From: Levilactobacillus fujinensis
Lineage (GTDB): Bacteria > Bacillota > Bacilli > Lactobacillales > Lactobacillaceae
Reading direction: 5' to 3'
DNA: 52,086 bases
NCBI RefSeq assembly: GCF_003946335.1
Contig: NZ_RHNX01000023.1
Coordinates: 1 to 52,086, forward strand
Of the stretch, positions 1-52,086 are shown one piece after another. The notes beneath the pieces were generated by a model, which worked only from the letters and a program-made list of their open reading frames with translations, was not told where the DNA came from and searched no databases. The translations under genes and the position numbers were made by a program. Numbering within the stretch: the first letter of the stretch is position 1; every line of letters starts with the position of its first letter.

Positions 1-778
1 GCTTGAATAGCTCATCGATTGTTGTTACATTTTTTAAAGCGAATTGACTTCGCAAATAAATATTTTGGGTTTGATACCAAGTATCAAACCGCCCTACACA
101 TATTTGGTTTGTCGAAACAATGTTCAGTTTTCAAAGGTCTACCAAGTTATCAGAGAAACAAGTGCTCCGTGACAACTTTTAAAGTATATCATGTCGTCAA
201 ATACCTGTCAACAACTTTTTAAACATCTTTTTGAATAAATATTGATGTTTCCGAACCAAGTTGAATAAATATTCTCAACAACGTTTACTACTATATCAAT
301 AATCAACCAGACCGTCAAGCCTTTTTTTAAATTATTGAGGAAGCAACTTCTCGTTGCTGTCACAATGTTTGCACACATAAATGACAACAGAAAATAGTTT
401 ACCAATATCTGCCGCAACGGTCAAGGGGAAAATGAATATTTACTGAAATTAATTTCAGCCATCCTCTCTATTCCCTGAAAATAGGACATCAAACCACCAC
501 TAAACCACAAAAACTGGTCTACTTCATCTCGAAGTGCCGGCTGCATAATCACGCACTCCACTTATGGTACCACTAAGTGTCCTACCGCCTCTCTCGTCTC
601 AAATGGATAAGTCAAACTAGGTAATACTATTGCCCACATTTTTCATCCGCGGATTTCACTGGCCTTTTGATTGTCCTCCGATAACACCTATTTTCAAACA
701 TCTAGAATCCCCCCTCACTCAAAAAAAAAGTCAATCACCTGCTATCGTGATTGACTTCTTTCATATAGAACTAATATT
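1..778. other. AT-rich gene-free stretch with short repeats
   Basis: No open reading frame here has a credible ribosome binding site or a recognisable product. I see a perfect 10-bp inverted repeat with a 3-nt centre at 68-90 (GGTTTGATAC / GTATCAAACC). An exact 13-bp direct repeat, TTGAATAAATATT, lies at 231-243 and 261-273, spaced exactly 30 bp start to start, with a related AATAAATATT at 55-64. These could be operator sites of a gene to the left of the window, but that is inference. The last 50 bases hold the ltaS terminator. Confidence 0.5.
721..757 (-). terminator. Intrinsic terminator of ltaS
   Basis: An 11-bp perfect stem (728-738 with 747-757) with an 8-nt loop is followed, in the minus direction, by a run of T (A run 721-729 on the plus strand). 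It lies 22 bp beyond the ltaS stop codon. Confidence 0.85.
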
Positions 779-2842
779 CTATTTTAATTCAGGTGCATCA
801 GTCTTGTAATCGGAAACGGTACTCTTACCATCATGCTTAGCAAGCACACTCGTCTTTTCCTTTTCCTCAGCTTCCGCTAACTGTTCCATTGCTGGCTTCA
901 GCTTATACGTAAAGTCCGTCTTATTGACCTTTGTAAAGTTCTTTGGTGTATAGAACCGCAGCAGATCCCCGTAAATTACCCGATCAGACAATGAGAGTTC
1001 AGTTGTAACGTGATTTTGTAGCTTAGCGACGTCCTTCTTCTGCGCCGCCGTCAAGGTCAGTGCATCTCCCGTCTTGGTATCATAAACGGTCCCACCAATC
1101 TTGGTATACTTTGGCGAAACAAAGTTCCCATTCCGAAAGGCCACGGTCTGATTGCGATTTTTAGCCAATAGGTCTTGGCCAAACTGAATCGTATCTGTAT
1201 TCTTAACCCCTAAGAGGTCCAGCAACGTTGGGAGCACATCAATCTCCCCACCATAGGTTGATTGAATGCCCCCCTTAAGACCCGTCGCATGAATCATAAA
1301 CGGCACCTTCTGGAACTGGGCGAGATCGTAGTTGGTCACTTTACTCTTGCCCAATAACTGTGCAATCGCTGGCCGGTGGTTATTTGAAATTCCATAGTGA
1401 TCCCCATAGGCCACAATAACACTATTCTTATAGAGTCCCGCCTTCTTCAGGTAACTGATGAACTCACCAAATGCCTGATCCAAGTAATGTGCCGTCTGCA
1501 CGTAAGGATCGACGGTCTTGTCCCCAGTCTTGGTTGCTGGGAAGTCTGTGTTCTTCTTATCCAGCTCATAAGGATAATGGTTCGTCAACGTAATCAGCTT
1601 CGCATAGAAGGGTTGCGGTAACTGTTCGATGTACTTAGCTGACTGCTTGAAGAAGATCTTGTCCTTCAGGCCATAACCAATACTATAGCCCGACTTCTCT
1701 GTATAGTAGCTGGAACTAAAGAAGTACTGGTAGCCCCATGACTTATACGTATTATCTCGGTTCCAGAAGCTAGGCACATCCCCATGGAATGCTGCCGTGG
1801 TATATCCGGCTTCTTGGCTCAAAATAGCCGGTGCCGCTTGGAACGTGTTCTGTGTCCCATAGGTCGTCATAGCTGACCCCTGTGGTAACCCAAATAACGA
1901 GTTTTCCAGCATCATTTCGGCATCAGAGGTCTTCCCCTGGGCAACCTGATTATAGAAGTTCTTATAAGCCAAGGTATTCTTGCTATGATAGAACTTATTC
2001 AGTGTTGGTGTTACTTCCTTACCATCCACCTTATAATCAATCAAAAATTGCTGGAAGCTTTCCAAGTGAATAATGAAAACATTTTTTCCCTTCTCTTTAC
2101 CAAAGTAGGAAACGTTTGGACTTACCCGATTTTGTTTCAGGTATTTTAAAACACTCTTCATATCGCTAGCGTTGGCACTCGCCCGGGTCGCACTTTCCTT
2201 CTGCGTCTGATAGGCGTTGAAGGCAGCGTACTCATTAAGTCCCAAGTATTTCACAATATAATTATTGTCAAACGTCCGGGTCAGTAACCCAGAGCGATCC
2301 GCATTGGCCATCCCGAACTCGGCAAACATCAGGCCAAACGACAACACTGTAATGGAGAACGCGTACCGCCGTTTGAACGGTCGTGCATCGATTCGAATCA
2401 CGTGGGTGACCAATAAAATGATCAGAATCACGATATCAATATAAACAAAGAAATCATAGACGTGCGTAATCTGAGCCAAACTCTTCCCCAGATTATTCCC
2501 CACGTCACTAGAGCCCTTCATAATCCCAAATGAGAGGAAGTCAGAGAACTCTCGGTAATAGAGTACATTCGCAAAAATCCATGTGGACTCTAATACATCA
2601 ATAATCAACATCAGCCAATAAGCTAACCGCCCGCGGAAATAGAGCGCAATACCGAATACTAGTAAGGCAGCTGGAATCGGATTAATCAACAATAAGAACT
2701 GTTGAACATTCCCCTTAGCCCCCAAAGTAAATTCGGTCTGATAGGCAATGTAAGTTTTTACCCAAAATAAAACGACGATCAACAGGAAAAAGCCCATTCG
2801 GCTGTTTACCCAGTTCGTCTTCCGCTTAAAAAAGTTCGCCAT
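779..2842 (-). CDS. ltaS: Lipoteichoic acid synthase (LtaS type)
   Basis: Membrane-bound phosphoglycerol transferase of the sulfatase/alkaline phosphatase superfamily. The family polymerises glycerol phosphate from phosphatidylglycerol onto the glycolipid anchor on the outer face of the membrane. The 687-residue protein has about five membrane segments in residues 15-180, then a large extracellular domain. Expected active-site residues are visible: the metal-binding Glu in IHLES (E261), the nucleophile Thr in GKTSDAE (T305), and a later GDHYG metal motif. Length is slightly above the usual 640-660 because of a charged C-terminal tail. The ATG is preceded by TGGAGG at 8 nt. The gene has its own promoter and terminator, downstream of the glycolipid glycosyltransferase genes that supply the anchor, so the locus covers anchor and polymer synthesis. 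Confidence 0.95.
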   Translation of the reverse strand: MANFFKRKTNWVNSRMGFFLLIVVLFWVKTYIAYQTEFTLGAKGNVQQFLLLINPIPAALLVFGIALYFRGRLAYWLMLIIDVLESTWIFANVLYYREFSDFLSFGIMKGSSDVGNNLGKSLAQITHVYDFFVYIDIVILIILLVTHVIRIDARPFKRRYAFSITVLSFGLMFAEFGMANADRSGLLTRTFDNNYIVKYLGLNEYAAFNAYQTQKESATRASANASDMKSVLKYLKQNRVSPNVSYFGKEKGKNVFIIHLESFQQFLIDYKVDGKEVTPTLNKFYHSKNTLAYKNFYNQVAQGKTSDAEMMLENSLFGLPQGSAMTTYGTQNTFQAAPAILSQEAGYTTAAFHGDVPSFWNRDNTYKSWGYQYFFSSSYYTEKSGYSIGYGLKDKIFFKQSAKYIEQLPQPFYAKLITLTNHYPYELDKKNTDFPATKTGDKTVDPYVQTAHYLDQAFGEFISYLKKAGLYKNSVIVAYGDHYGISNNHRPAIAQLLGKSKVTNYDLAQFQKVPFMIHATGLKGGIQSTYGGEIDVLPTLLDLLGVKNTDTIQFGQDLLAKNRNQTVAFRNGNFVSPKYTKIGGTVYDTKTGDALTLTAAQKKDVAKLQNHVTTELSLSDRVIYGDLLRFYTPKNFTKVNKTDFTYKLKPAMEQLAEAEEKEKTSVLAKHDGKSTVSDYKTDAPELK

Positions 2843-2876
2843 GCGATTGCCTCCACAAAATAATTAACATCACTAT

Positions 2877-2904
2877 AGTATAGCTGATATTAACGGGTAA
2901 TCAA
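2877..2904 (-). promoter_or_regulatory. Probable ltaS promoter
   Basis: On the minus strand TTGATT (plus 2899-2904) is followed after 16 nt by TATACT (plus 2877-2882), about 35 bp before the ltaS start codon. Confidence 0.6.
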
Positions 2905-2949
2905 TGTGATTCCATAACCTTTGGAAAAATGCAACTTTTTCCCGGTATA

Positions 2950-2980
2950 AAAAAACAAAACTATGGCACCCATAGTTTTG
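2950..2980 (-). terminator. Intrinsic terminator after the YkuJ-like gene
   Basis: A perfect 11-bp stem (2956-2966 with 2970-2980) with a 3-nt loop is followed on the minus strand by a T run. It begins directly after the stop codon of the YkuJ-like gene and separates the glycolipid operon from the ltaS promoter. Confidence 0.88.
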
Positions 2981-3217
2981 TTAGTTATCCGTCAACAAAT
3001 CAAACAATTCGATAGCTACTAAATCGATGTTATCAAACTCAAAAGTCGTTTCCGGGTTGTGTTCGGTTAAGGTGTAGGTGTGGCTCAACTGGTTGTAAAC
3101 AACCGTTGCCTGCTCAACGCCTTCCTTTTCAAATCGACGGGGTTGTGGCTCGTCGGTGGCATCCTCTTGCATCGCCTTTAAGCGATTGATAATGCCAATC
3201 AATTGAGATTCTTCCAT
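2981..3217 (-). CDS. YkuJ-like protein (DUF1797 family)
   Basis: A small cytoplasmic acidic protein of 78 residues, matching the length and pattern of Bacillus YkuJ: an N-terminal helix (SQLIGIINRLKAMQE), a central strand region and a C-terminal FDNIDLVAIELFDLL. Its function is not known. The ATG follows AAGGGG at a normal distance. It is the last gene of the glycolipid glycosyltransferase unit, 77 bp behind the YbhN-like gene, and is followed at once by a strong terminator. The family assignment is from memory of the family's sequence pattern. Confidence 0.8.
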   Translation of the reverse strand: MEESQLIGIINRLKAMQEDATDEPQPRRFEKEGVEQATVVYNQLSHTYTLTEHNPETTFEFDNIDLVAIELFDLLTDN

Positions 3218-3294
3218 GGTTGGTCCCCTTTCTAGCTTTCACTAATGATTTTACCAAACTTGAGGCGGTATGGCACGCCCTAATGCAGAAAAAC

Positions 3295-4329
3295 TCACTC
3301 ATTTGGCAAATCCTTTTTTTCAATGACCTTATCTGGGGGAATTACCATCGCAACTAACCCCGTCAGCATGCCAAAGTAATAGGTCAGTAAGCGCCATAGA
3401 ATCATTGCTAAAACTAATTTGCTATTTGATGAAATATAACTCCGGAAGATCATTTCAAAGCTATACTCGGCCCCCCCGGACCCACCTGGAATAGGAAACA
3501 GTGAAATCACCATGACAATCAGTACATGTAGACTAGTCACCATAACAATATTGGCCGTCGTATATCCCAGCGCTAACATGATAAAGTACGGGATCAAATA
3601 ATAAAACATCAGTTGGAAAAAAGTGATCACAAAGATCTTAAACATCAATTTTCCCTGTCCACTGATCCGGACACTTTCATGGTAAAACGAATCGATTTTG
3701 CCGTTAATATTGCTCTCCATTCGGGTGAAGCGGTCTTTTTTCATAAACCACCGACAGGGATACAGAACGATCCCCACCATTTTTTTCGTGAAAGCATGCC
3801 AGAACATCACCATCAGCAGACCAACAATGACGGCTAAATGAATCGTAAACCCAAACACGACTAACCAAACTAAGGCGTGCAGTTTATCCTGAATGTCGTT
3901 AAATCCGATGACCAAAGCAATTAAAAAGTTAATCACAATCATCGATTGGTAGACCACGAACTTCATTAGGAGTACCGAACTGGCCTTACCGGCATCGACC
4001 CCTGTCTGCATCAACGCAATTAACTGTGCCGGTTGTCCACCGGAAGAAAACGGTGTGATCCCATTAAACAGCTGTTCCACCATCGGAATTCGTAAGGCAT
4101 CCTTGAACGTAAAGCCTTCGATTCGATCCGAAATAAAGACTTTGACGATAACAGCTTCCAAGCCGAGATATAACACCATACACAAAATAGCGACCCCAAA
4201 CCACCAAAAATTAATGTGCACGAAGTCATTGATTAAAACCGAAAATTTAATGTCACGTAGCGAAAAGGCAAAAATTGCAATCCCCAAAAGCAGCATTAAA
4301 GTGAGTACCCATTTATTTCGACGTGACAT
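3295..4329 (-). CDS. YbhN/UPF0104-type integral membrane protein (flippase-like)
   Basis: A 344-residue polytopic membrane protein with about eight hydrophobic segments and the GITPFSSGGQPAQ and PIPGGSGGAE motifs typical of the lysylphosphatidylglycerol synthase transmembrane family. It lacks the soluble aminoacyl transferase domain of full MprF, so it is the flippase-like half only. Four nucleotides separate its ATG from the stop of the preceding glycosyltransferase, so the two genes are probably translationally coupled. In listeriae and other lactobacilli a similar protein accompanies the glycolipid glycosyltransferases for lipoteichoic acid anchors. A role in moving or placing glycolipid is therefore plausible but is inference. 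Confidence 0.82.
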   Translation of the reverse strand: MSRRNKWVLTLMLLLGIAIFAFSLRDIKFSVLINDFVHINFWWFGVAILCMVLYLGLEAVIVKVFISDRIEGFTFKDALRIPMVEQLFNGITPFSSGGQPAQLIALMQTGVDAGKASSVLLMKFVVYQSMIVINFLIALVIGFNDIQDKLHALVWLVVFGFTIHLAVIVGLLMVMFWHAFTKKMVGIVLYPCRWFMKKDRFTRMESNINGKIDSFYHESVRISGQGKLMFKIFVITFFQLMFYYLIPYFIMLALGYTTANIVMVTSLHVLIVMVISLFPIPGGSGGAEYSFEMIFRSYISSNSKLVLAMILWRLLTYYFGMLTGLVAMVIPPDKVIEKKDLPNE

Positions 4330-4333
4330 GCAC

Positions 4334-5356
4334 TTACCCCTCTTTTGCTTGTTGCTGATAGAACGCCCGCCAAATTGTGGTCAAGTGTTCTTCAGAGTAG
4401 CGCTCAGCAGCCGCCAAACTCTGTTGATGCCAGTGTTCCATGGCTTCTGGCTCCTGTGGTAATTGCTGAAGTTGCTGGTTCATTTCCGCATAGTCCTTTG
4501 CTGGTTGATAATCCCCGGCAATGATGGCCTGATACAGGTCTAAATCACGCAACAATACCGGTGTTCCGGTACTAAAGGCCTCCAGAACGGACATTGGAAA
4601 CAACTCGTTAAATGATGGTAATAAGAATAAGTCTGTCAGGTTGTAGTAGTCAACTAATCGCTCACGATCCACAATCCCAGGGAAGCTCAAATTAGCGGGA
4701 GGATTATCAACGACTTTCTTCAAGGCAGCATAACCATCCGTCATCCGGCCAAAGGAGAATCCACCAGCCCAAATAAACTGAAGTTGCGGATTATGCCGTG
4801 CCAGTTTGATAAAGTCAAACAAGCCTTTTCGTTCTTGAATCTGACCAATCCCGAGTACCGTAAACTTTTGCCGGTCATAACCGTACTGATCCCGTAAAGC
4901 CTGCTTTTTGTCAGCTGTCACGGGATAGAATTCCTTACGACTCACAAAATTCGGAATGTATGTCACCTTATCTTCAGGAATCCCGTAAGCCACTAGCTTT
5001 GGAATAAACGTCGGGTTGACCACTACGATGTGATCCATCCGCTTATAAAAGGCAATCACGTATTTATAAAAAATCGACCGGAAGGGTTGGGGAATCTTCA
5101 AGCTTCCCTCTAAAGTTTCCGGCAAGAAATGAACGTAGCCAATTTTTCGGCCGCGTCCAGGTAAGAATGTTGATAAGTAATAGGAAAAATTAATCGTATG
5201 ATAATGCGTCAAATCCGCGCGACCATACTTATTGACCGTCACCTGAAAATCATCGCCTAGACGGGTGCGCATCAGATTCATGAGCTCATTGTAAGCACTG
5301 CCGACACCCTGTCCTTTGACAGAATCAGCAGCGGAAAACATGTTGATTTTTAACAT
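4334..5356 (-). CDS. GT4 glycosyltransferase, second sugar of the glycolipid anchor (LafB/BgsA-like)
   Basis: A GT-B fold retaining glycosyltransferase of 340 residues. The C-terminal half carries the GT4 E-x7-E motif (E251 and E259 in SFNELFPMSVLEAF) and the donor-site glycine region (GIGQIQERKG). The N-terminal half contains an HYHTINFSYY segment and a basic patch suited to membrane binding. By family and position it probably adds a second hexose to monoglycosyl-diacylglycerol; the exact sugar (glucose or galactose) cannot be read from sequence. The ATG follows GAGGAG by 8 nt, and 12 bp separate it from the upstream glycosyltransferase, so the two form an operon. Confidence 0.85.
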   Translation of the reverse strand: MLKINMFSAADSVKGQGVGSAYNELMNLMRTRLGDDFQVTVNKYGRADLTHYHTINFSYYLSTFLPGRGRKIGYVHFLPETLEGSLKIPQPFRSIFYKYVIAFYKRMDHIVVVNPTFIPKLVAYGIPEDKVTYIPNFVSRKEFYPVTADKKQALRDQYGYDRQKFTVLGIGQIQERKGLFDFIKLARHNPQLQFIWAGGFSFGRMTDGYAALKKVVDNPPANLSFPGIVDRERLVDYYNLTDLFLLPSFNELFPMSVLEAFSTGTPVLLRDLDLYQAIIAGDYQPAKDYAEMNQQLQQLPQEPEAMEHWHQQSLAAAERYSEEHLTTIWRAFYQQQAKEG

Positions 5357-5368
5357 CCAATAACTCCT

Positions 5369-6547
5369 CTAATTGCTAAAATCCGGGGTATCCTCGTGAG
5401 CAGCTTCATAGTTTGCCTGTGCATCCTGATAAAAGCCAATGATACGTTGACCAAAGGTATCGGCAGAAATGTCAGCTAATTTTTTTGCTAATAAGTCCGG
5501 GTCCTGCTCTTCGTCTCCATGCCGCAGATAATCAACCACGTTTTCAATCATCTTAGCTGGCTCCTTAAAGGTGACCCCCAAGGTCCGACTCGACAATAGG
5601 TCATCGGTATAGGGACTGGTCATAACAACGATTTTTGTTCCAGCCGCCATGGCTTCAATGTAGGTCAATCCTTGTGATTCCGAATCTGACGAGGATAGAA
5701 AGACATTTGCCATGTGATAGTATCGGAAGACTTCATCGTTGCTCACTTCACCGGTAAATGACACGTGATCCGTTAACCCAGCATCCTTCACCTGTTGTTC
5801 CAGATCTTCTCGTGCTGGACCATCTCCGACAATTAAGAGTTGCGCTGCGGGCACCTGTGCCAAAATCTGTGGCATAGCTGCAATGCTCTCCTTGATGTTT
5901 TTTTCGTAGGCCAAGCGACTCAGCGAAAGAATGACGGGGGTATCGGGCTGATAACCCAACTTCCGCCGTAAATTAGCCGTGTCCGGCTGCTCATATTGAT
6001 GTAAATTGACGCCAGTTGGAATCACGCGGATAGGGGTCTTAACCCCATAATCCGTTAAGGTCGTTAACACGCGATCACTGGGCGCAACAACACCCGTCAT
6101 GTGATAACAAAACGCTAAGGTCGCCTGCTTCACGTGGACCGGCTTCAAAATTTTACCGTTAGCCACATAGTGTAAATAATCCTCGTACATGGTGTGATAA
6201 GTATGCAGGCACGGAATTTCCAAGTTACGCGCCACAAACTTACCGATCCACCCCATCGAGAACTCCGTTTGCGTGTGGACAATGTCTAAATTTAATTCCT
6301 TCGCAATTTGGTAGGCTTGAAAAAGTCCCCGCACAGCAATCCGTCGTTCCGTAAACGAAACGAATGGAATACTTGAAAAACGAAAGACGTTCCGCTCGTA
6401 AACGTTACGTTCAACGTGCGGATCAGTCGTCGTAAAAATATAGACCTGATGGCCTTGTTTTTCTAATTGATCTCGCAGCGTCTTAATCGACGTTGCGACC
6501 CCACTTACTTGAGGGAAATAGGTATCTGTAAATAAGCCAATGTTCAT
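5369..6547 (-). CDS. GT4 glycosyltransferase, 1,2-diacylglycerol 3-glucosyltransferase type (LafA/BgsB-like)
   Basis: First enzyme of glycolipid anchor synthesis by homology: transfer of glucose from UDP-glucose to diacylglycerol at the inner face of the membrane. The 392-residue protein begins MNIGLFTDTYFPQVSGVATS, the hallmark N-terminus of this family, contains HTYHTMYEDY, and has the E-x7-E motif at E290/E298. I place the start at the ATG at 6547 and not at the in-frame TTG at 6553, because AAGGGGG lies 7 nt before the ATG and only 1 nt before the TTG. It is the first gene of the unit behind a strong promoter. Confidence 0.88.
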   Translation of the reverse strand: MNIGLFTDTYFPQVSGVATSIKTLRDQLEKQGHQVYIFTTTDPHVERNVYERNVFRFSSIPFVSFTERRIAVRGLFQAYQIAKELNLDIVHTQTEFSMGWIGKFVARNLEIPCLHTYHTMYEDYLHYVANGKILKPVHVKQATLAFCYHMTGVVAPSDRVLTTLTDYGVKTPIRVIPTGVNLHQYEQPDTANLRRKLGYQPDTPVILSLSRLAYEKNIKESIAAMPQILAQVPAAQLLIVGDGPAREDLEQQVKDAGLTDHVSFTGEVSNDEVFRYYHMANVFLSSSDSESQGLTYIEAMAAGTKIVVMTSPYTDDLLSSRTLGVTFKEPAKMIENVVDYLRHGDEEQDPDLLAKKLADISADTFGQRIIGFYQDAQANYEAAHEDTPDFSN

Positions 6548-6569
6548 TGCCAATCCCCCTTGCGTCTGT

Positions 6570-6642
6570 GTTTGGCTAGGTTCTCTGGAATAACGCTTTG
6601 TACAGTCACCACAATTATATGGGTTTGGCTAGGTGATTGCAA
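6570..6642 (-). promoter_or_regulatory. Promoter of the glycolipid operon with 12-bp direct repeats
   Basis: On the minus strand TTGCAA (plus 6637-6642), a 17-nt spacer and TATAAT (plus 6614-6619) form a near-consensus promoter. An exact 12-bp direct repeat, GTTTGGCTAGGT on the plus strand, occurs at 6623-6634, inside the spacer, and at 6570-6581, in the 5' leader. The spacing suits a regulator bound at two sites, but no regulator is known to me. Confidence 0.7.
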
Positions 6643-6744
6643 ACCACAACCAGCTACTGGTGAAAAATAGTCCACTTCTTGGGCCAATAGTTTTAAATGA
6701 TAGCATAACTCTATTTTCAAAATCAGACTCTATTTTAGACACCC

Positions 6745-6783
6745 AAAAAGCACCAGCAACAGGTCCATCCCCGTTCCTAGTGC
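6745..6783 (-). terminator. Probable terminator of ptsI
   Basis: GCACCAG at 6750-6756 pairs with CTAGTGC at 6777-6783, with one G-U pair. In the minus direction the hairpin is followed by five T. It lies 30 bp beyond the ptsI stop codon. Confidence 0.65.
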
Positions 6784-6814
6784 CATTCAATTTCTATTTA
6801 ACCCAATCTTTTGG

Positions 6815-8548
6815 TTACTTCTGCAGAACGCCTGGAACTGCCGCTTGAACCATAGTGATGACCTCTTGACTGGTGCTAGCCGAGTTCAATGCTGTTTCAA
6901 CCAACGACTGGAGATCGTGAGCGTTGAGCTGACTGATCAGCTCACGCGTCTTTAACACGGCACCCGCACTCATCGAGAATTCATCCAAACCCATGCCTAA
7001 CAAGAGGGGCACAGCGATTGGATCACCAGCCATTTCACCACACATGGCAACGGGAATCCCTGCTGCGTGACCGGCGTGAATAATTCGATCGACCAGCCGC
7101 AAAATAGCCGGATGATACGGTTGGTACAGATAAGCCACGTCTTGATTGGTTCGATCGGCAGCCATAGTATAGCCGATCAAGTCGTTGGTCCCCACACTCA
7201 TGAAGTCGACCTCTTGAGCAAATCGATCGGCCAACATGGCCGCTGCGGGTACCTCGACCATCATTCCCACTTTGACTTTCCCCATTGGGACCTGCGCGGT
7301 AGTAAGTTTCGACCGCTCATCATCGTAAATGGCCTTGGCCTGACGGAACTCATCTAATGTTGCAATCATAGGAAACATGATCCGTAGATGGCCAAATGCC
7401 GAGGCCCGTAACAAGGCCCGCAATTGACTACGAAAAATATCCTGATGTGCTAAGCTCTGCCGAATGGCGCGTTCACCCATGAAGGGATTGTCTTCATGCT
7501 TAGTCTTTAAATAAGGCAATGGCTTATCCCCGCCAATATCGAGAGTCCGAATGACCACCGGCCGCGGTGCCATGGATTGGACAACTTGGCGATAAACGTT
7601 AAACTGTTCGTCTTCCGTTGGCAACTGATCAGCATCCATATACAAAAACTCGGTCCGCATGAGTCCGATTGCCTCCGCACCATTTTCTATCACTGACGGT
7701 AAATCACTGGCCGTTCCGATATTAGCCGCCAGCATAACCCCGACACCATCTTTAGAAGTCGTCTCGTGATGCCGTAATGTCGCTAACCGTTGCTGATTAG
7801 CCACCCGCTCCTGCATGTCTCGACGGGCCGCAGCCAGTTCATCTACCGTTGGTTGAACAATTACGTTTCCCCGTGTGCCATTTAAGATCACCGTTCCGCC
7901 ATCTGGAATTTGCTCGGTCGCATTTTGAGTACCCACCACGGCTGGTAGGTTTAAATTTCGCGCCAAGATTGAGGAGTGAGACGTCCGCCCACCAACGTCC
8001 GTAATGAATCCCAAGATGTACTTGGTATTCACGGAAACCGTATCACTGGGAACTAGGTCGTGTGTCACCACAACAACTGGATGATCGACCAAGGCCAAGT
8101 CGGGTAACGTGATCCCTAGCAAATGACCAGTCAGTCGTTTCGTCACGTCATGCAAGTCTGTAATTCGTTCTTGCATGTAGGGATTATCGGTCAGTCCCTG
8201 CAGGGTGGTTTCGTACCCGGTCGCGACATCCGCTAAAGCTGACTCGGCATTGATGCGTTTATCTTTAATGTTTGCTTCAACTGCCGCAATCAATTCTGGG
8301 TCCTGAAGCATCGCAATGTGCGCACTAAAAACCTGAGCACTGTCAGCGCCCAGGTTTTTAGTTGCACGAGTTTTAATCGTCTCAATGTCTGAGACGGCTG
8401 CTTCAAGGGCCTGATGGAATCGATTTAATTCGGAATCAAGATTTGTGATTGACCGTCGTTCAACGTTCAGATTTGGTTCAACCAGGCGGTAAGCCTGACC
8501 GCAAACCACACCATCACTGGCGGCAATTCCCTTGAGCATCGCCCTCAT
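6815..8548 (-). CDS. ptsI: PTS enzyme I (phosphoenolpyruvate-protein phosphotransferase)
   Basis: Cytoplasmic general phosphotransferase enzyme: it takes phosphate from phosphoenolpyruvate onto a histidine and passes it to HPr for sugar uptake. The 577 residues match the family length. The phosphorylated His is H191 in GGRTSHSSILARN, and the C-terminal PEP-binding barrel contains the catalytic Cys in VAMCGEMAGD. The start codon overlaps the ptsH stop (TAATG), so translation is coupled. An ATG three codons further in is also possible, but the longer form agrees with the usual N-terminus. Confidence 0.97.
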   Translation of the reverse strand: MRAMLKGIAASDGVVCGQAYRLVEPNLNVERRSITNLDSELNRFHQALEAAVSDIETIKTRATKNLGADSAQVFSAHIAMLQDPELIAAVEANIKDKRINAESALADVATGYETTLQGLTDNPYMQERITDLHDVTKRLTGHLLGITLPDLALVDHPVVVVTHDLVPSDTVSVNTKYILGFITDVGGRTSHSSILARNLNLPAVVGTQNATEQIPDGGTVILNGTRGNVIVQPTVDELAAARRDMQERVANQQRLATLRHHETTSKDGVGVMLAANIGTASDLPSVIENGAEAIGLMRTEFLYMDADQLPTEDEQFNVYRQVVQSMAPRPVVIRTLDIGGDKPLPYLKTKHEDNPFMGERAIRQSLAHQDIFRSQLRALLRASAFGHLRIMFPMIATLDEFRQAKAIYDDERSKLTTAQVPMGKVKVGMMVEVPAAAMLADRFAQEVDFMSVGTNDLIGYTMAADRTNQDVAYLYQPYHPAILRLVDRIIHAGHAAGIPVAMCGEMAGDPIAVPLLLGMGLDEFSMSAGAVLKTRELISQLNAHDLQSLVETALNSASTSQEVITMVQAAVPGVLQK

Positions 8549-8814
8549 TAGTCAGATAAACCCTCTTTTTTCAAAGTTTCAGCAACAGCGTTCATCGCGT
8601 CGGCTTCGTCGTCACCATCAGTTGTGATCGTGATTTCAGCGTTTTGACCAACACCTAATGACATCACACCCATGATAGACTTTAAGTTAACGGACTTGTC
8701 TTGGTACTGTAAGCTAACTTCTGAGTTAAACTTACTTGCGGCCTGTACTAATAAAGTAGCGGGACGTGCGTGGATACCAGTTTCTGCTGTAACATGAAAT
8801 TCGCGTTTTTCCAT
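8548..8814 (-). CDS. ptsH: PTS phosphocarrier protein HPr
   Basis: An 88-residue HPr. The PTS phosphorylation site is His15 in TGIHARPAT. The regulatory site is Ser46 in [12 protein letters not shown], target of HPr kinase/phosphatase in Gram-positive bacteria, so this protein can also act with CcpA in catabolite control. AAAGGAG precedes the ATG. It is the first gene of the ptsHI operon and overlaps ptsI by one base. Confidence 0.98.
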
Positions 8815-8922
8815 AATTGATCGATCTCCTTTAAGCTTAGGTTGATTTCCTTACTGAACGTCATTCGTCTTGACCTGCGCATTGGCCAAACAACCATTTT
8901 TACGAATAACGTCTACCTACTA

Positions 8923-8972
8923 AGAATATCAATCTAGCCGATAAATTACAAGTTCTATGTGAACCGCTTTCA
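8923..8972 (-). promoter_or_regulatory. Probable ptsHI promoter with a weak cre-like site upstream
   Basis: Minus strand TTGTAA (plus 8946-8951), 17 nt, TATTCT (plus 8923-8928). A sequence resembling a CcpA site, TGAACCGCTTTCA on the plus strand at 8960-8972, lies just upstream of the -35. It is one base shorter than the cre consensus, so CcpA binding is a guess. Confidence 0.5.
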
Positions 8973-8983
8973 TCAAAATAGCC

Positions 8984-9184
8984 CTATTCGCCGTCATTTC
9001 CGGCATCGTGATCGTAGTGGTAAATCAATTGCCCATTCTTATTGGCTTGACCAACCACCCGTTTCCGCGTGTCAAACAACATAAAGGCCTTTTGAAAGGC
9101 CGGAAAATCTTCCGGAGTCACTTCAAACTTCTCAATTTTCTTATCCTTTAACTGATTCATCAGGTCCGTAAAGTCTTTCGCCAC
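8984..9184 (-). CDS. Small conserved-looking protein of unknown function
   Basis: A 66-residue, charged, presumably cytoplasmic protein (MAKDFTDLMNQLKDKKIEKF...), without membrane segment or motif I recognise. The start is a GTG preceded by AGGGGG at 7 nt, which supports it as a real gene. It lies upstream of ptsH on the same strand with a promoter between them, and is divergent from clpE. I cannot assign a function. Confidence 0.65.
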   Translation of the reverse strand: MAKDFTDLMNQLKDKKIEKFEVTPEDFPAFQKAFMLFDTRKRVVGQANKNGQLIYHYDHDAGNDGE

Positions 9185-9362
9185 CTCTTCACCCCCTCAT
9201 GACTGTTCATGACACTTTGCTAGTAACGACGTCCAGCCACGATGGCGTCACGCTGCATGCATCGTACTAGTCGTCAGTGAGCTAACTCACCCATTATACA
9301 AAAGATTTTCACTAAAAACACGCCAGCAAACTTCACCTGAGAGATTAATCTCAGATCAGAAC

Positions 9363-9470
9363 CAAGGATTGAACGACTCAAAACATCTATTATGACTGGT
9401 GTCACAGCGATGCAGAGACTGAAATTGGACAGCGGCGGTCAATTTTCGCCTTACCGGCCGACCGATAAGG
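9363..9470 (-). repeat. Element A copy 1 (partial, right end)
   Basis: This corresponds, in reverse orientation, to the right-hand ~110 bp of the full element A at 19822-20270. Shared blocks include ATTATGAC-N-G-N-TGTCACA and TCGCCTTACCGGCCG. It lies in the 580-bp gap before clpE, upstream of the heat-shock operators. Confidence 0.75.
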
Positions 9471-9560
9471 CGAAAAATACCTACACGATCTTCTACATCT
9501 ACTGGCCAAAGAATGACACCCACCAAAAATTAAAAAAGTTGATTATTTCAGGGAGTCATT

Positions 9561-9587
9561 TTAGCATTCTCTATGCGGGAGTGCTAA
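9561..9587 (+). promoter_or_regulatory. CIRCE-like operator (HrcA site) upstream of clpE
   Basis: TTAGCATTC, nine bases, GAGTGCTAA. This differs from the CIRCE consensus (TTAGCACTC-N9-GAGTGCTAA) at a single position. A weak promoter may overlap it (TTGATT at 9539-9544, 17 nt, TAGCAT). The site lies about 60 bp upstream of the main clpE promoter. Confidence 0.8.
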
Positions 9588-9647
9588 AATGAAGTCGTTC
9601 GCTAGAGAGCCCCTGACACACGGGACTTTCATCACCAAACAAAATAC

Positions 9648-9701
9648 TTGCACGGTGAAGGGAACGCGGTATAATGTGGTCAATGGTCAAGAAAGGTCAA
9701 A
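9648..9701 (+). promoter_or_regulatory. clpE promoter with CtsR operator
   Basis: TTGCAC (9648-9653), a 16-nt spacer and TATAAT (9670-9675) form the promoter. Downstream, at 9685-9701, lies GGTCAAGAAAGGTCAAA, an excellent match to the CtsR heptad repeat (GGTCAAA-N3-GGTCAAA). An extra half-site GGTCAA is at 9678-9683. CtsR bound here would cover the transcription start. Confidence 0.92.
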
Positions 9702-9764
9702 CCTTTTCGGACAGACCACGTGGGACCTCTCACGAGAAATCCAGGCAAGAAAGGAGACGACAAG

Positions 9765-11999
9765 ATGCTATGTCAAAATTGCCACCGCAATGAAGCAACG
9801 ATACACCTATATATGAGTGTAAACGGGCAGCGGCAACAAGTTGACCTATGCCAAAATTGTTACCAACTGCTTAAGCAGCAACAAAACGATTCTGGAAATG
9901 GAGGTGGCCGTATGGCACAAGATCCATTCGGCTTTGGCAACCTGGATGATATTTTCCGGGCAATGCAAGACGGTAACGCCAATCAAGGTGACTACCGGCA
10001 AGCTGCCGCACAGCAAAATCGACCAACACAACCAGCTGGCAATCAAGGTTCCGGCAACGGACTGCTCAATCAGTACGGACTGAACCTCACCCAGTTGGCT
10101 AAGGATGGTAAGATTGATCCCGTCATTGGGCGGGACAAAGAGACGGCTCAAGTCATCGAAATCCTCAACCGCCGGACTAAGAACAACCCCGTTTTAATCG
10201 GGGAAGCCGGTGTTGGGAAGACGGCGGTCGTCGAAGGACTCGCGGAACGGATAGTTGAAGGTAACGTTCCCGAGAAGTTAACAAACAAGCAAATCATTCG
10301 GTTGGATGTTGTTTCACTGGTTCAAGGAACCGGTATCCGTGGTCAATTTGAGCAACGGATGCAACAACTGATGAAGGAAGTTCAGTCTAGTCCAGACATC
10401 ATCCTGTTCATTGACGAAATCCATGAAATCATGGGTGCCGGTAATGCTGAGGGTGGTATGGACGCTGGTAATGTGTTAAAACCAGCTTTAGCCCGAGGTG
10501 ACTTCCAGCTGATTGGGGCCACGACTTTAAATGAATACAGAGATATTGAAAAGGACCAAGCCCTAGCTCGACGGTTCCAACCCGTTACGGTTGATGAACC
10601 GAGTGCTGATGAAGCCATTGAGATCCTGAAAGGGATTCAAAAGAAGTATGAGGATTACCACCACGTTCACTACACTGACGACGCCATCGAGGCTGCCGTT
10701 CGGTTATCTGACCGTTACATTCAAGACCGCTTCTTACCTGACAAGGCCATTGACCTGTTGGATGAGGCCGGTTCACGGAAGAATTTAACAATCAACGTGG
10801 CTGATCCTAAGGCCATTGATGAAAAAATCAAGTCGGCCGAAACACAGAAACAAGCTGCCCTAAAGCAGGAAGACTATGAAAAAGCCGCCTACTACCGCGA
10901 CCAGGTGACGAAATTGGAGAAATCCAAGGCGTCTGCCACAAACGCCGATCAAAATCAATCGGCTGAAGTCACGGTCAAGGACATGCAAGACATCGTCGAA
11001 GAAAAGACCAACATTCCAGTTGGTGAATTACAAGCTAAGGAACAACATCAACTCCAGAGTTTAGCTAGTGATCTTGAAGGTCACGTTATTGGTCAAAACG
11101 AAGCCGTTGATAAGGTTGCCCGCGCAATTCGCCGTAATCGGATTGGTTTGAACGGCACTGGTCGTCCAATTGGCTCCTTCCTCTTCGTCGGTCCTACTGG
11201 TGTTGGGAAGACGGAATTGGCTAAGCAATTAGCAAACGAACTCTTTGGTTCCCAAGAAGCCATGATTCGGTTTGACATGTCTGAGTACATGGAGCCGCAT
11301 TCAATTTCTAAGTTGATCGGGTCACCACCTGGCTATGTTGGCTATGAAGAAGCTGGCCAATTGACCGAACAAGTTCGGCGCCACCCTTACACCCTGATTT
11401 TACTGGACGAAATTGAAAAAGCTCACCCCGACGTCATGAATATGTTCTTACAGATTCTTGACGACGGTCGTTTAACCGATTCACAGGGTCGTACGGTGTC
11501 CTTCAAGGATACACTGATCATTATGACCAGTAACGCCGGTACCGGTGACGCTGAGGCCAACGTTGGCTTTGGTGCTGCCGCAGAAGGGAAGACTCACTCC
11601 GTTCTGGGTAACTTAACCAACTACTTCAAGCCAGAATTTCTGAACCGATTTGACGATATTCTCGAATTCAACTCCCTCACCAAGGAAAACTTGATGAAGA
11701 TCGTTGACTTGATGATTGGCGATGTTAACCAGATGTTGGCAGGCCAAGGTCTCCACATCCACGTTACGGAACCCGTTGAAGAACAGCTTGTCACTAAGGG
11801 CTACAACCCTGCGATGGGTGCGCGGCCGCTACGACGAGTCATTCAAGAAGAGATTGAAGACCGGATTGCCGACTTCTACCTTGATCACGCGGACGTTAAG
11901 AACCTCGTAGCCAAGATTGAAGACGGTAAGATCGTCTTAGCTGCCGACACCGAAGCTAATGCTGCGTCAAAGGCAACTCCTGATTCTGATAATAACTAG
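9765..11999 (+). CDS. clpE: ATP-dependent Clp protease ATP-binding subunit ClpE
   Basis: AAA+ unfoldase that feeds ClpP and helps clear damaged protein after stress. The 744-residue protein has an N-terminal zinc finger (C3, C6, C29, C32), a glutamine-rich linker, AAA domain 1 (Walker A GEAGVGKT at 146-153), a short UVR-like coiled region ([14 protein letters not shown] near 370) and AAA domain 2 (GPTGVGKT at 476-483). The ATG at 9765 is chosen over an upstream GTG at 9720, because AAGGAG lies 8 nt before it and the zinc finger starts there. The promoter carries a CtsR box and a CIRCE-like site further upstream. Confidence 0.97.
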
Positions 12000-12008
12000 T
12001 TTTTTCTG

Positions 12009-12041
12009 AGTGGTCGTGCCTGTTGGTGCGGCCACTTTTTT
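12009..12041 (+). terminator. Terminator of clpE
   Basis: A 12-bp stem (12009-12020 with 12025-12036, including G-U pairs) with a TGTT loop and a T run, directly after the clpE stop codon. Confidence 0.85.
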
Positions 12042-12064
12042 ATGGTCCCTTCTGAAGAAAGTTT

Positions 12065-12138
12065 ATGACTAAATGAGGCTACGTCGTCCAGGCATTGCCT
12101 TACCGGTCGGCAAATATGGGTTGAATCGGTACGATTGC
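12065..12138 (-). repeat. Element A copy 2 (partial)
   Basis: In reverse orientation this matches the inner right part of element A, including TTGCCTTACCGGTCGGCA and the ATATGGGTTGAATCGGTACG block. It lies in the gap between clpE and the next gene. Confidence 0.7.
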
Positions 12139-12267
12139 CGCCAACAATCACCCTTACATTTCTCGCAGAACGCTCTTGACGTACCTAGCACTTCAAAATT
12201 GCCTGCCACGGGTGCAGTGAATGCGGTATACTAGGTTTTAAAAGGAAACTTATGGAGGTGAGACGAA

Positions 12268-13341
12268 ATGGCATTTTTTGACTGGTTGCGACGCTTGATT
12301 GAGCCAACTCCCCGGCGCGGGCCTAAACATGCAATGCATCGAACACCCACGCCGTCTAAAGTGACACCTGCCATTTCCGACCGCCCACAACCAGCACCAA
12401 CCGCTACTGTCTCACCGGTAACGACTGCCGTAGAAAAACCATCAGTTTCTGCCCCAGCCGCTACCCTAGTGGTTCGACTCGTCGATGAAAGCAATCATCC
12501 CCTGCAGCCCGCTCTAATTTTAACGGGACAGCTGAATCACGCTGTTCGCTTCCGCTTTCCAGAAATTCCGGGTTACGTGCTGACCCATACGCACGGTTTT
12601 ACGCAGGATTTCATCACCGAATATGGGTTAACGACCCTCACCTATCAACGACAATGGGGCCAACCTGTCGTTACCTATTTGATTGATTTCGACAACGGTC
12701 AGCTTTTAACCTTACCGACAATTCACCGTGGACGTCTCGACGGGCGCTATCACTTAACCCCACCGGAAGTTCCCAACTATCGCATTTTTCAAGCACAGGG
12801 TGCGCAACGCGGTCAGTTTTCACAGCTTGCCCAACGCGTCATTTATTTCTACCGTCGAGAGGCTTGGCAAACTGTCCAGCGCGTCCACCAGTACGTCCTG
12901 CTTACGACGGACCATCAAGTTTTAGATCAGCCAGCGGGGCAACCCTATGGCTATCAATTCCCAGCACATTCACTCTGGCGATTGTTCGTTGTCGTAACTC
13001 GGACCGATGGCACTGTTTGGTACAACCTCGGTGGTGAACAGTGGCTTGTGGCCACCGAAACTGCCTTACGTGACCACCCGCTTCCAACTGCCTTACCACA
13101 ACGACATCAGTGGTCGGTCCAGCCATTTGAACGACTAGGCAGCGTTGACTATGTCCCGCATGCCGCCGTGACGATTTTTAAAGAACCGTATGGCGAGAGC
13201 ATTGGCCAACTTGAACATGGTGAACCACTAGATGTTCGCGGACGCATCGTGGACGACCAACAATTGGTCTGGTATCAAATTGGCCCCGATGCCTACATTA
13301 ATGCTAATTATGTCCGATTAGTCCCTATCGCATCCGCTTAA
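12268..13341 (+). CDS. MucBP-like and SH3-like repeat protein without signal peptide
   Basis: A 357-residue protein. It starts with a short amphipathic segment (FFDWLRRLIEP), then a Pro/Thr/Ala-rich linker to about residue 65. One or two MucBP-like units follow: VVRLVDESNHPL, then IPGYVLTHTHG and a TYQRQW end at ~66-125, and a second, weaker unit with VPNYRIFQAQG to ~195. The C-terminus (~300-355) resembles a bacterial SH3 domain (IFKEPYGESIGQLEHGE). MucBP and SH3b domains are usually extracellular, yet I see no signal peptide, membrane helix or LPxTG motif. GGAGGTGAG precedes the ATG, so the start is secure. Function unknown; domain calls are by pattern only. Confidence 0.7.
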   Translation: MAFFDWLRRLIEPTPRRGPKHAMHRTPTPSKVTPAISDRPQPAPTATVSPVTTAVEKPSVSAPAATLVVRLVDESNHPLQPALILTGQLNHAVRFRFPEIPGYVLTHTHGFTQDFITEYGLTTLTYQRQWGQPVVTYLIDFDNGQLLTLPTIHRGRLDGRYHLTPPEVPNYRIFQAQGAQRGQFSQLAQRVIYFYRREAWQTVQRVHQYVLLTTDHQVLDQPAGQPYGYQFPAHSLWRLFVVVTRTDGTVWYNLGGEQWLVATETALRDHPLPTALPQRHQWSVQPFERLGSVDYVPHAAVTIFKEPYGESIGQLEHGEPLDVRGRIVDDQQLVWYQIGPDAYINANYVRLVPIASA

Positions 13342-13362
13342 TCCTATCACTTTTAACGAAAC

Positions 13363-13414
13363 AAAGAACCGCAGCTGACTCCCTCCTCCAAGGGATAGCC
13401 AGTTGCGGTTCTTT
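13363..13414. terminator. Bidirectional terminator between convergent genes
   Basis: A 15-bp stem (13363-13377 with 13400-13414) flanked by A and T runs on both sides. It serves the SH3/MucBP-like gene on the plus strand and the cation ATPase on the minus strand. Confidence 0.88.
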
Positions 13415-13429
13415 TCGTTGCGGAAATAC

Positions 13430-16033
13430 TTAGTCCAACTCGCCGATCAATTGCTGTGTTCCGCGTTGCTGCCAGCGTTTGGCAACTTCGAGAACTAGCG
13501 TTGGCACAAAGACTGCTGGAATCACAATCAGCCAAGCTACTGCCGGCAAGGCTACAAGACCAAACATACCTTGAATTCCCGGTACCATGGCAATCAGTAA
13601 AACTAAACCGATGGCCAACAACATTGCCCCATTTAACACGGGATTACGTTTTAGACTCATCAGCGTCAGTGGCTGGCGGTCTTTGATGGCGTAAATGTCG
13701 ATCATGGACCCCATCGCGAGAACTAAGAAGACCATCGTCATCCCAACCGTCGCCTGACCAGCTGATAAGCTAAACCGGCCCAGTGCGTAAATTCCCAACG
13801 TGAGTCCCGTAAATGTCACGGCACGAATCGCTAAGCGACCACCGAGCCCTCTGGCAAATAAACTTTCATCGTTGGCCACTGGTGGTTGCGCCATCGCTTC
13901 CTTTTCGCCTGGCTCACGGCTAATGTAGAAGCCTGGAATTCCATCGGCTAACACGTTGATCAACAGAAGTTGTTCTGCCAATAGTGGCGCACCCCAACCC
14001 ATGAGGACCGCTCCCACCATCAAGAAGATCTGGGCAAAGTTGACACCCACTAAAAACTCTACTGCTTTTAAAATATTTTGGTAAACCGTCCGACCTTCAC
14101 GAACCGCCGCAATAATTGTGGCAAAGTTATCATCCGTTAAGATCATGTCTGCGGCACCTTTAGAAACTTCAGTCCCCGTGATACCCATGGCAATCCCCAC
14201 GTCGGCCGCCTTTAAGGCTGGCGCATCGTTCACGCCATCACCCGTCATAGCCACCGTCTTGCCTAGCTTTTGCCAGGCCTGAACGATTCGAATTTTGTCT
14301 GCTGGGGAAACCCGCGCATAGACCGCAATGTTTTCGATCTGCGCCGTCAATTCTGCGTCCGTCAGCGTCCGTAATTCGTCACCAGACATCACCAGTTGTC
14401 CCGGTGTCAGCAAGCCGATTTCCTTGGCGATGGCCTCTGCCGTCACCATGTGGTCACCCGTGATCATCACTGGCTTGATACCCGCTCGTTTAGCCTCACG
14501 AATGGCTGGAATCACTTCTGGCCGCGGTGGGTCAATAATTCCCACCAGTCCGGCAAAAGTTAACCCCGTTGCTAACGCGTCCCAATCGACAGTTGCCGTT
14601 GGCCCGACCACCTTATAACCTACCGAGAGGACCCGCAGCGCGTTACGACCAAACTCATCATGAACTTGCTTCGCAGCCGCTTGTTCTGTCGCCGTCCAGG
14701 TCACGGGTAGCCGATCAAAGGCCCCCTTCACAATAACTAACTGCTGACCGTCCTTGAGCCGGTGAATCGTTGCCATCGTCTTTTTCGTTGAGTCAAATGG
14801 ATCTTCGGCTACCCGTGGTGCCTGTTGTTCAAACTGTGCCCGACTCAGCTCGTGCTGGCCTAACCAGCGTACGATTGCGAGTTCCGTTGGGTCCCCAACC
14901 GTCTTTTCCTCACCATCAGTCAATTTGATCTCGGCGTTCGTCGCCAAGCCCAGGTAACGCATCAGTTGTTTGCCAGCCGGCGTCATCTTTTCTGCGGCCA
15001 CCGGTTGGTCACCCGGCGTCCAGTAACGCGTAATCGTCATTTTGTTTTGCGTTAACGTCCCAGTCTTGTCGGATGCAATTACGTCGACGCCACCGATTGT
15101 TTCTACGGCGTTTACCCGTCGCATAATGGCATTGCGCTTCGCCATCCGCTTGACCCCGTGGGCCAAACTGATTGTTACGATAATTGGTAACGTTTCTGGA
15201 ACCGCCGCCACCGCCAATGAGATACCGATCATGAGGCTGTCCGCAAGTCCCTGGTTTTGCATCCAGATGCTGAGGGCGAAGATGGCCAGACCCCCGATAA
15301 CAGCAAACGTCGTCAACCAGCCAGAAAGACGGTTTAAGCGTCCCTGTAACGGCGTTGCCCGTTTCTTGGTCTTGTTCAACAGACCCGCAATCTGCCCCAG
15401 TTCCGTTGCCATCCCCGTCGTGATGACCTGCATCACGGCCGTTCCAGCGGTCACCGCCGTACCGGAGAAGACTTGTTGGTCGTCCGCTAGCTTGTCGAGA
15501 GCCGTCACCTTTTCTTTGTTTACCGGCACGCTTTCCCCGGTCAAAACGGCTTCATCGACCGACAAGTTTGTACTTTCCAACACAATACCGTCAGCCGGAA
15601 CTTGGTCGCCGGCCTTAAGTAAGACCAGGTCGCCCGGCACGATATCTTTGGCCTTGATTTCTTGGGCGATATCCTCACGCCGAACCGTTGTCGTAGGCAG
15701 GCTCATCGATTGCAGGGCTGCCAGCGCCTTTTCGGCTGAGGCTTCCTGGTACATGCCAATCACCACGTTGATGACTAGGATTGACCCAATCACAATTGAC
15801 TTTGTCCAGCCCCCACCCTGAAATAACGCCATGTAGCTCGCCAAACCAACCGCGAACAATAGGACCATTGAAGACACGTCGCTCAAATGGCGAACCACTT
15901 GTCGCCATAACGCAGGCTTCTTAGCTGCTACTAATTCGTTCGTCCCATGCTGGGCCAACCGGTCCGTCGCTTGTTGTGTCGTTAACCCCGTTTGGGCCGT
16001 TAACGTTACGTTTTTCATCTCTTTTCTTGTCAT
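13430..16033 (-). CDS. P-type cation-transporting ATPase (P2 type, Ca2+-ATPase-like)
   Basis: Membrane pump of 867 residues. It has an actuator domain with TGES (165-168), a phosphorylation site DKTGTLT (D322), TGDGVNDAPALK in the hinge region, and about ten membrane segments. The membrane helix 4 motif is PETLP (279-283), where calcium pumps have PEGLP. Helix 6 reads NVLADG, where calcium pumps have N-x-x-T-D. The acidic residues are kept, so a divalent cation, perhaps Ca2+ or Mn2+, is likely, but the substrate is uncertain. Start: GGAGG lies 8 nt before the ATG at 16033; the in-frame GTG at 16048 is part of that binding site. Confidence 0.88.
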   Translation of the reverse strand: MTRKEMKNVTLTAQTGLTTQQATDRLAQHGTNELVAAKKPALWRQVVRHLSDVSSMVLLFAVGLASYMALFQGGGWTKSIVIGSILVINVVIGMYQEASAEKALAALQSMSLPTTTVRREDIAQEIKAKDIVPGDLVLLKAGDQVPADGIVLESTNLSVDEAVLTGESVPVNKEKVTALDKLADDQQVFSGTAVTAGTAVMQVITTGMATELGQIAGLLNKTKKRATPLQGRLNRLSGWLTTFAVIGGLAIFALSIWMQNQGLADSLMIGISLAVAAVPETLPIIVTISLAHGVKRMAKRNAIMRRVNAVETIGGVDVIASDKTGTLTQNKMTITRYWTPGDQPVAAEKMTPAGKQLMRYLGLATNAEIKLTDGEEKTVGDPTELAIVRWLGQHELSRAQFEQQAPRVAEDPFDSTKKTMATIHRLKDGQQLVIVKGAFDRLPVTWTATEQAAAKQVHDEFGRNALRVLSVGYKVVGPTATVDWDALATGLTFAGLVGIIDPPRPEVIPAIREAKRAGIKPVMITGDHMVTAEAIAKEIGLLTPGQLVMSGDELRTLTDAELTAQIENIAVYARVSPADKIRIVQAWQKLGKTVAMTGDGVNDAPALKAADVGIAMGITGTEVSKGAADMILTDDNFATIIAAVREGRTVYQNILKAVEFLVGVNFAQIFLMVGAVLMGWGAPLLAEQLLLINVLADGIPGFYISREPGEKEAMAQPPVANDESLFARGLGGRLAIRAVTFTGLTLGIYALGRFSLSAGQATVGMTMVFLVLAMGSMIDIYAIKDRQPLTLMSLKRNPVLNGAMLLAIGLVLLIAMVPGIQGMFGLVALPAVAWLIVIPAVFVPTLVLEVAKRWQQRGTQQLIGELD

Positions 16034-16189
16034 CTTCGTATCCTCCACTGTATAAATGAATTATCATATCAATTACTATAATCTTATTATTACTAAAAGT
16101 TTTGTATAGACTGTGGCAGAATTGTGAAGATTCTTGGAAAACTGAAAAAATTAATTCATGCGCGTACTGCTGAACTGCGACGACCAGCG

Positions 16190-16283
16190 ATTCTGCCGGT
16201 TAGTAAGGTGCTGACTGGTCAATGTTGCCTAGTTTTGATCTCAATATTGCTGTTACAACAGTCATACTAGGTATTTTAGAGTT
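16190..16283 (+). repeat. Element A copy 3 (partial, right end)
   Basis: This aligns with the right ~100 bp of element A: TTCTGCCGGTTAGTAAGG, TTGCCTAGTTTTGATCTCA and TACAACAGTCAT. It lies upstream of the ATPase gene, in the 440-bp gap that otherwise holds only the dipeptidase terminator. Confidence 0.75.
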
Positions 16284-16353
16284 TTCTTTAGTCCTAGTGC
16301 GATAAAATTCGCCATAAAAATTCATTCCACAATTCTCAACCATTCGGCCAAAC

Positions 16354-16398
16354 AAAAATAGCTCGCACAATCTGGGTTATCAGATAATGCCAGCTATT
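16354..16398 (-). terminator. Probable terminator of the dipeptidase gene
   Basis: Interrupted stem: AATAGCT (16357-16363) pairs with AGCTATT (16392-16398), with inner GCA/TGC and ATCT/AGAT pairs. It is followed by TTTTTG in the minus direction. Confidence 0.6.
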
Positions 16399-16475
16399 CT
16401 CATTTAAAGTCTATTTTTACATGCCTTACGTCATATGCAAGAAGGGACAGTTTTTTTATCCACCGCAAAGGATGA

Positions 16476-17909
16476 TTAAAGATTACGATCCATGTTAAAA
16501 GTCAATTTAGATAATGTTAACCCTTTTTCAATCAAGTCATTCGTAAACTTCGTGGTCTTGGTCCGCATGTCAGCAACCACTTTATGATTTTGATCGGTCA
16601 GGTAAGCCGTCAGGTCATTCCCGGACAGGTTCTTGGCATGGGCCAACGTGTTAGCCACGTGTGTTCGCAGATTTTGCTTAGCCGCCGTCACATAGTCCAC
16701 ATCCAACTCAATAAAGTTTTGGTAGTGGGATTCAACAATCATCGACAGCTTTCGGTACATCCAGTAGGCACTCTTATCGTCCAGATGAACTGGCGTTTCA
16801 CTGTAAGCGTCATCGGTATCCGTGGCGTTAGCAAAGAACGGAACGTATGGACTGAAGGCTGGTACCCCGAAGCACAACCAGAAAATGGCAGAACTTTCTG
16901 CTGGCACATCGTTTCTGATCTGCAATACATGTGAGTTTTGCGTCCGATTCATTGAAATTGGCCGGAACTTCAGTCGGTCTGCATCGGCACCCTGGCCTAA
17001 CGGATCGTACTTGGTCTCATTATAGTGGGAACTCAAAATATATTCGACATCTTCCACACTGATTTTGTGACTGGTCCGGCAAATAAATGGCAATTCACTA
17101 GACTGGGGATCTTGTTCAATTTCTGGATTCAAAACGCGTTGTCCAAACCAGACCCGTGGCGTGTTGTAATGCCGATCCTTTTCGGTACTGGTCCCAAAGA
17201 TATGGCGGAAATTCCAACCATTTTGGTCGGGATTCAAGTGATTTTCGGTTACAAATTCTTGAATTCCTTCGGAGTACATGAAATTGTCAGGGTCATCGAA
17301 CGTGACCTGTTGAATGGCGACCTGGTTCGCAGCGACCGCATAGGCGTCATCTGGAATGCGCTGTGCCACCCAATGGTGACCCGTGACGATTTCCATATAC
17401 CAAACCTCGTCGTGATCGGAGAACAGCACCCCATTGCCTTCAGGGGAACCATATTGTTTGATCAAGTTACCCAGGTAACGAACCCCATCACGGGCGGAGT
17501 TAATATATGGTAAAACCATCGTTTGAAGTGAGTCTTCGGCCAGACCATTAGCAACTAGCGGGTCAAAGGCCAGAGCATCAGGATTACCATAAACACTTTC
17601 GGTAGCACTCATCGCCACGTTCTTTTCGTTAAAGCCACTTTCGGCATAAACGCCTTCCTTGTCGACTTCCACGTTGGGGGTTGCTGAGTAGCGGTACCCG
17701 TCGCTAGGAATTGGCGCCGTGAACCCGTTTTGATTCGAAGTCCAGGTCCGTTCTGGCTGGTCATGTTCCGCCGGATGAACATAGAACCGTTGTGGGGTCA
17801 AGGGTAAGAAGGTATCGTCATTTCTAGCGATGAGGGTCGAGCCATCGACTGTTGCTAGCTTGCCGACTAAAACGGTCGTGCAAGCGGATAAGTGTTTTGC
17901 TGCTTTCAT
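16476..17909 (-). CDS. pepD: C69 family dipeptidase (PepD type)
   Basis: Cytoplasmic Ntn-hydrolase dipeptidase of broad specificity, common in lactobacilli. The 477-residue protein has the family N-terminus MKAAKHLSACTTVLVGKLAT. Cys10 would be the nucleophile after removal of the propeptide, and DGSTLIARNDD follows as in other PepD proteins. Start: the ATG at 17909 has AAGGAG about 11 nt upstream; the GTG at 17921 overlaps that site and is rejected. It is a single gene, divergent from nox. Confidence 0.92.
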   Translation of the reverse strand: MKAAKHLSACTTVLVGKLATVDGSTLIARNDDTFLPLTPQRFYVHPAEHDQPERTWTSNQNGFTAPIPSDGYRYSATPNVEVDKEGVYAESGFNEKNVAMSATESVYGNPDALAFDPLVANGLAEDSLQTMVLPYINSARDGVRYLGNLIKQYGSPEGNGVLFSDHDEVWYMEIVTGHHWVAQRIPDDAYAVAANQVAIQQVTFDDPDNFMYSEGIQEFVTENHLNPDQNGWNFRHIFGTSTEKDRHYNTPRVWFGQRVLNPEIEQDPQSSELPFICRTSHKISVEDVEYILSSHYNETKYDPLGQGADADRLKFRPISMNRTQNSHVLQIRNDVPAESSAIFWLCFGVPAFSPYVPFFANATDTDDAYSETPVHLDDKSAYWMYRKLSMIVESHYQNFIELDVDYVTAAKQNLRTHVANTLAHAKNLSGNDLTAYLTDQNHKVVADMRTKTTKFTNDLIEKGLTLSKLTFNMDRNL

Positions 17910-18093
17910 AACTAAAACCACTCCTTAATTGATTCATCTGCTAATGGTCCGCTTCATCATTTAATCAGTATCCCCCTCACCCTATTTTGCGAAGGTAGAT
18001 TTTGACCTGAACAAAATGAACGAACCGTCCCGTGTACAGAGACTATAAACATTAGTGTACCCCTTTCAGCCTGCAAACACTAGTCCGAGGCTA

Positions 18094-18115
18094 TTGGCCT
18101 AGCCAGTGGCCAATG
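18094..18115. promoter_or_regulatory. Inverted repeat upstream of the nox promoter
   Basis: ATTGGCC (18094-18100) and GGCCAAT (18109-18115) form a 7-bp inverted repeat with an 8-bp centre, 20 bp upstream of the nox -35 box, in the gap shared with divergent pepD. It may be an operator; no regulator is identified. Confidence 0.35.
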
Positions 18116-18135
18116 GTAACACTTTCACGAATGTG

Positions 18136-18163
18136 TTGACATTCCACTGAGGTTGTGTAAAAT
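18136..18163 (+). promoter_or_regulatory. nox promoter
   Basis: TTGACA (18136-18141), a 16-nt spacer and TAAAAT (18158-18163). The leader behind it contains a ~12-bp imperfect hairpin at about 18182-18215 (GATGTTTTTCACA / TGTGAAAACATC), 25 bp before the nox ribosome binding site. Confidence 0.75.
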
Positions 18164-18252
18164 AGAGTTGTAATCAATTAAGATGTTTTTCACATGTTCA
18201 TATTTGTGAAAACATCAGCATGTGTTAAAAACTTGTTTTGGGAGGCTACACC

Positions 18253-19611
18253 ATGAAAGTTACAGTTGTTGGTTGTACACACGCAGGGACCTTTGCCATT
18301 AAACAAATCTTAGCAGAACATCCAGACGCCGAGGTCACCGTCTATGAAAAGAATGATAATATCTCGTTCCTATCTTGTGGGATCGCCCTTTATCTCGGTG
18401 GCAAAGTTGCTGACCCCCAAGGTCTCTTCTACTCCAGTCCTGAGGAATTAAAGCGTCTTGGCGCCGACGTTCAAATGGGGCACAACGTCTTGGCAGTCGA
18501 CCCTGACCAAAAGACGGTCACGGTTGCGGACTTGTCTACTCATGAACAAGTAACGAAATCCTACGATAAACTCGTCATGACTTCTGGTTCTTGGCCCATC
18601 ATCCCCAAGATTCCTGGTATCGATGGCGATAAGGTCAAGCTCTGCAAAAACTGGAATCACGCCCAAACGCTGATTGAAGAAGCCAAGGGTGCCAAGCGTA
18701 TCACAGTCATTGGCGCTGGCTATATCGGCGCTGAACTGGCCGAAGCCTACTCTACAACTGGCCACGACGTGACGTTGATCGATGCTATGGATCGGGTCAT
18801 GCCAAAATACTTTGATGCCGAATTCACGGATGTGATTGAACAAGACTACCGTGATAACGGTGTCAAATTGGCCATGGGTGAAACCGTTCAAAGTTTTGAC
18901 CAAAGTGGTGACGCCTTAACGATTACGACCGACAAGGGACACTACGAAACTGACCTTGCCATTCTGTGCATTGGCTTCCGGCCAAACACGGCACTACTCA
19001 AGGGCAAAGTCGATATGGCCAAGAACGGCGCTATCATTACGGATGATTACATGCGGTCATCCAACCCCGACATCTTTGCAGCTGGTGACAGTGCCGCCGT
19101 TCACTATAACCCAACGCACAAAAACGCCTACATTCCGTTGGCAACCAACGCCGTTCGGCAAGGTATTCTAGTGGGCAAAAACTTGGTTAAACCAACCACT
19201 AAGTACATGGGTACACAATCCTCTTCTGGCTTAGCCCTGTACGGCAGGACCATTGTCTCGACCGGATTGACCCTGGCTGCCGCTCAGCAACAAGGCATCA
19301 ACGCCGAACAAGTTATCGTCAAGGACAACTACCGGCCAGAGTTCATGCCAACCACGGAACCCGTCCTGATGTCACTGGTCTTTGATCCAACCACCCGGCG
19401 GATTTTAGGAGGCGCATTGATGAGCAAATACGACGTGTCCCAATCCGCCAACACCCTTTCCGTTTGCATCCAAAACGAAAACACGATTGACGATTTAGCT
19501 ATGGTCGACATGCTATTCCAGCCTAACTTCGACCGGCCATTCAACTATCTCAATATTTTAGCTCAAGCTGCACAAGCTAAGGCTGACAGTTTAACTGGTG
19601 TTAAAGCTTAG
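18253..19611 (+). CDS. nox: NADH oxidase, water-forming type
   Basis: FAD-dependent oxidase of the pyridine nucleotide-disulfide oxidoreductase family; it regenerates NAD+ with oxygen and protects against oxygen in lactic acid bacteria. The 452-residue protein has an N-terminal FAD motif (VTVVGCTHAG), the redox Cys42 in FLSCGIALYLGG, an NAD-binding motif (VIGAGYIGAELAE, near residue 150) and an FAD motif DIFAAGDSA. Start: the ATG at 18253 has GGGAGG at 9 nt; an in-frame TTG at 18238 lies before that site. Cys42 with no second Cys beside it fits both NADH oxidase and NADH peroxidase; length and overall pattern favour the oxidase. Confidence 0.93.
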   Translation: MKVTVVGCTHAGTFAIKQILAEHPDAEVTVYEKNDNISFLSCGIALYLGGKVADPQGLFYSSPEELKRLGADVQMGHNVLAVDPDQKTVTVADLSTHEQVTKSYDKLVMTSGSWPIIPKIPGIDGDKVKLCKNWNHAQTLIEEAKGAKRITVIGAGYIGAELAEAYSTTGHDVTLIDAMDRVMPKYFDAEFTDVIEQDYRDNGVKLAMGETVQSFDQSGDALTITTDKGHYETDLAILCIGFRPNTALLKGKVDMAKNGAIITDDYMRSSNPDIFAAGDSAAVHYNPTHKNAYIPLATNAVRQGILVGKNLVKPTTKYMGTQSSSGLALYGRTIVSTGLTLAAAQQQGINAEQVIVKDNYRPEFMPTTEPVLMSLVFDPTTRRILGGALMSKYDVSQSANTLSVCIQNENTIDDLAMVDMLFQPNFDRPFNYLNILAQAAQAKADSLTGVKA

Positions 19612-19727
19612 TCCCTATCTGCCAACCGCTAAGGCGATGGCGAGATTAGGATGCCTAACTTTTGTCACGGTATCGTTACTATAACAGTCATACTAGGTGC
19701 TTTGTAACCTTCAATTTTCAATCTCAT
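19612..19727 (+). repeat. Element A copy 4 (partial, right end)
   Basis: This right-end fragment starts directly at the nox stop codon. It shares CTGCCAACCGCTAAGGCGAT, TATCGTTACTATAACAGTCA and the CCTTCAATTTT terminal block with other copies. It is followed after 23 bp by element B. Confidence 0.75.
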
Positions 19728-19821
19728 TCAAACCAACTTAAAAATGTGGCTGGGACATAACTCAAAAAGTTGCTTCTTTCAGAGTCTAACGATTCTGAAA
19801 GGAGCAACTTTTTATTTACGC

Positions 19822-20270
19822 TTAAAGATTGAAAGCCAAAATGTTTGCGTTACTCTTGCGACAGTAGGGATTATCACGGCTAGATTAGTGAAAACAGCCG
19901 CACTCCGGCTTTGATTGTGCTCGTCAATTTCAATCATTGAATCCAGGTAGTTGTTAGGGTTTAAACGTAAAACAATAACGCTTCTGTAGGCATAATCCAC
20001 GTTGCCTCAAACCAACTACGTCAGCCGAGAGGTCGGCAGATATGGGCTCAGGCGCGTCGTTCTACTTAGTCAGCAGGTGGGTTCCCTGCCGGCTTAGTAG
20101 AAAACCAAGCTTGGAGCCTCGGTCTTTTCGAGGCTTCAAGCTGTGTTCGCACCGATCCAGCCCATATCTGCCGGCCGGTAAGGCGATAGTTGGACAGCGT
20201 TGCCTAATTTTAGACCCAGTATCGTTGTGACAACGGTCATAATGTGTGTTTCGGGACTTTCAACCTTCAG
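19822..20270 (+). mobile_element. Element A, full-length copy (449-bp MITE-like element)
   Basis: It is flanked by exact 7-bp repeats, TTTACGC at 19815-19821 and 20271-20277. Its ends are imperfect inverted repeats: TTAAAGATTGAAAG at the left, CTGAAGGTTGAAAG as reverse complement of the right, and further matches inward. The same target, with a single TTTACGC, is seen empty at 45632-45638. No transposase is encoded. A 62-codon minus-strand ORF (19812-20000) covers the left half, without a convincing ribosome binding site. The right-centre folds into a three-way junction (20031-20176). It is best described as a non-autonomous mobile element. Confidence 0.88.
20031..20176. other. Three-way-junction fold inside element A
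   Basis: Closing stem: 20031-20048 pairs with 20159-20176, 18 bp with a single G-U. Arm 1: TCTACTTAG (20061-20069) with CTTAGTAGA (20093-20101), one mismatch, then GCAGG (20073-20077) with CCTGC (20085-20089). Arm 2: 20108-20121 with 20129-20142, 14 bp with one G-U. It can form in RNA or single-stranded DNA. Confidence 0.8.
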
Positions 20271-20434
20271 TTTACGCCACTATGGTGCCGAAACGTGTGC
20301 CATAAGGCAGTTTATTACGCTTAACCCAATAACAAAAATCATGTCAGAATCAGGCATAATTTCTGCTATCACGTTAATGCTCGCAAACTAACCGCTTTAT
20401 GTCCCGCTCTGATTTTTTACAGAAAAGCTTTTCC

Positions 20435-22561
20435 CTACGCCGGAACATCATTCAATGTCCAGGTCAGGGTCCCTTCATACGTCCCTGCAACCGTACCGCC
20501 ACCTACCTCAAGTAGTAAGCCGGTGTTATCTGCCCAGGTATCCACCACATCCGTTAGTTGATCTTCATCCGTCGCCTCACCCTGATGAATCGCAATCGGC
20601 GTGCTCGAAATGAGTGTCCGGTCGTCGCCATTATGGTAATAGACGCCACCAGTCAGTTGCTGACCCTTAGTGGATACAAACGGGGTCCCAGTGACCTGCA
20701 ACGACCACTTGGCGCCCGCTTCTCGGGTATCTAATACCTTTAGTTGCCAATCCGCCTTCCGTTTGATCCGTTGCGTAGTCCCCGTTAAGACTGTTGGGGC
20801 GAACGAACTCTTCTCCGCGACCGTGTGGAAAGTCAACTGCCGTGTCACCGTGATTATAAATTTCACCTGATTAGAGACATTGCCATACGGATCACGCGCC
20901 GTGACAGTCAAGCTATTTTCGCCCGCCTGTAATTTCTCTGCTGGAATCTGCACCGTAAACTGCCCGCTGTTATTATCGCCATCATCTGGAATCGTAAATT
21001 CGGGTAATACCGTTCCATTTAGTTGCGGTTGAATTTGAATGTCGCTGTTGTCTAAATCAACACCGTCTGGAACGACGACTAACCCTTTCATCGTAGCGCT
21101 TTCATTTGGTTTAACCGTCGTGCCGCTTCCCGACAAAGACAGCAAGTGCAACGCCAACGTTGGGTTTATCGTAAAAGCTATCGTATCTGCAGTGACTACA
21201 CCGTTAACGGCGCTAAACGTACTCCCACTTGCGGATACCATCACCGGCGATTTTACATCTGCCGTTTCTCCCATGAGAGAAATGGTCGCCGTCGAATTTT
21301 CCTTTGACAACCCCTGGTTTAACGCCACATCGAGCTGATTGTCTACCAATTCTCGCAGGTCGATCGTCTGACGACTACCATCGGCATAAGTCACCCACGC
21401 CTCCTGATAGTCCAGTTGTTCTGGTAGATTTAGTTGCGCGGTCACGTCCTGCCAATCCTGTTTTCCGGCCACATAACTGAGCTGATAATCCAGTTGAAAA
21501 GGATCACGTCCCTTTAAGTTGTCGCCGTCAGTCACGACCTCACCCGTACGTTGATTGGTCAGCTTAGTCTGCGCGGTGACATCCACCAACCCGGGAACCT
21601 CTTCCATCACGACTAAATTGTTCTCATAGCTGTCACCGGTGGCCCCCGTAAACCCCCAACGAACCTGCCCAGTCTTCTGCGGATCGATTTTCGTTACATC
21701 CACATCAACCGTTGCTTGATTTCCTGGTAGCTCGACACCAGTAGCAGCGTCCTTATCGTCAAACAAATACGTCATTTTCTGTGCGCCGGCATCCCAATCA
21801 AGTGATAAATGGTGCCACGTCCCGTTTGCCAAGAATGTATTTCCTCCACTGATGACGCCCTCATGTCGTTGTGTGGCGTAGTAGCCTGAGCTATAAATCG
21901 GGAAATAAGTGACCGCTCGCACCATTTCGTAAGTGCTTGCTTCACCTGGGTAATTGGTTGCTAGGTGCGGACCATTCAGCCCCACATCAAATGAATCGGC
22001 GTCGCCCGCATTGCCATAGCTTGTCGACGTATTCAGATGCGTATCAAACTCCAGCGCCCAACTATTCTGAATGGCCGACTCCGCAACTTTAGTCGGTGTC
22101 GTCTGCCGCTTATCGGTATCGACACCCCAGACGCCGAGCGTTTCACCGGAAACCGTCTTGCCAAAGGTCGGCGTGGCCGCAAGCTTACGGTCATCATTTT
22201 GCAACACAAAGGCCATGCCATCCGCCGCTTTCTTCCCGGCATTCCCGAAGTAAAGCCACATAGAGGCTGCCTGGTCTTGATTGAGATCAAACGTGTTCTC
22301 ATTCGTCGACCAGAGCGCACCAAATTGTTTTTTGCCATTATTGATCCGTGCTACCTGTGTCCCCGTAATGTTTGGATTCGTCGTTGTAACCACGGTGGCA
22401 GAATTATTAGCGGTGGTTCCCGGCGTAAAGATCTGTGCCAAGGAAATCCCCTGTGGTGCGGTTTTCAACGCCTGGTCGTAGTCCGCATCGGCGCGGCCGA
22501 CCGCCTCTATATTCAGTACACCCAAACTCACTAATAGTCCCAACCATACCTTCAATTTCAT
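20435..22561 (-). CDS. WxL-domain surface protein with L-type lectin-like domain
   Basis: A secreted protein of 708 residues. It has a signal peptide (~1-26, ending near GRADA), an L-type lectin-like domain at about 40-330 (SMWLYFG...DGMAFVLQND, SWALEFDTHLN, WHHLSLDWDA), Ig-like repeats in the middle, and a C-terminal WxL domain with W605-Q-L607 and the terminal W701-T-L703 (GTLTWTLNDVPA). WxL domains bind peptidoglycan non-covalently, so this is probably a carbohydrate-binding surface adhesin. WxL proteins usually lie in clusters with a DUF916/DUF3324 partner and small WxL proteins; none is nearby, so this one is an orphan. GAGGAG lies 9 nt before the ATG. Confidence 0.9.
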   Translation of the reverse strand: MKLKVWLGLLVSLGVLNIEAVGRADADYDQALKTAPQGISLAQIFTPGTTANNSATVVTTTNPNITGTQVARINNGKKQFGALWSTNENTFDLNQDQAASMWLYFGNAGKKAADGMAFVLQNDDRKLAATPTFGKTVSGETLGVWGVDTDKRQTTPTKVAESAIQNSWALEFDTHLNTSTSYGNAGDADSFDVGLNGPHLATNYPGEASTYEMVRAVTYFPIYSSGYYATQRHEGVISGGNTFLANGTWHHLSLDWDAGAQKMTYLFDDKDAATGVELPGNQATVDVDVTKIDPQKTGQVRWGFTGATGDSYENNLVVMEEVPGLVDVTAQTKLTNQRTGEVVTDGDNLKGRDPFQLDYQLSYVAGKQDWQDVTAQLNLPEQLDYQEAWVTYADGSRQTIDLRELVDNQLDVALNQGLSKENSTATISLMGETADVKSPVMVSASGSTFSAVNGVVTADTIAFTINPTLALHLLSLSGSGTTVKPNESATMKGLVVVPDGVDLDNSDIQIQPQLNGTVLPEFTIPDDGDNNSGQFTVQIPAEKLQAGENSLTVTARDPYGNVSNQVKFIITVTRQLTFHTVAEKSSFAPTVLTGTTQRIKRKADWQLKVLDTREAGAKWSLQVTGTPFVSTKGQQLTGGVYYHNGDDRTLISSTPIAIHQGEATDEDQLTDVVDTWADNTGLLLEVGGGTVAGTYEGTLTWTLNDVPA

Positions 22562-22708
22562 CGATATCCGCTCCTCTCCTGCCCCAAAAATAATATTGGC
22601 CCTTAATCACGTTGACTAGAACTCTTTTTCAGCATTAGCGTATCATGCTTTAATCTATCACATGATAATTAGGCAAAAAATAACGGGAGCGATTCGAAAT
22701 TTGACCGA

Positions 22709-22752
22709 AAAAAGGCCTCACCCAAGTCATTCGATCGGGTTGAGACCTTTTT
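22709..22752. terminator. Terminator shared by prfC and the WxL gene upstream region
   Basis: A 15-16-bp stem with G-U pairs (22709-22723 with 22737-22752), with A/T runs on both sides. It would end prfC transcription (minus strand), but an element A copy (22768-23040) now separates it from the prfC stop codon. Confidence 0.78.
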
Positions 22753-22767
22753 GAATTGAATTTAAGC

Positions 22768-23040
22768 CTGCAGATTAAAAACAAAAGTTGAAAATCAAAA
22801 TGTTCACTTTACTCTTATGACAATTGCCGCACCTCGGCTACCAGGACGGTAACTTTCCCACTGGCTTAGTAGAAAATTAAGCTTGAAGACTCAACTCTCG
22901 CAGCTTACAGTTGTGTTTGCCCCGTTCCAGCCCATAACTGCCAACCAGCAAGGCGATGATTGACCGGCATTACCTAATTTTAGGCTCAGTCTCGTTATTA
23001 CAACAGTCATAAGTGATATCGTAGAATTTTCAACCTTCAG
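22768..23040 (+). mobile_element. Element A copy 6 (internally deleted, both ends present)
   Basis: A 273-bp derivative with both ends: CTGCAGATTAAAA at the left and, as reverse complement of the right, CTGAAGGTTGAAA. It is flanked by exact 7-bp repeats, TTTAAGC at 22761-22767 and 23041-23047. The ORF region and the left half of the closing stem are missing. It sits directly against the prfC stop codon. Confidence 0.85.
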
Positions 23041-23047
23041 TTTAAGC

Positions 23048-24625
23048 TTATAGCTTCGACGTTAGCGTAACGTCAGGATACTTGTCCTGGAACCAGCGTT
23101 CTGCAAATCGGTTTTCAAATAGGAATAGTGGTTCGCCATGGCTGTCTTTGACCAAGAGATTTCGAGACGACGACATGCGTTCATCCAACTGATCTGGATC
23201 GATCCACCGCGCGGTCTTCTTGCCCATCGGTTCCATGATCACTTCAGAATTGTATTCGTTTTGCATCCGGAATTGGAAGACTTCGAACTGTAGTTGACCC
23301 ACAGCACCAAGAATGTAGTCCCCGGTCGAGTAGGACGTGTACAGTTGTACGGCCCCTTCTTGCACCAGCTGATTGATTCCCTTGTGGAAGGACTTCTGCT
23401 TCATGACGTTTTTAGCCGCGACCCGTACGAAGAGTTCCGGCGTAAATTGCGGTAATTTTTCAAACTTGATTTTGGACTTACCCGTGTAAATCGCATCCCC
23501 AATTTGGAAATTACCAGTATCGTACAAACCGATGATATCTCCGGCAACGGCAGTTTCCACCGTTTCCCGTGTATCGGCCATGAATTCCGTCACGTTTGAG
23601 AGCCGAAGCTTTTTGCCCGTTCGCTCCTGAATAACGTCCATTCCCCGATCAAATTCGCCGGAACAGATTCGCACAAAGGCAATTCGGTCACGGTGATTCG
23701 GGTTCATGTTGGCTTGAATTTTGAAAACGAAACCAGAGAATTCTGGATCAGTTGGCGCCACATCAATATCTTCTTCGGTATGATGACTAGCAGGTTCTGG
23801 CGCATATTGGAGATACGTTTCAAGGAACGTTTGTACCCCAAAGTTGGCCAAGGCTGAACCGAAAAACACTGGGGTTTGATCTCCGCTGGCAATTTTTGCT
23901 TCGTCAAATTGGTTGCCGGCTTCACCGATCAACTCCATGTTGTCACGTGCATCCCGATACCAATCGTCGTCTTGAATGGCGTTGGGCTCAACTAAGTCCC
24001 CATCGTCATTCAATGGCAAGTAACGGTGATCCTCATCTTCGGGCCGGAATAGAGCCACACGTTGGTGGTAACGGTCGTAGAGACCCTTCAATTCCTTGCC
24101 CATCCCAATTGGCCAGTTCATCGGGTAGCCTTCAATGCCCAAGACATCTTCCAGTTCAGCGATGAGGTCCATTGGATCACGGCCATCTCGGTCTAACTTG
24201 TTCATGAACGTAAAGATAGGAATGCCCCGCATCTTACAGATTTGGAACAGCTTCTTGGTCTGAGGTTCGATCCCCTTAGCGGAGTCAATGACCATGACGG
24301 CGGAGTCAACCGCCATCAATGTCCGGTACGTATCTTCAGAGAAATCCTCATGGCCTGGCGTATCCAAAATGTTGATCCGCTTGCCCTGATAATTGAACTG
24401 CATCACGGAACTCGTCACGGATATTCCCCGCTTTTGTTCGATTTCCATCCAGTCGGACTTGGCGAAGTTGCCGCTCTTCCGCGCCTTAACCGTCCCGGCC
24501 TCACGCACAACACCCCCAAATAACAGGAGCTGTTCGGTGATCGTCGTCTTCCCGGCATCGGGGTGAGAGATGATGGCAAACGTTCGACGCTTAGAAACGG
24601 CGTCAGCTAAATTTTTTTCACTCAT
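23048..24625 (-). CDS. prfC: Peptide chain release factor 3
   Basis: Translational GTPase that recycles release factors 1 and 2 after termination. At 525 residues it has the normal family length. G motifs are present: SHPDAGKTT (G1), DTPGHEDF (G3) and NKLDRDG (G4). A short leader peptide ([18 protein letters not shown]) precedes the G domain, as usual. GAGGAAA precedes the ATG. It is a single gene; the normal distance to its terminator has been lengthened by an inserted repeat. Confidence 0.97.
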
Positions 24626-24854
24626 ATGGTTTCCTCACAAATTTCATTTTTAGTTTAAGTAACAGTCTCTATCGTTTTTAAACGTAACCTTTAGATTTTA
24701 ACATATCCTAGCGCTCATAGCGGTTTCTGTTCTTAGTTACAATTTATTTCGTCTTTTTTTCATAGCGATTAAATTTTAACACATCTACGTCGACAATTCA
24801 CGGTTTGTTCGCACCCGGGGCATTTCGTGGTATGATAATAAAATAGAACTTTAA

Positions 24855-24882
24855 ATCGGGTGACTCATTATGGCTACCCGAT
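24855..24882. promoter_or_regulatory. Small hairpin in the leader of the membrane protein gene
   Basis: ATCGGGT (24855-24861) pairs with ACCCGAT (24876-24882), 14-nt loop, about 20 bp before the ATG of the next gene. A -10-like TATGAT lies upstream near 24832. Role unknown. Confidence 0.35.
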
Positions 24883-24903
24883 GATTTGGAAACGGGTGAA
24901 ACT

Positions 24904-25464
24904 ATGTCGGCGTCTACTGAAGCCATTTTAATTGAAATTGTGTTCGGTCTAGGAGCGCTAATTGTAATTGGTGGTCTGCTTAGTCTGGTGGTCATGAAGC
25001 GCCACCACCAATCGATGCGCCCCGCGATGACCGTCGTCCTGTGTGGTGCGGGACTGGTCATTATTGCAATTCTCCTGAACGTTTTGGTGTTTAAAACTTA
25101 CGATCATGTCCGCGTGAAGAAGAACCAGTATTATGAGGCCACCAGTCTGACCACTAACATGCGGGCCTCACTGGCTAGCAGTCGCACAGCCAATCAGCCG
25201 GTCAGCACGCAGTCCAAGAAGGCCAGTAAGAACGTGACTTACCTGATCAAGCATCTGAACCAATCCAAGATAGCGGTCAAGCGCGCCCAGGTGGCACAAC
25301 ACGAACTGACCACGCAAAAGCAACCCGATTTAAAGTTAGTTCGCCGCAACTATCGACTAATCTTAACCGGTTACTTTGCGGGCATTATCCGCCAACCGGC
25401 AACGGCTCAGCGTGTGAGTCAACACGCCTACCACCAAGTCACCACTTACAGCCTTACAAAATAA
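24904..25464 (+). CDS. Two-helix membrane protein of unknown function
   Basis: A 186-residue protein with two membrane helices (about 8-30 and 40-64), then a basic, Ser/Thr/Gln-rich domain of about 115 residues with helical character (SKKASKNVTYLIKHLNQSK). I do not recognise a family. The ATG at 24904 is preferred, with GGGTGA just upstream; the in-frame TTG at 24886 has no binding site. A strong hairpin terminator overlaps its stop codon. It stands alone between prfC and the convergent teichoic acid genes. Confidence 0.65.
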   Translation: MSASTEAILIEIVFGLGALIVIGGLLSLVVMKRHHQSMRPAMTVVLCGAGLVIIAILLNVLVFKTYDHVRVKKNQYYEATSLTTNMRASLASSRTANQPVSTQSKKASKNVTYLIKHLNQSKIAVKRAQVAQHELTTQKQPDLKLVRRNYRLILTGYFAGIIRQPATAQRVSQHAYHQVTTYSLTK

Positions 25465-25515
25465 ACAGGTTTTGCCGTTTCCCAGTACGGGACGACGGCA
25501 AAACCTGTTTTTGAT
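25463..25515. terminator. Strong bidirectional terminator
   Basis: A perfect 16-bp stem (25463-25478 with 25495-25510) with T run, overlapping the stop codon of the membrane protein gene. It also faces the end of the TagF-type gene on the minus strand. Confidence 0.9.
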
Positions 25516-25597
25516 TAGTAGCTGCTTCTTGAATTTTGAGATTTCTTACGCCTTAACGGTGGCCAGGTATGACCAACCATAGTGCCATAATTTTATG

Positions 25598-27622
25598 CTA
25601 CCCATTCTTCTCAATCTGTTGAACCACATAGTTCACGATTTTCAAAGAACTCAGCCCATCGTCGATCGCACAAAAACGTCGATAGAAGTCCATGAACTTC
25701 TGGTTGTCGCTCATATCTGGTGTCTGTAGCTTTTCGCCAATTTGTTCTAACAGTTGCTGCTCGTTATGCGCAATCTCGCCTGGTAAGTCCTTCTCGTAGT
25801 CGAGGTAGAAACCCCGCAGTTCGTCCTTGTACATGTGGTAATCGTACGGATAGAACAGAATTGGCCGCTTGAGGTAGGCAAAGTCGAAGAAGACGGAGGA
25901 ATAGTCCGTAATCAGCATGTCACTGATCAGGTACAGATCCGAAATATTGGGATGGTTGGAGAAGTCAAAGACGACCCCTTCATACCCACTGATATCCAAC
26001 GCATTGGAGATCAAGTAATGCATCCGTAAGACCAGCACGGCATCCTGACCGAATTTTTCTCGGAATTCATCCAGTGAGAATGGCAGTTCGAAGGTATACT
26101 TTCCCTTCTCGGCAAACTGATTATCCCGATAAGTCGGCGCGTACAAAACGACCTTCTTGTCCAACGGAATTCCCAATTGCTGCTTCAAGGTCACAATGTC
26201 GTCCGGCGTACTATTGAGCAGTTCGTCGTTCCGGGGGTAACCAACCTTCAGAATCTGATTGTTAAAGCCAAAGGCCGACCGGAAGATCCGTGTGGAGTAA
26301 TCGTTAGGCGAAACCAACGCATCCCAGCGATTGGCTTCCTTGACGAAGTTGGCGTGATACTTGACCGTCGTCGTTCCAGGCATGGAGACATTTTCAATGT
26401 CCAGACCCAGCTTCTTCAGCGGTGTCCCGTGCCAAGTCTGAATATAAGTCACGTAATTTGGCTTGCGAACCCAAGCAGGGAACCGCGCATTACTGATCCA
26501 GAAACTAGCCTTTTCCAACGTCCGAACCCACTTAGCCGTTCGACGCACAACAAACGGAATTCCGTTTTCCTTACAGAATCTCTTCTGTGACCGGTCGATC
26601 GACCAAATAAAAGTAAACCCGGGGTAGAGTTGCGTAAACAACTGGTAAATCGCATACGGAGAATCACTGACTTGCCGCCCACCAAAACTTTCAAAAATCA
26701 GCGTTGGCTGTTCAAATGGCCGGTGCCCGCGCTTAAATAGCCGCCGCATGTAGACCAGGTTGATCTTATCCATCAGCAAGCTAACCAGCTTAGATGCACT
26801 TCCCAACTTGGCCGGAACACCAGCTAAGCGTTGTGGTAAGGTTGGCGCTGCCATTTCTTGAACTCGGATTCCGTTGTCGAACCGTTTTTCAATTAAAATC
26901 AGCCGGTGATTGCCAGTAACGGCTTGTGTTACTTGACCAGCCAATGATTTCGACAAGACCACGCGCTGTTCGAGTTCCTCATCCGCAACGGTTGAGCGAA
27001 TGAAGAGTTGCTGCGTCGTATTGGCCGCCAAATCGGATAGTGGAATCGCCGCCGTGAACAAGCCGTGGAGGCTCATTTTAGTGATGGGCCACTCCGCAGA
27101 ACTATCTTCCGTGACATTTTTCAAAACCAGTCGTTGATTAGTGATGGGCTGATTATTAATGTGACTTGGCCCAATGATCTGTAATTGGTCGTCCTGCAAG
27201 TTAATTGCATTGATTGAGAACTCGTCTTCAGCCTGTTGCGTATGCATATTGAAAAGCGCCATGCCATTCGCATCGCTGTTTAACTGATAGTAACTAGTCA
27301 ACGTGAACTGGTGCCGATCACTCAAGTATTCACTTTCAACCTGAATGAGGCCCCGGGTAGTCTGTTGCTGAATATTTAAGTAAAGTTCCCAGCTAAACTC
27401 GCTCTGGCCTTCCGCAGCAAACTGCAGGTCGGCGGCATTAATACGTAACCGGACAACCTCTGAGCTGACGACCTTGCTAATCGGGACCGTCAATGACGCC
27501 TTCGTCTGTTTTTCCAGGAAGGTGACCGCTAAATCGTCAAACGGTTCCGGCACGTCGATCAATTCGAGTTCGAGTTCTTGTAAATTCTTTTTATGATGTA
27601 ATCCAGATAAAATCGCACGCAC
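25598..27622 (-). CDS. CDP-glycerol:glycerophosphate glycerophosphotransferase (TagB/TagF family)
   Basis: A teichoic acid primase/polymerase of 674 residues. The C-terminal ~380 residues are the glycerophosphotransferase domain, with TWHGTPLKKLG near residue 397, SPNDYSTRIF, VLRMHYLI and TDYSSVFFDFAYL near 572. The N-terminal ~280 residues form a separate domain with an alternating strand pattern, as in long TagF-like enzymes. It would use CDP-glycerol made by TagD, encoded upstream. The start is a GTG with AAGGAG at 10 nt; the preceding gene ends 14 bp upstream, so the two are cotranscribed. Whether it primes or polymerises cannot be decided from sequence. Confidence 0.88.
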   Translation of the reverse strand: MRAILSGLHHKKNLQELELELIDVPEPFDDLAVTFLEKQTKASLTVPISKVVSSEVVRLRINAADLQFAAEGQSEFSWELYLNIQQQTTRGLIQVESEYLSDRHQFTLTSYYQLNSDANGMALFNMHTQQAEDEFSINAINLQDDQLQIIGPSHINNQPITNQRLVLKNVTEDSSAEWPITKMSLHGLFTAAIPLSDLAANTTQQLFIRSTVADEELEQRVVLSKSLAGQVTQAVTGNHRLILIEKRFDNGIRVQEMAAPTLPQRLAGVPAKLGSASKLVSLLMDKINLVYMRRLFKRGHRPFEQPTLIFESFGGRQVSDSPYAIYQLFTQLYPGFTFIWSIDRSQKRFCKENGIPFVVRRTAKWVRTLEKASFWISNARFPAWVRKPNYVTYIQTWHGTPLKKLGLDIENVSMPGTTTVKYHANFVKEANRWDALVSPNDYSTRIFRSAFGFNNQILKVGYPRNDELLNSTPDDIVTLKQQLGIPLDKKVVLYAPTYRDNQFAEKGKYTFELPFSLDEFREKFGQDAVLVLRMHYLISNALDISGYEGVVFDFSNHPNISDLYLISDMLITDYSSVFFDFAYLKRPILFYPYDYHMYKDELRGFYLDYEKDLPGEIAHNEQQLLEQIGEKLQTPDMSDNQKFMDFYRRFCAIDDGLSSLKIVNYVVQQIEKNG

Positions 27623-27636
27623 GATGGAAAAACTCC

Positions 27637-28524
27637 TTAGTAGTTAAAAATCAGCTGGTTCGGCATTTGTGGTGAAAAGACGGCATTGACCGCCAAATCC
27701 ACGTAAAGACGTGTGTCAGGGGTCAACAACCGACCAATGACGGCCTGATAGAAGGCATACACGTCATCGAAACGGCGGTAGTTGGAATACGCCAGCACAC
27801 CATAGTAAGTTTCTGTCGTTGTCACGATTTGCGTGTGATCAACTGCAGCTGCTTCAGCCTTGGTGAGTTCTCGTTTGGTCATATTAGCGGCCTCAGCACT
27901 CAGCTTGGCGTCGGCAAATTTCGTCGCAATCATGGCCGATGAGGTGCTTAGGTTCAAGACTTGTTCAATCGGCCGTTCGTGACGGACAAAACGCAAGACG
28001 GCTTCCCCTTTTTTATTCAAGAGATAACTGGTCTGGGCGACTTCACCCTGAATCTTTGCCACGCTAACGACCTGGCCATTCAACCCATAGGTATCGACCT
28101 GGGCCAATTGGTCACTATGATACTGACGCAAAACCATAGGCGTTTCATCGTCTAATTGCCGTAGTTCAGCCACCAGGTGGCCGGCATCTAAATAACGTTT
28201 GACCTGCTCTTGGTTGTCAGCGAATAAGCGCTCATCAAACTGCGTTAGATCAACAGCATGGCGTTCATCTTCAGTCAGTGCCAACCCGGATTCCTCTTCA
28301 AAGAGATCCGCCAACGTAACGAGGTTTAAGTTTGCCACGCGGTCCTCCTTCTCAGCAAGCCGATTAAGGTACTCACGCACCGTCCACACCGCTTCAAAGT
28401 TCACCATAGCAACCAACACGCTCACGCGATGGCCTTGCCGTAAAGCTTTAATCAATTGGGTCGAAAAATTGGGCTTGTGCATCCCGTCTAAGGACGTCAC
28501 TAAGAAAATAATCTGTTGCTGCAT
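27637..28524 (-). CDS. Unrecognised teichoic acid cluster protein, glycosyltransferase-accessory-like
   Basis: A 295-residue cytoplasmic protein that begins with a Rossmann-like strand-loop (QQQIIFLVTSLDGMHKPNFSTQL) and contains a repeated-strand section (YHSDQLAQVDTYGLNGQVVSVAK to YLLNKKGEAVLRFVRH). The latter resembles the beta-sheet domain found at the start of poly(glycerol-phosphate) glucosyltransferases. A GT-B catalytic C-terminus and the E-x7-E motif are absent. GGAGG precedes the ATG. It lies between tagD and the TagF-type gene, suggesting a part in wall polymer synthesis or decoration. Function not established. Confidence 0.6.
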   Translation of the reverse strand: MQQQIIFLVTSLDGMHKPNFSTQLIKALRQGHRVSVLVAMVNFEAVWTVREYLNRLAEKEDRVANLNLVTLADLFEEESGLALTEDERHAVDLTQFDERLFADNQEQVKRYLDAGHLVAELRQLDDETPMVLRQYHSDQLAQVDTYGLNGQVVSVAKIQGEVAQTSYLLNKKGEAVLRFVRHERPIEQVLNLSTSSAMIATKFADAKLSAEAANMTKRELTKAEAAAVDHTQIVTTTETYYGVLAYSNYRRFDDVYAFYQAVIGRLLTPDTRLYVDLAVNAVFSPQMPNQLIFNY

Positions 28525-28547
28525 GCGTTTGCCTCCGTCTCCGCTCT

Positions 28548-28576
28548 AAAAAAAATCCCTAGTCTGCGACTAAGGA
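28548..28576 (-). terminator. Terminator or attenuator behind tagD
   Basis: A 9-bp stem (28556-28564 with 28568-28576), 3-nt loop, followed in the minus direction by eight T. It lies between tagD and the next gene of the cluster, only about 25 bp before that gene's start, so it could set the ratio of tagD to downstream transcripts. Confidence 0.75.
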
Positions 28577-28588
28577 TCATTGCCAACA

Positions 28589-29005
28589 CTACTCTTCTTC
28601 CTTCCAGTCGTCTTCTTCTGACAGGCCGAGGTCGTGCTTGATTTTGGTCGTGGAAATACCTTCAGTCCGTGGTAAGTAAATAACTTCACAGTAATCCTTC
28701 AAGAAGTCAAACTTGCCCTTCCAGTCATCACCCATCACAAAGATATCGATGTCGTTTTCTTGGACGTCACGAATCTTTTGGTCCCAAGTCGTTTCGGGAA
28801 TCACGTGATCCACATATTTAATGGCTTCCAAAATGTACTTTCGATCTTCGTAAGACGTGTAAGCCCGCTTTCCCTTTTCGGCGTTGAATTCGTCGGAGGA
28901 AACACAAACCGTCAAATCGTCACCCAAGGCCTTAGCCCGCTTTAATAACCGGATGTGACCTTTATGTAACAGGTCAAACGTCCCGTACGTAATTACTTTT
29001 TTCAT
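28589..29005 (-). CDS. tagD: Glycerol-3-phosphate cytidylyltransferase
   Basis: Makes CDP-glycerol from CTP and glycerol 3-phosphate for glycerol-type teichoic acid. The 138-residue protein has the nucleotidyltransferase motif GTFDLLHKGH near the N-terminus and the C-terminal RTEGISTT signature. An acidic tail (SEEDDWKEEE) follows. GGAG lies before the ATG. It is first in the teichoic acid unit, with its own promoter, and directly supplies the TagF-type enzyme two genes downstream. Confidence 0.96.
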   Translation of the reverse strand: MKKVITYGTFDLLHKGHIRLLKRAKALGDDLTVCVSSDEFNAEKGKRAYTSYEDRKYILEAIKYVDHVIPETTWDQKIRDVQENDIDIFVMGDDWKGKFDFLKDYCEVIYLPRTEGISTTKIKHDLGLSEEDDWKEEE

Positions 29006-29085
29006 GTAGAATCTCCTACTTTATCTGGTTAATTTCCCCCACCGTCTTCCAGTCAGGGGCGCTAAAAAATCCAATAACAATCTAA

Positions 29086-29113
29086 ATAGTAGCATATTCA
29101 GCGGTCACGTCAA
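29086..29113 (-). promoter_or_regulatory. Probable tagD promoter
   Basis: Minus strand TTGACG (plus 29108-29113), 16-nt spacer, TACTAT (plus 29086-29091), 80 bp before the tagD start codon. Confidence 0.6.
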
Positions 29114-29129
29114 CTTCAAACCGCAAACG

Positions 29130-30272
29130 TTAGTCTTTTCTTGATAAATTTGAGTCCAATTTGGGGGTTGGTTTATCTGGATGTTCCAACTGCCAAATGC
29201 TGTACAAGTACTGCACCACCGTCTTAACCACAGCATACAACGGTACCGCTAAGATCATCCCCAATAGTCCGGCAATATTTCCGGCCGCCAACAAAATAAT
29301 AATGATGGTCAGGGGATGAATCTGTAAGCTCTTGCCAATGATGTTTGGATAAACCAAGTTGCCATCAATCTGTTGAACGACAACGACCACGATGATCACA
29401 TAGATAACCATGTTCGTACTGATGGTAAAGGCCACGATCATTGCGGGCAGAATCCCAATGTAAGGGCCAACGTAAGGAATTAGGTTGCACAGACCGGCAA
29501 AGACGCCGAGTAACAGTGCGTATTTCTCACCGATCACCATGTAGCCGACCGCCGTAAACGTCCCCACAAACAGGCATTCGAGAATCTGACCACCCACGTA
29601 ACGTGCAATCGTGCTGTTCATTCGGCTCAACAGTTCCGCTGTCTGGGCGCCATGTTTCTCGGGCAACCACCGGCGAACGGCCGGCATGAATCGTTCGCCA
29701 TCCTTTAACATGTAGAATAACATCACGGGAACGGTCACAGCCGTTACGGTTACCGTCGTCACAGTACCAATGACGGTGCCGATTCCACTAGTCAAACCGC
29801 TCATGAAGCTCTCGGCATACTTGGAAAAGGCACTCTGAATCTGGGTTAGGTACTTGGAAAAATCAATATCCTTAAAGATTGGATGGTTAATCAGCTTGGC
29901 TAATACGGCTTCACTAGACTTAGCGAAGTCCGGAATGTTACCGATCAAGTTAGAGACCTGCGTTATCAACCGCGGCACGAGCCACATGCCACCAGCAACC
30001 AGGAGAACGATCAACAAGAGAAAGACGATGGCCACGGCCGCCGTCCGGTTGATGTGAAACTTTTTCCAACGAACCTTCTCTAGTAACTTCACGATGGGGT
30101 TCAACAGATAGAACAAGACTCCTGAGAGTAACAGTGGCGCAAAAATCGTAGAAAGAAACACCCCAATCGGTGAAAATAAGAAACTAATTTGCGTACAAAC
30201 CCAAATCAAGCCAGCAACAATCAACAGTTCCAGTGACCAGAACATGACGCGCGAATTGGCAACCCATTTCAT
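29130..30272 (-). CDS. AI-2E family transporter (PerM/YdiK-like)
   Basis: A membrane protein of 380 residues with about eight helices: two near the N-terminus, one at ~65-90, a soluble stretch (~90-150), then the conserved C-terminal block with GLCNLIPYVGPYIG and LVYPNIIGKSLQIHPL, the family signature. Members export small molecules or act in stress tolerance; the substrate cannot be deduced. Start: the ATG at 30272 has GGGGGA 7 nt upstream, and an in-frame TTG at 30299 lies before that site. It appears monocistronic. Confidence 0.88.
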   Translation of the reverse strand: MKWVANSRVMFWSLELLIVAGLIWVCTQISFLFSPIGVFLSTIFAPLLLSGVLFYLLNPIVKLLEKVRWKKFHINRTAAVAIVFLLLIVLLVAGGMWLVPRLITQVSNLIGNIPDFAKSSEAVLAKLINHPIFKDIDFSKYLTQIQSAFSKYAESFMSGLTSGIGTVIGTVTTVTVTAVTVPVMLFYMLKDGERFMPAVRRWLPEKHGAQTAELLSRMNSTIARYVGGQILECLFVGTFTAVGYMVIGEKYALLLGVFAGLCNLIPYVGPYIGILPAMIVAFTISTNMVIYVIIVVVVVQQIDGNLVYPNIIGKSLQIHPLTIIIILLAAGNIAGLLGMILAVPLYAVVKTVVQYLYSIWQLEHPDKPTPKLDSNLSRKD

Positions 30273-30375
30273 CGGCACTTCCCCCTTCTTTGCTTGCAAC
30301 GTTTTAAGCGTACACTAAGCGGCGATTGACATTAATCCTAACAACCAAATAAGTCCGCACCTGGCTTGTTTGGTT

Positions 30376-30510
30376 GTCAGCTAAAAATTGAGTTTATGAT
30401 TGATGTGGCAACAATACTAAGACTAAAATTAGGCAACATTGGCCAATCATCGCCTTACCGGCCAGCAGACAGGGGCTGGAAACGGGACGAATACAGCCTG
30501 AAGCCGCATG
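30376..30510 (-). repeat. Element A copy 7 (partial, right end)
   Basis: Reverse-orientation match to the right half of element A: ACTAAAATTAGGCAACATTG, TCATCGCCTTACCGGCCAGC and ATACAGCCTGAAGCC. It fills most of the 335-bp gap between the AI-2E gene and the Ntdp gene. Confidence 0.75.
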
Positions 30511-30550
30511 TCATCATTTCATATACGGTCATTTACTCCCCCATATGATT

Positions 30551-30586
30551 TTAAAAAAAGGAGCCAGCCACGAATGGACTTGCTCC
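30551..30586 (-). terminator. Probable terminator of the Ntdp gene
   Basis: Imperfect stem GGAGCCAG / CTTGCTCC (30560-30586) followed by a T run in the minus direction, 22 bp beyond the stop codon. Confidence 0.6.
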
Positions 30587-30607
30587 TGGTGGTGCGGAAG
30601 ACAACTC

Positions 30608-31165
30608 TTACTGATCATTCGAGCGCCGCAGTAACTCCTGATACCGTTGATACCAGAGGTCAACATAGGCTTGAGAAAAGGGACCCTTTTTATGGTTAAT
30701 CCAATCGACGAGGGTTAACACGTTGGCCTTCAATATCCGGTCGGTTTCTGGGCCATAGTGCCACCGTTGACTGAAATCTTCATATTCGTCAACGTCGAGC
30801 AGGCGTTTTTCACCATCCGGAAAGACCTTCACGTCGAGATCATAATCAATATACTTGAGTGCTTCCTTATCCAAAACATAGGGAGAAGCCAGATTACAGT
30901 AATAGCTGACCCCATTGTCTCGAATCATCGCAACAATGTTGAACCAATAATGCTTATGAAAATAAACGATTGCGGGCTCACGAGTCACCCACCGCCGTCC
31001 ATCGTCTTCGGTGACCAATGTGTGGTCATTGACGCCGATGAGGGCGTTTTCGCTTGTTTTGAGTACCATAGTGTCGCGCCAAGTTCGATGCAAACTTCCG
31101 TCGTGCTTGTAGCTTTTGATCGTAATGAAGTCGCCTTCCTTAGGTCCTCTAGCTTCGCGCGTCAT
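30608..31165 (-). CDS. Nucleoside tri-/diphosphate phosphatase (DUF402, YgaC/Ntdp family)
   Basis: A 185-residue cytoplasmic protein that follows the YgaC/Ntdp pattern almost throughout: [44 protein letters not shown] and [14 protein letters not shown]. Members studied in staphylococci hydrolyse nucleoside tri- and diphosphates with a divalent metal; the Asp-rich [14 protein letters not shown] stretch holds the metal ligands. Length is normal. The ribosome binding site before the ATG is weak (TAGGGT). It appears monocistronic. Confidence 0.88.
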
Positions 31166-31328
31166 GTATAAACCCTACTTTCTAAGTAACGGGTAACTAT
31201 AAAAATTCACTCAATATTATACCAGATTAGGCGCTATTAATGAATAGGTTCAGACCGATTCCTCAACAAAGTACTAGGTCTGTAACAAAACTTAAGGTAA
31301 AGTATAGGTTGTATCCTTGCTTCGTATG

Positions 31329-31357
31329 ACCCGGCTTGCTAAAAGGGGCCGGGCTTT
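31329..31357. other. GC-rich hairpin in the intergenic region
   Basis: CCCGGC and GCCGGG form a short stem followed by T-rich sequence on the plus strand. It lies just upstream of an element A fragment. It may be a terminator remnant; the gene it served is not evident. Confidence 0.35.
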
Positions 31358-31399
31358 GCTTTTGATTGAAGGCGGCCAACACTGCGCGTTAAAACCGGA

Positions 31400-31615
31400 A
31401 ACGCCCTGACTTGTCAGTGAGGACTCTTTCCACTGACTTAGTAGAAAACCCACCCCGTAGACTTGGCATTCTCGCAGCTTCAAGTTATGTTTGCCCTGGT
31501 TCCAGCCCCTATTTGTCGGCTGTTAAGGCGTTGGCTGGACTAAGCCACCTAACTAACTTCAGCCTCAATATTGCCGTTACAGCAGGGATAACAAGGGGGT
31601 GGAAACTTTCAATCC
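31400..31615 (+). repeat. Element A copy 8 (partial, right half)
   Basis: About 215 bp matching the right half of element A: CTTAGTAGAAAACCC, TCGCAGCTTCAAGTTATG, GTTAAGGCGTTGGCTGGACT and the terminal ACTTTCAATCCTCTTG. Arm 2 of the fold is still partly present. It lies in the 545-bp gap before the YdeI-like gene. Confidence 0.75.
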
Positions 31616-31710
31616 TCTTGTTCGTCTAATCCTACTACCGCTAAGCCTGACAGGAAGTTCGGATTTTTTCAATATTTACGCAATAGATTAACTAATGAGG
31701 TGAATAAATT

Positions 31711-31956
31711 ATGACACAAACTCCTTTAAGTACCTTTGAACCAATGATTCCCCAAGTGGCCGAGCTGCTGGCTGATGATGCTACGTTGCTGGCCTTCTTT
31801 AACGATTTGACCGTGGGCTATCAACGGGAGTGGGCCCGCTACATATTCGGTGCTAAGGCTGAAGACACCAAGCAACGCCATATCGTCGACATGCGGCAGA
31901 TCCTAGCAGCTGGTTACAAGTCTAAACGGGCTTACGGCAGTCGACCTAATAAGTAA
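31711..31956 (+). CDS. YdeI/OmpD-associated family small protein
   Basis: An 81-residue protein. The core, FFNDLTVGYQREWARYIFGAKAEDTKQRHIVDM, matches the C-terminal part of the YdeI/OmpD-associated (OmdA) family, known in some members as bacteriocin protection proteins. The full family domain is often longer, so this is a short stand-alone version. GAGGTGAATAA precedes the ATG at a good distance. A perfect terminator follows. Function in this organism unknown. Confidence 0.75.
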   Translation: MTQTPLSTFEPMIPQVAELLADDATLLAFFNDLTVGYQREWARYIFGAKAEDTKQRHIVDMRQILAAGYKSKRAYGSRPNK

Positions 31957-31966
31957 TCGAAGCCCT

Positions 31967-32022
31967 AAAAAACACGTGATCCAATCAACTCTCATTGGGG
32001 AGTGACTGGATCACGTGTTTTT
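31967..32022. terminator. Bidirectional terminator
   Basis: A 16-bp perfect stem (31968-31983 with 32007-32022) with A/T runs on both sides, between the YdeI-like gene and the convergent serine hydrolase gene. Confidence 0.9.
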
Positions 32023-32055
32023 AATTTGAGTTAAGTGTCTTTGGACACACGCTCT

Positions 32056-33234
32056 TTATTTCAATTCCCCAGCTATCAACAGATTCCAAATCTGGACGGC
32101 CGCGGTTTGGGCCAATTGGTTGGGTCGGTAATAGTTGGTCAACAGGATAACCCCATCCTGACCATTCTTAGTCAACATGGCCGTAGCCTCATAACCGTAC
32201 GCCAATCCGTGAACGCGGATGTAGTTCGGGTAAACGTACGCACCACCACCATACATGGACGAGGACCCAGGTGTCAGCAGCACGTTGACATCACTTTGTG
32301 GATACAACTTTCCTAATAACATATTGCGCTCCCCAACGTAGAGGTCATGCGCTGACATGTAGACTTGACCAGTCCCAAACTGATAATACATGGACGCCCG
32401 TGACTCTGGATACCGACTCGTATAGTCTGCTGCCACGTTATTGTCGTTGTTATTTTGATAGCCTTGCGAGTAAGTCTTACTATGCGCCATTTTGAAGACA
32501 AAGCCCGTGTGTTTCAGCCCCCACGGTTGGATAATATTTTCCGTGAAATACTGACGGTAACTCTCCCCTGTCACTTGCTGGATGATTCCCGCCAACAGCA
32601 TGAAGTTGACCGGCGAGTAATCCCACTTACCAATTTGACTCGGTCGACTAATGACGTTCTTCAGGATAAATTTCAACATGCCATTCTCAGAATTCAGCTT
32701 GTTCGGAAAGGCCTCTAGCGTGAGCCCACTCTTCATATCCAGCATATCACGTAACGTGATGTCCTTTGCCCCAGTAATCTGCGGGTAGTACTGCGCCAAC
32801 GTGTCTCCCAAAGACAACTTCTGTTCGGCTGCCAACTTCATAATCAAACCAGCAGTAAAAGATTTTTGAACCGAGGCCAGTTGATAGACGCTGTTCACAC
32901 CGTTTCTCTTTTGCAACGCCGCATCCGCGTACCCCATGCCCTTTTGATAAATGACCTTGTCCTTGTGAACGACTAGGGCCGTCCCCACGAACCGGTTAGC
33001 CCGTAGAATAGCATCGACCTCTCGCGTTGCCGCTGTCGACTTAGGCGTGACCGCCTTCTTTTTCTTCGGTGTCACCACGCGCTTAGGCTTGGGCTTGACC
33101 ACTGAACTGCTGCTAGATGATGACTCCTGTTCTGCCTGTGACTGTGTTTGGTTGTTGAACCACCAAGCTAGACCCAGTGCGATGCCCACAATCATCCCCA
33201 TTGCAATGACAGTACCCCATACTCTTTTTTTCAT
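32056..33234 (-). CDS. Membrane-anchored serine hydrolase (beta-lactamase/PBP-like, class C family)
   Basis: A 392-residue protein with an N-terminal membrane helix (~5-26), a Ser/Lys/Pro-rich linker to ~70, then a PF00144-type serine hydrolase domain. The catalytic S-x-x-K is S121-V-Q-K124. The second motif is Y206-S-P-V-N where many members have Y-x-N. A HGLAYGYEA segment near the end fits the third H/K-x-G box. Such proteins act outside the membrane on peptidoglycan or D-amino-acid peptides; the substrate is unknown. GGGGG lies 8 nt before the ATG. It is 28 bp downstream of recX, probably cotranscribed. Confidence 0.85.
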   Translation of the reverse strand: MKKRVWGTVIAMGMIVGIALGLAWWFNNQTQSQAEQESSSSSSSVVKPKPKRVVTPKKKKAVTPKSTAATREVDAILRANRFVGTALVVHKDKVIYQKGMGYADAALQKRNGVNSVYQLASVQKSFTAGLIMKLAAEQKLSLGDTLAQYYPQITGAKDITLRDMLDMKSGLTLEAFPNKLNSENGMLKFILKNVISRPSQIGKWDYSPVNFMLLAGIIQQVTGESYRQYFTENIIQPWGLKHTGFVFKMAHSKTYSQGYQNNNDNNVAADYTSRYPESRASMYYQFGTGQVYMSAHDLYVGERNMLLGKLYPQSDVNVLLTPGSSSMYGGGAYVYPNYIRVHGLAYGYEATAMLTKNGQDGVILLTNYYRPNQLAQTAAVQIWNLLIAGELK

Positions 33235-33262
33235 AACAGGTGCCCCCTACCTGATTTAATTT

Positions 33263-34060
33263 TTAATCCGATTCCCCAAAATCGGCCAGCCAACGACTAA
33301 TATCATCGAGTTTAAAACCTTTGCGATACAAGGCTTGCTTCGTTTTGTAGGCCCGTTCCGATGCAGCCAACGCGCGATAACGGTGCCACATTTTTTCACC
33401 CTGCTTAGCCAACAGGTCCTGTTGCTCATCAACGTCTGGCGTCAATTCTAATGCTGCCAACATGGCACCAGCTTCATCACTGTTAAATCCACGCGTCATC
33501 AGTCCCTGACGAATTTTCTGCTGTTGTGTGCCAAAAGCCTGACGGTGATAACGTCTAGCTAGTTTCTCCGCAATGGCCGTCCCCACGGTCATGCGTTCTG
33601 CTGGCGTGTATTGCTTTAGCGCGTCGTCGATGACTTGCTCACCCACACCCTTTTGGCGCAAGTTCTGTCGAATCACGCGTGGTCCCTTATCACTGGTCGC
33701 CATCATAGTTCGCACATAGCTACCTGCATACTGACTATCGTCTACTAGCGACATTTCTCGCAACTTCTCGAGTGTCTGATCAATCGTTTCGGGTGGAATC
33801 TCCAACGTTCCCAATTTATCACGAACTTCTTTTTCCGTTCGTAGCTGGTTGGATAAATAATCTAGTGCCCGATTATAAGCCTTAGAAACATCATCAGCAG
33901 TCGCTAATTGGCTTTCGAGGTCTTTATCGACCTCCATGCCCTTAAAGAGCCGGAAGTCGACCAGCACGCTCTCACTGACTGGAAAAGCATAGTGCCCGTC
34001 AACGTAAATATTAAACCGGCCACTGCGCTTTTGTGCTTCAATCATGGTAATTTCAGCCAT
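33263..34060 (-). CDS. recX: Regulatory protein RecX
   Basis: A modulator of RecA filaments. The 265-residue length is typical of the long RecX of Gram-positive bacteria, which carry an N-terminal extension. Repeated three-helix units are visible: DYLSNQLRTEKEVRDKLG, EMSLVDDSQYAGSYVR and KGPRVIRQNLRQKGV. AAGGAT precedes the ATG. It is upstream of and close to the serine hydrolase gene. Confidence 0.92.
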   Translation of the reverse strand: MAEITMIEAQKRSGRFNIYVDGHYAFPVSESVLVDFRLFKGMEVDKDLESQLATADDVSKAYNRALDYLSNQLRTEKEVRDKLGTLEIPPETIDQTLEKLREMSLVDDSQYAGSYVRTMMATSDKGPRVIRQNLRQKGVGEQVIDDALKQYTPAERMTVGTAIAEKLARRYHRQAFGTQQQKIRQGLMTRGFNSDEAGAMLAALELTPDVDEQQDLLAKQGEKMWHRYRALAASERAYKTKQALYRKGFKLDDISRWLADFGESD

Positions 34061-34475
34061 GCAGTCACATCCTTTACGTTATTTTTTAATGGAAATTGAA
34101 TGGAACATCAACCATACTGACAATCTTATACTCATTCACCTGACTAGCTAACGCTAAGTCAGCGGCGACCTGAGCTGTAGCTAGCTGTGCCAACACGATT
34201 AGTTGACAGGTCGTTCCTTAGTCCGGAGCGCTCTCCAAAACGGTCACATCTTCTGGCAGCCACAGTGCAAGCATTTTACACGAAAACCGTTTCTAGCTTT
34301 CAATCAAGCTTCGCAACTATTTTACCAGTTCTCTAGATGCGATGCTGAACTTAACGGGTAATTAGTTAAGCCATCATCTTTTCCCTAGCCACATCGTGTG
34401 TGGTCGTCACGGCGCCTAGCCACCAAGCGGTCAACCTGCTATAATTAACGGCATACTGACAAGGGAGTGGTCAAA
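34061..34475. other. Intergenic region between recX and the flavodoxin gene
   Basis: About 415 bp without an ORF I would call. It holds the divergent control regions of recX (minus) and the flavodoxin gene (plus), including an extended -10 box TG-C-TATAAT at 34437-34445. I see no copy of element A or B here. Confidence 0.5.
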
Positions 34476-34940
34476 TTGGCAACGGCACACGTAGTATTTG
34501 CCACAATTACGGGCAACAATGAAGATGTGGCAGATATTGTCACGGAAAAATTAGAGGATCTGGGTTGTCAGGTCACCGAAACGGAGATCTCGCAAACCGA
34601 TGCAGCGGAATTTGAAAGCGCCGACATCTGCGTTGTTTGCGCGTACACCTATGACGAAGGGTCCCTCCCCGATGAAGGGATGGACTTTTACGAAGACCTA
34701 CAGGAACTCGACTTAGCCGGTAAAGTTTACGGCGTTGCGGGATCCGGTGATACCTTCTACGGGGAATACTATAACACCACCGTCGACCACTTTGACCACG
34801 TCTTCCAAATGACTGGTGCCACCCGTGGCGCGACCAACGTGAAAATCAATTTGGAACCCGATCAAGAAGCAATTGACCAACTCGATCAATTTGCTCAGGG
34901 CCTGGTCACCACGTTTCAAAAACAATCGTCTGAAAAGTAA
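34476..34940 (+). CDS. Flavodoxin
   Basis: A small FMN-binding electron carrier of 154 residues. The phosphate-binding loop is the N-terminal FATITGNNED, and the acidic FMN-binding loops appear as YTYDEGSLPDEGMDFYEDL and GSGDTFYGEYYNT. Start: TTG at 34476, with AAGGGAG 8 nt upstream; the GTG at 34467 overlaps that site. A non-ATG start is therefore likely. A perfect hairpin terminator follows. It appears monocistronic. Confidence 0.92.
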   Translation: MATAHVVFATITGNNEDVADIVTEKLEDLGCQVTETEISQTDAAEFESADICVVCAYTYDEGSLPDEGMDFYEDLQELDLAGKVYGVAGSGDTFYGEYYNTTVDHFDHVFQMTGATRGATNVKINLEPDQEAIDQLDQFAQGLVTTFQKQSSEK

Positions 34941-34984
34941 GCAACCGTTTAAACCAATAAGGATTGAAATTACCTGGAGTCACC

Positions 34985-35020
34985 AACGCACGCAGTCAAA
35001 GTTGACTGCGTGCGTTTTTT
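34985..35020 (+). terminator. Terminator of the flavodoxin gene
   Basis: A perfect 15-bp stem (34985-34999 with 35002-35016), very short loop, then a T run. Confidence 0.9.
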
Positions 35021-35057
35021 AATGCGTTAGCTAAAGACTGTAGCCTAAAATGTTCGC

Positions 35058-35960
35058 CTATTTTTTCTTAATTCGATACTTGAGTAATTGTGGGATTGCA
35101 GACTGCTCCGCAATGTCCCCCTCCCAGAGTTCCTGAATAGCTGCGTTCAATACGGCACCAAACATCAGGATCATCCCGGTAAAATACAGCCAGAACATTA
35201 ACACGATAAAAGTTCCAATGGTCTTATAACTGTCAATGTTATGGACGAAATACTTCACGTACAGTGAGAAGGCTTGCGATAAGAACAGCCAACCCAACGT
35301 TGCCGTTAACGCCCCAGGCCAGACGTAGCGCCATTTAATTTTAGCACTGGGCACGAAGTAAAACAGAATCATCAAGACAAAGAACGTGACCAGAAATGTC
35401 ACTGGCCATTTGATGGCATTGACGTAAGAAATCAGTCGCGTTGATAGATGCAGCAATGGTGTCAACTGTTCCAAAACAATCTGCCCAAAACTAAAGAACA
35501 GCATGAGGGCGAAGAGCAACACAATCAGTGCGACCATCCAGAAGAATGCCACCACACGACTAACAAGAGCATTTTGCTTGGAAACACCATACGCGCCGTT
35601 GACCGTCCGTTGGAACGCCGCAACGGCCCGTGATGAGGACCACAGGGAGACGATTACCCCGATGGACAAGACACTCCCACTCTTATTGTTCAAAAACGAG
35701 TGGATAATCGGCTTCAACATGGTAAAAATGCTCTCAGGCACAATTGGTTCAATGCTATTGAGGACGGACGTCGTATCAATGTGTAGAAATGGGAGCAGAC
35801 TGGCCAAGACCAGTAACGCCGGAAACAGCGACATCAAGACATAGTAGGCCAAGACGACGGCTGAGTCAGAAACATTCGCCATTTGAAAGTGCTTAGCGAT
35901 GGTTTGAATCACCCGCACGATGGGGGCAAAGCGTTTGCGCCACTGACTAGTCACGATCAT
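35058..35960 (-). CDS. YihY/virulence factor BrkB family membrane protein
   Basis: A polytopic membrane protein of 300 residues with about six helices and the conserved segments NVSDSAVVLAYYVLMSLFPALLVL, SIGVIVSLWSSSRAVAAFQRTVNGAYG and PGALTATLGWLFLSQAFSLYVKYF. The family was once thought to be ribonuclease BN; that was withdrawn and its role remains unclear, possibly transport or envelope integrity. It starts 15 bp behind the NERD-domain gene (AAGGAG 4 nt before the ATG, or 10 nt before an alternative GTG) and is the third gene of the wecB unit. Confidence 0.88.
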   Translation of the reverse strand: MIVTSQWRKRFAPIVRVIQTIAKHFQMANVSDSAVVLAYYVLMSLFPALLVLASLLPFLHIDTTSVLNSIEPIVPESIFTMLKPIIHSFLNNKSGSVLSIGVIVSLWSSSRAVAAFQRTVNGAYGVSKQNALVSRVVAFFWMVALIVLLFALMLFFSFGQIVLEQLTPLLHLSTRLISYVNAIKWPVTFLVTFFVLMILFYFVPSAKIKWRYVWPGALTATLGWLFLSQAFSLYVKYFVHNIDSYKTIGTFIVLMFWLYFTGMILMFGAVLNAAIQELWEGDIAEQSAIPQLLKYRIKKK

Positions 35961-35975
35961 CTGGCTCCTTTCATA

Positions 35976-36833
35976 TTAAAATGACCCGTAGTCCTCCGCG
36001 AACTTTAACGTGCCAATCATTTTTTCGAGTGTTTTTCGGCTGAAGCGGACCCGTTTGGCCTGACGAAAGGCCTCAATGAAGGTCTTTAGGTCTTCATAAT
36101 TGGCAACCGCCGTGCAGTTGTAAGCGTCACTGGCGTTCAATTTCGTCTTATTCCCAACTACCAACGAGTTGCTATGGTCGTAACGGTCGTAATAATTATA
36201 GTAAACCAATGGCTTCACAAAGTCGATGATTCGATCATTTTTATTTTCCAACTGCTTGTGCATCGTAATTTCACTGTTAATGTAGCGCACTAACAGCTTC
36301 GACGATAACTCGGCCTGGGTTGCAGGATTACTGATCCCTGTGTGCATGGTAATCGTCCGTTGCCCACGGCCCTCCTGCTCCAAGCTCATCGTGTATCCCT
36401 GCGTTAAAGATTCATTTTCTTCGGATAAATTCGGTAGGAAGAAGCGGTCCAGTCGATTCGTGAGCATCTGTGACGTTTCCTTCTCCTTCTCTCGTGAGGA
36501 TAAATTCACCGCAGAAAAATCATCCAAGCTAGACGAGAACATCTCTTCCGATAGATCATGGAAGATCATTCCCCGCCAATACTTGCTTTCCACGTTGATG
36601 ACGCCAAATGAGGTGACCAACAAATTGTCGATCTGCATCACCCGCCAAGAATCCCCATCGTTCATCTCCTGGGTAACGGGATTCTTTACCTTATTGGCAA
36701 AGTGAACATTTCGAAGAATCTGATAGTCAAACCGTTCGTTCTTTTTCTGTGCGTCCAAATGAATATCTCGCATAATTTCTGATAATTGTTCAGTGGTCTT
36801 AATTTCGGCCCGGTCATACGCCGTCTCAGCCAT
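35976..36833 (-). CDS. NERD-domain protein (nuclease-related)
   Basis: A 285-residue protein. Residues ~55-95 match the NERD pattern (QIDNLLVTSFGVINVESKYWRG), with D69 and E82-S-K84 in place of the D...E-x-K nuclease-like residues. The rest of the protein is not recognised; the C-terminus ends in a basic segment (RQAKRVRFSRKTLEKMIG). Start: the second of two closely spaced ATGs, at 36833, lies 8 nt after GGAGG, and its reading frame overlaps the wecB stop codon by 8 bp (ATGGCTGA), so translation is coupled to wecB. Role unknown; NERD proteins are thought to act on DNA or RNA, which sits oddly with an envelope-sugar gene. Confidence 0.72.
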   Translation of the reverse strand: MAETAYDRAEIKTTEQLSEIMRDIHLDAQKKNERFDYQILRNVHFANKVKNPVTQEMNDGDSWRVMQIDNLLVTSFGVINVESKYWRGMIFHDLSEEMFSSSLDDFSAVNLSSREKEKETSQMLTNRLDRFFLPNLSEENESLTQGYTMSLEQEGRGQRTITMHTGISNPATQAELSSKLLVRYINSEITMHKQLENKNDRIIDFVKPLVYYNYYDRYDHSNSLVVGNKTKLNASDAYNCTAVANYEDLKTFIEAFRQAKRVRFSRKTLEKMIGTLKFAEDYGSF

Positions 36834-37956
36834 TAGCATTGCCTCCAATTGTCTTCTGAATCGCATCCAAAATATATTCCGCCGCGTGCCCGTCACCATA
36901 TGGGTTCTTGGCTTGCGCCATTTTATCATAGGCTACCTGATCAGTCAGTAAACTTTCCATAGCCGCTGTAACTTGCTTTGGGTCGGTCCCAACTAACTTT
37001 AGGGTGCCATTGTCGACCCCCTCAGGCCGTTCCGTGGTGTCCCGTAAAACCAAGACTGGTTTGTTTAATGACGGGGCTTCTTCCTGCACACCACCGGAGT
37101 CGGTCATGATAAAGTAACTCCGGGCTGACAGGTTATGAAAATCAACCACATCCAGTGGGTCGATCAAGTGAATACGATCCATACCATCCAGCTCCTCGTG
37201 GGCTACGCTCTGGACAGCCGGACTCAAGTGTACGGGATAAATAACTTCCACGTCGGGATGAGCCTCTACCACTTGCCGCACAGCGTGTAACACGGCATGC
37301 ATTGGTGCCCCTTGATTCTCGCGTCGGTGCATGGTCAGCAGAATCAAACGGTGTCCCGCTTTCACTTGGTCCAAGACCGCATGATGATAGTTTGCATCGA
37401 CCGTTTGCTTCAAGGCATCGATTGCTGTATTTCCCGTCACATAGATCTGCTCGTCTGGATGTGCCTGCTTCAACAGGTTGGCACGCGATAATTCCGTGGG
37501 GGCAAAGTATAGATCACTTAAAATGTCCGTCAATTGTCGGTTCATTTCCTCTGGATAGGGCGAGTACTTATCCCAGGTCCGTAAACCAGCCTCCACGTGA
37601 CCTAGCAGCGTTTGGTGGTAAAAGGCACTGACACTAGCGGCAAAGGTCGTGGTCGTATCCCCATGGACCAAAATAATATCGGGATGGGCCTCAGTCAACA
37701 CGCTATCTAAATGCGTTAAGACCCGCGTGGTAATTTCACTCAACGTCTGTTTAGGTTTCATAATATTCAAATCATAATCGGGTGTAATATGGAAAATTTC
37801 CAACACTTGGTCTAACATTTCGCGGTGCTGCGCCGTCACAACCGTAATCGGTGTAAATTCACTCGGTCGTTGTTGCATCGCTAAAATAATCGGGGCCATC
37901 TTAATTGCCTCGGGCCGTGTTCCGAAAATGGTCATGACTTTAATTGGTTTCGTCAC
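36826..37956 (-). CDS. wecB: UDP-N-acetylglucosamine 2-epimerase (non-hydrolysing)
   Basis: Interconverts UDP-GlcNAc and UDP-ManNAc. ManNAc is needed for the linkage unit of wall teichoic acid and other envelope polymers. The 376-residue protein begins MTKPIKVMTIFGTRPEAIKM, the family hallmark, and has VHGDTTT and the C-terminal MTDSGGVQEEAPSLNKPVLVLRDTTERPE block. Start: GTG at 37956 with GGAGGG 6 nt upstream. It is the first gene of the unit wecB-NERD-YihY. It is also named mnaA in Gram-positive bacteria. Confidence 0.95.
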   Translation of the reverse strand: MTKPIKVMTIFGTRPEAIKMAPIILAMQQRPSEFTPITVVTAQHREMLDQVLEIFHITPDYDLNIMKPKQTLSEITTRVLTHLDSVLTEAHPDIILVHGDTTTTFAASVSAFYHQTLLGHVEAGLRTWDKYSPYPEEMNRQLTDILSDLYFAPTELSRANLLKQAHPDEQIYVTGNTAIDALKQTVDANYHHAVLDQVKAGHRLILLTMHRRENQGAPMHAVLHAVRQVVEAHPDVEVIYPVHLSPAVQSVAHEELDGMDRIHLIDPLDVVDFHNLSARSYFIMTDSGGVQEEAPSLNKPVLVLRDTTERPEGVDNGTLKLVGTDPKQVTAAMESLLTDQVAYDKMAQAKNPYGDGHAAEYILDAIQKTIGGNANG

Positions 37957-37991
37957 AATTTTCCCTCCAATGATGATGCTAATTAAGGTCA

Positions 37992-38000
37992 ATTATAGCA
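37992..38000 (-). promoter_or_regulatory. wecB promoter (extended -10)
   Basis: Minus strand TG-C-TATAAT (plus 37992-38000), 36 bp before the wecB GTG. The -35 region is poor (TAACAC), as is common with extended -10 boxes. Confidence 0.55.
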
Positions 38001-38038
38001 GATACCGCCGCCGAGTGTTACGCTATCCGATCCATCCC

Positions 38039-38101
38039 CTAAAATAACCCCGCTTGCTTTTCCGTTCTTAAATAGTTGTCCCCAACAATAGCTGGTGGCA
38101 T
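38039..38101 (-). CDS. Possible 20-residue leader peptide upstream of wecB
   Basis: ORF of 20 codons: MPPAIVGDNYLRTEKQAGLF. It has one of the strongest ribosome binding sites of the window (AAGGAGGTGG, 7 nt before the ATG). A perfect 6-bp hairpin (38094-38099 with 38108-38113) pairs the GGTGGC of this binding region with codons just behind the ATG, so it encloses the start codon. A second small inverted repeat (GGGTA-CTT-TACCC) lies at 38132-38144. The stop is 82 bp before wecB, with the wecB promoter between them. Whether it is translated is not known; a chance ORF cannot be excluded. Confidence 0.35.
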   Translation of the reverse strand: MPPAIVGDNYLRTEKQAGLF

Positions 38102-38234
38102 GCTAAGGCCACCTCCTTAACTAATTGTGGCGGGTACTTTACCCGTTATCATTTCTGAGGGTTATGCTAAATTTCAAGTATACTTAATTCTATTTTCCTA
38201 CGGTCACCAGGATATCCATAGAAGCAAACCAAGC

Positions 38235-38575
38235 CAGTGGTTAAAAGCCAAATTGTCCACATGACTCTTGTGCTAGTGAAGATTGCCACTACGAAATTAA
38301 TGGCCATGGCCGTGCTCCGATTCCGATTGTGCCCGTCAATTTCAAGCACTGAATTCCATGTAGTTAATCCGGTTTATGTATAAACCGATAATGTTTCTAC
38401 AGACATAATCTATATGCCCATGTAAGCCGAGAGGTCGGCAACTATGGCCTCAGGCGCGTCGTTATGCTTAGTTGATGGGTAACTTTCCCTGCTGGTTCAG
38501 TAGAAAACCAAGCTTGGAGACTCGGTATTTTCACGGATTCAAACTGTGTTCGCACCGTTAATCCCATCCAGACCA
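38235..38575 (+). repeat. Element A copy 9 (left and middle part, right end missing)
   Basis: About 340 bp match the left and middle of element A, including the ORF region, AGCCGAGAGGTCGGCA, CTCAGGCGCGTCGTT, AGTAGAAAACCAAGCTTGGA and GTGTTCGCACCG. The right closing stem and right end are lost. The minus-strand ORF is also conserved here (LEIDGHNRNRST against IEIDEHNQSRSA in the full copy), but a 1-base shift breaks it upstream. Confidence 0.82.
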
Positions 38576-38645
38576 TAGGGGGAACTTAATAGCCAGCTCC
38601 CAAAAAATGCGGTAAGATAGTACCGTTGTGAAAGGAATGTCTGTG

Positions 38646-39587
38646 ATGAAAAAAATTAGTCTGGTCGTTCCTTGCTATAACGAGGAGGAATCAATTCCAC
38701 TGTTTTACCGAACCGTTAGCAAGGTGATCGATTCTATGAACACCCCTACCCCGACGGTAACACCGGAGTATATCTTCGTGGATGACGGCTCTGATGACCG
38801 CACCCTTGAAGAAATGAAAGCCTTACATCAACAGTTTTCGGAGACGGTCCATTATCGGTCCTTCTCCAGAAACTTTGGGAAGGAATCGGCGCTCGCTGCC
38901 GGCTTGCAAGCCACGACTGGGGACGTGGTGGCAGTCATGGACGTCGATTTACAAGATCCACCTGAGCTCTTACCAAAAATGTTCACCTTGATTGAACAGG
39001 ACGGTTATGACTGTGTGGGCACAATTCAAAAGGAACGCCGCGGTCAAAGCCGCATTCGGGCGTTTCTGTCATCCAGTTTTTATCGGGTCATCAACTGGCT
39101 ATCCGATGTCCGCATCGAGCCTAATGCCCGCGACTACCGGCTAATGACGCGTCAGTTTGTCAACACGGTGCTGTCTCTGCCAGAGTTCAACCGTTTCTCT
39201 AAGGGAATCTTCAGTTGGGTCGGCTTCAAGACGACCTACCTCACCTATGAGAGTCAGCCCCGAGCGGCTGGCAAGACGCATTGGAACCTGCGTCAGTTAT
39301 TCTCGTATTCGATTGAAGGCATTATCGACTTTTCAAGTGCGCCATTGCGGCTAGCAACTTGGGTCGGCGGCATTTCATTTGTTCTGTCATTGATTGGCAT
39401 GATCTTTGTCTTCGTACGGGCGCTGACAGTAGGTGGTGCCGTTGCCGGCTGGCCGTCTCTGGTGGTCATCTTGCTTTTGATTGGCGGTATCCAGCTTTTT
39501 TGCCTGGGAATTCTCGGCCAGTATATCAATAAGATCTACCTCGAAACCAAGCATCGACCGAAGTTTATCATCCGTGAAGAAAAATAA
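38646..39587 (+). CDS. GT2 family membrane glycosyltransferase (CsbB/GtrB-like)
   Basis: A 313-residue enzyme with a cytoplasmic GT2 domain (SLVVPCYNEEESIPLFY, FVDDGSDD, MDVDLQDPPE with DxD, DYRLM) and two C-terminal membrane helices (~230-255 and ~265-290). Such enzymes load a sugar onto undecaprenyl phosphate for later use outside the cell, for example in teichoic acid or glycan decoration. The partner GtrA-type flippase and GT-C transferase are not adjacent. Start: ATG at 38646 with AAAGGA 9 nt before it; a GTG at 38628 lies upstream of that site. A bidirectional terminator follows. Confidence 0.9.
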   Translation: MKKISLVVPCYNEEESIPLFYRTVSKVIDSMNTPTPTVTPEYIFVDDGSDDRTLEEMKALHQQFSETVHYRSFSRNFGKESALAAGLQATTGDVVAVMDVDLQDPPELLPKMFTLIEQDGYDCVGTIQKERRGQSRIRAFLSSSFYRVINWLSDVRIEPNARDYRLMTRQFVNTVLSLPEFNRFSKGIFSWVGFKTTYLTYESQPRAAGKTHWNLRQLFSYSIEGIIDFSSAPLRLATWVGGISFVLSLIGMIFVFVRALTVGGAVAGWPSLVVILLLIGGIQLFCLGILGQYINKIYLETKHRPKFIIREEK

Positions 39588-39600
39588 GGCTCACCAAATA

Positions 39601-39655
39601 AAGAGCGCCGTGCACCTTCTCCCAATCGGAGAACGGACACAGCGCTCTATTTTTA
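39601..39655. terminator. Bidirectional terminator
   Basis: AGAGCGC (39602-39608) pairs with GCGCTCT (39642-39648), with an inner TTCTCC/GGAGAA stem, and T and A runs at the flanks. It lies between the GT2 gene and convergent gntP. Confidence 0.82.
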
Positions 39656-39713
39656 GGCACCAAATTAATCTTAGTGCGTAATAATATCTAATGATTTCAA
39701 TAAAACATCTAAA

Positions 39714-41069
39714 TTAGTGGATAATCATGTTCATTAATAAGACCATGAGCAGACCTACTACCGAGATAACCGTTTCCAGCGTCGTCCAAACTTGGAACGT
39801 TTGCTTGACGCTCAGGTCAAAGTACTCGGAGAACATCCAGAAACCAGCATCGTTCACGTGAGAAGCAGCTAAGGAACCCGCACCAATTGCTAAAGCAATC
39901 ATAACGGGGTCAGCACCTAACGTATGCATCAACGGCGTAATCAGTCCGGAAGCCGTCATCCCAGAAACCGTAGCCGACCCCAATGAGATCCGCAGAATAA
40001 CGGTGATCAACCAAGCCAACAGAATTGGTGAGAACTTGGAATGCATCATCATCTCTTGCACCGCTTTACCAACCCCACCATCGATCAAGACCTGCTTAAA
40101 TGCAGAGCCCCCAGCGATGACCATTAACAGCATCGCAATCGACTTGATGGCATCTTCCAACGTCGCACTGATTTCCTTCATACTCCGACCACGATGGAAA
40201 CCCATGGACCAAATGGCAAAGAGTAACGCAATGACCATGGCGATGACTGGATTCCCCAGCATCGTGATCACGGCATCTAGACCATGCGGATTTTTCGGCG
40301 CAGTCCCCCCGTTAACGACCATTTGATAAATCGTTGCCAGGATCATGAAAACAACTGGAAATAATGACGTGAAAACGGCTAAGCCAAAGCCTGGCGTTTC
40401 CTTTAAGTCAAATTCCTTCACTTCACCAAAGGCGGGTAAGGACTTCTTAATGACAAAGAGATCTGGGTTAAACCGACGAATGACCCGCGTCCAAATTGGA
40501 CCAGCAACGATCACACACGGAATGGCTACGATAACCCCGACCATCAACATTTCACCGACATTAGCGCCCAAAGCGGTCGCAACGGCGGTTGGGGAGGGTT
40601 GGGGTGGCAGGAATCCTTGTGTAGCCGACAGTGCGGCCGCCATTGAGATTCCCAGATAGAGGAAAGGTACTTCGGCTTCCAGAGCAACCGCGAACACGAT
40701 TGGTGTCACCAAAACCAGTCCCACTTCAAACAACAGGGAGATCCCGATTAAGAAGGATGCCACCACAATGGCCACCTGCAACCGTTTCTTCCCAAAGATA
40801 CTGATCAAGGTCCGGGCAATTCGGTACGATCCACCGGCGTCAGAAACCAACCGGCCAATCATCGCTCCAAAGCCAAAGACGATAATCAGTTCGCCCATGG
40901 AGCTACCGATCCCGTTTTTGATGGAATCCGCAATGTTTGCGGGGTTCATGCCTAAACCAAGTGCTACTAAAATAGACGTAGCAATCAGCGAAACGAAGGT
41001 ATTTAACTTCACTCGGATAATCAAGAAGAGCAATAGTAAAATACCCAACAACAAAATCACGAACTGCAT
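39714..41069 (-). CDS. gntP: Gluconate permease, GntP family (first copy)
   Basis: A GntP-family proton symporter of 451 residues with about 12 membrane helices; family motifs include GFGAMIGRLVSDAGG, FLPPQPSPTAVA and GSLAASHVNDAGFWMF. It is clearly paralogous to the permease at 50313-51671 (same length, collinear motifs). I start it at the ATG at 41069, behind AAAGAGAG; the longer frame upstream adds a non-homologous extension. It is a single gene away from the gluconate operon, with its own promoter that contains an inverted repeat. Confidence 0.9.
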   Translation of the reverse strand: MQFVILLLGILLLLFLIIRVKLNTFVSLIATSILVALGLGMNPANIADSIKNGIGSSMGELIIVFGFGAMIGRLVSDAGGSYRIARTLISIFGKKRLQVAIVVASFLIGISLLFEVGLVLVTPIVFAVALEAEVPFLYLGISMAAALSATQGFLPPQPSPTAVATALGANVGEMLMVGVIVAIPCVIVAGPIWTRVIRRFNPDLFVIKKSLPAFGEVKEFDLKETPGFGLAVFTSLFPVVFMILATIYQMVVNGGTAPKNPHGLDAVITMLGNPVIAMVIALLFAIWSMGFHRGRSMKEISATLEDAIKSIAMLLMVIAGGSAFKQVLIDGGVGKAVQEMMMHSKFSPILLAWLITVILRISLGSATVSGMTASGLITPLMHTLGADPVMIALAIGAGSLAASHVNDAGFWMFSEYFDLSVKQTFQVWTTLETVISVVGLLMVLLMNMIIH

Positions 41070-41146
41070 TCTTATTCTCTCTTTTCTTATGCTGATTCTA
41101 ACTAATCTTGCCTGCCGTAGCAAAACTAGCAACTCGCATAAGAACC

Positions 41147-41175
41147 ATTGTATGAAAAATATTTTCAACTTGCAA
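41147..41175 (-). promoter_or_regulatory. Promoter of the first gntP with inverted-repeat operator in the spacer
   Basis: Minus strand TTGCAA (plus 41170-41175), 17 nt, TACAAT (plus 41147-41152). The spacer holds TGAAAAATATTTTCA (41153-41167), which reads TGAAAA-N3-TTTTCA, an inverted repeat ideally placed for repression. It resembles the repeat in front of gnd. Confidence 0.65.
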
Positions 41176-41228
41176 GTGGCCAATTGAACATTATTTTCAT
41201 ATAAGTTCGTCAAATCGTTGTGAAACCG

Positions 41229-41681
41229 CTAACGGACAATCATTACGGAAATTGGAGAATATTTTGCCATGTAGGCCGCCTGGCTCCCAAAATATTTACG
41301 AACACCTGATTGTGACAGTGACCCAACGACTAATAAGTCTGGCTTAACTTCTGGAATAATCTTTTTAACAATGGTCTCACCAGGGTCCCCCTCACCAATA
41401 ATAATCTTAACCTTATTGATGCCGAAACGTTCGGCCAACTTTTGGTACTGCTGCAGGTGATGCTGCATGTCGGCACGCTGTCCATGCACGTAATCCTTAC
41501 TCAACGCCTGATAAATGTTCATGTTGTCCGATTCCAAAATCGAACAGATGACCAAGTCGGCATCATCAAATTTTGCCCGGTTCATCGCATAACGAAAAGC
41601 CAATTGGGCATCAGGTGAATCATCCACCCCAACTAGGATACGGGTAAACTTCTTTGGATTCATTGATTCTGTGTTATCCAT
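41229..41681 (-). CDS. Universal stress protein (UspA family)
   Basis: A small cytoplasmic protein of 150 residues. It has the alpha/beta fold pattern of UspA: RILVGVDDSPDAQLAFRYA at the start and LLVVGSLSQSGVRKYFGSQAAYMAKYSPISVMIV at the end, with a glycine pattern close to the G-x2-G-x9-GS ATP-binding motif, although the first spacing differs. Start: ATG at 41681 with GGAGGAG 7 nt upstream; the GTG at 41699 lies before that site. It is directly upstream of gntP on the same strand, but that gene has its own promoter. A cre-like sequence, GGAAAACGATTCCA, lies at 41724-41737 beside a TATAAT box. Confidence 0.9.
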   Translation of the reverse strand: MDNTESMNPKKFTRILVGVDDSPDAQLAFRYAMNRAKFDDADLVICSILESDNMNIYQALSKDYVHGQRADMQHHLQQYQKLAERFGINKVKIIIGEGDPGETIVKKIIPEVKPDLLVVGSLSQSGVRKYFGSQAAYMAKYSPISVMIVR

Positions 41682-41715
41682 TAAGAAACTCCTCCTCACT
41701 TATTTGACTACTTTC

Positions 41716-41737
41716 ATTATAACGGAAAACGATTCCA
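41716..41737 (-). promoter_or_regulatory. uspA -10 box and cre-like site
   Basis: Minus-strand TATAAT (plus 41716-41721). Immediately upstream, GGAAAACGATTCCA (plus 41724-41737) matches the CcpA cre consensus except at two positions, so catabolite control of uspA is possible. The -35 is not convincing. Confidence 0.4.
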
Positions 41738-41933
41738 TTGGGGAGCTGAATACTGGAAAGACACATTTCAAAGTTGGATTGACTAAAAGCTTTTCGACCT
41801 GTAGCTGATAAAGGTTACACCTGCTGTGGGAACACTTCCGCCTAAAGTTCAGGCTTTTTTACGGTTGACGTCATCCCTGACCACCACCGACTACTCTTTT
41901 GACGCACGTTTCGGGCATGTAAAATTGACTAAC

Positions 41934-41965
41934 AAAAGAGCCTGGGAGGTTTCCCAGACTCTTTT
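41934..41965 (-). terminator. Terminator behind tRNA-Arg
   Basis: A 14-bp stem with two non-Watson-Crick positions (41934-41947 with 41952-41965), with T run in the minus direction, 24 bp downstream of the tRNA. Confidence 0.82.
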
Positions 41966-41988
41966 CAACCGAATAAATCATATAAAAT

Positions 41989-42061
41989 TGGCCCCACCCG
42001 GACTCGAACCGGGATCATTCGCTTAGGAGGCGAGTGCCCTATCCAGTTGTGCTATAGGGCC
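41989..42061 (-). tRNA. tRNA-Arg (anticodon CCU)
   Basis: A cloverleaf can be drawn on the minus strand: acceptor GGCCCTA / TGGGGCC, anticodon loop CTCCTAA (anticodon CCU, reading AGG), and T arm CCGGG-TTCGAGT-CCGGG. The discriminator base is A. The 3' CCA is not encoded. It is followed by a terminator and lies downstream of the helicase gene. Confidence 0.95.
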
Positions 42062-42112
42062 ATAAAAAGATCCGCTACTAATTTTCACACGGATCTTTCA
42101 AATTGTAAAGGA

Positions 42113-43471
42113 CTACTTCTGATTCTGTTCGTCGTGGTCCCGCCACTTCTTTCGCATTCCCTTGTTTTTAGTGTGCCGATTTTTATGTTTCTTTTTCTTA
42201 CTAGGATTGCTGACAACGTCCTTAACCGGCTTGGCGGCCTTCTTCGCAGCTGGCTGATCCGTCGGTTGCATCGCTACTGGCACCGTTGCGTCATCCTTCT
42301 TCGAAATTACCGGTACACCTTCTTGACTCGGGGCTTGCGTTGCCACTGGCGCTTTAACTGGTGCCGTTGGTCGCTCCGTCGTTAACGTCCGCCCGCTGAA
42401 ATAGACGGGAACTAATTCATAGTCCGTGTCCTTCAACATTTTCTTCAGGTCTCGCAGGTCATGGTCATCACCTAAACTGATAACCTGACCCGGCTCACCC
42501 ATCCGTCCCGTCCGGCCGACCCGGTGAACGTATTCGTTAACCGAACTAGGTAAATCATAGTTGATCACGGCTGGTAACTTGGGAATATCCAATCCCCGTG
42601 CCGCAACATCGGTGGTCAATAACAACCGAATGCGACCCAAGCGAAAGTCCTGTAACGCCTTTTCCCGTTGCACTTGTCGCAGGTCGCTGGTTAAACTGGC
42701 CGCTGACATGTGTTCGTGATAAAAACGCGTTGCCGTTTGTCGTAAGGTGTTCGCCTGCTTGAAGAAGACCAACGCCCGGAAATTTGGCATGGCCAACATC
42801 CGCTTTAACATTTGATTCCGTTTGCCCATCCCAACCTCGAGTAGGCCGTGACGAACGACTCCCTGCGTCTGGTCTTGTTGCCGAACGTCAATGCGTTCCA
42901 CAGTCTGGCCAAACCACTGATCGAGTTCGTGTAAAATTGGCGTGTCAGTGGCTGAGAAGAAGCCCAACTGCACTTCCGCCGGTGCGGCCTGCGCAATCGA
43001 CCGAACCGTGTCTAACGTATCACCCGTTAATAAGTCGTCGGCTTCATCAATGATGAGTAAGGAAACTAAATGGAGCTTCAATTTCCGGTCACTCACTAGG
43101 TTTAGGACCCGACCGGGTGTCCCGACGATGACTTCTGGCCGCTTTTTCAGCCGCTCCGTTTGCCGCTTAACGTTGGCACCACCAGTTAGGGCAAGCACCT
43201 GTAAATCTAATAATTTGGCCCAGTCACGCATGACTCGGCTAGTTTGAATCGCTAATTCCTGTGAAGGTTCCAATACGATCAATTGGGTCCCATCACCGGG
43301 TAAAAGATTCGCTAGTGCCGGTAAAGTAAACGCTACGGTCTTACCAGAACCCGTTGGGGCTAACCCCAAGACATTGTGATCACCGACCATTGGTTCGTAA
43401 ACTGCGGCTTGAATGGCCGTTTGTTCCGTGTAGCCCAAATCTTTAAAATGAGCTTCAAATTGTTTTAACAT
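42113..43471 (-). CDS. DEAD-box ATP-dependent RNA helicase
   Basis: A two-RecA-domain RNA helicase of 452 residues. Motif I is APTGSGKT (~39-46), with TPGRVLNL, DEAD (DEADDLL), SAT (FFSATD) and HRVGRTGR all present. The C-terminal ~80 residues are an Ala/Pro/Lys-rich basic tail ending in KKKKHKNRHTKNKGMRKKW, suited to RNA binding. Such helicases (CshA/CshB/YfmL-like) help in ribosome assembly and mRNA turnover, especially in the cold. Which subtype this is cannot be fixed from sequence alone. Start: the ATG at 43471, behind AAAGGAAAC. Confidence 0.93.
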   Translation of the reverse strand: MLKQFEAHFKDLGYTEQTAIQAAVYEPMVGDHNVLGLAPTGSGKTVAFTLPALANLLPGDGTQLIVLEPSQELAIQTSRVMRDWAKLLDLQVLALTGGANVKRQTERLKKRPEVIVGTPGRVLNLVSDRKLKLHLVSLLIIDEADDLLTGDTLDTVRSIAQAAPAEVQLGFFSATDTPILHELDQWFGQTVERIDVRQQDQTQGVVRHGLLEVGMGKRNQMLKRMLAMPNFRALVFFKQANTLRQTATRFYHEHMSAASLTSDLRQVQREKALQDFRLGRIRLLLTTDVAARGLDIPKLPAVINYDLPSSVNEYVHRVGRTGRMGEPGQVISLGDDHDLRDLKKMLKDTDYELVPVYFSGRTLTTERPTAPVKAPVATQAPSQEGVPVISKKDDATVPVAMQPTDQPAAKKAAKPVKDVVSNPSKKKKHKNRHTKNKGMRKKWRDHDEQNQK

Positions 43472-43486
43472 ACAGTTTCCTTTCTG

Positions 43487-44488
43487 TTAGTGCGCATCGG
43501 CTGGAAAGCTCAGGTTAGCTGAGACACGCAAGCTGTAAAGTACCTGATTGACAGTCAAACTCCACTGTAACCAGCGTTGATAGTCGCGCGCGTTTTGCGG
43601 CTCAGTTGGGGCCTTTAAGACCCGTGCAAAGTCCATGACCTCTGGTAGCATTGGGTTGGCCAAGTCGCCTTGACTCAAATCCTTTGCCTGCCCATCCGCA
43701 GCACGTTGTTCGACGTGCGTCAGTTCACCAGCGCTATCAATGGTGATGGTTTCTTTCAAACCGTAGATTTCAGAAAGGCCGTACGCATTACTGGTCTTCC
43801 CAAAGCTGACGGTCACATCGAAGTCGCCGTACCGGAGAACTGCAATACCCTTACCGTCCGCACCAGTCTCAACTAGCGTGGGGAAAAGCTCGACATGACT
43901 TGGCTGACCAAACAAGGCCACCGCCACGTAGATAGGGTAAACCCCAACATCCTGTAAGGCACCCGCAGAAAATTCTCGAGTAAAGATATTTGGCCGCTCG
44001 CCCGCTAAAACCTTGTCATAGCGTGAAGAATACTTCATGTAGGTAAAATTGGCTCCCTGAATGGTCGGTAATCCTGATAACGCCGTTTCAATTGCCTTGA
44101 AATTTGGCGTGTGCACGTGCCGTGCCGCTTCAAAGAATCTCACACCTGGATGCTTTGCCAATGCCGCCTTAAAGGCGATCATTTCACGTTGATTGCTGAA
44201 TGCTGGCTTTTCAACGATGACCGAAATATCTTCAGCAATTGCAGCCATGGCTTGGTTAAAATGCAGACTATTTGGTGAGGCAATGTACACGACGTCTAGG
44301 TTGGCCTGCGTCAACATCTCATTGTAATCTGTGTAGCCAGTTTCCGCATGATTCTTGGTAGCAAATGCTGCCGCTGTCTCCGGGTGGCGCGAATAGATGC
44401 CCGCTAGCGTGAACTGCTGAGATAAAGCCAACGCCTCAACTAATTGTTGTGTAATCCAGTTAGTTCCTACCGTTCCAATTCGAATCAT
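43487..44488 (-). CDS. Gfo/Idh/MocA family oxidoreductase
   Basis: An NAD(P)-dependent oxidoreductase of 333 residues with an N-terminal Rossmann fold (IRIGTVGTNWITQQLVEAL), the EKPAFSN motif (E-K-P, near residue 93) and a C-terminal dimerisation fold. The family acts on sugars, inositol or related compounds; the substrate is not known. Two adjacent ATGs follow GGAGG; I take the second (44488), whose spacing is 7 nt. It lies 15 bp upstream of the helicase gene on the same strand, so the two are probably cotranscribed. Confidence 0.88.
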   Translation of the reverse strand: MIRIGTVGTNWITQQLVEALALSQQFTLAGIYSRHPETAAAFATKNHAETGYTDYNEMLTQANLDVVYIASPNSLHFNQAMAAIAEDISVIVEKPAFSNQREMIAFKAALAKHPGVRFFEAARHVHTPNFKAIETALSGLPTIQGANFTYMKYSSRYDKVLAGERPNIFTREFSAGALQDVGVYPIYVAVALFGQPSHVELFPTLVETGADGKGIAVLRYGDFDVTVSFGKTSNAYGLSEIYGLKETITIDSAGELTHVEQRAADGQAKDLSQGDLANPMLPEVMDFARVLKAPTEPQNARDYQRWLQWSLTVNQVLYSLRVSANLSFPADAH

Positions 44489-44539
44489 CATAATCCCTCC
44501 AGAATTGATTATTGTTTTAATAAACGTTTCTTAAGTTCA

Positions 44540-44747
44540 TCCATTGATCAGTGCGGGGTTTCCCAACGAGCTTACATAGAAAAACAAGCTTGGCGACTCG
44601 ACATTTTCGAGGCCTCGAATTGGGGGCACCCCGTTCCAGCTTATATCTGGTGACTGATAAGTCAATGATTGATCTAAATTCCCTAATTTCGTCCCAATAT
44701 CGCTGTTACAACGGTCATAACCGGTGTTTTGGAATCTGCAATCTTCA
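44540..44747 (+). repeat. Element A copy 10 (right half)
   Basis: Matches the right half of element A: AAACAAGCTTGGCGACTCG, ATTTTCGAGGCCTCGA, CGTTCCAGCTTATATCTGG, ATATCGCTGTTACAACGGTC and the terminal CTGCAATCTTCAG. Arm 2 of the fold is still complementary, with changes on both sides. It fills most of the 430-bp gap between divergent genes. Confidence 0.8.
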
Positions 44748-44919
44748 GTTACTAACCTAACCAACCACAAAACCAGTTGTCTTTTTCTATTTTAACAGTC
44801 ACACCGGCGTCGCGATAGCTCTAGAATTAATTTTCCGCTAAACCGGGGTAATTGTTAAGGCATTCGCAGCTAAAAATGGTATATTGAAGGTGGAAATCTA
44901 TTCAAGGGAGGGATTACCG

Positions 44920-45291
44920 GTGAAAGGTCGGGAAATCGCACTATTTGGCATTTCACTCGTCGCTGGCTTAACGGGCGGCTTTTCGTTACGGAAAAAGAAA
45001 CAGCCACAGCCAAGCGAGTCACCGCTATTCTATGTGGGCACGTGGCAGTTTGTTGACCCCCACAATCAACGGCGTCACCGGTTAGCAATCAGTCCTAATC
45101 TTGACGTGCAGATCGATGATCATCCGTTACAGGTGCGGGTTCAAGACCTTAACGAGCAACAGCTGACATTTCAAGATAAATTTGGCTATCACTTGACGAT
45201 TCACGCCAACGAGCGCCAACCAATTTCTTTCTTCGATGAAGCCGACGACTGCACTTACGCCGTCAAGCCACTGACTGACAAGAACGATTAG
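44920..45291 (+). CDS. DUF4828-like membrane-associated protein
   Basis: A 123-residue protein. A short hydrophobic N-terminus (IALFGISLVAGLTGGF) is followed by basic residues (RKKKQ), then a soluble beta-rich domain (FYVGTWQFVDPHNQRRHRLAISPNLDVQIDD...). The pattern resembles the DUF4828 family of lactobacilli; function unknown. Start: GTG at 44920 with GGAGGG 7 nt upstream; the longer frame from 44884 lies before that site. A short terminator follows at 45291-45317. Confidence 0.75.
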   Translation: MKGREIALFGISLVAGLTGGFSLRKKKQPQPSESPLFYVGTWQFVDPHNQRRHRLAISPNLDVQIDDHPLQVRVQDLNEQQLTFQDKFGYHLTIHANERQPISFFDEADDCTYAVKPLTDKND

Positions 45292-45317
45292 TTAGGGTCT
45301 TATGCTCTAACTTTTTT
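45291..45317 (+). terminator. Terminator of the DUF4828-like gene
   Basis: A 7-bp stem including one G-U (45291-45297 with 45305-45311), followed by six T. It overlaps the stop codon. Confidence 0.65.
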
Positions 45318-45412
45318 ATTTTGAGCGTAATTTGAATGATTGTGCTCCGACTTACAGCGCAATCAAAAATTTCAACTCACAATCATGCAAAAATGAAGAA
45401 TGGAATAAAAGG

Positions 45413-45540
45413 CGGATATGGGCTCAGGCTCGGAAATTTCGAGACTTCAACCTGTGTTCGCACCGTTCTCTAGCCCATATCTACCGACTGGTAAGGCGCT
45501 GATTGGACTAAATTGTCCTTTTAACTCATGCTTCAGCCAC
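45413..45540 (+). repeat. Element A copy 11 (internal deletion derivative)
   Basis: It keeps the core of the closing stem (GATATGGGCT ... AGCCCATATC), TTCGCACCG and TGGTAAGGCGCTGATTGGAC, but most of both arms is gone. It lies 27 bp before element B copy 2. Confidence 0.75.
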
Positions 45541-45567
45541 ATCAACTTGACTAGAGGTAGGAAGCGT

Positions 45568-45768
45568 GTGGGACATAACTCAAAAAGTTGCTTCTTTCAG
45601 AATTATTAGATTCTGAAAGAAGCAACTTTTATTTACGCCCCTATGGTGCCGAAACGTGGGACACAAGGTAGTTTATTGCGCTTACTCCGATAGCAAAAGC
45701 TATGCCAGAATCGGGCATAATCCCTGCTATCACGTTAATGCTCGCAAACTAACCGCCTGATGTCCCAC
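45568..45768. mobile_element. Element B copy 2 (201 bp, uninterrupted)
   Basis: Perfect 9-bp terminal inverted repeats: GTGGGACAT (45568-45576) and ATGTCCCAC (45760-45768). A perfect 21-bp hairpin (45583-45603 with 45610-45630, 6-nt loop) can act as an intrinsic terminator. It has no coding capacity. It is nearly collinear with the two arms of copy 1 and gives the empty site for the element A insertion (single TTTACGC at 45632-45638). It lies between convergent genes. Confidence 0.88.
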
Positions 45769-45791
45769 TCTCCTCATTTACATTTATTAAA

Positions 45792-46550
45792 TTATTCCGA
45801 ATATTTCGACCAACTTTGGTGGGTGCCGTTAAACACAGAGACGGCCACTGCATGTTCCTGACCGTTCTGAGTGATTGACGCGTTGGGATCGTACTCGATG
45901 AAGCGAATCTGAGCCGCATGACCAACCAAGTGACCACCAGCAATCCAGTAGTCTTGCTGCGGCAAAACCGGTTTGACGAATTGGTTTAACACCTGACGAT
46001 TAGCCAAGATGACAATTCCCTGCTGGTAGTGCTGCTGCAGCAAGGTAACCAGTCGCTTTAGCTTCTGTCCCTGAGCCGCCATCGTCGTGTTTCCACTGTT
46101 ATAGTCGCCATAGTAGCTCACGTTGATGGCAATTGGCAGCGACCCAGAATTTGTCCCAACCGTCTCAACGACATGGTCGAACTGATGCTGTGCTGTCGTC
46201 GTAAAACTAAACGTATGCACGACGCCGACTTTAATGTCGGCCCCCTGTGACCGTGAATAGTTGTCGCTAAAATCATCGTCCGTATAAGTTGCTCCAGAAG
46301 TTGCTTGCAAGTAAACAAACTGATGATGCTTGGCCAGCTGCTGAAAATCAAGATAACCGCTATCTTGATTTACGATGACCCCCCGGACCGGATAATTGGC
46401 TAATTGTTGTTTCTGGTGCGCCTGCCACTGAAACCAGCCAAAACCAGCCACCAGCAAAACAATGACGAAAGCGCATAAAGCCCACCATCGACGTCGATGG
46501 TGCCGGCGGAAGGTGTTCTCATATATTGGTTGATAGTCGCGTCGTTTCAC
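45792..46550 (-). CDS. Membrane-anchored GH25-like protein with degenerate active site
   Basis: A 252-residue protein: a basic N-terminus, one membrane helix (~24-42), then a GH25 (lysozyme-type muramidase) fold outside. The fold is recognisable from FVYLQATSGATYTDDDFSDNY and KVGVVHTFSF. Active GH25 enzymes have G-x-D-V-S, K-A-T-E-G and L-D-V-E; here these read GVIVN (57-61), QATSG (82-86) and INVS (142-145), so the catalytic Asp and Glu are all replaced. It is probably a pseudoenzyme that binds cell wall. The start is a GTG with a weak site (GGTGAT). An extended -10 box lies 70 bp upstream. Confidence 0.8.
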   Translation of the reverse strand: MKRRDYQPIYENTFRRHHRRRWWALCAFVIVLLVAGFGWFQWQAHQKQQLANYPVRGVIVNQDSGYLDFQQLAKHHQFVYLQATSGATYTDDDFSDNYSRSQGADIKVGVVHTFSFTTTAQHQFDHVVETVGTNSGSLPIAINVSYYGDYNSGNTTMAAQGQKLKRLVTLLQQHYQQGIVILANRQVLNQFVKPVLPQQDYWIAGGHLVGHAAQIRFIEYDPNASITQNGQEHAVAVSVFNGTHQSWSKYSE

Positions 46551-46614
46551 CGTCGATCACCGTTCCCCTAATCTAGCTTGCCATCCAACATTCTCCGGAT
46601 AGCGGAATATTTCC

Positions 46615-46623
46615 ATTATACCA
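46615..46623 (-). promoter_or_regulatory. Promoter of the GH25-like gene (extended -10)
   Basis: Minus-strand TG-G-TATAAT (plus 46615-46623), between the rpiR stop codon and the GH25-like gene. Confidence 0.5.
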
Positions 46624-46629
46624 TGCCGA

Positions 46630-47490
46630 TTAGGATTCGTGGCGGGTCTGTTCGATTACGTCGCGGACCCGTGTCATGACCTTGTCAGTCCGTGAAGAAA
46701 TGCGCAAGATAGTCATCATAAAAAGACTGTCGAGGATTGTCAACTGTGAAATCAACGAATACATGCCTTCCGAACGGTACTTCACTTCATCCGTTAATGA
46801 AAGAAAAGTCACATCTGCGGCCTGGGCTAGCGGAGATCCACTGTAACTAGTAATTGCAATAATTGTCACGCCACTGTGCTGAAGCTCCTTAACAATATGT
46901 AGTGTTTCACGATTCCGACCTGAATGGGAAATCACAATCGCGCAATCGGCATCAGTCATTTTAGCGGCTTGCATCAACTGAATGTCATAATCCGGATGAT
47001 ACATGACGTTTAATGACGTTCGAATAAACTTATGGTAGCCATCCAAAGCTGCCACAGATGACCCGCCTAGCCCAAAGAAGGCCACATTACGGGAGTTGAT
47101 CAATTTCAAGACTGCTCGAGCAAGATCTTTCTCGCTCAAAGCTTCATTAGTAGCCCGCAAAGAACTAATAGAAAATCCGAAAGTTTTGTTCGCAATCGTT
47201 GCCAGTGAATCCCCTTCAGCAAGTTCTGGAAACGAACTAGGTTGTTGTGGAGTCTCCTCGGTTGCCGTATGCGCCAATGCCATGGTAAACTCCCGGTAGT
47301 TAGCGTAGTTCATCCGTTTAACGAACCTTGAAATGGTCGCTGTAGACACCCCGGTTGCGCTAGCGAGCTCCTTGATCGTCATTTCACTGACCAGTGCCGG
47401 ATTGTCTAAAGCCAGCTGGGCCACCTTTTTTTCTGTGCGGGACAACTGATCATACGTTCCGCGAATCTTCCCCGTTGTTGAGCGTGCGAT
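46630..47490 (-). CDS. RpiR/MurR family transcriptional regulator, probable ATC start
   Basis: A sugar-phosphate-responsive regulator: an N-terminal helix-turn-helix of RpiR type (TIKELASATGVSTATISRFVKRM) and a C-terminal SIS domain (VAFFGLGGSSVAALDGYHKF, IVISHSGRNRETL). It is divergent from gnd-gntK-gntP and so probably controls them in response to 6-phosphogluconate or gluconate. Start: the only conventional in-frame candidate is a TTG at 47445 without a binding site, which would cut into the conserved YDQLSRTEKK region. An ATC at 47490 lies 8 nt after AAAGGGGG and gives ARSTTGKIRGTYDQLSRTEKK, as expected for the family. I therefore use 47490, a rare start codon. With it the protein has 286 residues. 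Confidence 0.85.
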   Translation of the reverse strand: MARSTTGKIRGTYDQLSRTEKKVAQLALDNPALVSEMTIKELASATGVSTATISRFVKRMNYANYREFTMALAHTATEETPQQPSSFPELAEGDSLATIANKTFGFSISSLRATNEALSEKDLARAVLKLINSRNVAFFGLGGSSVAALDGYHKFIRTSLNVMYHPDYDIQLMQAAKMTDADCAIVISHSGRNRETLHIVKELQHSGVTIIAITSYSGSPLAQAADVTFLSLTDEVKYRSEGMYSLISQLTILDSLFMMTILRISSRTDKVMTRVRDVIEQTRHES

Positions 47491-47527
47491 GGTCGCCGCC
47501 CCCTTTCTCCAGATTAAATTTCAATTT

Positions 47528-47591
47528 ATTTTAGCTTTTGTAAACATTTTACATCATATGACTTGAAATGTGAAACTTTTTTACATATAAT
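47528..47591. promoter_or_regulatory. Divergent rpiR/gnd promoter region with inverted-repeat operator
   Basis: For gnd: TTGAAA (47563-47568), 17 nt, TATAAT (47586-47591). For rpiR (minus): TAAAAT (plus 47528-47533). Between them lies TGTAAACATTTTACA (47539-47553), reading TGTAAA-N3-TTTACA, an inverted repeat of the kind bound by RpiR-type regulators. It shares its layout with the repeat in the promoter of the first gntP. Confidence 0.7.
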
Positions 47592-47637
47592 ATTCCCTGT
47601 CAGAAAAATTTCGCATCTTGCAAAGGAGATTAATTTC

Positions 47638-48543
47638 ATGAAACTCGGATTGATTGGATTAGGTAAAATGGGGCTTAGCCTTGCAGAAAACGCAATGGAC
47701 CACAAGCACGAAGTTGTCGGCTTTGACTTAAACAAGGACTTTGTTGACAAAGCTGTTGCTGCTGGTGCTGAAGGTGCCAACAGTTTGGAAGAAATGGTTG
47801 CTAAGTTGCCTTCTCCAAAGATTGTTTGGGTAATGGTACCTGCCGGCAAGCCTACTGATGCAACAATTGAATCATTGAGCAACTTGCTGAGTAAGGGCGA
47901 CATTTTAATCGATGGTGGGAACTCCTACTACAAGGATTCACTGCGTCACAATGAAATCCTCAAAGCTAAGGGCATCGACTTCTTCGACTGTGGTACTTCA
48001 GGTGGTATGGAAGGCGCTCGTTCACACGGGAACTTCATGATCGGTGGCGACAGTAAAGAAGCCTTCGAAACGATTCGTCCATTATACGAAGACATTTCTG
48101 AAGCCGATGGTTACCTTTACACTGGTAAGGCCGGTTCCGGTCACTACTTGAAGATGGTCCACAACGGGATCGAATACGGTGAAATGCAAGCCATCGCCGA
48201 AGGTTTCGAAGTTCTCGAAGCTTCCGACTTTGACTACGACAACGAAGCCGTTGCTAAGGTTTGGAGTCACGGTTCAGTTATCCGCGGTTGGCTCATGGAA
48301 CTTGCCGAAGAAGCCTTCGCTGACGACCCAGAGTTAGACAAGATTGCTGGTCGTATGCACGCTTCTGGTGAAGGTCAATGGACTGTTCAAGAAGGTTTGG
48401 ACAGCCACGTCCCAACACCAGTTATCGCTTTGTCATTAATGATGCGTTACCGTTCTATGCAAGATGACACCTTCACCGGTAAAGTCGTTTCTGCTTTACG
48501 TAACGGTTTTGGTGGTCACGCCATGGACAAGGCTGACAAGTAA
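47638..48543 (+). CDS. gnd: 6-Phosphogluconate dehydrogenase, decarboxylating (short GntZ/YqeC type)
   Basis: Oxidises 6-phosphogluconate to ribulose 5-phosphate and CO2. The 301-residue length marks the short type. It has the NAD(P) motif GLIGLGKMG at the N-terminus, the substrate loop GTSGGMEGARSHGNFMIGG and HYLKMVHNGIEYGEMQ with the catalytic Lys. Start: ATG at 47638, with AAAGGAG 10 nt upstream. It is the first gene of the gluconate operon, 49 bp before gntK, whose product makes its substrate. Confidence 0.95.
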   Translation: MKLGLIGLGKMGLSLAENAMDHKHEVVGFDLNKDFVDKAVAAGAEGANSLEEMVAKLPSPKIVWVMVPAGKPTDATIESLSNLLSKGDILIDGGNSYYKDSLRHNEILKAKGIDFFDCGTSGGMEGARSHGNFMIGGDSKEAFETIRPLYEDISEADGYLYTGKAGSGHYLKMVHNGIEYGEMQAIAEGFEVLEASDFDYDNEAVAKVWSHGSVIRGWLMELAEEAFADDPELDKIAGRMHASGEGQWTVQEGLDSHVPTPVIALSLMMRYRSMQDDTFTGKVVSALRNGFGGHAMDKADK

Positions 48544-48592
48544 GCCTTTAAACGAAACCACTTGTAACTTGTAACATGAAAGGAAGAGCATT

Positions 48593-50143
48593 ATGGACTA
48601 CATGATTGGGGTCGATATTGGGACAACCAGTGTCAAGACCGTACTTTACGATACTGCGGGTAAGATGCAAGGCTATTCAAACAACCTGTATCCCCTCTAT
48701 CAAGATGTGCCCGACATGGCTGAAGAAGATCCAGATGAAATCTTCTCCGCCATTATCGATGGGATGACCACGGTAATGCGCAAAGCAGACTTGAAGAACG
48801 GCACGTTACACGGCGTTTCTTTCTCTGCTGCCATGCACAGCTTGATCTTATTAGATGATGATCATAAGCCTTTGACCCGTGCAATCACTTGGGCCGACAA
48901 CCGAGCTGTTAAATACGCGGATGAACTGCGCGAAAATGGCGTCGGCAAACAACTTTACGAAAAGACCGGGACACCAATTCATCCAATGACGCCATTGAGC
49001 AAATTAATCTGGCTACGTAATGAACAACCAGACCTGTTCAACCAAGCACGTTGGTTCGTTGGTATCAAGGAATACGTTATTTACAAGTTGTTTGGTGTCT
49101 TACAAGAAGACTACTCAATTGCCAACGCAACTGGGCTGTTCAACATCTTCAGCATGGACTGGGATGACCAAGCCCTCGAAGTCGCTGGGATTACCCGTGA
49201 CCAATTGCCTAAGCTAGTTGATACGACTGATCAGATTACTGGGATGAAGACCGACTATGCCGGTGTAATCGGCATCGACCCCCAAACGCCATTTATCATG
49301 GGTGCCTCCGATGGTCCCCTGGCCAACCTGGGTGTCAACGCCATCGATCCTGGTGTCGTTGCTGTCACTATTGGGACTTCCGGTGCCGTCCGAGTCGTTA
49401 CCGACAAGCCGAAGATTGATCCTAAGGGCCGGGTCTTCTGCTACTACCTGTCTAAAGATCATTGGGTCGTTGGTGGACCGGTCAACAACGGTGGAATTGT
49501 CTTTCGTTGGGTCCGTGACCAACTCTTCGCTCCCGAAAAGCTGACGGCGGAACAAATGCAAATTGACTCCTACGACCTCTTAACTGAGATTGCAGCCAAG
49601 ATTCCTGCTGGTTCCGACGGTCTCATTTTCCACCCATTCTTAGGTGGCGAACGGGCCCCAATCTGGGACGCCAATGCTCGTGGTTCCTTCTTCGGTTTGA
49701 CCCGGACCCATTCACGGGCCCACATGGTTCGTGCCGCACTTGAAGGAATCGTCTACAACCTGTACACCGTGATGTTGGCCCTCGAAGAAGTCGTTGGTAA
49801 GCCATCTAGCATCCAAGCAACCGGCGGGTTCGCCCGCTCTGCGCTTTGGCGGCAGATGTTAGCCGACATCTTCGAACAAGACGTTACGATTCCAGAGAGT
49901 CCCGAAGGAACTGCTCTGGGTGCTGCCACGTTAGGCATGTATGCTTTAGGGATGATCGATGACTTGTCCGCCGTGAAGAACTTCATCGGTGTGGCTAACG
50001 TTCACCACCCTAATCCAGAAACCTTCCCCGCATACCGGGCCTTGGTGCCAATCTACATTCGCTTAAGTCGACAGTTACAGTCTGAATACAAGAACATCGC
50101 TGACTATCAGCGTAAGTACGTTCACAAATCAGACAAGAAATAG
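48593..50143 (+). CDS. gntK: Gluconokinase, FGGY family
   Basis: Phosphorylates gluconate to 6-phosphogluconate in the cytoplasm. The 516-residue protein has the FGGY-family ATP-site start MIGVDIGTTSVKTVLYD, the substrate region MHSLILLDDDHKPLTRAITWADNRA, a second ATP-site block TIGTSGAVR, and GGFARSALWRQMLADIF near the C-terminus. Length is normal. The ATG follows AAAGGAAG. It lies between gnd and gntP, so the operon encodes uptake, phosphorylation and oxidation of gluconate. Confidence 0.95.
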   Translation: MDYMIGVDIGTTSVKTVLYDTAGKMQGYSNNLYPLYQDVPDMAEEDPDEIFSAIIDGMTTVMRKADLKNGTLHGVSFSAAMHSLILLDDDHKPLTRAITWADNRAVKYADELRENGVGKQLYEKTGTPIHPMTPLSKLIWLRNEQPDLFNQARWFVGIKEYVIYKLFGVLQEDYSIANATGLFNIFSMDWDDQALEVAGITRDQLPKLVDTTDQITGMKTDYAGVIGIDPQTPFIMGASDGPLANLGVNAIDPGVVAVTIGTSGAVRVVTDKPKIDPKGRVFCYYLSKDHWVVGGPVNNGGIVFRWVRDQLFAPEKLTAEQMQIDSYDLLTEIAAKIPAGSDGLIFHPFLGGERAPIWDANARGSFFGLTRTHSRAHMVRAALEGIVYNLYTVMLALEEVVGKPSSIQATGGFARSALWRQMLADIFEQDVTIPESPEGTALGAATLGMYALGMIDDLSAVKNFIGVANVHHPNPETFPAYRALVPIYIRLSRQLQSEYKNIADYQRKYVHKSDKK

Positions 50144-50251
50144 TTCTGTGGACTTAGTACTTTCAGAAAACTAACCCGTTAAATTTAGGGATTTTGAAAC
50201 TAAATCGTATACAAATCTTTAGGAATCAAGTACAATGTGTTTAATCACATT

Positions 50252-50281
50252 GAGAAGCCAGTGTTTTCACACTGGCTTTTC
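50252..50281 (+). promoter_or_regulatory. Hairpin in the gntK-gntP gap (attenuator-like)
   Basis: A 13-bp stem with one G-U (50252-50264 with 50269-50281) and a 4-nt loop, in the 169-bp gap between gntK and gntP, 31 bp before the gntP ATG. A short T stretch lies within the 3' arm, but no T run follows, so it may be a weak terminator or an RNA stability element. A TACAAT box at 50231-50236 could be an internal promoter. Confidence 0.5.
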
Positions 50282-50312
50282 AAAATTCATTCAATGAAAG
50301 GGCTTACTTAAA

Positions 50313-51671
50313 ATGGAGCTTATAGCACTTTTAATTGGGGTTATCTTCTTATTGGTCCTCATTATCAAATTCAAGATCAATACTTTCGTTTCCCTGATTC
50401 TTACCTCCGTTCTGACAGCCATGCTGTTAGGGATGGACCTAACCAAGATTGCCACGACGATTGAGGCTGGGATTGGGAGCCAACTTGGCGAACTATCCTT
50501 AGTCTTTGGATTCGGTGCCATGCTGGGTCGGTTAGTTGCCGATGCCGGTGGGGCCTACGTTATTGCGACGACACTGATTGATAAATTCGGGAAACAACGT
50601 TTGCAATTAGCCATTATGTTAGCATCATTCATTCTCGGGATTGCTTTGTTCTTCGAAGTTGGGATGGTTCTGTTGATCCCTATCGTCTTCGCCATTGCCG
50701 TTGAAGCTGAAGTCCCAATTCTTTACTTGGGGATTTCCATGGCGGCTGCTTTGTCCGTTACCCATGGCTTCTTGCCACCTCACCCGGCACCTGTTGCCAT
50801 TGCACAAGTCCTGGGCGCTAATGATGGGAAGGTGCTTCTGTTTGGTTTAGTTGTTGCGATTCCTGCAGCTATCGTTGCCGGACCCATGTTCACGAAACTT
50901 GCGCAGAAATTTGCGCCGGCCGCATTTGAACGTAAAGGAAACTTATCTTCATTGGGTGAAGTTAAGACCTTCAAGCCTTCCGAAGCACCTAGCTTTGGTC
51001 TGTCCGTTCTGACTTCCCTCTTCCCCGTTATCTTGATGGCCATCACGACCATCTACAAGATGACGGTCGATGGTGGGGCAACACCAACTAAGAACGCCTC
51101 ACTGTTAGACCAAATCGTTGCCTTGATTGGTGATCCCGCCATTGCGATGTTGATTTCATTACTCGTTGCCATGTTTACCATGGGCTGGGGGCGGAATCGG
51201 AAGACTGCAGACATCATGGCTACTTTGGAAAATGCCGTCAAGTCAATCGCGATGCTGCTGTTAGTTATCGGTGGTGGTGGCGCCTTCAAACAAGTCCTCA
51301 TCGACGGTGGTGTTGGTAAAGAAGTTGCTAAGCTCTTCATCGACTCCAACATGTCTCCACTGATCTTAGGGTGGTTGGTCGCTGTGGTTCTCCGGATTGC
51401 CTTGGGTTCCGCAACTGTTTCCGCTTTGACCGCTGCCGGAATTGTGGCCCCATTGATGGCACAGTCCGGCGTTGACCCTGCCCTAATGGTTCTTGCCATT
51501 GGTGCTGGTTCCTTGGCCGCATCTCACGTAAACGATGCTGGGTTCTGGATGTTTAGAGAATATTTTGATTTAACTGTTAAGCAAACGCTGAGCATTTGGA
51601 CGGTACTGGAAACCGTGATTTCCATCGTCGGGATACTGATTGTGCTGCTGTTGAACATGGCATTCCATTAA
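50313..51671 (+). CDS. gntP: Gluconate permease, GntP family (second copy, in operon)
   Basis: A 452-residue gluconate:H+ symporter with about 12 membrane helices. Motifs match the copy at 39714-41069: GFGAMLGRLVADAGG, FLPPHPAPVAIA and GSLAASHVNDAGFWMFREYFD. It is the last gene of gnd-gntK-gntP. AAAGGG precedes the ATG. Substrate is given by the neighbours; members of the family also take other sugar acids. A hairpin in the upstream gap may lower its expression relative to gntK. Confidence 0.93.
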   Translation: MELIALLIGVIFLLVLIIKFKINTFVSLILTSVLTAMLLGMDLTKIATTIEAGIGSQLGELSLVFGFGAMLGRLVADAGGAYVIATTLIDKFGKQRLQLAIMLASFILGIALFFEVGMVLLIPIVFAIAVEAEVPILYLGISMAAALSVTHGFLPPHPAPVAIAQVLGANDGKVLLFGLVVAIPAAIVAGPMFTKLAQKFAPAAFERKGNLSSLGEVKTFKPSEAPSFGLSVLTSLFPVILMAITTIYKMTVDGGATPTKNASLLDQIVALIGDPAIAMLISLLVAMFTMGWGRNRKTADIMATLENAVKSIAMLLLVIGGGGAFKQVLIDGGVGKEVAKLFIDSNMSPLILGWLVAVVLRIALGSATVSALTAAGIVAPLMAQSGVDPALMVLAIGAGSLAASHVNDAGFWMFREYFDLTVKQTLSIWTVLETVISIVGILIVLLLNMAFH

Positions 51672-51716
51672 ATTCTAATTTCTGACAAATCAATTCGAGT
51701 TTATGAGGGTTGGGAC

Positions 51717-51736
51717 AAAGGTCCTGACCTTTTTTT
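51717..51736 (+). terminator. Terminator of the gluconate operon
   Basis: AAAGGTC (51717-51723) pairs with GACCTTT (51726-51732), 2-nt loop, followed by T. Confidence 0.78.
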
Positions 51737-51743
51737 ATTGTCT

Positions 51744-52060
51744 CTGAAGGTTGAAAGTCCCAAAACACTCATTATGACTGTTGTCACAACGACACTGGGT
51801 CTAAAATTAGGCAATGTTGTCCAACCATCGCCTTACCGGCCGGCAGATGTAGTTAGTCTGAGTAACATGGATCATGTCGCTAGGAACGCTGTTGAATTAT
51901 GCTTAAACTTTAGCCGCCACTTGGGATTCAGTGATTGGAGTTGACGCGCACAATCAAAACCGGAGGCGGCCAGGGATGCAGCTAGCCGTGTCGACAATGT
52001 TAGTCGGCGTTTTGAAGTGCAAGCAAAATGTTAGACACTTTTCTAACCTAGGCAACTAGC
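51744..52060 (-). mobile_element. Element A copy 12 (junction region deleted; extends to near the window end)
   Basis: Reverse orientation. It starts with the intact right end CTGAAGGTTGAAAG and continues through TCGCCTTACCGGCCGGCAGA. It then jumps directly to GTAGTTAGTCTGAG, so the three-way-junction region is removed precisely. The ORF region follows (GTTGACGCGCACAATCAAAA corresponds to IEIDEHNQ). The left end becomes hard to follow near 52060. Confidence 0.8.
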
Positions 52061-52086
52061 ATCTTCTGACAATACTCGACTGGGGT

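Follow-up and report, generated by a model that had tools for sequence, protein, structure and literature searches.

A dispersed MITE-like repeat with a predicted three-way-junction fold in Levilactobacillus fujinensis and other Lactobacillaceae

The element and its insertion site

The window, a 52,086-bp stretch of contig NZ_RHNX01000023.1 of Levilactobacillus fujinensis, carries a 449-bp element at positions 19822 to 20270 on the plus strand. The exact bracketing of this copy by the 7-bp sequence TTTACGC, pointed out in a sequence-only reading of the window, was borne out, with the left copy of the target duplication at 19815-19821 and the right copy at 20271-20277. The imperfect inverted repeats that it described at the ends (TTAAAGATTGAAAGCC and GACTTTCAACCTTCAG) were also found. 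The left terminal repeat, TTAAAGATTGAAAG, occupies 19822-19835 on the plus strand and has the family form CTRAAGGTTGAAAG; the right one, at 20257-20270, is CTGAAGGTTGAAAG when read on the minus strand and matches the end motif. No open reading frame of 80 aa or more in the window ORF list overlaps 19822-20270. The right part of the element contains a match to a structured-core model of a three-way junction at 20016-20198 (plus strand, 201.5 bits in model R1), of which the outermost pairs join 20024-20026 with 20182-20184.

The element was inserted into a copy of a second repeat family, whose left part lies at 19751-19821 and whose right part lies at 20271-20421 (blast match 20261-20421), both on the plus strand. 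An uninterrupted copy of this second repeat is present at 45569-45782 (plus strand) and has TTTACGC once. When the two flanks were joined and aligned with this copy, 183 of 215 columns were identical and no gap fell at the junction; the single one-base gap lies in a T run a few bases to the left of it. The alignment score was 299 with the flanks joined and 211 with the element kept. Because the joined flanks run ungapped through the junction, 45569-45782 is taken as a paralogous empty site, into whose sister copy the element was inserted.

Comparison between species gave further sites of this kind. We compared 99 foreign copies with the own sequence, found both flanks for 17 and read six by eye. 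A copy of L. enshiensis (L108) and one of L. koreensis (L059) are not matched by any element at the orthologous own sites, the own sites L163:13150-13285 and window 34056-34334 hold only a collapsed core or remnant, and at L147 a full element of the own genome stands at the place of a different one in koreensis. Empty sites exist, and the similarity between copies is not confined to short GC-rich words, so neither of the two outcomes that would have spoken against a mobile element occurred.

All 11 further window copies that had been listed were matched by blastn with the element, with E values from 3e-46 to 1.6e-5. Those on the plus strand are a partial copy at 16192-16266 (E 1.6e-5), a decayed right-end copy close upstream of the element at 19610-19720 (E 1e-7), a partial copy in two matched pieces at 22784-23047 (22784-22822, E 0.002; 22863-23047, E 5e-31), a partial copy with a decayed core at 31427-31540 (core 33.2 bits in R1), a larger copy at 38241-38557 (core match 38418-38595, 78.7 bits in R1) and partial copies at 44557-44750 (E 3e-21) and 45411-45508 (decayed core match 45394-45511, 29.6 bits in R1). 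On the minus strand there are a partial copy of the right half at 9364-9470 (E 1e-12), partial copies at 12071-12134 (E 2e-10) and 30394-30505 (E 8e-22), and a copy with the right terminal repeat and an internal deletion at 51744-52013. Both orientations, as first described, were also obtained with a 621-bp query, which gave 12 chains in the window, 4 of them on the minus strand.

The own genome (G000) has 3.0 Mb in 103 contigs. With one mismatch allowed, the end motif CTRAAGGTTGAAAG occurs in it 69+73 times, against 1+1 times for a reversed control. A search at E 1e-4 with a single query of 621 bp identified 60 complete or partial chains in 452,086 bp of own sequence including the window, the 400-kb sample being three large contigs and no random draw. 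The claim that copies lie between genes held throughout this sample: with 2 of the 60 chains set aside for their shortness, 58 of 58 chains (>60 bp) overlap ORFs of at least 120 aa by less than 10%, compared with 13% of random placements in the window and the 400 kb. Among 19 own elements in which both ends were found by motif, exact duplications were 7 bp in 6, 8 bp in 2 and 6 bp in 3 (7-8 bp in 8/19, at least 6 bp in 11/19), and exact duplications of at least 4 bp were absent from 8/19. Allowing one mismatch, a 7-mer repeated in the two flanks was present in 9/19 elements and in 0/342 swapped flank pairings. Three contigs (C27, C29, C79) stop 76 bases after an element end begins. It means that the repeat probably breaks the assembly, so copy number may be underestimated.

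Full-length form and structured core

The 449-bp copy had been regarded as the full element, which we reject, as other copies reach 621 bp. The element in its 621-bp form, of which L008:1254-1874 is the longest clean copy, has 14-bp inverted ends, 7-8-bp duplications and two copies of one fold of about 165 nt, a three-way junction, which are inverted and outward-facing; the window copy kept one. The window copy is therefore an internal-deletion form, 172 bp shorter, and nearly all of the difference lies between two CTCCGGC words (by eye). One such word stands at the deletion junction, 19903-19909 on the plus strand, where longer copies have about 171 bp more, including the second inverted core (by eye). 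The second core has diverged in sequence, yet the same model finds both cores in the own copies L147, L149, L161, L163 and L164. The earlier reading had missed that the copy is a deletion form, that a conserved fold occurs twice in inverted order in the longer element, and that this fold is spread over Lactobacillaceae.

Outward order is also seen in other genera, in 10 of 11 close core pairs; in the remaining pair, in L179, both cores lie on one strand. No second core was matched in 9 of 20 loci of other genera. In genome G022, all 13 neighbouring pairs less than 1 kb apart, among 89 cores listed, are outward. By eye, four g21 loci (L186, L187, L212, L228) have a strong terminator-like hairpin in the spacer between outward cores.

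An alignment and a covariance model of the copies revealed a conserved fold in Levilactobacillus and other genera. In the predicted fold the outer stem is short and contains an internal loop; there is also a long stem, and two hairpins branch off at the three-way junction. Alignment A1 contains 82 cores of one genus and at least six species, picked from 121 distinct cores without N; near-duplicates were dropped by eye and cores less than 350 bp from a locus end were excluded. Alignment A2 contains 35 cores from six genera. In A1, 99.0% of 4395 cells pair, against 32-44% in slid versions. Changes on both sides were found in 17 of 54 pairs in A1 (shuffled mean 6.9) and in 48 of 54 pairs in A2 (shuffles 32.6), with 0 of 500 shuffles as high in either case, and 97.3% of A2 cells were paired compared with 71.2% in shuffles; these covariation counts lean towards the structure, which was derived from A1 itself, A2 being fitted to the model. 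All four Watson-Crick types occur at one A1 pair (AU 53, GC 21, UA 3, CG 2). By eye, the alignment has invariant letters at the junction and at two mismatched hairpin places.

The element is predicted to fold strongly on both strands. On the given strand, 204 G.U cells were counted against 24 A.C cells, so the given strand is probably the folding strand, with a signal much of which comes from few columns: some G.U occurs in 20 of 54 pairs and some A.C in 18 of 54, and positions with at least 3 such cells number 9 for G.U and 2 for A.C. Compensatory changes together with G.U tolerance on the given strand suggest that selection acts, or has acted, on a single-stranded form, as RNA or ssDNA. We infer that the predicted fold acts as one of the two, and covariation fits both alike.

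A search of the window against Rfam 15 gave tRNA only and no family match for the core. For two elements, at E up to 10, there were 6 microRNA, snoRNA or lncRNA matches, all far below gathering scores.

Divergence was compared among 26 well-matched own copies, a choice by similarity that favours good cores. The ratio of core to arm divergence was 0.89 (4 pairs) and 0.86 (8 pairs) in the youngest bins, which are small and made of non-independent pairs, and 0.2-0.4 in the oldest pairs. Per site, the core had 0.15 shared variants and 0.21 singletons, the arms 0.47-0.58 and 0.41-0.43. We read this pattern as likely selection on lineages that are still moving, with inserted copies decaying; the twofold rarity of singletons in the core would be compatible with some selection on single copies.

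Gene neighbourhood was examined with greedy ORFs as gene calls, and 51 of the 58 chains had two neighbours. These elements were common between convergent genes (21/51) and rare between divergent genes (5/51), with 25 in tandem gaps, while the 342 sample gaps comprised 61 convergent, 218 tandem and 63 divergent ones. In the tandem gaps, 17 elements run against the genes and 8 with them.

Distribution and partners

A 25-base core word was found in at least 104 stretches (one genome per species), all from Levilactobacillus, and the species among the matches listed were koreensis, enshiensis, andaensis, hammesii, tujiorum and paucivorans. Model R1 matched 34 of 35 genomes of the genus, 45 of 201 family genomes and 10 of 40 genera; a scan of the class, with 6 candidates scored in each of 398 genomes, matched the genome of the window alone, and Infernal's stricter filters were used in both the class and the family scan. 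Model R2, which was built from six genera and for which 14 matching genomes outside the genus supplied training cores, matched 129 of 397 Lactobacillaceae genomes and 15 of 40 genera at E <=1e-6 under the same stricter filters. Some genomes, for example G175, G656, G778, G129 and G784, had one match each of 6 scored in the R2 scan.

Copy counts of the fold are lower bounds, as only 6, 13, 40, 76 or 150 candidates were scored per genome, and counts at E up to 0.001 are inflated by weak and antisense matches. At least 136 matches were obtained in G022 and at least 107 in G181, each from 150 scored candidates. Within the genus, at least 55 of 76 scored candidates matched in 27 of 35 genomes, but counts are as low as 1 (G031) and 0 (G021). 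In the own genome, 10 of 43 R1 matches score 197-213 bits and the other 33 less than 100 bits, some of them being antisense echoes of full copies.

The same ends were identified in genus g22, with 95 motif hits in G246 and 50 in G227, against 8 and 10 in the control. The g22 elements measure 133 to 604 bp, and 9 of 19 that were read have exact 7-8-bp duplications. A 600-604-bp subfamily (L248-L251, L259) carries about 90 nt of extra hairpins in one core beside the junction (by eye). Three species (G013, G016, G029) have 33, 11 and 40 core matches and 0, 1 and 1 end-motif hits, no more than the control, so the core can occur apart from these ends. In G181, several copies cease to resemble one another at the limits of the core, for example L212 and L220.

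Coreless copies exist as well. A 159-bp g22 element (L254) has an exact 8-bp duplication, and the own copies L146, L161 and L164, which lack the hairpins P3 and P4, have 6-bp duplications. Either the core is unnecessary for movement or it was lost afterwards. In five own copies (L146, L149, L150, L161, L164) both hairpins are deleted, with at least 2 different junctions, and the long stem is kept.

The absence of a nearby transposase, noted earlier, can be upheld for the 8 of 73 window ORFs that were checked by Pfam, none of which is one. No autonomous IS with the same ends was found in the stretches and contig ends examined, so that the supply of a transposase in trans is something we infer. 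Four pairs of ends spaced 750-8000 bp have host-like genes or parts of genes between them, judging by eye from the translations; a further pair is spaced about 14 kb. Apparent core pairs with a spacing of about 3.9 kb in G009 and G032 proved to be two separate elements round a guaB-like gene (by eye). Two short own contigs with the end motif were read for partner genes; on one of them, ORFs that by eye are IS256-like transposases lie 1.8 kb from the motif and were judged unrelated. At a contig end, L236:32-1210 holds two adjacent ORFs that resemble a broken IS256-type transposase (by eye).

Plasmids and phages were considered as sources and rejected: the element, the 621-bp form, two g22 pieces and a g21 pair had no plasmid match, and the element had no match in phages. 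A g55 core has one distant plasmid match, a piece of about 100 bp on two L. brevis plasmids, which on the one examined sits between annotated ordinary genes. In viral contigs the core pattern gave 0 matches, and two looser patterns gave 1 and 3 stretches, none of which was matched by R2, so they are put down to chance.

Interpretation and related repeats

The inverted ends, the 7-8-bp duplications, the empty site in the window, the presence and absence at orthologous sites and the copy number support the earlier view of a MITE-like mobile element without a transposase. We consider it probable that this is a non-autonomous MITE-type element of Levilactobacillus built around a fold that is kept for its own propagation. 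A DDE-type transposase supplied in trans would move the element. The fold would be recognised as RNA or ssDNA during propagation and would be kept mainly since lineages that retain it propagate better, and single inserted copies would decay. The fold itself may be a previously unlisted structured motif of RNA or ssDNA. A more specific version, which we hold only tentatively and regard as unlikely, is that each transposon end encodes the same three-way-junction molecule with its 3' side outward, and that this fold is recognised by a protein, which might also read the DNA immediately beyond the end; movement or homing would then need the fold as well as the inverted repeats.

The symmetrical halves, each made of a terminal repeat, an arm and a core with its 3' side outward, could also mean that the elements are fused ends of a larger transposon, the fold being a recognition structure or a guide-like RNA near the end and the enzyme gene having been lost. 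This is a possibility, if a rather unlikely one, since no copy with a mobility gene between its cores was found and the long-spaced end and core pairs examined by eye hold host genes. It is doubtful that the core is a passenger, that is, an independent repeat with its own spreading route which was caught between CTRAAGGTTGAAAG ends in Levilactobacillus and g22. Cores without these ends in G013, G016 and G029, the G181 copies whose similarity stops at the core ends, and the target duplications of coreless copies are what such a history would leave. Against it, two genera share the same ends and the same order of two cores, and the paired outward order is seen also where these ends are lacking or not seen, which suggests that the two-ended element is older and that other ends have gone unrecognised.

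Selection at the level of the cell would offer another account, in which the core serves the host as an RNA, such as a 3'-end mRNA element or an sRNA, with mobility secondary. The core is far more conserved than the arms, elements lie at gene ends, G181 has near-identical cores with unrelated flanks and the fold occurs in 15 of 40 genera, all as a host RNA would have it. But promoter avoidance alone would produce the gene-end bias, the counts swing widely within one genus, from 0 and 1 to at least 55, sites differ between species, with an orthologous core collapsed in the own genome, and 33 of 43 own core matches are below 100 bits, so we think this improbable. Chance or low-complexity similarity among hairpins that are merely alike finds some excuse in the strong folding of the element on both strands, and is practically dismissed by the end-motif, covariation and duplication controls together with the empty site. 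The non-autonomous MITE-type element, with its fold kept for propagation, stays the best explanation.

The fold is present in 15 of 40 sampled Lactobacillaceae genera, with tens to more than 100 matches in most genomes scored deeply. As it is so abundant and has no Rfam family, such genomes appear under-annotated in many spots. A role in transposition would join an RNA or ssDNA structure to a TIR-type element, and a role for the host would make the fold an abundant RNA of food and probiotic bacteria. In both cases the copies can serve as markers for assembly, strain typing and gene-end regulation.

Structured intergenic repeats are known from several bacteria. In the Bacillus cereus group, bcr1 is a dispersed, structured and apparently mobile intergenic repeat; by description it is set apart by its other bacterial family and other size. 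BIMEs and REPs are paired inverted folded units in intergenic DNA. REPs are given as 20-40 bp (PMC3733652), compared with a unit of about 165 nt here, in an element with terminal repeats and a 7-8-bp duplication.

Closer parallels are the BOX and RUP repeats of Streptococcus pneumoniae, which are described as high-copy and modular, with terminal inverted repeats and target duplications, and inserted into one another; BOX measures 67-637 bp, pneumococcal repeats would be strongly folded if transcribed, and IS630-Spn1 has been proposed as the helper of RUP (PMC3049150). By these descriptions, and not by sequence, BOX and RUP resemble the present element in high copy number, inverted ends, target duplications, strong fold, modularity and insertion into other repeats. 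They differ in being streptococcal, while the present element has a three-way-junction fold of about 165 nt that is found in several genera and occurs twice, inverted, and a 7-8-bp duplication; unlike RUP, for which a helper was proposed, none was found for the Levilactobacillus element. SPRITE of S. pneumoniae, as described in the same source, is similarly enriched at the 3' ends of convergent genes (PMC3049150), but is terminator-like, unlike the core here; the second repeat at 45569-45782 is nearer to it. QMITE2 of Coxiella, as described, has terminal inverted repeats, 7-9-bp direct repeats and stable predicted folds (PMC10969869). These features of QMITE2 and other MITEs are shared by the present element, while their folds are described as predicted only and here base pairs covary across genera; the main text of that paper makes no mention of Lactobacill*. 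The titles and opening parts of abstracts in our literature search gave no description of the repeat. We assign the element to the MITE kind, as a variant not described before, and its fold may be a new RNA class.

Two further features of the window were observed. The second dispersed repeat (45569-45782, and 19751-19821 with 20271-20421) is about 205-214 bp long, has a terminator-like hairpin and ends in GGGACATAA.../...ATGTCCC. In the own genome it gave at least 71 matches with 40 of 94 candidates scored, some of them being the hairpin matching on both strands. The ORFs at 39763-41046 and 50339-51622 lie on opposite strands and share 65% DNA identity. The former is a GntP-family permease by Pfam, and from this identity the latter is probably its paralogue.
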